44,227 bases of DNA from Magnetococcales bacterium. GTDB taxonomy: Bacteria > Pseudomonadota > Magnetococcia > Magnetococcales > DC0425bin3. A program made the position numbers and the translations under genes. Under the pieces are notes generated by a model that ran no database searches, had not been told where the DNA came from, and was given only the letters and a program-made list of their open reading frames with translations. Location: the NCBI GenBank assembly GCA_015228935.1, contig JADGCO010000030.1, positions 1 through 44,227 of the forward strand. Direction: 5' to 3'. How positions within the stretch are numbered: the stretch's first letter is position 1; every line of letters starts with the position of its first letter. Below are positions 1 to 44,227 of this stretch, piece by piece.

Positions 1-2
1 TC

Positions 3-137
3 GGGACCATACCTGACTGGGCCAGAGAAAAAGTGGCCAAGGCTGGTTTGTCATCTTTGGAAGAATGGAGCCTGCGGCTGTTGGATGCCCAATCGCTGGA
101 TGAGGTATTCTCCGAAAACAATGAGGATACCATCTAA
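3..137 (+). CDS. 3' end of an Rpn/DUF4351-type nuclease-transposase family protein (partial)
   Basis: The last 44 codons of a gene that begins before the window. The peptide starts GTIPDWAREKVAKAG and ends in SLDEVFSENNEDTI before a TAA stop. This 'W(A/V)..K...A....L..W..RLLDAQSLDEVF' ending is familiar from C-termini of PD-(D/E)XK nuclease family transposases and DUF4351 proteins, and resembles the end of the Rpn-type protein at 25021-26070 (WVEPKILAADLQTLDVW). These families act on DNA or as recombination-promoting nucleases. Only the C-terminal tail is visible, so the catalytic part cannot be judged. The call rests on recall of the family ending. Confidence 0.5.
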   Translation, partial: GTIPDWAREKVAKAGLSSLEEWSLRLLDAQSLDEVFSENNEDTI

Positions 138-246
138 AAAATCCCCTGGTGGCCTGACACCGTTTCCTTCGACCAATACCTTGTGATATAAAGGTTTCTT
201 CGGTCCGTCAGGCAAAATGTTTGACTTGGCGTGATAGATATGGCAA

Positions 247-3200
247 TCAACAACGCATGCGTCGATGCAACCGTTCGGCCTGGAGATAAAAAGCCTCCAG
301 CCTGGCATGGACCACCTGCGCAAAAGGGGCACCATCGGTCTCGATGGCCAAAAAAGGCAAAGAGGGGTGATCCGCCAGCAGGTCCGCCAGGTGGTTTTCA
401 CCAGAACAGACCGCAATCTTGTTTTCCGGGGTCATGGCATCACCCAGCACGGCCTCGGCAATCCGGTTGGGAAGACAACCAAACGGGGCAATGGCAATCA
501 CCCCACACACCCGTGAGGCCATTTCCAAAACGCTGTTGCCAACCGTGAGAATCGCCTCACCGGCCAGGTTGGGGGAGATGAACTCCTGACCGACCCGCAA
601 AATTTCTGCAATCGGAGGCGGATTCACGGCAATCAGGCCGGACTTTCCCAATATCCGCCGCAAACGGTGTTCATCCCGGGCCATGATTTTTTTGCGCAGG
701 TAAAATACCCCCTTTTCCCAGACCGACATGCGATAATCCACCTGACCGGTCTCCACCAGGGCATCGGAATAGTGGACCCATTCGGCAATACCGCTGCACA
801 GGGTGGCAAAGCCCCGTTCGGCGAGACGTTCGACCAGATGACCACGGGAAAATGGATCACGACGCACATAGATCTCCCCGACCAGGGCCACCAGGGGAAC
901 CTCGGACGAAGGCCGCCGCAAAGGAATGGCGGCAAGGACCTGGGCCGTGACCGCCAACTGTTTTTCCAGGGCGGCCAAGGTGCCGGTCGCCAAAGCGGTC
1001 AGAATGGCCTGCCACTCCTGTTGCAATATATCCAGGCCGGCTTGCGGATCCCGGGCATTGGCCAGGAGCATGGCGCGGATATCTTCCAGCATGTCGGCCA
1101 GAATGATCCCCCACCAGGTATACCGACTGAAGCGCGTCCCCAGACCCCCATAAGAGTTTTCCGAAGTGAGCGACAGCAGGACCACATTGGGCAGGTTGAG
1201 ACGCCGGATCAGGTCTTCCATGAACACAGAGTATTGACCAAACCGGCAGGGTCCAGAGGCCGTCGGCATGAAGTAGACCAGAATTTCATGCGGATCCGTG
1301 CGGGTTTCCAGGTAGCGCAACAGCATGCCGGTGGTCAGGATCAGGGGCAGACACTCCCGCCCCGAAACCTGGGTGCGCCCCTGTTGCAACACCTCCGCAT
1401 CGGTGGCCGGATGGCTGATCGCATGGAAACCGGACAGTGTCAACGCCGTGGTCAAGGCCGCAGTAAAATACGGACCAACCCAGGGAACAAGTACCTTGAC
1501 CCGGGGATCCCTGGCTGGAATTTCCTGGCCGGCAGAGGTTGTGATCCAGATCTGGCCGCGTTGAAAATACAATCGTGCCTGCTGGAAGGAATTGACTGGA
1601 ATTTCAATTTGTTTTGTGTGTTGTTTTGATTTTATCAGCGGCATTTTCAGATGAGTTGCCACAACATCCAGAAATGCCTCGATGCGCGTCTCCAACCCGG
1701 CGTCCGCCGTATGTCCATCCACCTCCAGGATGAGGGTCGGCTTGCCCGCCTGCGCCATGATCTCCTGAAAATAACCCAGAATGAATGAATCCGGACCACA
1801 GCCGAAACAGGTGACGAACACCCCAAACAGGTGCGGATGCCTGGCCGTCAATCGGGCTGCCTTGACCAGCTTTTGCCCAAACCCCCAATACATGTTTTCC
1901 CTGGACAGCTCTTGAGCGGCAGGGAGCATGTCAAAGGGCAGAACGCTGACCCCACGGCTGGCAAACTTGCCGGAGATACCCAGGTTGGCATCCGGAGTCA
2001 AGCCGGCATAGGGGCGGGAGAACAGCACGATCCCGATCTGTTCTGGCCGGGCGGCCAGTTCTGCCAATGTCCTCTCCCCGGCATCGAGCAGGCTTTGTTC
2101 CCAGGCACGTTGTTTCTGCACGGCCCCCCGTGCAGCCAGTCTGGCATCGGCAACGGCAATTCCCATCTCCCGCGCCATCTCCATCAGGGGAGCAACAGCC
2201 CCTTCCACCCCCCCCGTCAAATCCAGAAGCGGCGACAGGAGACCGACGCCCTGCTGTTGCAGCTTCTGCAACTCCTGCCGAAATGCCGCCTGAAGATAAA
2301 ACGGTTCGGCCTGCACGATGGGACATACCTGGGAAAAGGTATGTCCCGTCTGGGCAGGTACCGCCCGCACATGGGGCAGAAACAGATATTCCGGAGGTGG
2401 ATCGAGGGTCAACAGCGCATGCAGATAACCATGTGCCAGCTCTGCCGGATGACAGAAAGTGGCCTTGCGTTTGCCGATACCGGCCTCTGTCACTTTTTCC
2501 GGCACAACGGGTTGCCAACCCAGGGCCGCAAAAAAATGCGTATAAAGGGGCAAGTACTGATGGACCAGAAAACTCCGGTTCAACCCCACCCGACCACGCG
2601 GCACACCCGCCACCTGGCCACCTGCCGCAAGCCGGGTTTCATGACGCCACAGGACCCGGTCAAGGGCCACCTGATCGACCCGGGTTTTATGCCTGGCATT
2701 GACATATTTGTTGCAGGCCCCACCAAACGGTACCCGGCGACCCTCCACTTCAAATACGGCGATGGCACAATGCCGGTCACAAACTTCCTGCGTCCCCGGG
2801 CAGTTGAATGAACGCCGCCAGATGACATCCTTGGCCACCAACGCCTGCAAGTCATAATGCCGGGCTGCCATCACCCCGGAATGGAGGCGTTGCGCCACTT
2901 GCAGGGCCACCCCCAGGGCACCCATGAGGCCGGGTTCCGGCGGCACCACGATGGGTATCCCCAACAAGCCGGCCATGGCCAAAGGCACGGCGCGGTTGTA
3001 GCAGACCCCCCCCTGCATGAACACCCGCTGCCCGACCGGACGCTGTCCTTTGACTCGCTGGAGATAGTTGACACCGATGGCATAAACCAGACCGGCCATG
3101 ATCTCTTCGCGGGTAGCCCCCATGTGAATCGCATGGTGGATATCGGCGGCGATGAAGGCGGCGCATTGATCACTGAACTCCGGAATGCGTTCCCCCTGCA

Positions 3201-4596
3201 TGGCCATGGTGGCGATTTCCGCCAGGGGAATTCCCAAAGTTTCCCAGGCCGCCTCCTCCAGAAAGGAGCCGGTTCCGGCGGCACAGGCCTCGTTCATGGC
3301 ATAATCGACGGGCATCCCATGGAGCAGACGGGTATATTTGGCATCCTGGCCGCCGATTTCAAACAGGGTTTCCACCTCGGGATCAAAAAAAGCCGCCGCC
3401 GTGGCATGGGCGACAATTTCATTGATGATGCCGCTGGTATCGGCATGCAGCCCGGCCAATTGGCGACCGGAACCCGTAATCCCCAGGCCGATGATATCGA
3501 CCTGACTTCCCATGGGCAGGGCTTCACTCAACCGGGTCTGGATTGTGCGATAGCAGGCCCGGGCCGCCCCGACCGGATCCCCGTTGGTGCGCAGATAGAC
3601 CGATGCCAACAAGGCCTGATCTTTTTGGCGCAACAAGACCGCCTTGGTGGTGGTGGAACCGACATCCAGACCCAGGAGGCAACGATCTCCGGCACACGGC
3701 TCTTGTCGCTGCCAGGTCTTGAACTCCACCCTTGAAGCATGGGTTGCCAATGGCGGGAGATGCCCTCGGGAATGAATGTGCGCCTGGACCACATTGTCCC
3801 GAGGCGGCAGGGGCAGCGTCCGTTGTGTCATGGCCCATGCTGCGGCTCCCAACGCCTCGAAACAATGCGCCAGGGGGGCCACTTCCACCTGCGGGTAGTC
3901 CTGTCGCAGATAAGCCAGCAACAATCGATTGCGCGTCACCCCGCCCGTCAGCAACACCGGCCCATCCACCCGCGCCTTGACGAGCAGTTCCATGACCTTG
4001 CCGGCCATCATCCGGCACAGGCCGGCGACAATTCGTTCCCGTGACACCCCTTTGTTGGCCGCATGGGTGCAATCGGATTTGCAAAACACCGAACACCGTC
4101 CGGAAACTGGATAGGAATCTGCCAGTGGTGCCATGGCCACCGCATCTTCCAGGGAAATGCCCAGACGGCGGATTTGCTGCAAAAAAAACTCTCCGGTCCC
4201 GGAGGCACATTTGTTGCCGGTCACCACGCCGGCGATTTTTCCATGCTTGTCGAGAGGATAGGCCAGAAAACCTTCGCCACCCAGGCTTACCACGGCCCTT
4301 TGGCGTCCTCCCTGCAAACCAAGATAAATCAAGGCCTCTTCCACGGCCCGGGGTTCGGAAATATTCGTTAAATTGACCCGCCGGGAAAAACCGCCGCCGG
4401 TGATCGCCACCCCGGCGAAGGGTTCCTTGTGCCAGATGGCCAACAGTTCCTGTAGATGCGCTTCCGGTTTGCCTTGATGGGCTTGTGACGAGGAAGCAAG
4501 CACCTGCCACCCCGACTTTCCCGACCCGGCAGCCTGGCGCTCCAAAACTACCGCCGACAGTGTCGCCGCACCGATACAAATTCCCAGACTCTTCAT
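247..4596 (-). CDS. Giant acyl-CoA dehydratase activase (two BadF/BcrA ATPase domains plus DUF2229-type reductase region)
   Basis: A 1449-residue protein of the large 2-hydroxyacyl-CoA dehydratase activator class, whose smaller relatives use ATP hydrolysis to push a low-potential electron from a [4Fe-4S] cluster into a dehydratase. It contains two ASKHA domains. The first (about 1-260) has a degenerate phosphate loop (GICIGAAT), yet keeps the cluster-type cysteines C130 in NKCASGTGEF and C168 in GRCSVFC. The second (about 305-570) is intact: GLDVGSTTTK at 309-318, EIGGQDAK near 413, C438 in NEACAAGTGSF, C478 in DQCAAF. A DUF2229-like region follows from about 600 with several cysteines (NCPGTQEVCDRHC), and a C-terminal region carries FGCGPDSF and EVDGHTADAG. 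It stands alone; no dehydratase subunits are in view, so the substrate is unknown. The first ATG (4596) gives a complete N-terminal domain. Confidence 0.9.
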   Translation of the reverse strand: MKSLGICIGAATLSAVVLERQAAGSGKSGWQVLASSSQAHQGKPEAHLQELLAIWHKEPFAGVAITGGGFSRRVNLTNISEPRAVEEALIYLGLQGGRQRAVVSLGGEGFLAYPLDKHGKIAGVVTGNKCASGTGEFFLQQIRRLGISLEDAVAMAPLADSYPVSGRCSVFCKSDCTHAANKGVSRERIVAGLCRMMAGKVMELLVKARVDGPVLLTGGVTRNRLLLAYLRQDYPQVEVAPLAHCFEALGAAAWAMTQRTLPLPPRDNVVQAHIHSRGHLPPLATHASRVEFKTWQRQEPCAGDRCLLGLDVGSTTTKAVLLRQKDQALLASVYLRTNGDPVGAARACYRTIQTRLSEALPMGSQVDIIGLGITGSGRQLAGLHADTSGIINEIVAHATAAAFFDPEVETLFEIGGQDAKYTRLLHGMPVDYAMNEACAAGTGSFLEEAAWETLGIPLAEIATMAMQGERIPEFSDQCAAFIAADIHHAIHMGATREEIMAGLVYAIGVNYLQRVKGQRPVGQRVFMQGGVCYNRAVPLAMAGLLGIPIVVPPEPGLMGALGVALQVAQRLHSGVMAARHYDLQALVAKDVIWRRSFNCPGTQEVCDRHCAIAVFEVEGRRVPFGGACNKYVNARHKTRVDQVALDRVLWRHETRLAAGGQVAGVPRGRVGLNRSFLVHQYLPLYTHFFAALGWQPVVPEKVTEAGIGKRKATFCHPAELAHGYLHALLTLDPPPEYLFLPHVRAVPAQTGHTFSQVCPIVQAEPFYLQAAFRQELQKLQQQGVGLLSPLLDLTGGVEGAVAPLMEMAREMGIAVADARLAARGAVQKQRAWEQSLLDAGERTLAELAARPEQIGIVLFSRPYAGLTPDANLGISGKFASRGVSVLPFDMLPAAQELSRENMYWGFGQKLVKAARLTARHPHLFGVFVTCFGCGPDSFILGYFQEIMAQAGKPTLILEVDGHTADAGLETRIEAFLDVVATHLKMPLIKSKQHTKQIEIPVNSFQQARLYFQRGQIWITTSAGQEIPARDPRVKVLVPWVGPYFTAALTTALTLSGFHAISHPATDAEVLQQGRTQVSGRECLPLILTTGMLLRYLETRTDPHEILVYFMPTASGPCRFGQYSVFMEDLIRRLNLPNVVLLSLTSENSYGGLGTRFSRYTWWGIILADMLEDIRAMLLANARDPQAGLDILQQEWQAILTALATGTLAALEKQLAVTAQVLAAIPLRRPSSEVPLVALVGEIYVRRDPFSRGHLVERLAERGFATLCSGIAEWVHYSDALVETGQVDYRMSVWEKGVFYLRKKIMARDEHRLRRILGKSGLIAVNPPPIAEILRVGQEFISPNLAGEAILTVGNSVLEMASRVCGVIAIAPFGCLPNRIAEAVLGDAMTPENKIAVCSGENHLADLLADHPSLPFLAIETDGAPFAQVVHARLEAFYLQAERLHRRMRC

Positions 4597-4752
4597 GACA
4601 TCCTGCGCAAGACTTCAGCAAAAAACGACCCGCCAATGAATCAAGGTCGCGATCATGCCAAATTCCCCTGCCAGGGTCTACTTGTGAATTGATGATTGCT
4701 GCGTCAGACGCTCACCCCGATGTGACAATCCTTTTCCACGTCCGTGGCTCCA

Positions 4753-4781
4753 TTGACATATCGTTCCAATCTGCACACAAT
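4753..4781 (+). promoter_or_regulatory. Candidate sigma-70 promoter for the 4787-6746 gene pair
   Basis: A consensus -35 box TTGACA (4753-4758) lies 17 bp before CACAAT (4776-4781), a 4/6 match to a -10 box. Transcription would begin at about 4788, right at the first ATG (4787) of the downstream gene. That implies either a leaderless message or use of the in-frame ATG at 4847. A second -10-like TATTATA lies near 4797-4803 but has no good -35. Confidence 0.4.
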
Positions 4782-4786
4782 GCGTT

Positions 4787-5320
4787 ATGAAACCGGGTAT
4801 TATACCTTTCAATAGATTGATAAAAGACAGAAAATATGGTCTGGATATGGACAGAAACAACCATAAATGGGAATACGATCCTGGAGAACGCAGAAACAAA
4901 CATAAATGGGATTCTGACCAACCCGGTTTTGTACCTCTGGATGAAAAGAACGCTATCGGAAAATGCCCAAACACCATCACCAACTCTCCTGGTTTGGCAG
5001 AGAGGCTGCTGAACGAGGGGGTGGCTTACCCGCCAAACATGTCAGTCCCCGACGAAATTTTCAATGTTTACCAAGGGGTCGTGTATCGGGCCAAACCGAC
5101 CGTTCCGGGTAAGTCCTATCATGGTTTTCCCGAGAAAGAAGGTAAAGGTCGCAAAATTGCTCTTGAAGTGCTTGCTGAACTGGACAAACGGGCAAAACGA
5201 GACGGAATGTATCCTGAGTTCGAAAATTGGATGAAAAAATACCTCCCGGAAGGTTGGAAACGGCTGTTCAAGACCAGACTCAAGAGACGGGCAAGAGACG
5301 ATGAACCACCTGGATTTTAA
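4787..5320 (+). CDS. Unknown 177-residue basic protein paired with an ImmA/IrrE-type peptidase
   Basis: I do not recognise a family. The protein is highly charged and lacks a signal peptide or membrane segment. It has a short internal repeat, NHKW at residues 25-28 and KHKW at 38-41, also visible as a DNA repeat around 4858-4915. The C-terminal half contains YQGVVYRAKPTVPGKSYHG followed by a helical basic tail ending in LKRRARDDEPPGF. It overlaps the next gene by 20 bp, so the two are almost certainly co-transcribed and translationally coupled. The start is uncertain: the ATG at 4787 has no Shine-Dalgarno and coincides with the predicted transcription start; ATG 4847 (residue 21) is the alternative. 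Pairing with a zinc peptidase suggests a substrate, antitoxin or regulator role, but that is inference from position only. Confidence 0.7.
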   Translation: MKPGIIPFNRLIKDRKYGLDMDRNNHKWEYDPGERRNKHKWDSDQPGFVPLDEKNAIGKCPNTITNSPGLAERLLNEGVAYPPNMSVPDEIFNVYQGVVYRAKPTVPGKSYHGFPEKEGKGRKIALEVLAELDKRAKRDGMYPEFENWMKKYLPEGWKRLFKTRLKRRARDDEPPGF

Positions 5321-6746
5321 ATTTACTCCCGATCTGGTCCATTCCGAAAAAAATTTGCCTGTTTTTTCTGGGAAAGGCCGGCTGTTGGTACACATCCTTG
5401 GTGATGCCATCTGGAGTGAAGATGGTCATGACGGCGTGACAGGGATTGACGAACATTGGGACGGTTTACTGGATCATCTGGCAAAAAACTGGCATGCCCT
5501 TGGCATGGAACAAACTTATCCTCCAGGTCACAACCCGCTCTCCCCTGACCAGTTTCTTGATGAAGCCTTGGCAAGCCTGGACTGGTCATCCGAACCCACG
5601 GAAATACTGTACCCTCGGGAGAGAGAAATCATGGCCTTCGCGGACCGCCACAATCTGGCATCTGGAATGCGTGAAATCCATTTAGACCCGATTTACCTGC
5701 TGCGTGAGGGCAACACAATGCGGGTGGTTGCAGATGATCACGACTTGTCCATGCCCATCTGGAATGCCGTGCAAACCCTCGAAAACCTTGGCAACAACAT
5801 CGCCAGATCCGTATCTTCCCACTCTCCCCGGGGAGCAATCATTCTGGAAAATTGGCACAACCGTTCCCAACCCCTGCCAACCGACAGGTGGCTTGCCCTG
5901 GTCACAGGCATGTCAAGTGAAAGAATCAATCGCATGACAGTCCATGATAATGTCACTTCGGAATATCTTCATCTTCCATCCATGTCCGAACCGGGACCCG
6001 TACAGATTGCAGCCCGAATGACCCATCATGTACTCCTGGATCAGGATTTGAAGGAAGTCTTGAAACTGGTTGCCACACTCAACATGACACCCCTTGGCGG
6101 ACAATTGTTACAGCTTCGTCAGCAGGCTGAAAATCACCTTGCCAGACTGGCCGGGGAAAAAGCCTACGTGCAAGGGTATGAATTGGCCCGTCTGCTGCGT
6201 GAAAAACTGGAACTACCCGATCACGAACCGGTTGACCCGGAGACATTACTAAAACAATGGAACGTATCAATCGAAAAGACCCGAATGGTGGAAGATGTCG
6301 ATGCCATTGCCCGCTGGGAAGATGACCACGCCGTGATTCTGGTCAATCAGAATGGAAAACACGCACAATACCCCTGGGGACGCCGGACAACCCTGGCCCA
6401 CGAAATGGCCCACCTGCTCGTTGACACGCTCTCCACCTTGCCAGCCATTGAGGTTCTGGGTGGGCGGGTACCTGCCAGGCTGGAAAAGCGGGCCAACGCT
6501 TTCGCGGCAGAGTTCCTGCTTCCCGTCAGTCATGTCGAAACGTTGGTAGCGAACGACAGCAACCCGGAAATTCTCAAGAAATGGCTCGATTCATTGACTC
6601 AACAATTCATGGTCAGTCGCACCTTGGCGGCCCGACAAATAGAAAATTTTCTGGCCAAACAGGAAAAACTTTCGCAGGAGTGCCGTCAGTTTCTCGACCG
6701 TGAAGCAAACCGTTACCAGCAAGGCAATAACTGGTTGACGGCTTGA
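5301..6746 (+). CDS. ImmA/IrrE-family metallo-endopeptidase with a long unknown N-terminal region
   Basis: A 481-residue protein. Residues about 290-440 are a recognisable ImmA/IrrE (COG2856) zinc protease domain: HEMAH at 367-371 supplies two zinc ligands and the catalytic Glu, and the downstream RLEKRANAFAAEFLLP supplies the third ligand (E404). In known systems such proteases cleave a repressor or partner protein, as ImmA does for the ICEBs1 repressor and IrrE/PprI for DdrO, in stress response or mobile-element and toxin-antitoxin control. The first 280 or so residues match nothing I recognise and have no XRE helix-turn-helix. The start overlaps the upstream 177-residue gene by 20 bp. The partner is not an XRE repressor, which is unusual for this family. 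No membrane segment is seen; it should be cytoplasmic. Confidence 0.85.
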   Translation: MNHLDFKFTPDLVHSEKNLPVFSGKGRLLVHILGDAIWSEDGHDGVTGIDEHWDGLLDHLAKNWHALGMEQTYPPGHNPLSPDQFLDEALASLDWSSEPTEILYPREREIMAFADRHNLASGMREIHLDPIYLLREGNTMRVVADDHDLSMPIWNAVQTLENLGNNIARSVSSHSPRGAIILENWHNRSQPLPTDRWLALVTGMSSERINRMTVHDNVTSEYLHLPSMSEPGPVQIAARMTHHVLLDQDLKEVLKLVATLNMTPLGGQLLQLRQQAENHLARLAGEKAYVQGYELARLLREKLELPDHEPVDPETLLKQWNVSIEKTRMVEDVDAIARWEDDHAVILVNQNGKHAQYPWGRRTTLAHEMAHLLVDTLSTLPAIEVLGGRVPARLEKRANAFAAEFLLPVSHVETLVANDSNPEILKKWLDSLTQQFMVSRTLAARQIENFLAKQEKLSQECRQFLDREANRYQQGNNWLTA

Positions 6747-6779
6747 CATCTTGTAAGCATCTGCATCAAGAACACCACC

Positions 6780-7610
6780 TCAGCGAAACAATTCTTCAAT
6801 AACAATGGGAACATCCGGTTCCGTGGCGGAATTCGGTTCGGTTGGCAACCCGGCCTGGGAAAGAAGGGTTTTCAATTGGGCAACCCGTTCCTGACCCGAA
6901 GGATGGGTACTCAGAAAGGGAAGGGAACGGTATTTTTCCGGCAGGCGGGCCAGTTTTTCATGAAACAGCACGGCATCGTAGGGGGAAAAACCGGCATCTT
7001 GCAGGTAGGTCAGAGAGAGGCGGTCGGCATCCATCTCCTCTTCCCGGGAGTAGGTTCGCTCCAGGGTGAAACCACCCAGATAGACCAGGGCATCCCCCAG
7101 GGGAACGCCGGTGAAATTCAGGAGAACCCCGACCAGTCCGAGTTTATCCGCGCTCTCCCGGCGATCCTGGCGGACAGCATTGTGACTCAGCTTGTGATGG
7201 GCAATCTCGTGCCCGATGACAAACGCCATCTGACCGGAATGGCCGCGTAAAAAACGGACCATGCCATAATTGATTCCGATTTTCAGCCGGTTGTCATCCA
7301 CCCAGGCGAAGGCGTTGGGACTCCAGTCGCGCAGGATGGAGAGTTCCACATGAATACCGGCAACCTGCTCGATGCGGTTTTGCACGGATTTGATGTCGTT
7401 GAAGGCTTTCTCTCCGAACAAATCCCTGATCTCACTCGGGGCAGCGGCGGAGACCGTGCGGCTGGACGTGGATGGGGTTTTGCGGTTGTGCCGGGGAGCA
7501 TCCTCGATTTCGACGACGACACCCGAGCAGCCCTGGAGAACGACCCACAACCACAAAGCAATCCAGGCCCACCCATCCCCCACACGGAGCTGGCGCGGTC
7601 GGATGATCAC
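6780..7610 (-). CDS. M48-family metalloprotease lipoprotein
   Basis: A 276-residue exported zinc protease of the BepA/YcaL/LoiP type. I chose a GTG start at 7610 because it lies 1 nt after the algH stop and gives a clean lipoprotein signal: a basic N-region, a hydrophobic stretch (WAWIALWLWVV) and lipobox LQGC with the lipidated Cys at residue 28. A longer upstream reading would overlap algH and has no signal. The zinc motif is HEIAHHKLSH, with the third ligand in the SREEEMDADRLSL segment; a Ser-Thr-His-Pro motif (LSTHPSGQERV) follows, typical of the family. Family members assist outer-membrane protein quality control in the periplasm. Lies downstream of mpl and algH on the same strand. Confidence 0.9.
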   Translation of the reverse strand: MIIRPRQLRVGDGWAWIALWLWVVLQGCSGVVVEIEDAPRHNRKTPSTSSRTVSAAAPSEIRDLFGEKAFNDIKSVQNRIEQVAGIHVELSILRDWSPNAFAWVDDNRLKIGINYGMVRFLRGHSGQMAFVIGHEIAHHKLSHNAVRQDRRESADKLGLVGVLLNFTGVPLGDALVYLGGFTLERTYSREEEMDADRLSLTYLQDAGFSPYDAVLFHEKLARLPEKYRSLPFLSTHPSGQERVAQLKTLLSQAGLPTEPNSATEPDVPIVIEELFR

Positions 7611-7611
7611 C

Positions 7612-8175
7612 TCAGTTGGCGGTCTGCCCGGCATCCACCAGCAAGGCGGGATCGATGCCCATGCAACGAATGGCGGCATACCAGCGATCTTTGGGGGGGA
7701 GGTCGAAGACAATGCGACGATCCATTTGGCCAACCAGCCAGGAGTTTTGGCGCAGCTCCACTTCCAACTGCCCCGTTGCCCAACCGGCATATCCCAGGGT
7801 AAACAAAAACCGACCGGTATCTTCGGATTTGGCCAAAAAATGAAGAATTTCCGGATTGGTGGCCATGTAGATATCCGGTGCCACCCGCAGGGAACCGGGA
7901 ATATCGATCATCCGTTCGTGGAGAATGAACCCCCGCTCGGGCGAGACCGGCCCTCCCTGAAAAACGATGGGCTTGTCGGTCCGATTCCAGGGCAGGGACA
8001 ATTGGTTGATGACATCGTCCATGGAAGCGGGATGGGGGTGATTGATCACCAGTCCCAGGGCACCTTCCACGGAATGGGCACAGACGAAGATGACGGATCG
8101 CTCGAAATTGGGATCCCTCAGGCTGGGCATGGCAATCAGGAATTTGCCAACCAGATTTTGTTCCTGAAGCATCAC
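7612..8175 (-). CDS. algH: AlgH/YqgE (UPF0301) family protein
   Basis: A 187-residue cytoplasmic protein covering the whole UPF0301 family. Signature stretches are LVGKFLIAMPSLRDPNFERSV, a variant of the family 'LIAMP.m.Dp.F..sViy', then GALGLVINHP, VFQGGPVSPERGF and LGYAGWATGQLE. AlgH was named from alginate regulation in Pseudomonas, but its molecular role remains unclear. It sits 3 nt after the mpl stop and 1 nt before the M48 protease start, suggesting one transcript. The alternative start is the second Met; the difference is one residue. Confidence 0.95.
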   Translation of the reverse strand: MMLQEQNLVGKFLIAMPSLRDPNFERSVIFVCAHSVEGALGLVINHPHPASMDDVINQLSLPWNRTDKPIVFQGGPVSPERGFILHERMIDIPGSLRVAPDIYMATNPEILHFLAKSEDTGRFLFTLGYAGWATGQLEVELRQNSWLVGQMDRRIVFDLPPKDRWYAAIRCMGIDPALLVDAGQTAN

Positions 8176-8178
8176 GGT

Positions 8179-9588
8179 TCACTCCTTTTGACCAACCCCG
8201 GTCAATGTTTCCTGGAGCCGCTTGTGAATACCATCAAAACCACCATTGCTCATGATGACCACATGATCGCCACTGCCAACTCTCTCCCCCAAATATTTCA
8301 CTGCCTGCCCGGCGTCGTCAACAACAACCGCAGTCCCGGGTGAAAATTCATTCAAACGACGGGCGACGGCCTCCACATCGAGGAGATTGTCCGCGCTCAA
8401 TCCGCGGGCCGCTGGGCGAGCCAGGATAACATGGTTAGCTGTTTGCAGAGCCCCCGGGAGTTGATCCTGGTGGACACGGGTGCGCATGGTGTTGGAGCGT
8501 GGTTCGAGGATGGCCCAGATGCGGGCCTGGCCCACGGCGGCCCGCAAACCCTGCAACGTCGTGGTGATGGCCGTCGGATGGTGGGCAAAATCATCATAGA
8601 CCGAGACCCCACCGGTTTCATGACGCAATTGCAGACGGCGAGCCACCCCCTCAAAAGACTCCAGACCCCGATGAACCCCCTCTGCGGCCAGACCGTGACT
8701 CAAGGCCATGGCGGCGGCGGCCAAGCCATTCATGACATTGTGCCGACCCAGCAGATTCCAGGTTACCGTAAAAAGGGGTCTTCCCTCAACCAGAACCGTC
8801 CAGACCCGGCCATCGGGTTGTTCCAGACGGGCCGTGAAGGGAAAGTCGCCCTGGATGCCATAACGCACCACCGGACCAAAAGCATGGCGGGTCAGGGATT
8901 CGATTTCCGGATCATCGCCGTTGGCCAGAATGCGCCCCGCAGGCGGCACGATGCGCAACAGCAGGCGGAATTGCCGCCGAATCGCTTCCAGGTCCGGATA
9001 AATGTCGGCATGGTCGAATTCCAGATTGTGCAGAAGCAGGGTCTTGGGATGATAATGCAAAAATTTGGGGCGTTTGTCGCAAAAGGCAGTGTCGTATTCG
9101 TCCCCTTCCACGACCACCCAGGCTTGCCGGGGAAAGCGGGCACCGACGCCAAAATTCAACGGAATGCCCCCGATCAAAAAGCCGGGTTGCAGGCCGTTAC
9201 ACTCCCACAACCAAGCCGTCAGGCTGGCGGTGGTGGTCTTGCCGTGGGTGCCGGTCACCACGATGGGATGGCGTCCCTCCAGGACATGATCAAAGAGCCA
9301 TTCGGCACCGGAACGAAATGAGATACCCCGATCCAGGGTGGCTTCCAGTTCCGGATTGCCCCGGGAAATGGCATTGCCGACCAGGACCAGGTCCGGGGCC
9401 GGGTGAAGATTTTCTGCCCGGTAACCATCGGCGACGGGAATCCCCCGTTCGGCCAGAAAATCGCTCATGGGCGGGTAGACCGCCGCATCGGAGCCGGTGA
9501 CGCGCCAACCGCTCTCCTGGGCGTGCGCAGCCAGGCCGGCCATGGCCGTGCCGCAGATGCCGATGATATGCAAATGTTTCATGCCCAT
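8179..9588 (-). CDS. mpl: UDP-N-acetylmuramate:tripeptide ligase Mpl
   Basis: A 469-residue Mur-ligase family enzyme that reattaches the recycled tripeptide L-Ala-gamma-D-Glu-meso-DAP to UDP-MurNAc. The N-terminal IIGICGTAMAGLAAHA nucleotide motif, ATP loop VVTGTHGKTTTASLTAW, LEFDHADIYPD and C-terminal VYDDFAHHPTAI are all diagnostic of MurC/Mpl; GICGTAMAG with the full length points to Mpl rather than MurC. Two ATGs are possible (9588 and 9582). A GAAGG box 6 nt before the first supports 9588. The start region has been tandemly duplicated upstream (see 9569-9712). meso-DAP recycling agrees with the DNPR-type murE in this window. Confidence 0.95.
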   Translation of the reverse strand: MGMKHLHIIGICGTAMAGLAAHAQESGWRVTGSDAAVYPPMSDFLAERGIPVADGYRAENLHPAPDLVLVGNAISRGNPELEATLDRGISFRSGAEWLFDHVLEGRHPIVVTGTHGKTTTASLTAWLWECNGLQPGFLIGGIPLNFGVGARFPRQAWVVVEGDEYDTAFCDKRPKFLHYHPKTLLLHNLEFDHADIYPDLEAIRRQFRLLLRIVPPAGRILANGDDPEIESLTRHAFGPVVRYGIQGDFPFTARLEQPDGRVWTVLVEGRPLFTVTWNLLGRHNVMNGLAAAAMALSHGLAAEGVHRGLESFEGVARRLQLRHETGGVSVYDDFAHHPTAITTTLQGLRAAVGQARIWAILEPRSNTMRTRVHQDQLPGALQTANHVILARPAARGLSADNLLDVEAVARRLNEFSPGTAVVVDDAGQAVKYLGERVGSGDHVVIMSNGGFDGIHKRLQETLTGVGQKE

Positions 9589-9712
9589 GCAAAACCTTCA
9601 TCAAAACCGTTATTTATGGAACAAGCCGCCCGCAACCCCCTGCAAATGTTTCATGCCCACGCAAAACCTTCGTAAAAACTGTCACTTATGAAACAAGCCG
9701 CCCGCACCCCCC
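9569..9712. repeat. 72-bp imperfect tandem duplication of the mpl start region, creating a 14-codon upstream ORF
   Basis: Positions 9569-9640 and 9641-9712 are two head-to-tail copies, both beginning TGCAAATGTTTCATGCCCA. Copy one contains the real mpl ribosome binding site and start. Copy two repeats the GAAGG box and ATG (9654), which now open a short minus-strand frame (MKHLQGVAGGLFHK, stop at 9610-9612) ending 22 nt before the mpl ATG. Whether the mini-ORF is translated is unknown; it could affect mpl translation by reinitiation. Confidence 0.85.
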
Positions 9713-9863
9713 CCGGCAGTTGCCACCATACTGTACCAGGGCGTTGGATATTGTGCGCCACAGCAGCCGAACCAACGTCACGTTTGAATCCACGGATGCA
9801 CGGCAGAGCTGCGGCGGCGTCCCGCTCAGACCGTGCCTGACCGAAACATTCCTTGCCGATCCT

Positions 9864-10133
9864 TCAATCCGGGGGGCGGCTGAACCTGATTTTCATGATC
9901 AACATGGCCGCTGACAGCAACAGAATGACGCCGTTGGTACCGATGATGGGGATGGACCTGACCTGGAAGCCATACCACAACCACAGCCCCGTACCGAGAC
10001 AGTTGATCAGGAACATGCCCAGGGAAATGTCCTGGACCGAGCGGCTACGCCAGGTATGGACCACCTGCGGCAGAAAGGCGCTGCACGACAACACGCCGGC
10101 GACGTACCCCACCATCTCCAGTCCGGAAACCAC
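9864..10133 (-). CDS. SemiSWEET-type PQ-loop sugar transporter
   Basis: An 89-residue integral membrane protein with three predicted helices, the size and layout of bacterial SemiSWEETs, which work as dimers moving sugars down a gradient. The PQ-loop signature is in helix one: SAFLPQVVHTWRSRSVQDIS. Helices two and three are LGMFLINCLGTGLWLWYGF and IIGTNGVILLLSAAMLIMKI. It begins 7 nt after the hisA stop, so it is probably the last gene of the his transcript. Its link with histidine synthesis is not obvious; the position may be accidental. Confidence 0.9.
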   Translation of the reverse strand: MVSGLEMVGYVAGVLSCSAFLPQVVHTWRSRSVQDISLGMFLINCLGTGLWLWYGFQVRSIPIIGTNGVILLLSAAMLIMKIRFSRPPD

Positions 10134-10140
10134 CCGGCTG

Positions 10141-10881
10141 TCATCCTTTGGTCAGGGCGACGGCATCGGCCAGATCGAGACCTCCATCATAGATGGCCTT
10201 GCCGGTGATGACGCCGGCGATTTTGCCACCGTTGGGGAAGGGGCCTGCATTGGCCATGACCTCACGAATATCCTGGAGGGAGGAGATGCCCCCCGACAGA
10301 ATCACGGGCACGGAGACGTGACTGGCCAGGGAACGGGTTGCCGGAATATTGGGACCTTTGAGGACGCCATCGCGGCTGATGTCCGTGAAGATGATTTCCG
10401 TGGCACCGGCATCTTCGAGACGATGGGCCAGATCCTGGGCGGAAATATCGGTGGTTTCCGACCACCCTTCCACGGCCACGCGCCCGGCGCGGGCATCGAT
10501 GCCGACGGAGATGCGTCCCGGAAAAGTCCGGCACGCCTCGCGGACAAAATCTGGATTGCGACAAGCCACCGAGCCGAGTATGGCGATGGAAACCCCCATG
10601 GCAAAACACTCTTCGATGGTTTGCATGCTCCGCAGCCCTCCTCCCAGTTGCACCGGGATGGTGACGGCGTTCAGGATGGCGCGGATGGCCTCCATGTTGA
10701 CCGGGCGACCGGCAAAGGCTCCATTCAGATCGACGACGTGCAGTCGTTCTGCGCCGGCTTCCTGCCAACGGGCGGCGGTGCCGCCTGGATCATTTGAATA
10801 CACGGTGTCGAGGTCCATGGCCCCCTGATAGAGGCGCACACAGAGTCCGTCCTTGATGTCGATTGCGGGAATGACGATCAT
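10141..10881 (-). CDS. hisA: HisA, ProFAR isomerase of histidine synthesis
   Basis: A 246-residue (beta/alpha)8 barrel enzyme that isomerises ProFAR to PRFAR, the fourth step of histidine synthesis. It starts MIVIPAIDIKDGLCVRLYQG with the catalytic Asp (PAIDIKDG), has HVVDLNGAFAGRPVN, the half-barrel phosphate motif VQLGGGLRS, the second catalytic Asp region FTDISRDG, and ILSGGISSLQDI near the C-terminus. Length is normal. It starts 1 nt after the hisH stop, in an operon hisB-hisH-hisA. HisF, which works with HisH, is not in the window. Confidence 0.97.
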   Translation of the reverse strand: MIVIPAIDIKDGLCVRLYQGAMDLDTVYSNDPGGTAARWQEAGAERLHVVDLNGAFAGRPVNMEAIRAILNAVTIPVQLGGGLRSMQTIEECFAMGVSIAILGSVACRNPDFVREACRTFPGRISVGIDARAGRVAVEGWSETTDISAQDLAHRLEDAGATEIIFTDISRDGVLKGPNIPATRSLASHVSVPVILSGGISSLQDIREVMANAGPFPNGGKIAGVITGKAIYDGGLDLADAVALTKG

Positions 10882-10882
10882 G

Positions 10883-11518
10883 TTATATTGACCACTTTAG
10901 AAAGTTGTGAAGAAGCCGCAGGCCATGTTTTTGGCTTTTTTCCGGATGAAACTGGGTAGCGAAGAGGTTCTCCCTGGCTGCTGCGGCGGTAAAAGTGATG
11001 CCGTGGACGCTTGATCCGGCAACATCCGACGGGTATGTGGTCTGACCGTGGAAGGAGTGGACGAAATAAAAATGGCTGGCGTCCGGAATGCCATTCCACA
11101 GGGGATGATCTTTTTCCTGGCGAACTTTGTTCCAACCCATATGGGGTACCTTGAGGCAACGATCCGGGTCAGTGGGATCCGGCATCTCCCGGGAAAAGGG
11201 GATCACGGTACCCGGAAGCAGATTCAGACCCGGATGATACCCGAATTCTTCGCCAGCCGCAAAAAGCAGTTGCATGCCGACGCAAATTCCCAGAAAGGGC
11301 TTGCCTGCCCGGATGTGGTTCAGGACCGGTTCGGTGAGGCCTCGGGCATCGAGGTTTGCCCGGCAATCCCCGAAGGCACCCACACCGGGCAACAACAGGT
11401 GCCCGGCCTGAGGAATATCGGCTGGATTGGCCGTGACCCTGACCTGGCCACCGACGCTTTCCAGGGCCTTGGCCACGGATCTGAGATTGCCGGAACCATA
11501 ATCCACGACAACAATCAT
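10883..11518 (-). CDS. hisH: HisH, glutamine amidotransferase subunit of IGP synthase
   Basis: A 211-residue class I amidotransferase that supplies ammonia from glutamine to HisF, making imidazole glycerol phosphate and AICAR. The N-terminus [15 protein letters not shown] is diagnostic. The nucleophile C79 sits in [12 protein letters not shown], and the catalytic His-Glu pair is in [13 protein letters not shown] near the end. The start overlaps the hisB stop by 4 nt (ATGA), a translational-coupling arrangement. Cytoplasmic, complete and with no unusual residues. Confidence 0.97.
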
Positions 11519-12111
11519 GGGTTCAATGTCCCCTTGGTACTCGGAACCCGGTCTCCCTGGGCTGGATCCGGGGCACAGGCCTCGCGCAATGCCCGCCCCA
11601 GGGCCTTGAAGCAGGATTCAATGATATGATGATCATTTTGGCCATAGAGGCTGGTCACATGCAAGGTCATGCCGACATTATTGGCAAAAGCCATGAACCA
11701 TTCCCGGAACAGTTCGGTTTCCACATCACCCAGACGCGCATGGGAGAAGGTCACTTCCCATACCAGGGTGGGACGGTTGGAGAGATCCACGACCACCCGT
11801 GACAGGGCCTCATCCAGGGGAACATAGGCATGACCGAAGCGGTTGATGCCACGTCGTTCCCCCAGCGCCTTGCGAAAAGCCTGACCCAACACAATACCGA
11901 CATCTTCGGCGGTATGGTGACCATCCACATGGAGATCCCCCTTGGCCCTGATCGTCAGATCGAAGAGTCCATGCCGACCGATTTGATCCAGCATGTGGTC
12001 CAAAAATCCCAACCCGGTGTGAATGTCGGTGAGACCACGGCCATCCAGATTGACCTGTACCTGGACCTCGGTTTCACGGGTCTGGCGTTCCACGGTGGCT
12101 GTGCGGTTCAT
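11515..12111 (-). CDS. hisB: HisB, imidazoleglycerol-phosphate dehydratase
   Basis: A 198-residue monofunctional dehydratase, the sixth step of histidine synthesis. [20 protein letters not shown] is the usual N-terminus, so I chose the ATG at 12111; an in-frame extension to 12279 has no family similarity. Metal-binding motifs are present: [25 protein letters not shown] and [19 protein letters not shown]. It lacks the phosphatase domain found in enterobacterial HisB. First gene of hisBHA; about 340 bp of non-coding DNA with repeats and a palindrome lies upstream. Confidence 0.96.
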
Positions 12112-12284
12112 GTCATGTCTGCCCCACGCAAAGGTTTCCTTTGTTTGTTTGCGATTTTGACCTGGATGTTGGATTCGGGGATAGGGAAAAAAATTCCCCG
12201 TGGCCATTTGTTCCGCCCGATTGCCAAACCGGATGTTGACGAAACACTTTGTCCCACACGTCAATTGACCCGGACCCATTACGG

Positions 12285-12335
12285 GACAAAATGTCTCATT
12301 ATTCCTGGCAAAAGTGTCTCACGAGACAAAATGTC
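12285..12335. repeat. Repeated GACAAAATGTC elements upstream of hisB, possible IS end remnant
   Basis: The near-palindrome GACAAAATGTC occurs at 12285-12295 and again at 12325-12335, 40 bp apart, flanked in mirrored fashion (GG...TC and GA...CC). Between them lies the hairpin GTCTC-AC-GAGAC (about 12316-12327). Similar 'GAGACAAAATGTCCC' repeats occur near the ends of some IS21-type elements as I recall, so this may be the scar of a lost insertion; a regulator binding site is the alternative. No transposase is present. Confidence 0.4.
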
Positions 12336-12382
12336 CCAGCATTTGAGACGCTCATCCGTTCTGGTGCCAGAATCACGACATG

Positions 12383-12404
12383 CGCTGCCAGAATTCTGGC
12401 AGCG
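12383..12404. promoter_or_regulatory. 22-bp perfect palindrome between hisB and the 90-residue gene
   Basis: The left half CGCTGCCAGAA is followed directly by its exact reverse complement, and partial symmetry (ACAT...ATGT) continues outside. A further half-site-like TGCCAGAAT lies at 12365-12373. It could be a repressor operator for hisBHA, or a 9-bp stem with an AATT loop ending the upstream small gene. No T-run follows on the minus strand, so an intrinsic terminator is less likely. Confidence 0.55.
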
Positions 12405-12455
12405 ATGTGCGGGGCATGGATATAATAATCTAAAAATAAATCAAACAGATGGATG

Positions 12456-12728
12456 CTATTCGCTCCGGGTCGCGGCACTTTTTTCGGGCAGCGACTTTTG
12501 CTGTTCCATGGTGGCCACCAATTGATTGGCAAACTCCAGGGACACGTCGTGATCAATCCAGAATTGCAGGGCTGCAATGGAACTTTCTGTTGGATTTTCA
12601 TGGATATCCCGAAACTGATCCACCACCCAGTTTTCGGCATTCAGGCGATAGGAATCGATCATGTCACGGATCAAACCGTGCAGGATGCGGAAATTTTGAT
12701 CACAGACCGTTATGCCGCGTCGCTTCAT
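12456..12728 (-). CDS. Unknown 90-residue protein
   Basis: No family recognised. The ATG at 12728 is preceded by AAGGTG with 7 nt spacing, a good ribosome binding site, which is the main reason for calling it. The protein is soluble and mostly helical in appearance (MKRRGITVCDQNFRILHGL at the start, a charged KSLPEKSAATRSE tail). It contains a single Cys and no metal motif. It sits upstream of the his operon on the same strand, separated by the palindrome and repeats, and downstream of a 250-bp region in which I see no gene. Competing frames in the region lack ribosome binding sites. Confidence 0.6.
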   Translation of the reverse strand: MKRRGITVCDQNFRILHGLIRDMIDSYRLNAENWVVDQFRDIHENPTESSIAALQFWIDHDVSLEFANQLVATMEQQKSLPEKSAATRSE

Positions 12729-12940
12729 GGCTGGTCACCTTGATAATCATAAATAAAAACATTTTGATAGATCAGACAGGCCGCATTTTTTCCCAGGCGC
12801 GGAAATCCTGCCGGGTGCCTGTCTCCAATAAATGGCCCACCTATTGCATAATATATTTTCAAATATAACTTTCACCGCCAAGTCCTTCCGTTCGTCTGGT
12901 CAGCCGGGGGAGGCACAAGTAGGACAATCTTGAGATCAAG

Positions 12941-12959
12941 CCGATTGATTCCCAATCGG
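12941..12959 (+). promoter_or_regulatory. Small hairpin just before the ribosome binding site of the 47-residue gene
   Basis: CCGATTG (12941-12947) pairs with CAATCGG (12953-12959) around a 5-nt loop. The AGGAG Shine-Dalgarno follows only 10 nt later (12969-12973). It could influence translation or mRNA stability; no more can be said. Confidence 0.4.
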
Positions 12960-12980
12960 ATCTACAATAGGAGTGAAGCC

Positions 12981-13124
12981 ATGGACACACTGAACGTCAG
13001 CAAACCAAATCTGGGTGAAAAAATTTTGGAAAACGTTGGCCTGATTACCGTTATGGGATTGGTGTTTGCGGCGGTGCCCTTGCTGACGGCCTGGTCGGTC
13101 AACGGACTGATCCAGATTTTCTGA
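12981..13124 (+). CDS. Unknown 47-residue single-pass membrane protein
   Basis: A very small gene with a strong ribosome binding site (AGGAG, 7 nt spacing) before the ATG at 12981. The peptide has a polar N-terminus (MDTLNVSKPNLGEKILENV), one hydrophobic segment (GLITVMGLVFAAVPLLTAW) and a short tail SVNGLIQIF. It may be a small accessory subunit of a membrane complex, but no partner is adjacent and I do not recognise a family. A 14-bp inverted repeat just downstream (13162-13199) looks like its terminator. The in-frame start at 12930 would add a charged leader through the hairpin and is less likely. Confidence 0.65.
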   Translation: MDTLNVSKPNLGEKILENVGLITVMGLVFAAVPLLTAWSVNGLIQIF

Positions 13125-13161
13125 GTCGCCCATCTGCCACCAGGCAAGCTTTTCCAAACTT

Positions 13162-13199
13162 CATTCTCCGCATACGATACAGATTGTATGCGGAGAATG
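13162..13199. terminator. 14-bp perfect inverted repeat between convergent genes
   Basis: CATTCTCCGCATAC (13162-13175) and its exact complement (13186-13199) enclose a 10-nt loop. It lies between the convergent 47-residue gene and the EAL gene, the place for a bidirectional terminator. There is no clear T-run on either side, so this is a structural call. Confidence 0.55.
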
Positions 13200-13283
13200 C
13201 GTTTCAGGGGTTCCATTTTGGTACTCATTCGATCTTTTCCTGTTGGGATTGCAAGTGAATCTTGATATGCCTTATTTCAAGGT

Positions 13284-14507
13284 TCAGTCATTATATTCGT
13301 GGCGGGGTTTTAATGAATTCCGATGCACTTCGTTTTCCAGGTCCTGAAGAAGGCGGATCATTTCTCCTGACAGGGCATTCAAACGCTCCAAAAGACCAAA
13401 CAGGCTTTCATCGAATCTGTCAATAATAACTTTTCTGAGCAGTTCATTACCGATCCTGTGCAGATTTTTATGGTATCCCTCAAGCTCCTTGTACGATTTA
13501 TATTCCGAATAATCCATTCCATCACTATAATACCATCTGCCAAGATTGCACTCGGTGTGATCCCCGAGCATTTCCTTGAACTCCTGTTCATTTTCGATAT
13601 CATCCAAAAATTCATTGTTTCTCACATGGTAGAACAGCTCCATCATATCCTTGCGCCATTGGATGTGATCCATCTGCGCCTGGTACACCAGGCCGATGGG
13701 CTTGCCTTCCCACCTTTTTCCGGATTTCACCAGGTCGATAAAACCGTTGAGGGGCAAAGGCCTGGACATGAAAAAGCCCTGACCCTGGTGGCATCCGCTA
13801 TACAACAATTTTTTGTAGGTGCATTCGTCTTCAATGCCTTCGGCAACGATCCGCATACCCAGTCTTTGGGCCATTCTTATGTTTGAATTGACAATTTTGT
13901 TACCCTTGCTTGCAGTCACCCGGTTTCCTGTACAAATATGATTGACCAGGCTTTTATCCAACTTGATCGATGAAAACGGGAACGTGGAAAGAACTTCCAG
14001 GGAAGAATAACCTGTACCAAAATCATCCAGAGACAATTGAATTCCCAGCCCGTGCAAATCGTGCATCATGTGAATGGACTGTTGCGTCATATCAACCAAG
14101 GTTGTTTCTGTCAATTCAAATATAACCTTATTCTTTTCAAGCATACCTGCCCCGAAAATATCTGCCACCTGCCGGTAAAAACCGGCCACTTTCAAATCGT
14201 GACTGGAGACGTTGAAGGAGTAACTCAAGTCGCCGCATTGAGTATTGGCCTCGACGATGTCTGCAACAAACCTTGGCAACATTTTTTCTGTTATTACAGT
14301 AATATAGCCTGTACTCTCCGCCAGGGGGATAAAATCGTTCGGCTGGATGAACCCGGACTCTTTCCTCCATCGGATCAGGGCCTCGGCACCAATGACCCTC
14401 CCGGTCATGAAAGAAATTTTCGGCTGGTAGTAAAATATGAATTCGTCATTATCCAGACCATTTTTTATGTCATGCAACATGAAACGGTTGTCATCTTGAT
14501 GGGACAT
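13284..14507 (-). CDS. EAL-domain c-di-GMP phosphodiesterase with C-terminal CZB zinc-sensing domain
   Basis: A 407-residue cytoplasmic protein. Residues about 12-260 form an EAL domain with its catalytic set intact: E42-A-L, N99 (FNVSSHD), E131 (ELTET), D161-D162 (DDFGTGYSS), K182 (IKLDKS), E224 (AEGIE) and Q243 (GQGFF). It should hydrolyse c-di-GMP to pGpG. Residues about 275-390 match the chemoreceptor zinc-binding (CZB) pattern: H281, C320 in ECNLGRWYY, and H346/H350 in YHKNLH. In E. coli DgcZ a CZB domain lets zinc repress a diguanylate cyclase; here the same sensor would act on the opposite enzyme. I chose the ATG at 14507 because GGAG lies 8 nt upstream and the longer frame runs through a hairpin. 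No membrane segment. Confidence 0.9.
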   Translation of the reverse strand: MSHQDDNRFMLHDIKNGLDNDEFIFYYQPKISFMTGRVIGAEALIRWRKESGFIQPNDFIPLAESTGYITVITEKMLPRFVADIVEANTQCGDLSYSFNVSSHDLKVAGFYRQVADIFGAGMLEKNKVIFELTETTLVDMTQQSIHMMHDLHGLGIQLSLDDFGTGYSSLEVLSTFPFSSIKLDKSLVNHICTGNRVTASKGNKIVNSNIRMAQRLGMRIVAEGIEDECTYKKLLYSGCHQGQGFFMSRPLPLNGFIDLVKSGKRWEGKPIGLVYQAQMDHIQWRKDMMELFYHVRNNEFLDDIENEQEFKEMLGDHTECNLGRWYYSDGMDYSEYKSYKELEGYHKNLHRIGNELLRKVIIDRFDESLFGLLERLNALSGEMIRLLQDLENEVHRNSLKPRHEYND

Positions 14508-14570
14508 CGCTCTGCTCCACGTCTGTATTCCAGACAGCGTCTGCATCGTTTTCAACGTTCCAGAGAACAT

Positions 14571-14594
14571 GAGGAAGGGCCGAGGCCCTTCCTC
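14571..14594. terminator. Perfect 11-bp inverted repeat between the ankyrin and EAL genes
   Basis: GAGGAAGGGCC and its complement are separated by 2 nt, giving a very stable GC-rich hairpin. It lies after the ankyrin gene stop (14656) and before the EAL gene start (14507), both on the minus strand. It is either the ankyrin gene terminator (no strong T-run follows) or a 5' leader structure of the EAL message. Confidence 0.5.
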
Positions 14595-14655
14595 CCGGAC
14601 ATGCATTCTGGATTATGACTCAGAAATTTTCCGGTACTTCTGAAGTCTGGGCGTG

Positions 14656-15795
14656 TCAGTAACAGGTACCGCCAGCCTCCTGCAAGATCATTTCCACCTC
14701 ATCACGATGATTTTCCAGCGCCATCAGACGCGCCGTCACACCTTTATTGTTTTTTTCGTTCACGCGCGCCCCTTTGGACAATAAAAATTTGACAATATCG
14801 ATATGACCACCGATTGAGGCAAACATCAAAGCATTCAAACCGTCTTCATTTTTGACATGAATATCCGAACCATGTTCCACCAACAGCTTGACAATTTCCG
14901 TATGACCCTTATCGGCTGCGATCAACAGGGCCGTACATCCGCATTGATGATTGCGTTCGGTACTGGCCTTTTTTTCGATCAACAGACGCACGGCGGCAAC
15001 ATCCCCATACTGGGCGGCCACCATGAGGGGGGTATTGCCTTCCTTGTCCTGGGCATCGATTTCAGCCCCGGCGGCAAACAAGGTTGGCAAGAGATGCGCG
15101 TTGCCATACTGGATGGCCAGGTGCAGTGCCGTGCGCTGCTTCTGGTTGACGGCCTTGAGGCTGGCCCCCTTGGCAAGCAACATGTCCAGAATTTTCTGGC
15201 GCGTCGCCTGCTCGGCGGGATCCTTCAGACGCACAGCAACCAGCTTCAGAAGTGGCGTCCATTGACCCTTGGTTTGAAAGTTGACATTCGCACCATGCTG
15301 GATCAGGGTTTCAACCAGTTTGGGATGCATCCACTCGGCGGCAAGAAACAGGGCGGTACATCCTGCACGCTGGTGTTCGGCATTGACATTGGCCCCTTTT
15401 TTCAGCAGCAGGTCGACGATCTCTTCATTCCCTTCCTGGGCAGCCATCATCAACAGCGACATGCCGACCGGATTGTACAAATTGGGATCCGCTCCCTGGT
15501 TCAGGGCATCGCGAACGACTGACCACTCTCCCTTGTTGGCCGCATCCCAGATCTGGGCATTCGAGATTGCGTAAGCCCCCTGGAATACTCCTGGCTTGGA
15601 TGCCCCCGGCTGGGAGGCTTTTGGTCGGGAGGCACCCGGCTGGGCAGCACCCGGCTGGGCAGTACCCGGCTGGGCAGCACCCGGCTGGGCAGCGACTGGC
15701 TGGGCAGCACCCGGCTGAGCCGATGCCTGGGTGGTCGCAACAGCACCCCCCACCAGGACCGACAACATGCAAACCATGGCAACGTTCTTTTTCAT
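14656..15795 (-). CDS. Exported ankyrin-repeat protein with an AQPGA-repeat linker
   Basis: A 379-residue protein. The ATG at 15795 has GGTGG 6 nt upstream and opens a classic signal peptide (MKKNVAMVCMLSVLVGGAVA, cleavage likely near ASA-Q). Residues about 26-69 are a low-complexity linker of five-residue repeats (AQPGA, degenerating to ASRPK and ASQPG) encoded by 15-bp tandem DNA repeats. From about residue 80 follow eight or nine ankyrin repeats, for example TPLMVAAQYGDVAAVRLL and NALMFASIGGHIDIVKFLL. Ankyrin arrays bind proteins, so a periplasmic or surface scaffold or binder is likely. The partner is unknown. A longer reading start at 15945 lacks export features. Confidence 0.88.
   Translation of the reverse strand: MKKNVAMVCMLSVLVGGAVATTQASAQPGAAQPVAAQPGAAQPGTAQPGAAQPGASRPKASQPGASKPGVFQGAYAISNAQIWDAANKGEWSVVRDALNQGADPNLYNPVGMSLLMMAAQEGNEEIVDLLLKKGANVNAEHQRAGCTALFLAAEWMHPKLVETLIQHGANVNFQTKGQWTPLLKLVAVRLKDPAEQATRQKILDMLLAKGASLKAVNQKQRTALHLAIQYGNAHLLPTLFAAGAEIDAQDKEGNTPLMVAAQYGDVAAVRLLIEKKASTERNHQCGCTALLIAADKGHTEIVKLLVEHGSDIHVKNEDGLNALMFASIGGHIDIVKFLLSKGARVNEKNNKGVTARLMALENHRDEVEMILQEAGGTCY
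15589..15720. repeat. 15-bp tandem repeats in the ankyrin gene linker
   Basis: About eight or nine units of the form GCACCCGGCTGGGCA (plus strand) encode the AQPGA-type linker. The central copies are nearly identical and the outer ones are diverged. Because the unit is a multiple of three, changes in copy number would alter linker length without shifting the frame. Confidence 0.85.
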
Positions 15796-15949
15796 GACGG
15801 ACCACCTTTGATTGAATGCCCTTTTCCCGGGCAATAACTGCCAAACTCCTCCCAACCTGACCAGATCTTGCCACCGGTTACCCTGGATGCAAGATTTTTT
15901 TCCAGAACAATATACTATCCCTCGCTTCCTGACGCAGCGAGTCATCTCG

Positions 15950-16522
15950 CTACTCTCCCCTGGTGGACGCCCCTCTTCCTGGACGAAAACTGCCGAACAT
16001 TTCCCGTCGGGTCAGGTCCTGCTGCCAGCGACAGGTGAGGGATCGTTCCCTGCGGACGTTTTCACGAAACTGGATGACATCGGTCCAGGCCGCAAATACC
16101 TGATCGGCGGTTTGATATTGCGCCAACCCGATCACCAGTGGCTGGACAAGGAAAAATCCTTGCCGGGCATCATACTGGGCATGGGCCTCCCGGGTCTCCT
16201 CCAGCACGGTAACGCTGATTCTGGGACCCAGGGTTGGCAACAAAACCTTTTCCAGACGTTCCATGGCCATTTTTTGCGCCGCATCCGGGACCAGAACCCG
16301 GCACAGCATCCAGGGTGTCAGTTGCAGGAACAGGATCCAACCCGCGAGCCGTCGGAAAGACCTCATTTCATGGCCCAGAGCCGGGTTGAAAAAATCCCCG
16401 GTCAACCCAGGAACCCCCTGCTCCTGTTGCAGGCGTTCCGAGGCCGCAGCAAAGAGAGTACCATATTCCCGGAGCAGACCCGCATCGTCCGGCACCTCAG
16501 CCTCCTGTCCGGTTTCATGCAT
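15950..16522 (-). CDS. HybE-like chaperone in a molybdoenzyme operon
   Basis: A 190-residue cytoplasmic protein. It resembles HybE, the chaperone that binds the Tat signal and precursor of [NiFe]-hydrogenase-2 in E. coli. The match I can see is NPAL, then 23 residues later TPWML followed by VLVPD (E. coli HybE as remembered has HPSM and TPWML at the same spacing), and a C-terminal REMFGSFRPG that mirrors the LLFGRRSG tail. It overlaps the TorD-like gene by 8 nt (16515-16522), so the two chaperones are coupled. No hydrogenase genes are in the window; the only Tat cargo is the molybdenum subunit at 18631-21399. I infer it is a second maturation factor for that enzyme. It is the last gene of the operon. 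Confidence 0.7.
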   Translation of the reverse strand: MHETGQEAEVPDDAGLLREYGTLFAAASERLQQEQGVPGLTGDFFNPALGHEMRSFRRLAGWILFLQLTPWMLCRVLVPDAAQKMAMERLEKVLLPTLGPRISVTVLEETREAHAQYDARQGFFLVQPLVIGLAQYQTADQVFAAWTDVIQFRENVRRERSLTCRWQQDLTRREMFGSFRPGRGASTRGE

Positions 16523-17039
16523 GACTCCCTCCAAACAAATCCCGAAGCCTGGATCCCAGCATGCCATACAATGCCAGGGAAGTGGAACTGACAAGTCTTG
16601 CTGCAAATTGGGGCACCCAGACGGCCAGATGATCTTCCCACAATTCGCGCAGCAGGTCGGCATGCTCCGCAGGCTGCTGGCGCAGGTGAACCACCAGATC
16701 CAGCATGGAACCCAGATAATCCGGCGGAATTTCCGGGTTTGCCTCGACACCGGCACGCTGGAACAGGCCGGCTATGACGGGTACGAACTCTCCGCCCATG
16801 GACCCCTGCCGCCAGTAGCTCTCAAAAGGCGGACAGAGTGTCCTGGGAATGCCGTTGACAAACAGACGGGTGTGTTCGGCCTGCCATTCTGTCAACGGTG
16901 TTTGACGCAATTCCGGCAACGCGGACTGGAGCCAGGGAAACTCAGAGGCCATCTCTTCGACTGCGGCCAGAGACTCTGGCTCGGGTTGCCCCAGCAACCC
17001 GGCCAGTACAGTCAACTCATGTTCCAATGATGTCGTCAT
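16515..17039 (-). CDS. TorD/DmsD-family molybdoenzyme chaperone
   Basis: A 174-residue all-helical protein of the TorD family, cytoplasmic chaperones that bind the Tat leader and the apo catalytic subunit during molybdenum-cofactor insertion. Family hallmarks visible are EHTRLFVNG (usual 'Y.rLF.g'), then PPFESYWRQGSMGG and VIAGLFQRAGVE, then DYLGSMLDLVVHL and LRELWEDHLAVWVPQFA. The ATG at 17039 lies 10 nt after the stop of the membrane-subunit gene; upstream frame extension is unrelated to the family. Its position right after psrABC-like genes identifies the client. Confidence 0.9.
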   Translation of the reverse strand: MTTSLEHELTVLAGLLGQPEPESLAAVEEMASEFPWLQSALPELRQTPLTEWQAEHTRLFVNGIPRTLCPPFESYWRQGSMGGEFVPVIAGLFQRAGVEANPEIPPDYLGSMLDLVVHLRQQPAEHADLLRELWEDHLAVWVPQFAARLVSSTSLALYGMLGSRLRDLFGGSHA

Positions 17040-17049
17040 GGAGCGAATG

Positions 17050-18006
17050 TTACCATGGATAGGCGTAAACGCCAGCGGCCATGAAATAATGCCGCAGGAG
17101 GTACCCTCCAGACAACACCAGCACGGATGCGGTGACAATGGGCACCTTGCCACCCCATTTGCCAAAGACGCATTTCAATTCCATGGCCAGCGGAATCATC
17201 AAACCGCACACCACAAACCCGATGAACCAGCCGGAATCGTTCCACAACAACGCCGCCGACCGGTAACCAGCTTCCGAGCCGGAGAGGGTGAAGTTGAAGA
17301 ACGAGTAGATGACAACCAGTTCCGCCGTGATCAGGCCAATGTCCACCCGTTCATAGAGGGCACGAATGGAGTGATCCACCCGATGGTAGATGAACATGTA
17401 CATGACGATGAGCAGCCAGGCCATGGAGGTGGAAAAAGCAGAGACCGTGAACAGAATGGGCACACCCGGATTGTGCCACAAGACCACTGCCGGAAAACTT
17501 TGCAGCAACAACCCGGTATAGACAGCCGTTCCCAGTCCCGTGATGATGGCGATCCAGCCCAGGATGGGTTGAAATTTCTGGGCTGTTTCCGCCACATCGC
17601 GGGTGATTTTCATTTTCAGGAAGGCACCCATGACGGGCCAGTTCAGAAGGCGGGGCTTTTCCACCATGAAGGGCAACGCAAACAACACGGCGGTCAGTTG
17701 GAGCCAGAGGATGAACTGGGAACCCCAGGCAATCCAGGAGTCGGGTTTATGGAAGATGCCCCAGGGGGTCAGAATGTAAATGGCGGCCCATTTGTGGAGC
17801 AGATGGAGAAACAGCAGCCCCGACCCCAGCGCCAGCATGGCCGTGCCAGAGAGCGCCCCCCACATGACCAGCTCTTTTTCCTCACGCAGATACATGTGGG
17901 TCAGAAAGCTGACCACAATGACGGCAGCGCCCATGCCGCCCAGAAACAGATACAACGCAAACCACCAGGTCCACATATCCTGAGTGGCATAAGTCATGAT
18001 TTCCAT
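17050..18006 (-). CDS. NrfD/PsrC-type membrane anchor subunit
   Basis: A 318-residue polytopic membrane protein with about eight or nine helices, the quinol-interacting subunit of complex iron-sulfur molybdoenzymes (polysulfide, tetrathionate or thiosulfate reductase types). The N-terminus WTWWFALYLFLGGMGAAV and the C-terminal SGGYLLRHYFMAAGVY are characteristic of the NrfD family. It should pass electrons between membrane quinones and the Fe-S subunit. It starts 9 nt after the Fe-S subunit stop. Direction of catalysis cannot be told from sequence. Confidence 0.92.
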   Translation of the reverse strand: MEIMTYATQDMWTWWFALYLFLGGMGAAVIVVSFLTHMYLREEKELVMWGALSGTAMLALGSGLLFLHLLHKWAAIYILTPWGIFHKPDSWIAWGSQFILWLQLTAVLFALPFMVEKPRLLNWPVMGAFLKMKITRDVAETAQKFQPILGWIAIITGLGTAVYTGLLLQSFPAVVLWHNPGVPILFTVSAFSTSMAWLLIVMYMFIYHRVDHSIRALYERVDIGLITAELVVIYSFFNFTLSGSEAGYRSAALLWNDSGWFIGFVVCGLMIPLAMELKCVFGKWGGKVPIVTASVLVLSGGYLLRHYFMAAGVYAYPW

Positions 18007-18015
18007 GCGACTCTC

Positions 18016-18615
18016 CTACCTTTGGGGAATATAGTAGACATTGGGACGAGTCCCCAGATGGGCCATGAGAGGCTTGGCCGTACCATTGCGGACCAGTTCC
18101 GTGGCCGGATAGGCCGGGCTGTCCAGGTCACCCAACATTCTGGCCTCTCCCGGGCAGGTACGCACACAAGCCGGCAGTTCACCCAGTTTGAGCCGGTGAT
18201 GACAGAACGAGCATTTATCCATGCTGGGTGCCTTGCGTTTCAGATCCCCGTAATACTCTTTGCCGGTCTTGATGTCGTCATGCGTGTAGGGAAAACGTGC
18301 CTTGTAGGGACAAGCCAGGGCACAGGCCTGGCACCCCATGCACAAGGTTTCATCCACCAACACCACCCCATCCGAGGTCCGGTAGGTTGCCCCCGTCGGA
18401 CAAACGGTCATGCACGGCGGGTTGCTGCAATGGTTGCACAACCGCGGAATGAAATGCCGCCGTACCTTGCTGCCGGTTCCTGTTTCCCGGTCGTGAACAT
18501 AGGTCCGCCAATGGTCGGACCAGACTGGCGTTTGATTCTCCAGTGAACAGGCCGCCATGCAGGCATTGCAGCCTACACAGGTGTTCATATCGATTACCAT
18601 GACGTAATGGGTCAC
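18016..18615 (-). CDS. Four-cluster [4Fe-4S] ferredoxin subunit (PsrB/DmsB type)
   Basis: A 199-residue electron-transfer subunit. It carries four cysteine groups: CVGCNACMAAC, CNHCSNPPCMTVCP, CMGCQACALACP and CSFCHHRLKLGELPACVRTC. These would ligate four [4Fe-4S] clusters wiring the molybdenum subunit to the membrane anchor. There is no signal peptide, so it would be carried across the membrane with the Tat-borne catalytic subunit. It starts 15 nt after the catalytic gene stop. Complete and typical in length. Confidence 0.95.
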   Translation of the reverse strand: MTHYVMVIDMNTCVGCNACMAACSLENQTPVWSDHWRTYVHDRETGTGSKVRRHFIPRLCNHCSNPPCMTVCPTGATYRTSDGVVLVDETLCMGCQACALACPYKARFPYTHDDIKTGKEYYGDLKRKAPSMDKCSFCHHRLKLGELPACVRTCPGEARMLGDLDSPAYPATELVRNGTAKPLMAHLGTRPNVYYIPQR

Positions 18616-18630
18616 GATGCCACTCCTTTT

Positions 18631-21399
18631 TTAGATTTTTTGGATCCGCACGGTAAATTCCTGAGAACGGAATCCCGCAACAACAGGTTCTACCAGATAG
18701 GGGATCAGTTTGTTGGTGGCCGTGCCAATACCCACGCTGAGATGCAGAGCCTTGTTCTCCACCCCGAACGAGGAGTGCAGAAAGATGGAATCCGGATGCA
18801 ATTGGTTGGTCACATAGGCCGTACCCTCGGCCTGCTGCGCAGAGAGGGTGTTGGTCAACAAAATCCGATCACCGGTGCGAATTTCCAATGCTTCAGCCCG
18901 GTCAGGATGGATCCAGACGCCGGTGTAGATATCCTTCTTGAAACGGTTGATGGCCGCCAGCACCGGGTTGTTGCTGTTGGTTGAACCATAGGAAATCGTT
19001 GGTGTCTTCCCGTAGGTGAAATAGAACTCGTCCTTGTTCAGGGGCTGGTCCATGGTCTTGCCGTGCCGACAGGTGGCCGGAATGGATGCCGCCAGAACGT
19101 TGAAAGAAGGACCTTTTCCACCCATGCCATCCCGGAGCCAGACAAAGAGGGTGCCAAAAAACTCCAACCGGCCACTGGTCGTGGGCAGGGCCATCTGGCG
19201 CGGCATGGAGTGATGCGCCAGAATCTCCTCGGCAGGAATTTCCAAATGCACACCATGCCGCTTGAGACTTTCATGCAACTCCTTGGGCGTGGTATGAATT
19301 CTCGCCGCCGTGGTCTCGAAGGCCACATCACGACAAGCCTTGGAATAGGGACTCTTGGCTCCAAGCGCCCGGTACTTTTCATAGGCAGCCATGGTGGACT
19401 TGGCCGGGATGCCGCTCAATACTTCCAGCGTCTTCACAAACGGCTCAATCGATCCCGAAATGACCTTGCTGAGACCCAGCAATATATCGGGAGTCTCCAG
19501 GGTATCATACAGGGAATCGATGGCACTGAACCGGGTCGTCAAAGAGAGATCGTGATTGACCCCGTTGCCGTAGATGGTCGGCTCATCCCGTTCCAGATAG
19601 GTGGGGTTGGGCAGGATGACGTCGGCGTAGGGCACGGTATCCGAAGGAAGAACGTCCACCACCACCACCAACTCCATGTTGGCATGGGTCAAAATGGTCT
19701 TCCACTGGGTGTCCGGATAGTAGTGACGGACCGGATTGGCGGCGTTGATCACGATGGCCCGGGTCAGGTATGGCTCGCCGTTGTAGATCAACTTGCCGGT
19801 GACCGACTCCAACAGACCGGTGTCGGCCAGGGCCGGCACGGCCACGGCTTCCCGACCGGCGGCCCGTTCCTGGGCGGAAAAGGCAAAGGCCCAGGCGGGA
19901 TGTCCATGGGGGAAGGTTTTGGGATTGGAGATGGCTTTGATCAACTCACCCACGAAAGGCACACCCGCCATGCTGGTCATGAGGGGTCCCGGGGAACGCT
20001 TGGCCTTGTTCGCTTCATGCCAGTTGGCCACCTTGTGGTGATATTCACCGCTCATGATCCAGCCACCCTTGCGGTCGATCCCACCGACCAGGGCCTGCAA
20101 CATGGCCTGTACCCGCCGCAACATGTTGATGTTGGTATAGCGGGCACCATGCCAGCCCGGATCCACAATCGGGCGTCCGGCCGTGGCAAAGTCACGGGCC
20201 GTCTTGATGATCACCTGGGCAGGCACGCCGGTCGTCTTGGCGGCCCATTCCGGAGTATTGGCCGCAATCTCGGCAATCTGGGCCTGCAACACCGTCATCA
20301 CCGGACGCCCTTCCAGGGTCAGACCATCCGGGGCAAACAGGGCCGGATGGACCGGTGCCCCTTGAATGTCCACCACGTTCTGATGGCTGAAGGGAGGAAT
20401 GGAAACAACCCCCCCGGAACGATCCTGGACAACCCGCGGATTGCCCGCTGCATCCGTGGCAATCGCCCATGCCCCATTGGCATCCCGGGCCAGAAGGAAC
20501 GGCATGTTGGTGTGCTTCTTCAGGAAATCTTCATCATAAAGCTTTTCCGTCAGGATCACATGCAGCATGGCGACCATGAAATCCAGGTCGGTACCCGGGC
20601 GGATCCGGATCCACTCATCGGCCTTGGCGGCTGTTTCCGAGAGGCGGGTATCGAGGGCAACAACCCGGGTCCCCTTCTTGCGTCCCTCGGCAAAACGCAC
20701 CATGCGGGAGGTGGAAATGGCCCCGATGGAGGCATTGTTGGCCACAAACAGGATGTAGTTGGCATTGTCGTAGTCGGGCAAAACTTCATCGTGAATATTG
20801 AAGTTTCCGGTGACCGAGTCGGTGCCCAGATGCCCGGATGCCACGCAATGCTGCATGGGGGAGGCCACAATGTTGGGGACCCCGTTGGATATGGCAAAGG
20901 GAACGGCCCAGTACATGTAGAACACGCAGGAGGTCCAGCCCCCGACCATGGTCCATTCCCATGGTTTGATGTTTTTGGCCTTGGTTTTCGCCTCGATATA
21001 GGCCCAGGCCTCGTCCCATGTGACGGCGCGAAACTTGCCTTCACCCCGTGGGCTTCCTTCCACCCGGATCATGGGACTCTTGATGCGATCCACCTCATAA
21101 ACCTGCCGCATCCCGGCCTGGCCTCGGGCACACATCTTGCCCCGGTTCAGGGTGGAGTGGGGATTGCCATCCAGTTTGACAATGCGCTTGACCCCGTTGA
21201 CCGTTTCGGTGGTCACCTGCACATTGCACAATGACGAGCAGAAGTTACAAATGCTGTAAACCTGTTCCTTCGTTGCCTCATTGCCACTCCGGGCCTCCTT
21301 GCCAACAAGACCTGTCGGGGCCAACAAAGACAAACCCGCCACCCCCCCACTGGATTGAAGAAATCTACGTCTGGTCAACTTTGGGAATCGCCAGGACAT
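18631..21399 (-). CDS. Tat-exported molybdopterin oxidoreductase catalytic subunit (PsrA/PhsA/TtrA-like)
   Basis: A 922-residue catalytic subunit. The ATG at 21399 follows AGGAG (5 nt spacing) and gives a twin-arginine leader, LTRRRFLQSSGG at residues 8-19. The N-terminal [4Fe-4S] site is C51, C54, C58 and C90 (CNFCSSLC...GKMCARGQ). C185 in PMQHCVASGH is the candidate molybdenum ligand. The bis-MGD binding segments include GGWTSC and the C-terminal IHPDRAEALEIRTGDRILL. Family members reduce polysulfide, thiosulfate, tetrathionate or arsenate, or run in the oxidative direction; the substrate cannot be assigned by eye. Expression is probably sigma-54 dependent (promoter 21513-21529), with the activator encoded divergently. 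Confidence 0.93.
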   Translation of the reverse strand: MSWRFPKLTRRRFLQSSGGVAGLSLLAPTGLVGKEARSGNEATKEQVYSICNFCSSLCNVQVTTETVNGVKRIVKLDGNPHSTLNRGKMCARGQAGMRQVYEVDRIKSPMIRVEGSPRGEGKFRAVTWDEAWAYIEAKTKAKNIKPWEWTMVGGWTSCVFYMYWAVPFAISNGVPNIVASPMQHCVASGHLGTDSVTGNFNIHDEVLPDYDNANYILFVANNASIGAISTSRMVRFAEGRKKGTRVVALDTRLSETAAKADEWIRIRPGTDLDFMVAMLHVILTEKLYDEDFLKKHTNMPFLLARDANGAWAIATDAAGNPRVVQDRSGGVVSIPPFSHQNVVDIQGAPVHPALFAPDGLTLEGRPVMTVLQAQIAEIAANTPEWAAKTTGVPAQVIIKTARDFATAGRPIVDPGWHGARYTNINMLRRVQAMLQALVGGIDRKGGWIMSGEYHHKVANWHEANKAKRSPGPLMTSMAGVPFVGELIKAISNPKTFPHGHPAWAFAFSAQERAAGREAVAVPALADTGLLESVTGKLIYNGEPYLTRAIVINAANPVRHYYPDTQWKTILTHANMELVVVVDVLPSDTVPYADVILPNPTYLERDEPTIYGNGVNHDLSLTTRFSAIDSLYDTLETPDILLGLSKVISGSIEPFVKTLEVLSGIPAKSTMAAYEKYRALGAKSPYSKACRDVAFETTAARIHTTPKELHESLKRHGVHLEIPAEEILAHHSMPRQMALPTTSGRLEFFGTLFVWLRDGMGGKGPSFNVLAASIPATCRHGKTMDQPLNKDEFYFTYGKTPTISYGSTNSNNPVLAAINRFKKDIYTGVWIHPDRAEALEIRTGDRILLTNTLSAQQAEGTAYVTNQLHPDSIFLHSSFGVENKALHLSVGIGTATNKLIPYLVEPVVAGFRSQEFTVRIQKI

Positions 21400-21512
21400 G
21401 TGTACTCCTCTCCGTTGTTCAATGGACATACCTGCCACGCAGACAAAGCTCTCCCGATCACCATAGTTCAATTTATGGTGTCATTCCGCGAGCCAGCTTT
21501 TGGAATTTACAA

Positions 21513-21529
21513 GGGCAACAATCGTGCCT
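21513..21529 (-). promoter_or_regulatory. Sigma-54 (-24/-12) promoter of the molybdoenzyme operon
   Basis: Read on the minus strand the site is AGGCAC-GATTG-TTGCC, a close match to TGGCAC-N5-TTGCW, with the invariant GG and GC 10 bp apart. Transcription would start about 12 bp downstream, leaving a leader of roughly 100 nt before the ATG at 21399. The adjacent sigma-54 activator gene with an intact GAFTGA motif supports the call. Confidence 0.8.
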
Positions 21530-21639
21530 CTTGCCACCTTTTTTTGCCAAAAATTTATAACAAATTGTAATTTATTACGCTTTTTTTTACAATCACCCCC
21601 GCATCATACCTGGACAAACAGGACTGCCACAGATTTTCT

Positions 21640-21684
21640 TGCCATTTATGGCAGACAATCTATCCTCGTTTGCCACATATGACA
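21640..21684. promoter_or_regulatory. Two palindromic upstream activator sites between the activator and molybdoenzyme genes
   Basis: Site one (21640-21653) is the perfect palindrome TGCCAT-TT-ATGGCA. Site two (21671-21684) is the related TGCCACATATGACA. They begin 31 bp apart, close to three helical turns, and lie about 110-155 bp upstream of the -24 box. This is the expected spacing for enhancer sites of an NtrC-class activator. Both precede the activator's own start (21756), so autoregulation is possible. Confidence 0.65.
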
Positions 21685-21755
21685 AACACACCCTGTGTCA
21701 CCCCATGGTCCGGCACTGTCCTGAATTGACCGCTACCTCGGAGAGGTATTCCTGC

Positions 21756-23183
21756 ATGACCACGATCCACGCACCTGCCATCCCATCCATCGATGCCAAG
21801 ACCTTTTTGAGCATCCATCCCGTGCCAACCATCCTGGTGGATCTGGAGTACCGTGTCCTGGCCTGCAATAAATTGTACGAGGAAAATTATGGACCCATAA
21901 CCGGGTTGGGCAAGGCACGCTGTTATGAAATTTCACACTCATATTCCAGACCTTGTGATCAAGAGGGCGAATCCTGTCCCCTGCATGCCTGCCTGGAAAC
22001 CGGCGTCAGCCAGCGGCTGCTGCATGTGCATCAAACGCCTGAAGGCAAGGAATATGTCGATGTGGAAATCCGTCCCATCCACGATCATGACGGCAAAATT
22101 GTCTACTATCTGGAAATCCTGACCCCGGTCCGGATTGCATCCGCCGACCCGGCACCGGTTGGATTGGTCGGTTCGTCACCGGCGTTTCAACACATGTTGC
22201 AGATGATCCAGAGAGTTGCCAACAGCAAGGTGTCCGTTTTGCTGCTGGGGGAGTCCGGTACCGGCAAGGAGGTGGTGGCCCGGGCCATTCATCAGGCAAG
22301 CCCCAGGACTGCCATGCCTTTTGTGCCTGTCGAATGTTCCGGACTGACCGAAAGCCTGTTTGAAAGCGAGCTGTTCGGTTACGAACGGGGCGCGTTTACC
22401 GGTGCCCATCTGCGCAAAATCGGTCTGGCCGAGGTTGCCCACCAGGGAACCTTGTTTCTGGATGAAATCGGCGACATTCCCCTGCCGCTCCAGGTCAAAT
22501 TGCTGCGTCTGTTGGAGACCAAGAGCTTTCGCCGGGTGGGAGGGATCAATACCCATTATGCCAATTTTCGCCTGATCTGTGCCACCAACCGGGATTTGGC
22601 CGCCATGGTGGCACAGGGAGAATTCCGTCTTGATCTCTACTATCGCATCGGGGTGTTTCCCATTTACATGCCCCCTTTACGGGATCGTCGGGATGATCTC
22701 CCAGTGCTTGTCCAATCCCTCCTGAACCGCACGGAAGGGGGGCAGGGAATTCATCTGGCCCCGGAAACCATGGAGTGGCTCATGAACCATCCCTTCACAG
22801 GCAATATCCGGGAATTGATGAACATCCTGGAACGGGCCATCATCATGATGGATGGTCAAACCATGTTGCCCGAGCATCTTCCCGACCATGGCCATCTCTT
22901 CCCCTCCTCACCAGGCCACACCAACGCCCCCCATCTCAACCCGGACCCGACATCCTGCCCGGATACGGATCAACAACATGTTGCCCCGCCTGTTTCATTT
23001 CAGTTACAAGAAATCCTGCCTCTCGATCAGGTGGAAATGCTCTATCTGGACCAGGTGATACGCCAGTTCGGTTCCGACAAGGCCCTGTTGGCCGACAAGT
23101 TGAAAGTCAGTCTGCGCACACTCTACCGGAAGATTGAAATGATGGAAAACCTGAAAAAAACGAGCGATTTCCAGAATGCTTGA
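21756..23183 (+). CDS. PAS-AAA+-Fis sigma-54-dependent transcriptional activator
   Basis: A 475-residue regulator. A PAS domain (about 15-125) carries a conserved Cys/His set, CYEISH (56-61), PC (66-67), CPL (74-76) and C79, which may bind a metal, Fe-S cluster or heme, or act as a thiol switch. The AAA+ domain starts near 137: Walker A GESGTGKE (165-172), sigma-54 loop GAFTGA (212-217), Walker [11 protein letters not shown], and the arginine-rich [10 protein letters not shown] region. The C-terminal Fis-type HTH is [18 protein letters not shown]. The ATG at 21756 has a GGAGAGG box 9 nt upstream; earlier in-frame ATGs lie within the predicted activator sites. It is divergent from the molybdoenzyme operon and probably its activator. 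There is no phosphoacceptor receiver, so it senses its signal directly. Confidence 0.92.
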
Positions 23184-23308
23184 CATGAGCAGAACACTTT
23201 TTCTGCCATTTTCTTGATCCAAATCATTTTTGATCGCTTCCGGATCTGTTAGATTGCGGATATTTGGAGTTCTTGTATCGATCCCTCTTTTGCCTTGGAG
23301 AAAAAAGC

Positions 23309-23707
23309 ATGAACAAATTGTTGTTGGCCGGCATCCTGGGTCTGGGCCTCTCTTTTTCCGCCTCCGCCGCTCTTGCCGGTCCCGTGGCAGAATCCGTCAA
23401 GGCAGCCATGGGTGAAGCCCGCGAAAATCTGGTTGCCCTGCTCGGTACCACCGACAAGGACGGCCAGGCCAAACGGGTCGAGGCCATCAAAGCCGCATCT
23501 GCCAAGGTGGACGCAGCCGTGGCCAAGCATGGCGATGCCTTGAAGGTCTTCGGTGCCGTCTGGAGTGAATTCAAAACCACCCGCGATACCCAGATCATTC
23601 CGCTCATCAAAGAGGGCAAAGTGGTCGAAGCCAAGGCCCTGGCCACCGGTGTCCAGGCCGAGCGCGTCAAGAAAATGGGTGAAATCCTGGGTTCAATGGC
23701 CCAGTAA
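23309..23707 (+). CDS. Unknown exported helical protein, 132 residues
   Basis: GGAG lies 9 nt before the ATG at 23309, which opens a good signal peptide (MNKLLLAGILGLGLSFSASAALA-G). The mature part is about 108 residues, alanine- and lysine-rich and almost certainly a helical bundle. The segment from TRDTQIIPLIKEGKVVEAKALA to the end has the flavour of the four-helix-bundle ligand domain of chemoreceptors (4HB_MCP), without any transmembrane or signalling part. It might be a soluble periplasmic binding protein for the nearby respiratory system, but that is only positional. A 22-bp tandem repeat begins at its stop codon. Confidence 0.75.
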   Translation: MNKLLLAGILGLGLSFSASAALAGPVAESVKAAMGEARENLVALLGTTDKDGQAKRVEAIKAASAKVDAAVAKHGDALKVFGAVWSEFKTTRDTQIIPLIKEGKVVEAKALATGVQAERVKKMGEILGSMAQ

Positions 23708-23772
23708 TCAGGTACCTGACCCGGCTTGATCGGGTACCTGTCCCGGCTTGATCAGGTACCTGTCCCTGCCTT
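23707..23772. repeat. Three 22-bp tandem repeats with a palindromic GGTACC core
   Basis: Units start at 23707, 23729 and 23751, each of the form ATCAGGTACCTGTCCCGGCT with one to three differences. The core CAGGTACCTG is a perfect palindrome in units one and three. The array begins at the stop codon of the 132-residue gene. It could be a protein-binding array or form a 3' structure; no gene lies in the next 200 bp. Confidence 0.8.
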
Positions 23773-23801
23773 CATTGCCCTTCCCGTTTTTTATTCCATG
23801 A

Positions 23802-23852
23802 TTCTCCACGACCCGCAAAACCAGATTCCCTGGCCAGTGCGGGCGTGGAGAA
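23802..23852. terminator. Large imperfect hairpin in the gap before the RDD-pilin gene
   Basis: TTCTCCACG-A-CCCGC on the left pairs with GCGGG-CGTGGAGAA on the right, a 14-bp stem with one bulge and a loop of about 22 nt. It may end transcription from the small exported protein gene. On the plus strand no T-run follows directly. Confidence 0.4.
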
Positions 23853-23978
23853 ACACGGAATGAATGTCCCCCCTGCCAACAGGCAGATGGATATTTTTTT
23901 TGACAAACTCTTTCTTTTGTGAAATTTTTCCCAGGTTGATTTTTCCACTCGGTCTACGAAAATCGGCCTGGAGTCGTC

Positions 23979-25001
23979 ATGTTTTGCGCGAAATGTGGTA
24001 TTGCCTTGCCAAGAAATCCCAGATTCTGCCCGGAATGCGGTGAACAGAATGCCGCTTTCACGCAATCCGAATCGCCCGTTTCACTCACCAAACCGGCCAT
24101 GCCCGAGGACAATCGTGCCCGGTCCGCTTCCGAACCGGTCAGTTATGCCGGTTTCTGGATCCGGCTTGCGGCCACGTTTTATGATTCCCTGATCATGTTC
24201 ATTCCAGCCTTGATTGCCGGATTTGCTTTGGCCCTGGCCAGCCCTGCCTTACTTGTAAAATCTCCCGGAACCGAGGCAGCCTTGAATCTCTTCAGTATCA
24301 TCCTGGGCTGGCTCTACGCAGCCCTCATGGAAAGCTCTGCCAAACAGGCAACCCTCGGTAAAATGCTCCTGAAAATCAAGGTAACGGATTTGTCGGGAAA
24401 CCCGATCTCGTTCGGCAAGGCCTCTGGACGGTATTTCGGCAAGATTGTTTCGTATATCCTCCTCGGAATCGGCTTTTTCATGGCTGGATGGACCGAGAAA
24501 AAGCAGGGCCTCCACGACAAGATGGCCGGGTGTCTGGTGGTCAATAGAGAGACCAAAGGACGCACGGTCTGGGTGGTCGTTGCTTTTTTTTTCATGATCC
24601 TGATTCCTGTCGGGGGTATTGTGGCCGCCGTTTCCATTCCAGCCTTGATGACCTATGAACCCCGCTCACAAGTGTCTGCCGTCGTGTTACAGCTTAACGC
24701 CACCAAAGCCCCTCTTGCCGCATGGTACGCAAGTCATGGACACTGGCCAAGAGAGGGCGTTGATATTCAAGCCACTGACCCGGGAAAATATCTGGAAAGC
24801 CTCGACCTGAGCCAATCCGGTCCCGATGCCACTACCCCCGACCTTGTGGTCACGGCAACCTTCAAGTCAGAAGGGGTTGCCGATGCTCTCAAAGGCAAGA
24901 CCCTGCATCTATCCACTACCGATGGCGGCACGACCTGGAAGTGCAGTCGAGACCCGCAAGACGGTGTGGATGTCAGTTATCTACCTGTGGATTGTCGTTG
25001 A
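23979..25001 (+). CDS. Zinc-ribbon / RDD membrane protein fused to a pilin-like domain
   Basis: A 340-residue protein with three parts. Residues 1-22 are a zinc ribbon (C3, C6, C17, C20: MFCAKCG...FCPECGEQ). Residues about 55-190 are an RDD domain with two or three helices, including LGKMLLKIKVTD and KKQGLHDKMAGCLVV. Residues about 196-340 start with a hydrophobic helix reading VGGIVAAVSIPALMTYEPRS, which closely follows the mature N-terminal helix of type IV pilins ('GILAAIAIPAYQDYTARS'), and end in a pilin-like globular part with a Cys pair (WKC...VDCR). No prepilin peptidase site is present, so the pilin domain would stay tethered in the inner membrane facing the periplasm. RDD proteins are poorly understood, some proposed as transporters. 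Confidence 0.85.
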   Translation: MFCAKCGIALPRNPRFCPECGEQNAAFTQSESPVSLTKPAMPEDNRARSASEPVSYAGFWIRLAATFYDSLIMFIPALIAGFALALASPALLVKSPGTEAALNLFSIILGWLYAALMESSAKQATLGKMLLKIKVTDLSGNPISFGKASGRYFGKIVSYILLGIGFFMAGWTEKKQGLHDKMAGCLVVNRETKGRTVWVVVAFFFMILIPVGGIVAAVSIPALMTYEPRSQVSAVVLQLNATKAPLAAWYASHGHWPREGVDIQATDPGKYLESLDLSQSGPDATTPDLVVTATFKSEGVADALKGKTLHLSTTDGGTTWKCSRDPQDGVDVSYLPVDCR

Positions 25002-25020
25002 CAAGAAGTGAATACTCAAC

Positions 25021-26070
25021 ATGACCGACCATGATGGCATCTATCATGAACTCTATTCAAATCCACACATGATGGCTGATCTGCTGCGGCAGTTTGTAAC
25101 AGAACCGTGGATTCAGAATCTTGATTTGGCCAAAATGGAACCGGTCAAAACCAAATTTCACGTTCCTGGACTACCCAAACGAACCAGCGATGTGATCTGG
25201 CGGATTCCTGCCCGGTCGGAATCCGATGTCTACTTGCTCGTCTTGTTGGAGTTCCAGTCCAAATCAGACCAATGGATGGTCTTGAGGGTGGTCGTCTATA
25301 TGTGCTTGTTGTGGCTGCAATTGCTGCACGAAAAACGCATTCCGGCCCAGGGACCACTTCCGCCGCTTTTCCCGGTAGTCCTCTACAACGGCGATACTCC
25401 CTGGCTGACACCCGTAAGTTTGCGGGATTTGATTGGCTTGCCAAATGATTCGCCACTTTGGAAATATCAACCGGATGCCAAGTTTTTCCTGATAGACGAA
25501 AACCGTTTTCCAATCGAGGATTTGCAACAGCGCGATTCATTGTCGGCATTGGTGTTCCTGGTTGAACAGTGCCGTTCCCCGGATGACTTGCCAACATTGA
25601 CCGAAACCATCATAAAATGGCTCGAATTCCATCCGGAATTTGCCGAGTTGCGCCAATCCCTGGCCACCATGATCCTGAACGCCATGAATGTTCTGAGTGG
25701 CGACACTTCGTTGTCAACTGATCACCCAATTGATTTACTGAAGGTGCCGACCATGTTACAAACCAGAATGGAAGCCTGGAGAGATGCAAAATTAAAAGAG
25801 TACACTCAATTCGGCTGGATGGATGGTGTTCAGATCGGCGAGCTTAGAGGTCTCCATGAAGGTGAAAAAAAAGGCCGCCAAAAAGAAAGAGCCAGTGCCC
25901 TATTGCGCATCCTCAATCGTCGTTTTCCCAACCTGCCTGCCTGGGTCGAGCCAAAAATCCTCGCCGCCGACCTCCAGACCCTGGATGTTTGGATGGACCG
26001 GGCGTTGGACACCGACTCGTTGCAATGTGTTTTTGATGACACAATGGCCAATGAAATATTGTTATTATAA
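25021..26070 (+). CDS. Rpn-family PD-(D/E)XK recombination-promoting nuclease
   Basis: A 349-residue member of the Rpn (YhgA-like) family. The nuclease core is in the first 110 residues: D57 in RTSDVIWRI and E77-x-Q79 in LLVLLEFQSKSDQWM, then LRVVVYMCLLWLQLL. The E-x-Q form is usual for Rpn. E. coli RpnA is a DNA endonuclease that raises RecA-independent recombination, and some Rpn proteins defend against phage. Residues about 245-349 form a separate helical C-terminal part. Within the gene, GAAGGTG followed after 6 nt by an in-frame ATG (25753) could produce that part alone (see the next entry). The 3' portion is repeated at 28271-28608. Confidence 0.88.
   Translation: MTDHDGIYHELYSNPHMMADLLRQFVTEPWIQNLDLAKMEPVKTKFHVPGLPKRTSDVIWRIPARSESDVYLLVLLEFQSKSDQWMVLRVVVYMCLLWLQLLHEKRIPAQGPLPPLFPVVLYNGDTPWLTPVSLRDLIGLPNDSPLWKYQPDAKFFLIDENRFPIEDLQQRDSLSALVFLVEQCRSPDDLPTLTETIIKWLEFHPEFAELRQSLATMILNAMNVLSGDTSLSTDHPIDLLKVPTMLQTRMEAWRDAKLKEYTQFGWMDGVQIGELRGLHEGEKKGRQKERASALLRILNRRFPNLPAWVEPKILAADLQTLDVWMDRALDTDSLQCVFDDTMANEILLL
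25753..26070 (+). CDS. Possible intragenic small protein (RpnS-like) inside the Rpn gene
   Basis: An in-frame internal start giving 105 residues (MLQTRMEAWRDAKLKEY to DDTMANEILLL). The start is preceded by GAAGGTG at 6 nt, stronger than anything before the full-length start at 25021. In E. coli, rpn genes encode such a C-terminal small protein from an internal site, and it blocks the full-length toxic nuclease. The same ribosome binding site, ATG and protein are kept in the stand-alone copy at 28309-28608. Translation from this site is inferred, not shown. Confidence 0.6.
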   Translation: MLQTRMEAWRDAKLKEYTQFGWMDGVQIGELRGLHEGEKKGRQKERASALLRILNRRFPNLPAWVEPKILAADLQTLDVWMDRALDTDSLQCVFDDTMANEILLL

Positions 26071-26249
26071 TATACCGAATATTTAATTTGCATTGTATTG
26101 TGCTTAAAAAATTACACAAATGGGGGTAATACTCAAAGAATAAAGAACTTTTCCATCTATATATATCGCAGATGATTCGTAAGTATTTAAAATTTTATAA
26201 ATCTAATTCATGTTATGTTAATTTTAACTTTTAATACTTTGTAAAATAT

Positions 26250-27233
26250 ATGGAAACTATACGTTTTAAAATAAAGTCAGCTCTTAATGTGTTAATAGAA
26301 GAAAAAAATGGTATTAAATTTCAACGTATTGCCATACATTGTCTTCGTTCAAAATGGCCATCATTGATAGCGGCTGCTGAATATAGCGATGCTGGGGAAG
26401 ATGCATTAACGGTTACCAGCGAAGGAACAGACAAAACGATACGATCTTTATCTTGCTCTTTAACAGCAAAAAAATATAAACTAATCAATGATGCTAAACG
26501 AATCAGAAGTCATCGGTCTAATGTCCAAGAATATATCTTTGCTACACCAAAAATTGTCAATCGTCTAACGCAGATCAAATGGGAATCGGAGATTTTTGAA
26601 AAGTTTGGCTGGAAACTTATAGTAATAGAGCAAACAGAAATATTAAACATTTTGGAACGGCCAGAGTCTCAATTTATATGCAAACAATTTCTTGGATTAA
26701 ATTTTCAATTATCCGAATTAATAAATGATATTTGCGACAGAACAAAAAGATGGGTGGAATATAATTATTTAGCCCGGGGAGGAACACTAATCAAGTATGA
26801 TGATTTTTTGAAAATTAATAAATATCGTTCAAATTTAATAGTTGAACTCGGAAACAACGAAAATGCTTTTTTACTACGTTGCGCAATTCAGAATGGGATG
26901 GGTGGAGAATGGGGAAAATGGGTGCCTTACAACACAAACAACGAGAAAATCATCCTTCCGCTCATAGCATCTTTAGATTATTCATCTGGATGGAAACCTG
27001 CTTGGCGTTCTGCTTTCGTTCTTGAAAGATTATATAATATAAATATTTACCGAATAATTGAAAAAAATGCTATTAAATTATCAGACGATATAGCAACTAA
27101 ATTTTTCATAGAAACAATATTTGACAACAACGTTGTGAAATTATTATTTTTAGAAACAGAAAACGGACAACACAAAAAAGATGCCATTTTGGTTAAACAA
27201 GAAATTGATTGTTTTTTTAATAATGAACAATAA
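26250..27233 (+). CDS. AT-rich orphan gene, restriction-nuclease-like N-terminal domain
   Basis: A 327-residue protein in DNA clearly richer in A+T than all its neighbours, with many AAA/AAT/ATA codons, so probably acquired horizontally. Residues about 15-150 recall the PD-(D/E)XK-like domain placed at the N-terminus of many defence proteins: a helix around FQRIAIHCLRSKWP, then YSDAGEDALTV with the acidic pair E50-D51, a strand SLSCSLTAKKYKLINDAKRI, and YIFATPKIVNRL with KFGWKLIVIEQTEIL. The usual catalytic Q/E-x-K is not clear; the strand reads S-C-S. The remainder (about 170-327) is unrecognised. No ATPase part follows, so it is either a complete small effector or the head of a truncated larger protein. 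Start has only a weak ribosome binding site. Confidence 0.7.
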   Translation: METIRFKIKSALNVLIEEKNGIKFQRIAIHCLRSKWPSLIAAAEYSDAGEDALTVTSEGTDKTIRSLSCSLTAKKYKLINDAKRIRSHRSNVQEYIFATPKIVNRLTQIKWESEIFEKFGWKLIVIEQTEILNILERPESQFICKQFLGLNFQLSELINDICDRTKRWVEYNYLARGGTLIKYDDFLKINKYRSNLIVELGNNENAFLLRCAIQNGMGGEWGKWVPYNTNNEKIILPLIASLDYSSGWKPAWRSAFVLERLYNINIYRIIEKNAIKLSDDIATKFFIETIFDNNVVKLLFLETENGQHKKDAILVKQEIDCFFNNEQ

Positions 27234-27367
27234 ACAAAAAGCATATTTGTGTAAAAATAGTCTATTCCACAAATAGATAATAAAAAAAACTCTGGAGAAT
27301 AAGTTCTTCAAGCAAGTTACCTGCAACCTGAAGCTCTTTCGAGGCAAAAAAGGAGCCGTGTTCATTC

Positions 27368-28237
27368 ATGGAAAACACCTCATTACAACAAAATCATCTG
27401 GATGTCCCCAGAAATGTGTTGATCACCGGTTGTGCCTCGGGTATCGGGCGGGCGGTGGCGTTGGGATTGAAGCAGAGAGGACATCGGGTTTTTGCCACGG
27501 TACGTAACCCGAAAGACGTGGAGGCCCTTGAAGCGGAACGCATCGAAACCCACCACCTGGACCTGCGCGATGCGGAATCCATGGATGCCACCCTGGATTG
27601 GGTGCTGACCCGGACCGGCGGAACCCTGGATGCCCTCTTCAACAATGGTGCCTATGCCCAGATCGGGGCTGTGGAAGACCTGCCGGTTGCGGCCTTGCGG
27701 GAACAGTTTGAGACCAACCTCTTCGGTACCCACGAACTGACCCGTCGGGTCATCCCCATCATGCGGCGACAGGGATTCGGGCGCATCATCCAGAACAGTT
27801 CGGTGCTGGGGTTTGTCGCCATGCCCTACCGGGGGGCCTATGTGGCGAGCAAATTTGCCCTGGAGGGATTGACCCATGCCTTGCGTCTGGAATTGCAGGG
27901 AAGCGGCATTCATGTCGCCCTGATCCAACCGGGTCCCATTCTCAGCCGGTTTCGTTTGAATTCTTTGCCATATTTTGAGCGTTATATCGACTTGGCGGCA
28001 TCCCCCCACCGGGAGGTTTACCAGGGGGTGGCTGAGCGCTTGCGCACCGATGGGGCGGTCACGCGCTTTACCAAACCCCCGGAAGCCATCATCAAACATG
28101 TGGCCCATGCCCTGGAAAGTCCCAACCCCAAGGCCTGTTATCCGGTCACCTTTCCCACCCACCTTTTCGGCTGGTTGCTCCGGATCCTCTCCCGTCGCGC
28201 TATGGATCGAATATTGCGCATGGCGAATAAAGCCTGA
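27368..28237 (+). CDS. Short-chain dehydrogenase/reductase
   Basis: A 289-residue classical SDR. The NAD(P) glycine motif is ITGCASGIGRAVA; the family NNAG is NNGAY here; the catalytic set is S (IIQNSSVLG), Y and K in YVASK. IQPGPI marks the usual PG motif. The basic and long C-terminal tail (HLFGWLLRILSRRAMDRIL) suggests membrane association. Substrate unknown; similar enzymes act on steroids, retinoids or fatty aldehydes. Its last 81 bp of coding sequence and the next 22 bp are repeated 473 bp downstream, beyond an Rpn fragment. Confidence 0.9.
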   Translation: MENTSLQQNHLDVPRNVLITGCASGIGRAVALGLKQRGHRVFATVRNPKDVEALEAERIETHHLDLRDAESMDATLDWVLTRTGGTLDALFNNGAYAQIGAVEDLPVAALREQFETNLFGTHELTRRVIPIMRRQGFGRIIQNSSVLGFVAMPYRGAYVASKFALEGLTHALRLELQGSGIHVALIQPGPILSRFRLNSLPYFERYIDLAASPHREVYQGVAERLRTDGAVTRFTKPPEAIIKHVAHALESPNPKACYPVTFPTHLFGWLLRILSRRAMDRILRMANKA

Positions 28238-28732
28238 TTATGGATCCCGTGACATGCCGGCATGAATTGGCAATTGACCACCCAATTGATTTACTGAAGG
28301 TGCCGACCATGTTACAAACCAGAATGGAAGCCTGGAGGGATGCCAAATTAAAAGAATACTCTCAATTCGGCTGGATGGATGGTGTCCAGCTCGGCGAACT
28401 CAGAGGCATCCATAAAGGCCGCCAGGAAGAAAGATCCAGTGTCTTGCTGCGCATCCTCAACCGTCGCTTTCCCAACCTGCCTGCCTGGGTCGAGCCAAAA
28501 ATCCTTGCTGCCGACCTCCAAACCCTGGATGTCTGGATGGATCGAGCGTTGGATACCGACTCGTTGCAACATGTATTTGATGACAAGGCATCCAACGAAG
28601 CACTGTGATTTCGGCAGGCTTACCGTCACACCCACCTTTTCGGCTGGTTGCTCCGAATCCTCTCCCGTCGCGCTTTGGATCGAATATTGCAGATGGCGAA
28701 TAAAGCCTGATTATTGATCCCGTGACATGCCG
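28157..28732. repeat. 103-bp direct repeats (SDR 3' end) flanking an Rpn C-terminal fragment
   Basis: 28157-28259 and 28630-28732 align without gaps, 473 bp apart, with about six mismatches. Both contain the SDR C-terminus (HLFGWLLRILSRRA) and GATCCCGTGACATGCCG. Between them lies only the Rpn C-terminal copy (28271-28608). The layout is that of a segment inserted with, or followed by, duplication of the target. Confidence 0.9.
28309..28608 (+). CDS. Stand-alone copy of the Rpn C-terminal part (RpnS-like small protein)
   Basis: A 99-residue frame from the ATG at 28309, preceded by the same GAAGGTG-CCGACC ribosome binding site as the internal start in the Rpn gene; a longer reading from 28240 adds 23 unrelated residues. 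The protein closely follows the Rpn C-terminus (MLQTRMEAWRDAKLKEY..., ending DDKASNEAL). DNA differences from the full-length gene are mostly at third codon positions (GCA/GCC, GAG/GAA, GTT/GTC, GAC/GAT), so the copy has been kept as protein or came from a diverged functional gene. A 12-nt deletion removes four residues in the basic linker. It could be an antitoxin for the Rpn nuclease 2.2 kb away, or a decaying fragment; I favour the former weakly. Confidence 0.6.
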   Translation: MLQTRMEAWRDAKLKEYSQFGWMDGVQLGELRGIHKGRQEERSSVLLRILNRRFPNLPAWVEPKILAADLQTLDVWMDRALDTDSLQHVFDDKASNEAL

Positions 28733-28796
28733 CCTGGCCAGACTGGAAAACCTGGTCGAAAGCCGCAGGTCACATCCGCGACGGAGCCTATCGGCC

Positions 28797-29201
28797 ATGA
28801 TTCAAGAGGACCTGCTCGACAGCGACCACGACGACCTGCTCGATAACGATATGGAGCGTTTGCGGCTTCTGCTGCGCAAGTTTGCCCGGGAACGGGAGTG
28901 GGACCAGTTTCATACCCCAAAAAATCTGGCCATCTCCCTGGGCATTGAAAGTGCCGAAGTGATGGAACTGTTTCAGTGGTTGACCCCCGAGGAGAGTCAA
29001 ACCCTTTCCGCCACCAAACAAGACGCCCTGGCCGACGAGATTGGCGATGTCATGATCTACCTCGTCATGCTTGCCGACAAGTTTCAAATGGACCCCCTGG
29101 CCGCAGCCCTGGCCAAGGTGGAAAAAAACAATGCCAAGTACCCGGCTGCCAAGGTGCGGGGTCAGGCCCGCAAATACAGCGAATACAGCAGCAGCAAGTG
29201 A
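28797..29201 (+). CDS. MazG-like nucleotide pyrophosphohydrolase
   Basis: A 134-residue all-alpha NTP pyrophosphatase of the MazG/RS21-C6 (dCTPase-like) superfamily. The metal-binding ExxE...ExxD set is E54/E57 (SAEVMELFQW) and E81/D84 (LADEIGDVMIYLVMLAD). These enzymes hydrolyse non-canonical nucleoside triphosphates to monophosphate and pyrophosphate, cleaning the nucleotide pool. I chose the ATG at 28797 (GGAG about 10 nt upstream); ATG 28851 at residue 19 is also possible and would still give a full domain. Convergent with purC. Confidence 0.88.
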   Translation: MIQEDLLDSDHDDLLDNDMERLRLLLRKFAREREWDQFHTPKNLAISLGIESAEVMELFQWLTPEESQTLSATKQDALADEIGDVMIYLVMLADKFQMDPLAAALAKVEKNNAKYPAAKVRGQARKYSEYSSSK

Positions 29202-29203
29202 TG

Positions 29204-29294
29204 CAGGCCAGACCCATGCGCCGGGCAATTTCTTGACAAAACCCCACCTGAAATGAATTCAGGCCACCAGACCCATGCGCCGGGCAATCTCCTG
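29204..29294. repeat. Duplicated 3' end of purC
   Basis: GACCCATGCGCCGGGCAAT occurs at 29210-29228, between the MazG-like gene and purC, and again inside the end of purC at 29270-29288. Flanking bases (CAGGCCA before; TCTTGA against TCCTGA after) also match. The outer copy is non-coding. CCTGAA/TTCAGG (29247-29263) forms a small hairpin at the purC stop. Confidence 0.8.
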
Positions 29295-29978
29295 ATAGGC
29301 TTCCTCGACACCGCCAAGATCCCGACGAAAACGGTCCTTGTCCAGCTTTTTGCCGGTCGCCATGTCCCAGAGACGACAGGTGTCCGGGGAAATTTCATCT
29401 GCCAGGACCAGGGAATGATGACCCGAGGTTGGGCGGCCAAATTCCAGTTTGTAATCGACAAGATGGATATTGATGGAAGCAAAGTAGGCCAGCAGGGCAT
29501 CGTTGATGCGATGGCTCATCTCCACGATGCTTTCGACCTCTTCGTCCGCAGCCCAACCGAACACATCGATGTGATCCAGGGTGATCAGGGGATCGCCCAG
29601 GGCATCTGATTTCAGATAGAATTCCACCACGGGCCGGGGCAGAATTTCCCCCTCCTCCCGACCCAGGCGCTTGGCCATGGAACCGGCAGCCCGATTGCGC
29701 ACGACCACTTCCACGGGAACAATCTCCACCTTCTGGACCAACTGTTCCCGGGGACCGAGCTGTTTGACCAGGTGGGTCGGGATACCCACTGCCGACAGAA
29801 TGGTCAACAACCGGGTTGACACCATATTGTTGACCACGCCTTTGTCAACGATGGTACCCCGTTTTTCGCCATTGAAGGCGGTGGCATCATCCTTGAAATA
29901 CTGGATCACCAGATTGGGATCATCCGTGGCAAAGAGTACCTTGGCTTTGCCTTCGTAAAGTTTCTGCCATTTTTCCAT
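29259..29978 (-). CDS. purC: PurC, SAICAR synthetase
   Basis: A 239-residue enzyme that joins aspartate to CAIR in purine synthesis, using ATP. The N-terminus [16 protein letters not shown], then [27 protein letters not shown] and DYKLEFGR are diagnostic, as is [14 protein letters not shown]. The ATG at 29978 gives the standard start [13 protein letters not shown]; the reading frame continues upstream but has no family similarity. Follows ymdB by 19 nt on the minus strand, so it is likely transcribed with the dcw-type genes. Its 3' end is duplicated just outside the gene. Confidence 0.96.
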
Positions 29979-29997
29979 GGGTCTTATTCTCCACCAT

Positions 29998-30843
29998 CTA
30001 GGTTCCGGAATCGAATCCGGTTTCCGCGAGGCCGGGTCCCCGCCGTACCGGACGCATGGCACGACACCGTCCATCCGCAACATTCACCCGTACCAGGCAG
30101 CCGCACAGGGTACCCGTTCCCTCTGCCGGCTGCAACTTGCTGGGCAAATGGGTTATGAATTTTGGCATGACCGTGTTCACACGCATGCCGATGATTGAAT
30201 CATAGCATCCGGTCATGCCAAGATCACTGATGAAACCGGTGCCACGCGGCATGATGCGCTGATCGGCGGTGGGAATATGGGTATGGGTCCCCAATACCGC
30301 CGAAACCCGACCATCGAGATGCCAAGCCATGGCAACCTTTTCGGAGGTGGCTTCGGCATGGAAATCAACGAGGAGAACATCCACATCCCGTCCCAACCGC
30401 ACCGAGGCCAGGAGTTTGTCCGCCCCCTGAAACGGACAATCCACTGCATCCATGTAGACCCGTCCCAGGAGATTGAGGATACCCACCCGCACCCCATGCG
30501 CCGTGTCGATCTGCACATAGCCCTGCCCGGGTACCCCGGGGGGATAGTTGGCCGGTCGCACGAGCCGCTTGTGAGTGGCCAGATAATCATGAATTTCCGC
30601 ATACCGCCAGATATGGTTTCCCGAGGTGATGACATCCACCCCGGATTTGAACAATTCATCGGCGATGGCGGGGGTGATGCCGATTCCGGCGGCGGCATTT
30701 TCCCCATTGGCCACCACCAGATCCGCCCCCAGCGTTTGCCGCACATGTCCCAGATGCTGCCGCAAGACAAGCCGACCCGGCTTGCCGACCACATCACCGA
30801 TCACCAGAATGGAAAGTTCCTGACTGGATTGGGTAGTCGTCAT
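29998..30843 (-). CDS. YmdB-type (TIGR00282) metallophosphoesterase
   Basis: A 281-residue calcineurin-like phosphoesterase of the YmdB family. Metal-binding motifs in order are [43 protein letters not shown] and [13 protein letters not shown]. The Bacillus homologue hydrolyses 2',3'-cyclic nucleotides, including 2',3'-cAMP, and affects mRNA and biofilm programmes. The start ATG overlaps the murE stop by 4 nt, so it is translationally coupled to murE. The C-terminal 25 residues are rich in Arg and Gly and lie outside the usual domain. Confidence 0.93.
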
Positions 30844-32597
30844 GACAGGACATCCATTCTGTGACGCAAGTGCCGCCGCGCCACCTCGGCATCATCAAAG
30901 GGCAAGACCTGACCGGCGACGATCTGGCTGGTTTCGTGACCCTTGCCGGCCAGCAAGACCGCATCCCCGGCTTTGGCCAGGGTGATCGCCCGGGCAATGG
31001 CCTGGTCGCGATCCCCGATTTCCAGACAAAGATGTTGGCCTTGATCATCCTTTCGGCTATTTGGAAAACGTCCATCTATTGGGGCTTCGCCCCAAACCCC
31101 ACCAGGACTCTGTCCTGGACCTGCCAGGGAGCCAGCCCCCTGGACCCCGTTTTTGAAAAGCCCCCGCTGATGGCCGACAAGATGATCATGGCCAAAATGT
31201 TCATGGTCAGCAACCGCCCCGGCTACCCCATCCAGAATGGCCCGCCGAATGGTGGCAGGCTGTTCACTGCGCGGATTGTCATCGGTCACGATGGTCACAT
31301 CGGCCCGTTGGGCACTGATGCGACCCATCATGGCCCGCTTGGTTTTGTCCCGTTCCCCGCCGCAACCAAACAGGACAATCAGCCGCCCCGGGGTCATCTG
31401 CCGGGCCGTCACCAACAGGCGTTCCAGGGCATCCGGTGTGTGGGCAAAATCGACCACAACCGCAAAAGGCTGTCCCTGATCAATCACCTGCATGCGACCT
31501 GGAGGGGGTATGAAACGGGCCAGCCCCTCCCGGATCACCGGCAAAGGCAGGGCCAACTGCCAGGCCGCCGCCGCCGCTGCCAGGGCATTGGCCACGTTGA
31601 AATAACCCGCAACCGGCAGATTGATTTCCAGTTCACCGGCAGGCGTGTCCATGCGAAAACGGGTTCCCTGCCAGCCGGTGGTGATGGAATCTGCCCGAAA
31701 TGGACATTCATCCTGGCCGACTTTTTCCGTGGTCAGGATGGTCCGGGTGGCAGAATCGGCAGCGAAAGTGACAAAAGGGATGCCATCCATCCGACACTGC
31801 CCCGCCACGCCAGCCCCATGCGGATCATCCCGATTGATGACGGCATGTTTTGTCTGGCCATTCTGGAACAGGCGCAATTTGGCCGCAAAATAGGCCTCTT
31901 CACTGCCATGGTAATCCAGATGGTCCCGGGTCAGGTTCAAGAACACCCCCACGTCAAAGCAGATTCCGGCAACACGCTGCTGATCCAGGGCATGTGAAGA
32001 GACTTCCATGACGCTGGCCGTACACCCGGCGGTCTGCATGTCCCAAAGCAGGGATTGCAGGGTCACGGGGTTGGGTGTGGTCATGGTGGCGGCCTGCTGC
32101 ATGCCGGGCCAACGATTGCCCGTCGTGCCCAAAACCCCGACCCGTTCACCAGCCACGGTCAGGATGGACTCCACCATGGCCGCCACCGTGGTCTTGCCAT
32201 TGGTGCCAGTGATCCCCACGGTACGCAAAGCACGGGCCGGATGCCCGAAAAAAGCGGCTGCCAACCGTGCCCATGCCTGGCGCGGTTCGGGATGCACGAG
32301 CCGACACACCCGCTCGGCCACCGCCGGTTCCGGACTCCAGGTGCCATCATCCAGGATGGCCACGGCCCCCTGCGCCAAGGCCTGATCCATAAAAAGCCGG
32401 CCATCCGTGCGACTGCCCGGCAAGGCCGCAAAAAGATCCCCCGGTCTGACCTGACGGGAGTCGGCGGTCATGCCGGACGGCACGGTATCCGGCCCGGAAC
32501 ATACCAGACCCGGACACCCCTCTCCCAACGCCCGGCACCCCAGTCCATGACCTTTTGACAACGAGTGCGTCACCGGCTTCCGACTTGTTGGACTCAT
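30840..32597 (-). CDS. murE: MurE, UDP-MurNAc-tripeptide (meso-DAP) synthetase with an in-frame insertion
   Basis: A 585-residue Mur ligase adding meso-diaminopimelate to UDP-MurNAc-L-Ala-D-Glu. ATP loop VGITGTNGKTTVAAMVES, MEVSSHALDQQRV, the DAP-selecting DNPR motif (TDDNPRSEQPATI) and LLAGKGHE are all intact. The ATG at 32597 overlaps the ftsI stop (ATGA). Compared with usual lengths of about 490-500, the excess is partly a long N-terminus and partly about 59 extra residues between ILDGVAG and EIGDRDQAI. That stretch (KNGVQGAGSLAGPGQSPGGV and around) is low-complexity and is encoded by a palindromic repeat (31032-31198). The insertion keeps the reading frame and lies in the C-terminal domain between DNPR and the KGHE loop. 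Confidence 0.95.
   Translation of the reverse strand: MSPTSRKPVTHSLSKGHGLGCRALGEGCPGLVCSGPDTVPSGMTADSRQVRPGDLFAALPGSRTDGRLFMDQALAQGAVAILDDGTWSPEPAVAERVCRLVHPEPRQAWARLAAAFFGHPARALRTVGITGTNGKTTVAAMVESILTVAGERVGVLGTTGNRWPGMQQAATMTTPNPVTLQSLLWDMQTAGCTASVMEVSSHALDQQRVAGICFDVGVFLNLTRDHLDYHGSEEAYFAAKLRLFQNGQTKHAVINRDDPHGAGVAGQCRMDGIPFVTFAADSATRTILTTEKVGQDECPFRADSITTGWQGTRFRMDTPAGELEINLPVAGYFNVANALAAAAAAWQLALPLPVIREGLARFIPPPGRMQVIDQGQPFAVVVDFAHTPDALERLLVTARQMTPGRLIVLFGCGGERDKTKRAMMGRISAQRADVTIVTDDNPRSEQPATIRRAILDGVAGAVADHEHFGHDHLVGHQRGLFKNGVQGAGSLAGPGQSPGGVWGEAPIDGRFPNSRKDDQGQHLCLEIGDRDQAIARAITLAKAGDAVLLAGKGHETSQIVAGQVLPFDDAEVARRHLRHRMDVLS
31032..31198. mobile_element. Palindromic repeat element inserted in frame in murE
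   Basis: About 167 bp bounded by 26-bp imperfect terminal inverted repeats, 31032-31057 (ATGTTGGCCTTGATCATC...) and 31173-31198 (...GATGATCATGGCCAAAAT), matching at 22 of 26 positions. The interior contains strong hairpins: GGGGC-TTC-GCCCC, CCAGGAC-TCT-GTCCTGG and CCAGGG...CCCTGG. It accounts for almost all of the roughly 59 extra residues of MurE. Similar 'GGGGCTTCGCCCCAAACCCC' intergenic repeats are common in bacterial genomes as I recall. It behaves like the in-frame Rickettsia palindromic elements; no other copy is in this window. Confidence 0.7.
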
Positions 32598-34783
32598 TGC
32601 AGCTCCAGACGGATTCCCCCATCGGGAAGCGTCACCTGCCGCACCACCTGCCCGGAACCTTGCACCTGGGGAACGATGCCCTTTTCGGAAATCACTTCCA
32701 ATGCCTGCCACAGACTCATATTGATCAGGCTGTCCGTAGCGGGTTGTTGATCCTTGGACTGATCGGGATTGAAGACATGCCCGGCAATGGGGGGCATGGG
32801 AGCATTTTTGGGGATTTCCGGCAACACTGCCAGCAAAGGCAGCACTTCCTGGGCGATCTCCTTGAAGACAGGTGCCGCGACGACACCTCCATAGTATTGT
32901 CCCTGGGGTTCATCCAGACCCACATAGATCAGCAGACGCGGGTGGTCCGCCGGTACAAAACCGAAAAAGGACGAAAAATAGCGCCCGGCGGCATATCCCC
33001 CGGTGGGAGAGGCTTTTTGGGCCGTTCCGGTCTTGCCGGCTGACACGTAGCCATCCACCGCAGCCTGGGGGGCGGTTCCATCCGGTCCCACCACACCTAC
33101 CAGAATTTTACGCATGATCTGGGATGTCGCTTCGGAGATCACCTGTGTCGGAGGGTTACGTTTTTGTGGCACCAACCGACCGTTGATGACTCGACCGGCC
33201 GCGAGATGGGGTTGATGGAGCAAGCCGCCATTGACGACAGCAGCGGCGGCGGCACTCAACTGAATCGGCGTGGTGCTGATGCCCTGACCGAAAGATCGGT
33301 TGGCAAGCCCCACCCGCACATAGTGTTTGATATCCGGAAAACGACCGCTGGCTTCATAATCGAGTTCGATACCGGTGGGACGGGCAAAACCGAAGCGATA
33401 CAGATAGGGTTCCTGGCGTTCGTTGCCAACGGACAACCCGATTTTGGCGGCACCGACGTTGGAACTTTTTTGCAGGATTTGCGACACGCTGAGCAACTGA
33501 TTTTTTTTATGGGTATCCCGGATGCGTCGCCCCCCCACGATGATTGTACCGCCTTCGACGTCAATGAGGGTATCGGGACGCACCACACCCATATCCAGGG
33601 CTGCGGCAACGGTAAATACCTTGAAGGTGGAACCCGGTTCAAAGGCATCCATGACAACCCGATTGCGGCGATCTTTTGGTTCGCTGTCGGCCAGATTGTT
33701 CGGGTTGAAGCCAGGCTGGTTGACCATGGCCAGAACATCGCCATTGTCAGGGTCCAGGACCACGACCAGGCCGGATTTCGACTTGGTACGGGTCATGGCC
33801 TTGAGCAGGGCGCGATAGGCCACGTATTGGATGGTCGTGTCGATGGTCAATACGAGATCGGTTCCAGGTTGTGCCACTTCGAGGGTTTGGGCCTGGGGCA
33901 TGGGACGCCCCAAACGATCCCGGACAATGATGCGGCTGCCCGGTCTGCCACGCAGCACGGTTTCGAATGAGCGTTCCAATCCTTCCACGCCAAGACCATC
34001 AAAATCCACAAAGCCGATAACATGCGCGATCAGCTCCCCCAGTGGATAAAAACGCTGCACTTCCGGCACGAAAAACAGTGCCGGTCCTTCCGGCTCTTCA
34101 TCGGTTCGTGCGGCCTTTTCCCGCATCAGGGACTCTTCCATGGTCTGGATTTTTTCGACGACATCCGGAGAGATGCGGCGCTTCAAGACGGGATAGCTTC
34201 CTGGTCGCGCCCGGCGCAACCGTTTTTCCAGGACATCAGCGGGCATATCCAGGAGGGGTCCCAACCAGCGGGCCATTTCGACCGGATCACCCATGCGATC
34301 CCGATCCAGCGAGACGGTTTTCACCGGCAGACTGGTGGCCATGGTTCGGCCATGGCGATCCAGGATACGACCGCGCACACCGGGTATGGCCACTTTTTTC
34401 TTGTGCTGGCTTTCTGCCCGTTCCCGCAGGGTATCTCCCTGAAGGATGGTCAGATCCAGGGCACGGATGGCCAGAAGGGCAAAGCTCAGGAGAAACGTCC
34501 CCACAACAAACCGCATGCGACTCTGAAAATGGGCTTCGCTGTCGCGGGGAACGAGCGGATTGGGCAACCGGGCCAAAATACCGGCGCGTCCACCCGACGA
34601 TGCTGCGGGTGGCCGGACGGCACGCCTGGGTCGCACGGGTGCCGGGGCTGGACGCGGGGCAGGCGTCGGGGCCGGACGCGGAGCAGGCTTGCCCTTGCGA
34701 CCAAAAGAAAACGTAAACTTCGGTTTCCGAATGGTGGCCGGTGGTCGTGCGGAGGCATTATCTTTGGATTTGCTGAATTTCAT
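32594..34783 (-). CDS. ftsI: FtsI/PBP3, septal peptidoglycan transpeptidase
   Basis: A 729-residue division-specific class B penicillin-binding protein. Order: a long basic proline-alanine-rich cytoplasmic tail (residues 1-85, with a PAPRPAP repeat), one transmembrane helix (FVVGTFLLSFALLAIRALDL), the PBP dimerisation domain (IPGVRGRILDRHGRTMATSL), then the transpeptidase domain with STFK (EPGSTFKVF), SSN (QKSSNVGAAK) and KTGT (SAGKTGTAQK). About 45 C-terminal residues (MSLWQALEVISEKGIVPQV) look like a single PASTA unit, less usual in Gram-negative FtsI. The start overlaps the ftsL stop by 4 nt. The extended N-terminal tail is longer than in E. coli. Confidence 0.95.
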   Translation of the reverse strand: MKFSKSKDNASARPPATIRKPKFTFSFGRKGKPAPRPAPTPAPRPAPAPVRPRRAVRPPAASSGGRAGILARLPNPLVPRDSEAHFQSRMRFVVGTFLLSFALLAIRALDLTILQGDTLRERAESQHKKKVAIPGVRGRILDRHGRTMATSLPVKTVSLDRDRMGDPVEMARWLGPLLDMPADVLEKRLRRARPGSYPVLKRRISPDVVEKIQTMEESLMREKAARTDEEPEGPALFFVPEVQRFYPLGELIAHVIGFVDFDGLGVEGLERSFETVLRGRPGSRIIVRDRLGRPMPQAQTLEVAQPGTDLVLTIDTTIQYVAYRALLKAMTRTKSKSGLVVVLDPDNGDVLAMVNQPGFNPNNLADSEPKDRRNRVVMDAFEPGSTFKVFTVAAALDMGVVRPDTLIDVEGGTIIVGGRRIRDTHKKNQLLSVSQILQKSSNVGAAKIGLSVGNERQEPYLYRFGFARPTGIELDYEASGRFPDIKHYVRVGLANRSFGQGISTTPIQLSAAAAAVVNGGLLHQPHLAAGRVINGRLVPQKRNPPTQVISEATSQIMRKILVGVVGPDGTAPQAAVDGYVSAGKTGTAQKASPTGGYAAGRYFSSFFGFVPADHPRLLIYVGLDEPQGQYYGGVVAAPVFKEIAQEVLPLLAVLPEIPKNAPMPPIAGHVFNPDQSKDQQPATDSLINMSLWQALEVISEKGIVPQVQGSGQVVRQVTLPDGGIRLELQ

Positions 34784-35058
34784 GGATCATCCTGGCGCCA
34801 GACCCGCCACTGATCGGGACGCGGGGGTTCCATGCCCAACTCCTGGCGTGCCCGACGTTCCACGGTATTCAATCCGGTTCGATAGACCCATTCTACCTGC
34901 AAAGCCTGCTCTTCATCCAGGAGACGCAAGCGCTCCTTCTGGGCTGCATCCAGGGTGCGATGGGCGGCCAGCATCAAGTTGCGCGAGGCCACCGTTGCCG
35001 CAGCTGAAACCGCCAACAGAACGGCCAGAAATACCGACAGCAACCAAAAAGGCTTCAT
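34780..35058 (-). CDS. ftsL: FtsL, divisome bitopic membrane protein
   Basis: A 92-residue protein: short N-terminus, one transmembrane helix (FWLLSVFLAVLLAVSAAATV), then a periplasmic coiled coil (AAHRTLDAAQKERLRLLDEEQ) and a tail ending PPRPDQWRVWRQDDP. FtsL is divergent in sequence; identity rests on size, topology and its place between rsmH and ftsI. GAGGAA lies 7 nt before the ATG at 35058. It would join FtsB/FtsQ to activate FtsWI. Confidence 0.88.
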   Translation of the reverse strand: MKPFWLLSVFLAVLLAVSAAATVASRNLMLAAHRTLDAAQKERLRLLDEEQALQVEWVYRTGLNTVERRARQELGMEPPRPDQWRVWRQDDP

Positions 35059-35119
35059 GGCCGGTTCCTCATGGTTGGCAACAGAACGGCCCAAGATATC
35101 GACAACAACCAGCAGGGCT

Positions 35120-36109
35120 TCATGGTCGATCCATCCTGGTCGGCAACCGCTCGGCCACGCGCATCCGGGCACTGCGGGCACGCGGATTTTTTTGGACTTC
35201 GGCGGCGGTGGGCAACCACGGTTTGCGGGTGATCAGGCGCACGGTTGGTTCCGGGACCACGCTGGTGAGGGGTGGCGGCAATTTCGGATCTCCCACATGG
35301 GATGGCCGGGCACCCTGGCGAAAGGTTTCCTTGACCAGACGATCCTCCAATGAGTGAAAACTGATAACGGCCATGCGCCCGCCGGGTTTGAGGCAGGCCA
35401 ATCCAGAGACCAATCCCGAGCGGAGTTCTCCCAGTTCATCGTTGACGGCAATACGCAGGGCCTGGAAAGTCCGTGTTGCCGGATGAATATCGCCCCGTTT
35501 GCCCGGTACCGTCCGCTCCAGGAGTTTCGCCAACTGGCGCGTGGTGGTCAATGGTGTCTGACGACGGGCCGCGATGATGGCGCGTGCCACCCGCCGGGCA
35601 TATCGTTCTTCCCCATTCCGGAACACCAGATCGGCCAGTTCGTCCTGGCCCAGGCGGTTGACCAGATCGGCGGCAGAGGCACCCCGGGCAGGATTCATGC
35701 GCATATCCAGGGGGCCATCCGTCTGGAAGGAAAAACCGCGCTCCGGTATATCCAACTGCCGGGAAGAGACTCCCAGATCGAACACAATCCCATCCACCTG
35801 CCTGATCCCCAAACCCCGCAAATGTTCCGCCAATTGGCCAAAGTTGCCATGGAGCAGCGTCAGCCGTCCCTGCCAGCTTTGCACAGCTTCAGACCCATGG
35901 GCAATGGCTTCCGGATCCCGATCCAGGGCGATTACCCGTCCGGCTGGGGCTGTTGCGGTCAACAGGCAGGCACTGTGTCCACCTCCCCCAAAGGTGGCAT
36001 CCACATGGACCCCCTCCCCGATCCCCTCGTGCTGTGGTACCAGTGCCGTCAATACCTCCGTGGCCATCACCGGAACATGGTATCTTGCGGGATCTTTGTC
36101 CGCCGCCAT
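35120..36109 (-). CDS. rsmH: RsmH (MraW), 16S rRNA C1402 N4-methyltransferase
   Basis: A 329-residue SAM-dependent methyltransferase acting on C1402 of 16S rRNA. The N-terminus YHVPVMATEVL, SAM loop VDATFGGGGHSACLL, GIVFDLGVSSRQLD, DMRMNP, FQALRIAVNDEL and ISFHSLEDRLVK are all family hallmarks. The ATG at 36109 (MAADKDPARYHVP) gives the usual N-terminal length, but the ribosome binding site is poor; an in-frame ATG at 36238 is an alternative. First gene of the dcw-type run rsmH-ftsL-ftsI-murE. No mraZ is found upstream, and murF/mraY do not follow murE, so the cluster is split. Confidence 0.95.
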   Translation of the reverse strand: MAADKDPARYHVPVMATEVLTALVPQHEGIGEGVHVDATFGGGGHSACLLTATAPAGRVIALDRDPEAIAHGSEAVQSWQGRLTLLHGNFGQLAEHLRGLGIRQVDGIVFDLGVSSRQLDIPERGFSFQTDGPLDMRMNPARGASAADLVNRLGQDELADLVFRNGEERYARRVARAIIAARRQTPLTTTRQLAKLLERTVPGKRGDIHPATRTFQALRIAVNDELGELRSGLVSGLACLKPGGRMAVISFHSLEDRLVKETFRQGARPSHVGDPKLPPPLTSVVPEPTVRLITRKPWLPTAAEVQKNPRARSARMRVAERLPTRMDRP

Positions 36110-36363
36110 GCACGGACCCGGACAGATATCCAGGACTCCTTGCGCGACTTGACCGCAGATGCTGGCTCCTTCCTGCACCGGTTCTCCCTCCACAGCGTTG
36201 TACGTCACATCCACCATCTCCGCCCATGATATCGCCAAACGCCCCTGCGGTTCATTGTTTTTTCTTTGCCCTCAGGCTCCTTCTTTTTTGGCTGCGTCGG
36301 TCAGGATACGTCATCTTTCGATCCAGCCATGGGAACGGGGGCATTCCCTCGACATTCTGTCTT

Positions 36364-36726
36364 TCATTTCAACGAAATGGCGGACAAGCGTCGGAGTGAC
36401 TGCGTGACCGGATCAACACCGACACCTGTATTTTCCAGGGCCACAACACCCAACAGGGGTTCACACCCTTCTGGTCCAAAAATCACCTGGGCGACCGTTT
36501 CCATGCCCATGAACAAAATTCTGGCAAATCCATAGGAAAATTCGCTCCGGCTGCCATCCGCCAACTCACAGGTGGCCCTGCCTTCCTCACCAATACCGGC
36601 CTTGCGCAGATGCGACGCAGCAGCCAGACAGTGAATGGCTCCTGTATCGACCAAAAAATTGTCTTTATAGGGTGGTTGATCGGCGGCCAGATTTTTTATC
36701 TCAACCATGACATGTGTGGTACCCAT
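36364..36726 (-). CDS. Retroviral-type (clan AA) aspartic protease family protein
   Basis: A 120-residue single-domain protein with the aspartic protease motif FLVDTGAIHC (D-T-G) and a C-terminal EPLLGVVALENTGVGVDPV, typical of bacterial clan AA proteins. Such proteins need a dimer to form the active site. It lacks a signal peptide, so acts in the cytoplasm. GGGAG lies 9 nt before the ATG at 36726, favouring it over the ATG two codons earlier. These genes are often found as small accessory genes near toxin-antitoxin loci, as here. Function unknown. Confidence 0.82.
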   Translation of the reverse strand: MGTTHVMVEIKNLAADQPPYKDNFLVDTGAIHCLAAASHLRKAGIGEEGRATCELADGSRSEFSYGFARILFMGMETVAQVIFGPEGCEPLLGVVALENTGVGVDPVTQSLRRLSAISLK

Positions 36727-36828
36727 CGTCATCGCTCCCTGTTACTCCGCATGAAATAATTTCTCCAGATAACGCTTTTCAGAATCCGCAAGAATGCTCC
36801 TGTCATGGCCTCCACCACCTTTCTGGCA

Positions 36829-37251
36829 TCACAAACCTGAATCCCGCTGCTGATCACTCCGGGCAGGTGCAGGTTGCAAAGCCTGCAATCCCCAAAGAGC
36901 ATCAAGCACAACAGGATCGCGATCTTCAAGCTGCTGCGCTCCATTCTCCTCGCGCTGGTAAATGGTCACCCCCACCCGGCGGATCTGTTCCAACAATGGC
37001 GGATAACGGATGCTGTCGCCGGCTTTGACATCAAACTTGCATGGCATGGGCAACTGGTCCAGCGCATCGGCCACCGTTTCCGCCCTAAGTTCATCCGCGA
37101 CACCTACCAAAACCAAATCCACATCCGACTGGGGCCGATAGTTCCCCTTGGCACGGGAACCAAACACAACCACGGCACGTATTTCCGGAATCCCCCGGAA
37201 AACCGCCTGCATCCAGGCCAATTCCCGTTGACTCAGGCCCGTGTCACGCAT
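36829..37251 (-). CDS. MNT-type minimal nucleotidyltransferase (HI0073-like, antitoxin-like)
   Basis: A 140-residue protein with the Pol-beta-like nucleotidyltransferase motif GSRAKGNYRPQSDVDLVLVG (GS at 31-32, D43 and D45). In known MNT/HEPN pairs this enzyme adds nucleotides to the HEPN toxin and silences it. The start overlaps the upstream HEPN-type gene by 8 nt. The last 30 residues (ALQPAPARSDQQRDSGL) go beyond the usual domain and may be read-through into neighbouring remnant DNA. GSxxxxxxxSDxDL is intact, so activity is plausible. Confidence 0.9.
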   Translation of the reverse strand: MRDTGLSQRELAWMQAVFRGIPEIRAVVVFGSRAKGNYRPQSDVDLVLVGVADELRAETVADALDQLPMPCKFDVKAGDSIRYPPLLEQIRRVGVTIYQREENGAQQLEDRDPVVLDALWGLQALQPAPARSDQQRDSGL

Positions 37252-37660
37252 CTTCCACCGATCGCATCAGGAAAAACTCATGCAAACGATCAAAGGCCGG
37301 AAAATAACGGTCAGCAACCTCCCTGAGCGCCGCATCAAAGGTTTTGGAGTCATACGTGTGGGAAAGCAGATTCCGATGTTGCAACATCTCCATCCAAACC
37401 TGCGCATCCTCCAGAATACCAACGGAAAAAGCCTCCTTGATCACTTTGCGCGGGGAGGCTTCCTTGAAGACAACCCCCTGTTCTTCCAGGTAGTCTTTGA
37501 GGGTCTTCCAGGCCATTTCAAAGACAAACTCGAAACGCTGAATCGCTCCCTCCTTTTCCAACCGGGAAAGCGAGTCCATGCCCTGTTCCTGAACTTCCCG
37601 CAGCAAAACAAAGGCCCGGTCAAAGTTATCAAAACGCTGTTTCCAGCGGATATCTTTCAT
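37244..37660 (-). CDS. HEPN-like substrate-binding partner (HI0074 family, toxin-like)
   Basis: A 138-residue helical protein of the nucleotidyltransferase substrate-binding family HI0074. It contains RFEFVFEMAWKTLKDYLEEQG and the HEPN-type R-x4-H motif RNLLSH at residues 96-101. HEPN proteins with this motif are RNases in several toxin-antitoxin and defence systems; HI0074 members lie at the less certain edge of that group. Translationally coupled to the MNT gene. Together they make a two-gene MNT-HEPN module (type VII-like). Confidence 0.88.
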   Translation of the reverse strand: MKDIRWKQRFDNFDRAFVLLREVQEQGMDSLSRLEKEGAIQRFEFVFEMAWKTLKDYLEEQGVVFKEASPRKVIKEAFSVGILEDAQVWMEMLQHRNLLSHTYDSKTFDAALREVADRYFPAFDRLHEFFLMRSVEDA

Positions 37661-37734
37661 GACTGCTCCTCCATAATCACCAACCGCTCCAGACTTTCCG
37701 GCATCCGTTTTGTCAATCCTGACCCGTCAGTGAA

Positions 37735-38172
37735 ATGAGTGTATCTCGAAACAAGCAAACCAGTCCATTGCATGATCCAATAAACCCTGCCACAACTCTT
37801 TATAATGACGCCCTTCAGGCTGTCCGGACCGCACAAAAATTTCGCCTGGAATTTCCTGAACTCCTGGAACGTTGGATCCCCGAATGGAACCTCTATGTGG
37901 CGGACAAAATTGATATCGGTCTGGGGTGTGGTATTCATACCGGCGACGTAATCGTGGGCAATGTCGGCACCCGTTTTCGGGATCAATTTACGGCACTGGG
38001 TCCTCCCGTCAACCTGGCCAGTCGTATCGAATCCCGTGCCCAACCTGGACAAATTCTACTCTCCCAATCCACGGCCCTGCGCATCCGGGATGCCATCCGG
38101 ATCCACCCAGCCGGAGAGATTGTGGATATCAAAAACATTCCGGGCAGATTTGATCTGTTTGAGGTTGTCTGA
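37735..38172 (+). pseudogene. C-terminal fragment of a class III adenylate/guanylate cyclase
   Basis: The 145-residue frame contains the second half of a class III cyclase domain: GCGIHTGDVIVGNVG, then FTALGPPVNLASRIESRAQPGQILLSQ, with the catalytic Asn and Arg (VNLASR). The first half with the metal-binding aspartates is missing; upstream of about residue 20 there is no cyclase sequence, so catalysis alone is impossible unless it pairs with another protein. The ATG at 37735 has no clear ribosome binding site. I read it as the remnant of a longer gene. Confidence 0.75.
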
Positions 38173-38198
38173 CCAGGACGGCAACCACAATGGATGGC

Positions 38199-38990
38199 TC
38201 ACACCTGGGGCAGACAGATCGATGGATGGATGGCACTCCACCAGGCCAGGAGGATCAGGAGGGTGGTTTCGGTGGTTTCGCACAAGGCACCGGCCATGTC
38301 CCCGGTAAATCCTTGTACGCGCTGCATGAATATTCGACGCATGACCACAAAGGTCGCTCCAGCCACAATCAGCAACAAAAGGCCCAGGGGAAAGGGCTGA
38401 ATGGCCGTCGTCAGGAGAGCAATCAGCAGCAAAACCCAATTGGCTGTCATTTGGGGAAAATGCTGGGCGGCTTCGGCGGCCATGCCGTGGGGGTTGGCAT
38501 AAGGAGTGGTGCGGAACAAGGCCACCAGGACCGCACGCCCCAGTGCGGGAACAACGGCCAGAAGCCACCAACTGGAAAAGTTCTGCTGCAAAAACGTCTG
38601 CAAGGCAGCCCATTTCAGGATGAGAAGCAGGGTCAGGACTGTTATGGCCGCCGGACCGCTGCGGGGGTCTTTCATGATTTCCAGGGTACGTTGCCGGCTG
38701 CCCATGCCACCCACGGCGGCATCCGCCCAATCGGCCAGACCGTCCAGATGCAGGGCACCGGTCAGCGCAACCCAGGCAACCAGGACCAGGGCGGACTGCA
38801 TCACCACCCCGGCAAAGTGTGTTGCCATGGCCACACCGACCATTCCCACCCCCACCAGCAAGCCTGCCAGGGGATAGAACAGGACCGAACGTCCCAGATC
38901 CACACCTGAAACCGGTGTCGGAACGGCGGCTGTCGGCAAACGGGTGAGCAGCCCCAAAGCGAGGTTCCAGGCACGACCGACTGCTGTCAT
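38199..38990 (-). CDS. cobS: CobS, adenosylcobinamide-GDP ribazoletransferase
   Basis: A 263-residue polytopic membrane enzyme joining alpha-ribazole to AdoCbi-GDP, the last step of the nucleotide-loop assembly of cobalamin. Diagnostic segments are LGLLTRLPT, ALHLDGLADWADAAVGG (the metal-binding DGxxD region), MKDPRSGPAA and ALGRAVLVALFRTTPYAN. The ATG at 38990 gives the normal start; upstream in-frame sequence is part of a duplicated cobC tail. Last gene of the cobU-cobT-cobC-cobS run. Confidence 0.94.
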   Translation of the reverse strand: MTAVGRAWNLALGLLTRLPTAAVPTPVSGVDLGRSVLFYPLAGLLVGVGMVGVAMATHFAGVVMQSALVLVAWVALTGALHLDGLADWADAAVGGMGSRQRTLEIMKDPRSGPAAITVLTLLLILKWAALQTFLQQNFSSWWLLAVVPALGRAVLVALFRTTPYANPHGMAAEAAQHFPQMTANWVLLLIALLTTAIQPFPLGLLLLIVAGATFVVMRRIFMQRVQGFTGDMAGALCETTETTLLILLAWWSAIHPSICLPQV

Positions 38991-39150
38991 GATCCTGGGC
39001 CGATACAGGTCGAGAGGCGACGCTGTGGATGGGCGACAATCGGCAAACAGGCACCCGCTTTCGAAGCCAGACACCGAACATGACCGACCACTGTCATGAT
39101 TACTGGCCGGTGCAGATCAAAAGGTGGCGCTGTGGGAGACCAGTCGCGGC
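38977..39150. repeat. Diverged duplication at the cobC/cobS border, period 107 bp
   Basis: The cobS start region (about 38977-39043) and the end of cobC (about 39084-39150) align at a constant offset of 107 bp: shared blocks include CTGTCATGAT, then CAG.TC.A.AGG.G and CGCTGTGG. On the minus strand the copy next to cobS still encodes a relic of the cobC C-terminus (LPIVAHPQRRLST against LPRLVSHSATF). Identity is about 70-75 per cent, so it is older than the mpl duplication. Confidence 0.65.
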
Positions 39151-39737
39151 AGGGGTTGACCTGCCACCTGATCAGCCGTGATGCGCGTCACACATGCATA
39201 AGGAACCACCAGACGCGACAGGTGTTCCAAAGGCATGACCAGAACCACTCCCATGATGACCCGGATCACCCCACCATGCACCACCACCAGAACATGTCGA
39301 TGTCCCTTGATGCGGGTCAGGTCATTCCAGGCCTGTTCCACCCGGTCGCGAAAATGGGTCAGATGCTCGCCATCAGGTGGGGGATGGTTGAGGGGATCCC
39401 GCCAAAAATTGGCCAGATGCTCGGCTTCGGTGGCCATGATATCGGCGGCGGTACGTCCTTCCCAGCGACCAAAGGACATTTCCCGGAACCGTTCATCGAC
39501 CTGGACGGCAAGCCCCAGATCATCGGCAACTTCCCGGGCAAACTCGGTACAGCGGCGCAGGGGAGATGACACGATATGGGTCCAGGGGGGATGGCCAATG
39601 ATGGCTTGCCGCATTTGCCGCCAGCCGGTGTCGCTCAAGGGGTCATCCAGGGTCCCCCGATAGCGCTCCCCGCCGGATGGTTCACCATGCCGCAACAGGT
39701 CGATACGGGTGGCGGCGGGATCTCCGGGGCTATTCAT
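39117..39737 (-). CDS. cobC: CobC-type histidine phosphatase (alpha-ribazole phosphatase)
   Basis: A 206-residue phosphoglycerate-mutase-like phosphatase. Motif RIDLLRHGEPSGG holds the catalytic His (LLRHGE), GTLDDPLSDTGWRQ is the RYRG-type segment, SSPLRRCTEFA supplies Arg, and VVHGGVIR the second His. In this context it should remove the phosphate from alpha-ribazole phosphate or the final cobalamin phosphate. ATG 39737 overlaps the cobT stop by 8 nt. Confidence 0.9.
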   Translation of the reverse strand: MNSPGDPAATRIDLLRHGEPSGGERYRGTLDDPLSDTGWRQMRQAIIGHPPWTHIVSSPLRRCTEFAREVADDLGLAVQVDERFREMSFGRWEGRTAADIMATEAEHLANFWRDPLNHPPPDGEHLTHFRDRVEQAWNDLTRIKGHRHVLVVVHGGVIRVIMGVVLVMPLEHLSRLVVPYACVTRITADQVAGQPLPRLVSHSATF

Positions 39738-40794
39738 GGGCAGCCGACTCCCGACTGACGGAGGCTTCCTCAAAAGTGGCCATATCCTGTTGCATAGCAC
39801 AAGCCAGACGCAGGGTTGCATAGGCAATGGCGGCACCAGAACCTTCACCGAGGCGCATTTGCAGATCCAGGAGGGGATGTTTGGCGATCATGCGCAGGAT
39901 GGGAAGTTGACCGGGTTCGGAAGAGCGATGAGTGAAGATCATCCAATCCTTCATGGCGGGGTGCAGGGTAATGACCACCAGGGCCGCCGCCGTGCAGATG
40001 ACGCCATCGACAAGAACCGGCAGGCCTTTTTGCGCACAATAGATATAGGCCCCACACAGGGCTGCGATTTCAAATCCTCCCAGGCAGCGCAATATTTCCA
40101 GGGGTGAGGTCAGATACATTTCATTCTGGGTCCATGCCTCCTGGATGATGGCCGCCTTGCGGGCCATGCCGGCCTCGTCGATACCGGTCCCGGGACCGGC
40201 GACCGATTCGGGGGGCAGCCCCAGCAAGGCCACCGTGATTGCCGCCGATGCCGTGGTGTTGCCAATCCCCATTTCACCGCCTATGAACAAACGACTCCCT
40301 GCCGCCAGGGCACGCTTCACGGCAGCCCGACCGGCATCCAGGGCATTGTAGAGTTGATTCGGGGTCATGGCCGGCTCAAACCGGAAATCGGCGGTCCCTT
40401 CACCCACCCGATTGCTGACGACCCAGGGCAAGGGACCCGGATCGGTCACCGCTCCCACATCCACCACCTCGAAGGGAATCCCTTGTTGCCGGGCCAGAAC
40501 CGTGATGGCGGCACCTCCCCGGGAAAAATTGCGGATCATTTCGACCGTGACCGATTGCGGGTAGGCGGAAACTCCCGCCCGTGCCACACCATGGTCCGCA
40601 GCAAAAACGGAAATCCAACCCGGTTCGATCATGGGGATCGGGGTATCCTGCATGGCGGCCAGGTGGGCCACCAGTTCTTCCAGCAGACCCAAAGATCCCC
40701 GAGGCTTCGTCAATTGATCCAGCCTCTGCAAGGCTTTTTGGCGTGCGGATTCCGAGAGGGGACGTGCAGGGGACAACCACCAGGATTGAGTCAC
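39730..40794 (-). CDS. cobT: CobT, nicotinate-nucleotide:DMB phosphoribosyltransferase
   Basis: A 354-residue enzyme making alpha-ribazole 5'-phosphate from NaMN and 5,6-dimethylbenzimidazole. Hallmarks: DQLTKPRGSLGLLEEL, VFAADHGVARAGVSAYP, RNFSRGGAAITVLAR, FIGGEMGIGNTTASAAI, and LRLGEGSGAA-type LQMRLGEGSGAAIA containing the catalytic Glu (E317 in E. coli-type numbering). Normal length, complete. Start overlaps the cobU stop by 4 nt. Confidence 0.97.
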   Translation of the reverse strand: MTQSWWLSPARPLSESARQKALQRLDQLTKPRGSLGLLEELVAHLAAMQDTPIPMIEPGWISVFAADHGVARAGVSAYPQSVTVEMIRNFSRGGAAITVLARQQGIPFEVVDVGAVTDPGPLPWVVSNRVGEGTADFRFEPAMTPNQLYNALDAGRAAVKRALAAGSRLFIGGEMGIGNTTASAAITVALLGLPPESVAGPGTGIDEAGMARKAAIIQEAWTQNEMYLTSPLEILRCLGGFEIAALCGAYIYCAQKGLPVLVDGVICTAAALVVITLHPAMKDWMIFTHRSSEPGQLPILRMIAKHPLLDLQMRLGEGSGAAIAYATLRLACAMQQDMATFEEASVSRESAAHE

Positions 40795-41312
40795 GGTTCA
40801 GCACCTTTCAAGCATAAGGGAAGTCCTGCCACCAGAAAGGTGACCCGGTGACACAAGCGGGCCAGATCCTGGTGTAACCTTCCGGCTTCATCGATAAATT
40901 GTCGTGTCAGGCGTCCCATGGGGACCACACCCAGGCCGGTTTCGTTGCTGACCAGAACCACCGTACCGGGAAGCGTTGGCAATGTGGCCAATAAATTCAA
41001 GCGTTCCGCTTCCCAGAGGCTGAGATCATCGCCATCCAGGAGATTGGCCAGCCAGAGGGTCAGGCAATCCACCAACAGAAAACGATCCGGGGCGGCAAGC
41101 CGGGCCAGATGGGGAGCCAGGTTGCTGGACACTTCAGCCAGATGCCATGTGGCTGGCCGTCGTTTCTGGTGATGCGTGATACGGGCAACCATTTCAGCAT
41201 CCCTGGCCTGCGCGGTCGCCACATAGGTGACGGACAGACCACTCTTCATGGCCAACTCTTCCGCGTATTGGCTCTTTCCAGAACGTGCCCCTCCCAACAC
41301 CAGTTCGATCAT
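40791..41312 (-). CDS. cobU: CobU, adenosylcobinamide kinase/GTP guanylyltransferase
   Basis: A 173-residue bifunctional enzyme that phosphorylates adenosylcobinamide and then transfers GMP to it. The P-loop LVLGGARSGKSQYAE starts at residue 4; VTYVATAQARDAEM and HHQKRRPATW carry the guanylylated His, and LLVDCLTLWLANLL, VSNETGLGVVP are diagnostic. The ATG at 41312 is chosen because it places the P-loop at the usual distance. First gene of the operon. I looked for a cobalamin riboswitch in the 200 bp upstream and saw no B12 box. Confidence 0.95.
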   Translation of the reverse strand: MIELVLGGARSGKSQYAEELAMKSGLSVTYVATAQARDAEMVARITHHQKRRPATWHLAEVSSNLAPHLARLAAPDRFLLVDCLTLWLANLLDGDDLSLWEAERLNLLATLPTLPGTVVLVSNETGLGVVPMGRLTRQFIDEAGRLHQDLARLCHRVTFLVAGLPLCLKGAEP

Positions 41313-41519
41313 GGGGCAGATTTCTTGACCAGGGAAGCACGCACCGGATGATCCAATCCTGTCAACGGCCAGCAAGACCATAAAAAACAATCGCCGCATG
41401 GTCAACCACCATCGGGTTGCCAAGCCGTGCATGGTAACCCAGAAATCCCCCGCAAGCCACCCTTCGCATGGCCGGAATTTTCTGCTGTCTGTGCCGTTTC
41501 GGTGGCGCTGGGAAAAAAA

Positions 41520-41801
41520 TTATTCGTAAGTACACAGATAGGCGGTATCTGTTGCAACCTGAAGTTGAAATTTTTGCTGGGCTGCGACCACGAACGATTG
41601 TCCTGACTGAAACGTTTCCCAGGCAGAGCGCCCCGGGAGTTTAACGGTCAGGGCACCGCTGATGACGGTCATGGTCTCTTTTTGGCTGGTGCCGAATTCA
41701 TACTCCCCGGGTGCCATCACCCCAACCGTGGAGGGAAGGCTGGGCCCCTGGAAAGCAATGGATTTGACCTTGCCGGAAAAATATTCGTTGACCTTGAACA
41801 T
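41520..41801 (-). CDS. ppnP: PpnP, pyrimidine/purine nucleoside phosphorylase
   Basis: A 93-residue single-domain cupin (DUF1255) that phosphorolyses several nucleosides to base and ribose-1-phosphate. [49 protein letters not shown] and [11 protein letters not shown]-type endings are characteristic of E. coli YaiE/PpnP. AGGGAG lies about 12 nt before the ATG at 41801. Stand-alone gene. Confidence 0.95.
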
Positions 41802-41905
41802 GGGTTAAGTCACTCCCTGGAAAATCAATCAACCTGGTTGGTATTCTGTCAGAACCGGTACGGGCTGTTCAAATCGAACGAAATACCGGTCTTTCCCAAT
41901 CTGGA

Positions 41906-42043
41906 CTACGATAGAAACGGATTCTGGAACCTGACGCCCTCAAGCAGGCGTCCGTGTTGGAAATCTTCACTGATCACCACTTCACAACCGGCTTCCTGGA
42001 TCAGTATATTGTCGGAATCAGAAATCTGCACATGAAATCCGTA
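41906..42043 (-). pseudogene. C-terminal remnant of a PIN-domain (VapC-type) toxin
   Basis: On the minus strand an open segment ending at a TAG (41906-41908) encodes QISDSDNILIQEAGC followed by EVVISEDFQHGRLLEGV and RFQNPFLS. This is the C-terminal signature of PIN-domain RNases ('...D..I...A...GC..l.SEDfqhG....gv...NPF'), with the SED acidic residue intact. There is no start and the N-terminal acidic residues are missing. It overlaps the last codons of the 42001-43077 gene in another frame, so that gene's 3' end may be a junction created by a rearrangement. Confidence 0.65.
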
Positions 42044-43077
42044 TTATCCCCGTTAATTTTGTAAACCCGCCTGTCAGTTATTGTTGAGATCTTTTCTTTT
42101 GAGTCGATGTACGTCTCTCCATTAAAGACGAAAATTTTAGCATGTACCCCACATGGAGAGCCTCCTCCGATCTCGACAAGCAACAAGTCATTTAATGCTG
42201 TTTTAGTAATTTCCGGAGGCGAATTTTCAACGACAGCGAAATGGCTCCCTGTGCAACCACGACCGGCGGAACTATCACCACTGATACTGATAACGTCTTC
42301 CTCACGACCGTCATTGTTTATATCGATTTTCGCCATCTTACCGATGTAGTAAAAATGGGGATCAATGTTGTCATAAAGAAATTCTATATTTCCGGGATCC
42401 TGTGTAAATTTAATGTAATTTAAAGGTTTCACGCCTTCGTTTGCAACTGCTTTACAAACATCCAGATGCCTCCCTTGTTCAGTCACAACAACGGAGCCGT
42501 TCTTATTTAAGAACGAGCAAGGGACTTTTTCAAACTCCCCCGCCTTTGAAAAACGCCACAAACTTCCAAGATCACTCATATGATGGCTTGCAATAAAATA
42601 ATATTCTCCATTGATACTGATGAGATTGAAATCTGGCTGTTCATCTCTGAACAACGAATCTAATCCCTCCAGGGAAGCATGCTGCTGTTGCGATCTGATA
42701 TAAATGCCTGGATAGTGAGCAGTACCATCAGATATAATCGCCACATGTTCGTTTACGCCATCTCCATTCAAGTCAAGATTCCAATATCCTTCAAGCATAC
42801 TAATACTAAAAAACGATTCTGTCGTTTTGTGGTTAAAAAAATCTGGTATTTTTTTCAGAGTTTCGAGGCTAACCTTCTCATTCATACGCACAAGGTCATT
42901 CACAATCGACCCATTGTTGAAATGGGAAATAACTACATCACAAATTTTACGCTCATCGGCAGTGTGCGCGACTCCATGCGATTTGTCAGGCGATCCTGAC
43001 ACGATGTTTGTTGATAGTATAAGCAATTGAATTCCTAACCCGAGGATAGTTATCATCCTCAAGAAAAACTTCGGCAT
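42001..43077 (-). CDS. Exported FG-GAP/VCBS-like protein of unknown function
   Basis: A 358-residue protein from the ATG at 43077, which gives a signal peptide (MPKFFLRMITILGLGIQLLI); ATGs at 43098 and 43056 are alternatives and none has a strong ribosome binding site. Two calcium-loop-like motifs stand out: DLNGDGVNEHVAIIS and DINNDGREEDVISISG, as in FG-GAP/VCBS beta-propeller proteins. Four to six cysteines in the mature part suggest disulfides. The DNA is more AT-rich than the neighbouring cob genes, so it may have been acquired recently. The C-terminus (MCRFLIPTIY) may be altered by the junction with the PIN remnant. Confidence 0.75.
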   Translation of the reverse strand: MPKFFLRMITILGLGIQLLILSTNIVSGSPDKSHGVAHTADERKICDVVISHFNNGSIVNDLVRMNEKVSLETLKKIPDFFNHKTTESFFSISMLEGYWNLDLNGDGVNEHVAIISDGTAHYPGIYIRSQQQHASLEGLDSLFRDEQPDFNLISINGEYYFIASHHMSDLGSLWRFSKAGEFEKVPCSFLNKNGSVVVTEQGRHLDVCKAVANEGVKPLNYIKFTQDPGNIEFLYDNIDPHFYYIGKMAKIDINNDGREEDVISISGDSSAGRGCTGSHFAVVENSPPEITKTALNDLLLVEIGGGSPCGVHAKIFVFNGETYIDSKEKISTITDRRVYKINGDNTDFMCRFLIPTIY

Positions 43078-43498
43078 TGGCTGGTTCAAATTGATCATGG
43101 GAATCCATACACTGAGGTAAACGGCCAATAAACCCCTGGAGTTTACAAAAATGAAGGGAAGCCTTGTTCATTCTGCGGGATCGCCAAGACCAGCCTGGCG
43201 GGAATATCCCATTCGTTACAGAATAGAGAATATAACAGTGTCCTATTTATGGCAAATCAAATCCAGGATCCACCTTCAGATTTTCCATCCAACTGTTGGT
43301 CGGTGAAAATTGAAAATTCCTTCACGCAATCAGCGAAAAAAATAATTAAAACTGATTCATATCAATAAATTACATGATCTGATTGGAGGTCATGGAAAGG
43401 GTCCTCTCTTGTCTCAGGCAAGGGAACGCCCTACACTGGCCGGCGGGACAACTTCGGAACTGGACGGTGAATGCCGTGCCGGATCCGGGGTTGATCTG

Positions 43499-43906
<408 letters not shown>

Positions 43907-43952
43907 TCCCCACATCAACCCGCGCAACCCTGGCCTGGAACAGTCAAAAAAA

Positions 43953-44227
43953 TCAAAGACTCCTGGCAAGTCGGGCACCGATGTCGAAGCTGCGCATGTC
44001 GGGTGGCGCGTCGTAGCGATGGACACAATGCGCATAATTGGCAATGAAGTCCCATGCACCTCCACGGAGTATGCGTGTAAATCCTTTATCGTTCAGAGGA
44101 TTCTTCTGCGACGAACTGGTGTAGGGTGCCCTGGCATCCTCGACCCACTCCCAGACATTCCCGCTCATGTCATGGATTCCCAGTTTATTGGCCGCTTTTG
44201 TCGCCACCTGGTGCGTTCTGTTTTCAC
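43953..44227 (-). CDS. C-terminal part of a formylglycine-generating-enzyme (SUMF1) family protein (5' end outside)
   Basis: The visible 91 codons run off the right edge. The sequence ENRTHQVATKAANKLGIHD then MSGNVWEWVED, ILRGGAWDF and the final RSFDIGARLARSL are the standard C-terminal half of the SUMF1/EgtB-type fold ('THPVG.K.PN.LGLYDMSGNVWEW...RGGSW...GFRLAR'). Many bacterial members are not sulfatase activators; function depends on the missing part and on the active-site cysteines, which cannot be judged here. A GTG at 44207 is internal and not the real start. Confidence 0.88.
   Translation of the reverse strand, partial: ENRTHQVATKAANKLGIHDMSGNVWEWVEDARAPYTSSSQKNPLNDKGFTRILRGGAWDFIANYAHCVHRYDAPPDMRSFDIGARLARSL

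Follow-up and report, generated by a model that had tools for sequence, protein, structure and literature searches.

A HybE-fold protein as the probable maturation chaperone of a predicted Tat-exported, Psr/Phs-like molybdoenzyme in a Magnetococcales bacterium

Background

HybE is the assembly chaperone of E. coli hydrogenase-2. The chaperones of molybdoenzymes belong to the unrelated TorD/DmsD family (the NarJ family), and insertion of the molybdenum cofactor is covered by TorD-type proteins. SoeABC is a three-subunit molybdoenzyme of sulfur bacteria. Its catalytic subunit, SoeA, is given as cytoplasmic (PMC10100899). Genes of dmsD/torD type are associated with nrfD operons and, within the portion of the source drawn on here, HybE is named solely as a hydrogenase chaperone (PMC4464133). 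One function that has been described for HybE is the binding of leaders (PMC4273604).

The window analysed here is the whole of a 44,227-nucleotide contig (JADGCO010000030.1 of assembly GCA_015228935.1; C30 in our numbering). It specifies a HybE-fold protein that very probably serves, as a dedicated chaperone, the maturation of the adjoining, predicted Tat-exported Psr/Phs-like molybdoenzyme and not that of a hydrogenase.

The operon and its enzyme

The features of the operon and its flanks, from upstream to downstream, are:

21639..23183, plus strand: divergent PAS-AAA+-HTH sigma-54 activator (PF00158, E 5.7e-66; PF08448; PF02954)
21515..21528, minus strand: sigma-54-type promoter-like site, GGCACG-N4-TTGC, 5' of the operon
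21301..21399, minus strand: Tat leader of the catalytic subunit, LTRRRFLQ and then a hydrophobic stretch (read from sequence)
18631..21399, minus strand: PsrA/PhsA-like molybdopterin catalytic subunit, 922 aa (PF00384, PF04879, PF01568)
18016..18615, minus strand: PsrB-like Fe-S subunit, 199 aa, 16 Cys, without a leader (PF13247, E 5.7e-22)
17050..18006, minus strand: NrfD/PsrC-like membrane subunit, 318 aa (PF03916, E 2.8e-25)
16515..17039, minus strand: TorD/NarJ-family chaperone, 174 aa (PF02613, E 2.5e-20, 73.3 bits against a cut-off of 22.2)
16515..16522, minus strand: 8-nt overlap of torD and the hybE-like gene, shared bases ATGCATGA
15950..16522, minus strand: HybE-family chaperone, 190 aa, final gene of the operon (PF11939, 37.5 bits, and fold)
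15995..16015, minus strand: Tat-like motif LTRREMF at the C-terminus of the HybE-like protein (residues 170-176)
14656..15945, minus strand: ankyrin-repeat protein, start uncertain, directly 3' of the hybE-like gene (PF12796, E 1.1e-62)

A first-pass annotation, made from the sequence of the window, had described a psrABC-like molybdoenzyme operon whose torD-like and hybE-like genes overlap by 8 nt. Both descriptions hold: the genes are those of a molybdopterin oxidoreductase, an Fe-S protein, NrfD and a NarJ/TorD protein, and the overlap is confirmed in gene, strand, coordinates and shared bases. Overlaps of 4 or 8 nt between these two genes are common among relatives, and that of the window suggests translational coupling. 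The promoter-like site (assigned according to what we take to be the sigma-54 consensus) is also present at loci L051 and L056. The sigma-54 activator, which has a divergent homologue at 9 Magnetococcia loci, is likely to be the regulator of the operon; the ankyrin-repeat protein, with a homologue in the equivalent place at 7 Magnetococcia loci, is possibly associated with it.

The enzyme consists of the parts that define the Psr/Phs group: a MopB subunit with an Fe4S4 domain and a Cys ligand, a four-cluster Fe-S subunit and an NrfD subunit. The catalytic subunit matches PsrA (2vpw; E 5.2e-63), with the Cys of its PMQHC motif aligned to a Cys of PsrA, and scores 317.3 bits with the PhsA equivalog model, below the cut-off of 694. 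The complex is named here as a predicted Psr/Phs-like one, after the polysulfide and thiosulfate reductases that it resembles. Identity with SoeABC, which requires a cytoplasmic catalytic subunit lacking a leader, was rejected: the window enzyme has a Tat leader and is therefore predicted to be exported, unlike SoeABC. A twin-arginine leader is found on the catalytic subunit in 25/25 relatives examined, and the Tat pore (TatC) is encoded in the genome.

Membership in the HybE family

The last gene had been assigned to the HybE family from short motifs, and a profile search bears the assignment out: PF11939 matches the product of 15950-16522 with E 2.8e-9 and 37.5 bits (curated cut-off, 25), or E 5.8e-9 when the whole genome is searched. 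The same profile matches 25/27 relatives on its branch, the best with E 4.9e-24. The narrower NCBIfam model of hydrogenase HybE, TIGR03993, gives the window protein 23.5 bits against a cut-off of 78.5, and E. coli HybE 160.2 bits.

Structure points the same way. A search of the PDB with the family profile (A2) has E. coli HybE, 2kc5, as its sole match (E 0.0023); phmmer with the single window protein finds nothing there at E up to 1. Foldseek places 2kc5 first for the modelled protein (probability 1.00, E only 1.4e-3), and structural comparison of the model gives 2kc5 a Z of 8.5, the next best entry having 5.4. As modelled, the window protein is a HybE-fold protein. Searches of PHROGs and of plasmid records with it gave no match.

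All three motifs named in the first-pass annotation, NPAL (residues 46-49), TPWML (69-73) and FGSFRPG (176-182), are there, and they differ in worth. NPAL had to be dropped as a branch signature: it is shared only in its N, relatives having, for instance, NMAL or NHKF at this place. The conserved part of the C-terminus is not FGSFRPG but the twin-arginine stretch just before it, residues 170-176. TPW itself is not universal, being absent from four hydrogenase-branch ORFs that have the tail.

Coupling to the molybdoenzyme

A survey of HybE neighbourhoods had been proposed as a check, and the pairing with the molybdoenzyme operon proves to be conserved across many genera. Of 48 genomes examined from the window's class, 15 encode the enzyme; the HybE-like protein (A1 profile, E below 1e-20) is encoded in 14/48, all 14 enzyme-positive, and this HybE type is found in 0/33 of the enzyme-negative genomes. 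(In the fifteenth enzyme-positive genome, G047, the contig ends inside nrfD.) The whole five-gene order is seen in 13/14 class genomes; in G016 the contig starts within the catalytic gene, and the two copies in G017 each begin at a contig edge that falls within the Fe-S gene. In a 398-genome sample of the phylum, this HybE branch (E below 1e-20) is confined to the window's class, and so is the enzyme.

More distant relatives came from a peptide-pattern scan of genome contigs. At the 22 loci outside the class, all five genes are in order in 15, and four run from a contig edge in one more; the enzyme is present in 20/21 of the genomes examined. Three loci have torD-hybE without adjoining enzyme genes (L079, L080, L092) and one a solitary hybE-like gene (L093), and the genomes of all four encode the enzyme at other sites. 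The five-gene order recurs in Chromatiaceae, Thiomargarita, Sedimenticola and Magnetospira, the named carriers being mostly sulfur bacteria, and TorD nearly always adjoins a HybE of this branch. The genomic coupling of the hybE-like gene to one type of enzyme and a TorD-type partner is thus near-perfect. Among the open-licence PMC matches listed, no literature on a molybdenum-linked HybE was found.

Hydrogenases in the same genomes

It had been stated that there is no [NiFe] hydrogenase here. This is correct for the contig, on which no hydrogenase gene was found, but not for the genome, which has [NiFe]-hydrogenase genes at three other sites (contigs C113, C145 and C44). These look like, respectively, a sensor type beside a PAS histidine kinase, a cytoplasmic sulfhydrogenase type and a complex-I-like cluster. 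The hybE-like gene might then serve one of them and owe its place in the operon to chance. None of the three is of the Tat-exported type, however: no small subunit of an exported [NiFe] hydrogenase scores over the curated cut-off in this genome, the sole match (C113) reaching 95 bits against 179.5 and starting at model position 53. Moreover, the pairing with the molybdoenzyme is kept in many genera, and in 12/14 HybE-like-positive genomes of the class no small subunit of the exported type scores above the cut-off, so that service to a distant hydrogenase is highly improbable. Outside the class the balance is different (7/21 genomes without an exported small subunit, 14/21 with), so service to both enzymes is possible there, and HybE-like proteins of these genomes may be shared between molybdoenzyme and hydrogenase.

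A HybE relative that matures a molybdenum enzyme had been suggested from the window; pairing in the operon across genera and the prevailing absence of exported hydrogenase in the class now argue for it. A chaperone role of the HybE-like protein for this enzyme is predicted with high confidence.

Phylogeny and branch-specific residues

An unrooted tree of 54 sequences comprises 27 of the molybdenum branch, 10 of the 15 that are ThiG-linked and 17 of the hydrogenase branch (3 from loci of the class and 14 from the 24 strong loci outside it); near-copies were excluded, as were ORFs whose start was unclear. The tree resolves three separate, supported clades, with the window protein outside the hydrogenase-linked one; the window's HybE type is a clade of its own (support 97/96) that recurs in 96% of the bootstrap trees.

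The hydrogenase and molybdenum branches conserve different residues. A Cys, C164, is conserved in the latter only (fraction 0.89 of 27 rows), as might be expected if the protein aided insertion of the molybdenum cofactor or of an Fe-S cluster and took no part in the timing of export. Cofactor-binding motifs are not known to us in the HybE family, however, and molybdenum-cofactor insertion already has its TorD-type protein; we consider a role confined to cofactor insertion improbable.

A Tat-like motif at the C-terminus

The motif [LIV][ST]RRxhh at the C-terminus is common to the molybdenum-linked, hydrogenase-linked and ThiG-linked branches of HybE. It is present in 38/38 HybE ORFs and in 0/566 other ORFs (a control set of de-duplicated, non-overlapping, mechanically called ORFs of at least 120 aa, some of them possibly not genes). 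In the molybdenum branch 26/27 relatives keep it, L081 having SRW for SRR, and RRxhh is found in 27/27 strong hydrogenase-branch loci. All three members of an orphan branch (L163-L165), which also lacks TPW, are without the tail. Some counts carry a bias of ascertainment: tail counts in the 31 scan loci are biased because one of the two peptide patterns used contains the SRRE motif. For the class and phylum sets, selection was by PF11939 or by the enzyme; here too a mild bias persists, since the PF11939 profile extends into the tail (matches run to 145-147 of 147). No literature on a C-terminal twin-arginine tail of HybE was found among the open-licence PMC matches listed.

The motif stands at the extreme C-terminus, after linkers of very unequal length (87-150 residues from TPW to RR in the hydrogenase branch), and is followed by no long hydrophobic stretch. 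In the model of the window protein, pLDDT is 58-63 from residue 161; because of this low confidence no bound state of the tail is visible in it. A by-eye look for S/T pairing between an enzyme's leader and the tail of the HybE protein from its own operon, with no score computed, did not find any (L050 and L052, for example, combine T with S).

The placement of the motif, the absence of a hydrophobic stretch after it and the presence of a Tat pore are what one might expect of a docking tag that takes chaperone and cargo to TatBC and does not imitate a leader. TorD and other Tat chaperones, to our knowledge, function without such a tag, and we regard the docking tag as rather unlikely. Imitation of a leader is itself put forward only tentatively, as a possible function of the tail.

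Proposed role

The HybE-like protein can be thought of as a second chaperone that, together with TorD, would restrain the Tat leader until assembly of the enzyme is complete. TorD would tend the catalytic subunit during insertion of the molybdenum cofactor. The HybE-like protein would provide a second check, covering the Tat leader of the catalytic subunit (or a leader-bearing pre-complex) and staying in place until the leaderless Fe-S subunit joins; the assembled pair would then pass to the Tat pore and dock on NrfD. Acting as a leader imitation built into the protein, the flexible C-terminal motif would occupy the chaperone's own leader site when this is empty or, alternatively, would help to hand over the cargo. 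For the leader-covering step itself the chances seem to us about even.

TorD, being already present, might cover the leader alone. The HybE-like protein would then bind the Fe-S subunit, which must hitch-hike on the only leader of the complex, that of the catalytic subunit, and bring it to the catalytic subunit for joint export. The near-constant company of TorD fits this arrangement, as does the difference in conserved residues between hydrogenase and molybdenum branches, which is expected if the bound surface has changed. Leader binding, on the other hand, is the HybE function described in PMC4273604, and the Tat-like tail, retained by each of the three main branches, is more in keeping with a role at the leader; we therefore hold binding of the Fe-S subunit to be a possible but doubtful assignment.

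More speculatively, HybE proteins may be general gatekeepers of Tat export, each with a leader imitation on a flexible C-terminal arm that serves as competitor or hand-over tag. Hydrogenase would be one client, the exported molybdoenzyme of sulfur bacteria would be served by the window branch together with TorD, and further clients would fall to the ThiG-linked branch; we hold this generalization to be unlikely as it stands.

Where family models name HybE, it is as a hydrogenase assembly factor, and genomes of this kind would therefore be credited with a hydrogenase maturation that they may lack. A fixed pair of unrelated Tat chaperones on one molybdoenzyme offers a clean system for asking why two checks precede export, and the conserved leader-like tail a direct handle on the release of cargo by Tat chaperones. 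The role of the tail can be addressed first in E. coli, with HybE and hydrogenase-2.

Comparison with known systems

The window enzyme resembles Psr/Phs in its three-subunit plan, in the Cys aligned to a Cys of PsrA and in its Tat leader; its catalytic subunit has 922 aa, against 765 for Thermus PsrA. With E. coli HybE the window protein shares the fold, the TPW core motif and a C-terminal RRxhh (GRRALLFG in the E. coli protein), and both are encoded with a Tat-exported redox complex, as predicted in the case of the window. In contrast with E. coli HybE, the client genes are those of a molybdenum enzyme and not of a [NiFe] hydrogenase, the protein falls in a separate clade, a TorD-type partner adjoins, and hydrogenase-branch residues such as G65, S131 and P132 (window numbering) are not kept. 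The kind of client proposed here is that of the TorD/DmsD chaperones, one of which (PF02613) is encoded next door.

Operon layout and control

MoA, the PsrA/PhsA-like molybdopterin catalytic subunit, is encoded together with the HybE-like protein in an operon of five genes. These, and two neighbouring elements, are:

18631-21399, minus strand: molybdopterin oxidoreductase MoA (Pfam Molybdopterin, Molybdop_Fe4S4, Molydop_binding)
18016-18615, minus strand: Fe-S protein with 16 Cys and without a leader (Pfam Fer4_11)
17050-18006, minus strand: NrfD (Pfam NrfD)
16515-17039, minus strand: TorD-like protein (Pfam Nitrate_red_del)
15950-16522, minus strand: HybE-like protein, last gene (Pfam NiFe-hyd_HybE, 37.5 bits; cut-off 25)
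21515-21528: sigma-54-type promoter-like site, GGCACG-N4-TTGC
21639-23183, divergent: PAS-AAA+-HTH sigma-54 activator

The genes from MoA to the TorD-like protein are spaced by 15, 9 and 10 nt, and the TorD-like and HybE-like genes share 8 nt (ATGCATGA), the overlap seen at first pass. The N-terminus of MoA (MSWRFPKLTRRRFLQSSGGVAGLSLLAP) is a Tat leader sequence. The closest solved structure to MoA is Thermus PsrA (2vpw; E 5.2e-63), and the Cys of the MoA sequence PMQHC pairs with a PsrA Cys in that alignment. The label "psrABC-like" that the first-pass annotation gave the operon is the right one, because MoA lies below the PhsA equivalog cut-off by a wide margin (317 against 694 bits).

The promoter-like site and the divergent PAS-domain activator (which has a homologue in the same position in 9 Magnetococcia loci) suggest that the operon is likely under sigma-54 control. 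The gene directly downstream of the HybE-like one, at 14656-15945 on the minus strand, encodes an ankyrin-repeat protein that looks secreted and whose repeat linker is GAAQPG; a homologue occupies this position in 7 Magnetococcia loci.

Membership in the HybE family

By family and by predicted fold the HybE-like protein is assigned to HybE. Its match to PF11939 is significant, and 25 of 27 aligned relatives (the molybdenum branch, HybE-like proteins linked to MoA) also match, at a best E of 4.9e-24. A profile of these relatives has a single match among PDB sequences, E. coli HybE (2kc5; E 0.0023). With the AlphaFold model (pLDDT 85), 2kc5 is likewise the top match of Foldseek (prob 1.00, E 1.4e-3); VIA-align also ranks it first, with Z 8.5 across 119 residues, against 5.4 for the next row. 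With a TIGR03993 score of 23.5 bits (cut-off 78.5), the protein is not a hydrogenase chaperone in the sense of that NCBI model.

In an unrooted tree of 54 HybE proteins the molybdenum-, hydrogenase- and ThiG-linked sequences form three groups, each split off from the rest by a well-supported branch (97/96, 95/98 and 100/99, respectively), with the ThiG- and hydrogenase-linked groups on long branches. The window's genome has a second HybE-like protein, on contig C39 (L067:9603-10175, plus strand), immediately preceded by a fused ThiS-ThiG ORF (L067:8370-9524). It scores 24.8 bits with PF11939 (cut-off 25), has the tail SRRQLL, and its model finds 2kc5 as top PDB match. A ThiG homologue lies just upstream of the HybE-like gene in 14 of 15 ThiG-linked Magnetococcia loci, near which no conserved Tat cargo gene was found.

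Pairing with the molybdoenzyme

MoA is present in 15 of 48 Magnetococcia genomes. HybE-like profile matches at E < 1e-20 occur in 14 of the 48, all 14 MoA-positive; in the fifteenth MoA-positive genome (G047) the contig stops inside nrfD. The molybdenum-branch type (branch profile, E < 1e-20) is absent from all 33 MoA-negative genomes. Pfam overlooked the gene of one genome, G001, which only the branch profile recovered. The five-gene order is found in 13 of the 14 genomes (in G016 MoA is truncated at the contig start); G017 has two HybE-like copies on contigs starting inside the Fe-S gene, and MoA on a separate short contig. Within a wide sample of the phylum (398 genomes), MoA and molybdenum-branch HybE (E < 1e-20) are each confined to Magnetococcia.

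A scan of GTDB contigs yielded 31 loci, 9 again from Magnetococcales and 22 from elsewhere, the latter in Allochromatium, Thiorhodococcus, Imhoffiella, Thiohalocapsa, Thiosymbion, Thiomargarita, Sedimenticola, Magnetospira, Sulfuricella and, for the remainder, Gammaproteobacteria. In this neighbourhood survey, of the kind that the first-pass annotation had proposed, all five genes stand in order in 15 of the 22, and four from a contig edge in one. In a further locus the enzyme genes lie inverted next to torD-hybE; three loci show torD-hybE alone, one hybE alone, and the last is truncated at a contig edge. Of the genomes in which these loci lie, 21 were searched for MoA and 20 have it; the exception is that of L100, whose contig begins inside the Fe-S gene.

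Hydrogenase as a possible client

Large-subunit matches of [NiFe] hydrogenase lie on contigs C113, C145 and C44 of the window's genome; none of these three hydrogenase-like clusters belongs to the Tat-exported type. The match of the C113 small subunit to the exported type starts at model position 53 and scores 95 bits (cut-off 179.5); as in sensor hydrogenases, this sensor-like pair (C113:1027-6183) adjoins a PAS histidine kinase. The C145 enzyme resembles cytoplasmic sulfhydrogenases, and the C44 match is a complex-I-like cluster.

An exported small subunit over cut-off is absent from 12 of the 14 Magnetococcia genomes with the HybE-like gene, the window's genome among them (present in G002 and G031). 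Three further genomes of the class, G037-G039, carry canonical HybE (E 1e-32 or better); each of them has an exported small subunit and lacks MoA. Outside the class that subunit is missing from 7 of 21 genomes; the 14 that have it are therefore uninformative on service to a hydrogenase.

The C-terminal motif

Directly before the FGSFRPG tail stands LTRREMF, a stretch unnamed at first pass whose conservation is among the highest in the molybdenum branch. [ST]RRxhh (h, hydrophobic) occurs in the last 40 residues of 26 of the 27 sequences of the molybdenum branch and in all 10 of the ThiG branch; RRxhh occurs in all 17 hydrogenase-branch tree sequences (preceded by S or T in 10) and, by direct reading, in 27 of 27 strong hydrogenase-branch loci. 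E. coli HybE ends in HAGRRALLFGRRSSENA. In the neighbourhoods analysed, all 38 HybE ORFs carry the motif and none of the 566 other ORFs does. Exceptions are L081, which has SRW, and L163-L165, which lack both tail and TPW motif; these three HybE-like proteins are orphans that all come from a single other family within the phylum, and L163 and L164 adjoin response-regulator, short-chain dehydrogenase and glutaredoxin-like genes.

The motif resembles that of Tat leaders, MoA leaders reading L[ST]RRx(F)(L/M) and HybE tails [IVL][ST]RRx(L/F/M)(F/L); in most HybE tails any hydrophobic stretch after the motif is weaker than in MoA leaders. The tail region is of low confidence in the AlphaFold model. 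In the hydrogenase branch the spacing from TPW core to motif ranges over 87-150 residues, as expected if a loosely attached arm carries a short motif for binding. We found no account of a molybdenum-linked HybE, or of the tail, in searches of open-licence papers.

Proposed function

According to PMC4273604, the target of HybE is the Tat leader of the hydrogenase small subunit, which it binds and probably masks. The HybE-like protein may correspondingly guard the leader of MoA, or a pre-complex of MoA and the Fe-S protein, while the TorD-like protein would attend to MoA itself. Guarding of the leader is the simplest transfer from HybE because MoA alone in the operon bears one; the protein may instead bind the Fe-S subunit. 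The leader-like tail might serve as a built-in competitor or as a hand-over tag. Between the window and the Magnetococcia genome G003, MoA, Fe-S protein and NrfD are 91-92% identical, TorD 70% and HybE 59%, and such fast divergence fits a helper role.

The finding is real, and the main idea of the first-pass annotation, a HybE relative with a molybdenum enzyme as its client, stands. The window's protein has the fold of E. coli HybE (2kc5) and differs from it in TIGR03993 score (23.5 against 160.2 bits); HybE-type chaperones with a molybdoenzyme client are a variation on the known HybE chaperones.

Follow-up and report, generated by a model that had tools for sequence, protein, structure and literature searches.

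A composite MITE in frame within the murE gene of a Magnetococcales bacterium

The murE gene and the repeat within it

The window analysed here is a stretch of 44,227 nt on contig JADGCO010000030.1 of assembly GCA_015228935.1, a Magnetococcales bacterium whose draft genome (G000) comprises 4.7 Mb in 197 contigs. It carries a murE gene with a repeat element inside it (Table 1), and an Rfam search also placed a bacterial class A RNase P RNA at 43502-43907 on the plus strand. The murE reading frame is open upstream to 32711, and the ATG at 32597, from which all codon numbers were counted, is an assumed start. The product scored 514.7 bits against NCBIfam NF001124 (cut-off 476) and matched the Pfam Mur_ligase domains, and the GTNGKT, DDNPR and GKGHE catalytic motifs are all intact. 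MurE is generally an essential enzyme of peptidoglycan synthesis, and this was the one strong MurE match in the genome, with no second strong match seen.

Table 1. Positions in the window of murE, the inserted element and its parts
Feature	Position	Strand	Basis or remark
murE CDS	30840..32597	-	NCBIfam NF001124, Pfam Mur_ligase domains, motifs
Target-site duplication, 8 bp, left copy AAGATGTT	31029..31036	.	
In-frame composite MITE of 157 bp (murE codons 469-521)	31037..31193	.	Paired TIRs, copies elsewhere, CDS coordinates
Left terminal inverted repeat GGCCTTGATCATCCTTTCGGCTAT	31037..31060	+	TIR scan
68-bp three-hairpin core	31081..31148	+	Identical in copies C26, C182
Hairpin 1 GGGGC-TTC-GCCCC	31081..31093	+	
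Hairpin 2 CCAGGAC-TCT-GTCCTGG	31102..31118	+	Both stem sides co-vary between genomes
Hairpin 3 CCAGGG-AGCCAGCC-CCCTGG	31124..31143	+	
Right terminal inverted repeat GGCCATGATCATCTTGTCGGCCAT	31170..31193	-	TIR scan; 20/24 match to left TIR
Target-site duplication, 8 bp, right copy AAAATGTT	31194..31201	.	7/8 identical to left

The limits of the element were set by aligning its copies and by a scan for its terminal inverted repeats (TIRs). Its outer ends are GGCC...GGCC, and the 24-bp TIRs read GGCCWTGATCATC.TTTCGGC. An earlier note on this DNA had described a 167-bp block with terminal repeats and hairpins through which the murE frame stays open; when the sequence was re-examined all of these proved to be real, and the 26-bp arms gave the same count of matches (22/26). 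The limits proposed there, 31032-31198, do contain the element, but they take in five bases of the 8-bp duplication on each side, the mobile unit being the 157 bp between 31037 and 31193. In the same way an insertion is indeed present where about 59 extra residues had been claimed, but the net gain is 157 + 8 = 165 bp, or 55 codons. Since 165 is divisible by three and the frame of the element is free of stops, murE has gained 55 codons and has not been broken.

The block is no product of chance, as is seen from its copies (below) and from its folding z-scores of -4.6 as RNA and -5.7 as DNA. Such strong structure might also be expected if the insert were removed or skipped at the level of RNA or translation, by splicing or by hairpin bypass. 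Nonetheless, at gathering score Rfam assigned neither a ribozyme nor an intron to the murE element, and removal is unnecessary for an insert that is in frame and stop-free; the probability of such a device is next to negligible. A weak Rfam hit to Clostridiales-2 was taken as chance.

The insert in the MurE protein

MurE was compared with its counterparts in 29 relatives and in 72 diverse bacteria of many phyla. The spacing between TDDNPR and GKGHE is 119 residues in this MurE, 58-67 residues in the 29 relatives, all of which are without the insert, and 57-81 residues in the 72 other MurEs, among which the loop varies in length. The MurE of a member of the same genus (G002), about 64% identical, likewise has no insert. 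An ancestral MurE loop was thus ruled out, the insert being missing from about 100 other MurEs. In the Pfam comparison the Mur ligase C domain is interrupted by the insertion, with the match ending at residue 495 of 623.

In an AlphaFold model of MurE (64 sequences; mean pLDDT 87.6, pTM 0.88) most of the enzyme core has a pLDDT above 90, and residues 472-515, placed between a helix (447-468) and a strand (523-526), fall below 50. The folds closest to the model were those of MurE from M. tuberculosis (TM 0.89) and E. coli (TM 0.86), both by target. The insert is thus predicted to form a disordered surface loop of about 55 residues, with the remainder of the enzyme undisturbed. MurE would probably be made and be active with this loop disordered between the helix and the strand, and the insert may persist because it is nearly neutral at a loop that tolerates indels. 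The simplest reading is that a disordered loop is tolerated neutrally.

It could also be argued that the insert is an artefact of assembly or that murE is decaying, as the assembly is a draft and repeats are found at contig ends elsewhere. However, the flanks are the two halves of one MurE and are bordered by a target duplication, the frame has no stop, the motifs are intact and there is no second strong MurE match, all of which make this account extremely improbable. As MurE is a well understood enzyme, the effect of the loop would be measurable.

Copies, transposition and related elements

A search of the genome with the block gave 46 blast matches, and a scan with the 24-base TIR pattern found 89 sites at no more than 3 mismatches and 0 with the reversed pattern as control. 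Across the order the TIR was found in 21 of 41 genomes, with 233 sites in G036. The proposal that the insert is a repeat therefore held on both counts, as other copies exist and other MurEs are without it. When the right flanks were re-dealt among TIR pairs as a control, duplications matching at 7/8 or 8/8 were seen in 1.4% in the own genome and 2.5% in the relatives, as against 9 of 28 and 22 of 31 real pairs, respectively. Perfect 8-bp duplications border the copies at C21:12916-12976, C24:29183-29285, C26:25221-25388, C26:31642-31931 and C91:744-968, among others, and copies of 133 and 151 bp with perfect duplications are common in G036.

TIR pairs in the own genome span 61-290 bp, too short for a transposase gene. 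The murE element thus has TIRs, a duplication of fixed length (8 bp) and short, dispersed copies that carry no transposase, and it is a MITE; TIRs and 8-bp duplications in elements lacking their own transposase indicate transposition of this kind. We consider it about 88% probable that a composite MITE transposed into murE, duplicating 8 bp of its target and adding 55 codons in frame, with three points to be set against this account: no transposase with such ends was found in the families described below, the murE duplication is 7/8 and not 8/8, and the assembly is a draft. The mover would probably have been a DDE-type transposase acting in trans.

The IS1595, ISL3, IS66 and IS256 families all make duplications of about 8 bp. 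No transposase with GGCC-type ends was found among these four families. An IS1595 copy at C1:131893 was rejected as the mobiliser as its ends differ, ISL3 as the own genome has none and those in relatives are without the TIR, and IS256 as it is absent from both the own genome and the relatives richest in TIRs. IS66, also absent from the own genome, has GTAAC ends in relatives and was rejected for the GGCC elements. A stretch of 1630 bp running from TIR to TIR (C3:67434-69063) held no recognisable transposase, and no convincing copies were found in plasmids, phages or IMG/VR.

The position of the copies relative to genes bears on how the murE case should be regarded. Of the ten largest open frames of the own genome that run through a copy, three gave Pfam matches, to DUF4390, thioredoxin and GNAT, and in each the element lay beside the matched domain; the other seven gave no match. 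Copies in relatives likewise lie outside the domains (a response regulator-kinase, an integrase, a weak hemerythrin match and an inositol monophosphatase), so that the checked copies apart from murE are either outside genes or N-terminal of the conserved domain of the frame. The GNAT frame at C95:8450-8723 (L048:2695-3423) looks like an interrupted GNAT acetyltransferase gene that is open through its copy, and GNAT-like residues were recognised by eye on either side of the copy; as it has no clear target duplication and seems to be short of part of the domain, it was read as a damaged gene. Among the copies checked, no clear in-frame insertion within a conserved domain was seen apart from that in murE. 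That a genome-wide repeat sits in frame at a predicted surface loop of murE was therefore supported, but no second clear case was found, among those checked, of a copy in frame at a surface loop in another gene. The murE insertion is thus the one clear case behind the suggestion that such repeats could give rise to new surface loops, the other checked copies lying outside genes or N-terminal to a domain.

The earlier note had likened the insert to Rickettsia palindromic elements (RPEs). Taken as an identity, this was not supported; the element is a MITE that moved with an 8-bp target duplication. RPEs are palindromic elements of about 150 bp found in frame in a metabolic gene and predicted to be compatible with its fold (PMC10969869), and the murE element shares each of these properties. 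RPEs strike many genes in frame, whereas the copies checked here gave one clear case; movement here is seen from the 8-bp target duplications. The likeness would appear to be one of outcome, in that the 55-codon insertion in murE resembles an RPE in being in frame. If the family were a selfish element in the RPE sense, specialised in coding for protein and adapted to entering genes in frame and surviving as translated peptide, this would fit the observation that the 133, 151 and 157 bp classes with the 8-bp duplication make multiples of three, and that most copies of these sizes are open in at least two of the six frames. Nevertheless, the placing of the other checked copies speaks against it, and many sizes (156, 168, 173, 225 and 290 bp) break the frame; we regard this reading as highly unlikely. 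A hand count of size classes (about 10 of 21 keeping the frame, with 7 expected) did not show a significant bias.

Transposition of a MITE also has parallels in Coxiella burnetii, in which annotated functional genes were struck by QMITE1/2 at the 3' end alone, and copies read in frame in the middle of a gene belonged to hypothetical proteins (PMC5896051; review PMC10969869). These bacterial MITEs are alike in their short non-autonomous form, TIRs and target duplications, and in being mostly intergenic and occasionally read in frame (PMC5896051; PMC10969869), but here the insertion breaks into a domain of an essential enzyme, and the element has a conserved hairpin core as its cargo. Outside Rickettsia there are few documented cases of a mobile element staying in frame within a folded domain of an essential enzyme; in murE the TIRs, the target duplication and the frame-keeping length show how one arose. 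The present analysis adds such an in-domain insertion and a hairpin core common to two unrelated shells.

In some copies the element end reads ATGATCAAGGCC (MIKA) in frame with a downstream gene, as at L282:2086-2253 (G031:C8) and L064 (C67:16311-16397), and copies beside genes may thus offer a new start codon.

Shell and hairpin core

The murE element consists of two layers. Over the central 68 bp the murE, C26 and C182 copies show no difference, while the surrounding shells of the other two differ from that of murE at 14 and 15 of 79 compared positions, or 18-19%; at an even rate the probability of such an identical core is about 1e-6. Given this divergence of the shell from sister copies, the fact that the murE frame is still open could be taken to mean that the loop was domesticated and, by regulating or localising MurE, is kept by selection. 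However, an essential gene demands an open frame in any case, and the loop is predicted to be disordered and is common to no relative, making domestication highly improbable.

The shell, with ends of the pattern GGCC[TA]TGATCATCGTTTCGGCC, is also found without the core, in a 73-bp copy (C140) with a 7/8 duplication, and a TIR pair spanning 61 bp (C21) is bordered by a perfect duplication, from which we conclude that the core is dispensable for movement. In the sister species G002 the core is 98.5% identical over 67 bp and lies in another shell, which has GTAACTATTCAGCACC ends and usually measures 147 bp; at a dozen sites this shell is bordered by a perfect 8-bp duplication. This IS66-type MITE shares its core and the length of its duplications with the murE element, but the terminal repeats are unrelated, and full IS66 elements with its ends are present in relatives, where GTAACTATTCAGCACC ends flank IS66-transposase genes (L199 1330-3067, L203 1344-3066). 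An IS66-derived origin was rejected for the murE element itself, whose ends are GGCC and not of the GTAA type; only the second shell fits. The core is thus one cargo in two transposon families. The GTAACTATTCAGCACC-ended shell with the core was seen at L294-L313 in G002, and in the own genome at L049, L050, L053, L054 and L056.

The 33 genomes in which a match to the core was found all belong to this order; the genomes sampled from elsewhere in the phylum gave none. With stems read per sequence, the core folds as three hairpins; RNAalifold on a MAFFT alignment of the core missed them, length changes having put the stems out of register. REP-like palindromic repeats are similar in having a GC-rich hairpin core and many, mostly intergenic, copies, but here the core sits inside TIR shells with target duplications.

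The TIR shell can move without cargo, and the core of the murE copy either entered after the shell or came along with it and was then homogenised. We tentatively suggest, as a possibility that is on balance doubtful, that the core is a DNA or RNA module of Magnetococcales that spreads on its own account or is under selection, and is homogenised among copies and across species. It would travel as a passenger in at least two unrelated MITE families, one GGCC-ended and one IS66-ended, and by one such ride would have become part of MurE. One core in two shells makes the spread of a palindromic repeat testable, whether as cargo, by gene conversion or through usefulness.

Other contents were also seen. 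In G031 and G036 the GGCC shells hold palindromes of another type (ATTCCCGC..GCGGGAAT), and a 744-bp element (L222:259-1002, G031:C63) has GGCC TIRs, a perfect 8-bp duplication and tandem ATTCCCGC/GCGGGAAT palindromes inside. A class of about 270 bp (C34:21376-21648, C95:8450-8723, C18:48640-48907) has the same core and TIRs plus a module CGCCCCC...TTTTTTTGCAAACGGCGCAAAAAAA. Many contigs of G040 (C1, C3, C14 and others) end in a TIR-bearing repeat that lies equally far from the contig end in each, near base 99-121, which suggests that near-identical recent copies broke the assembly; repeats of the own genome are also found at contig ends.
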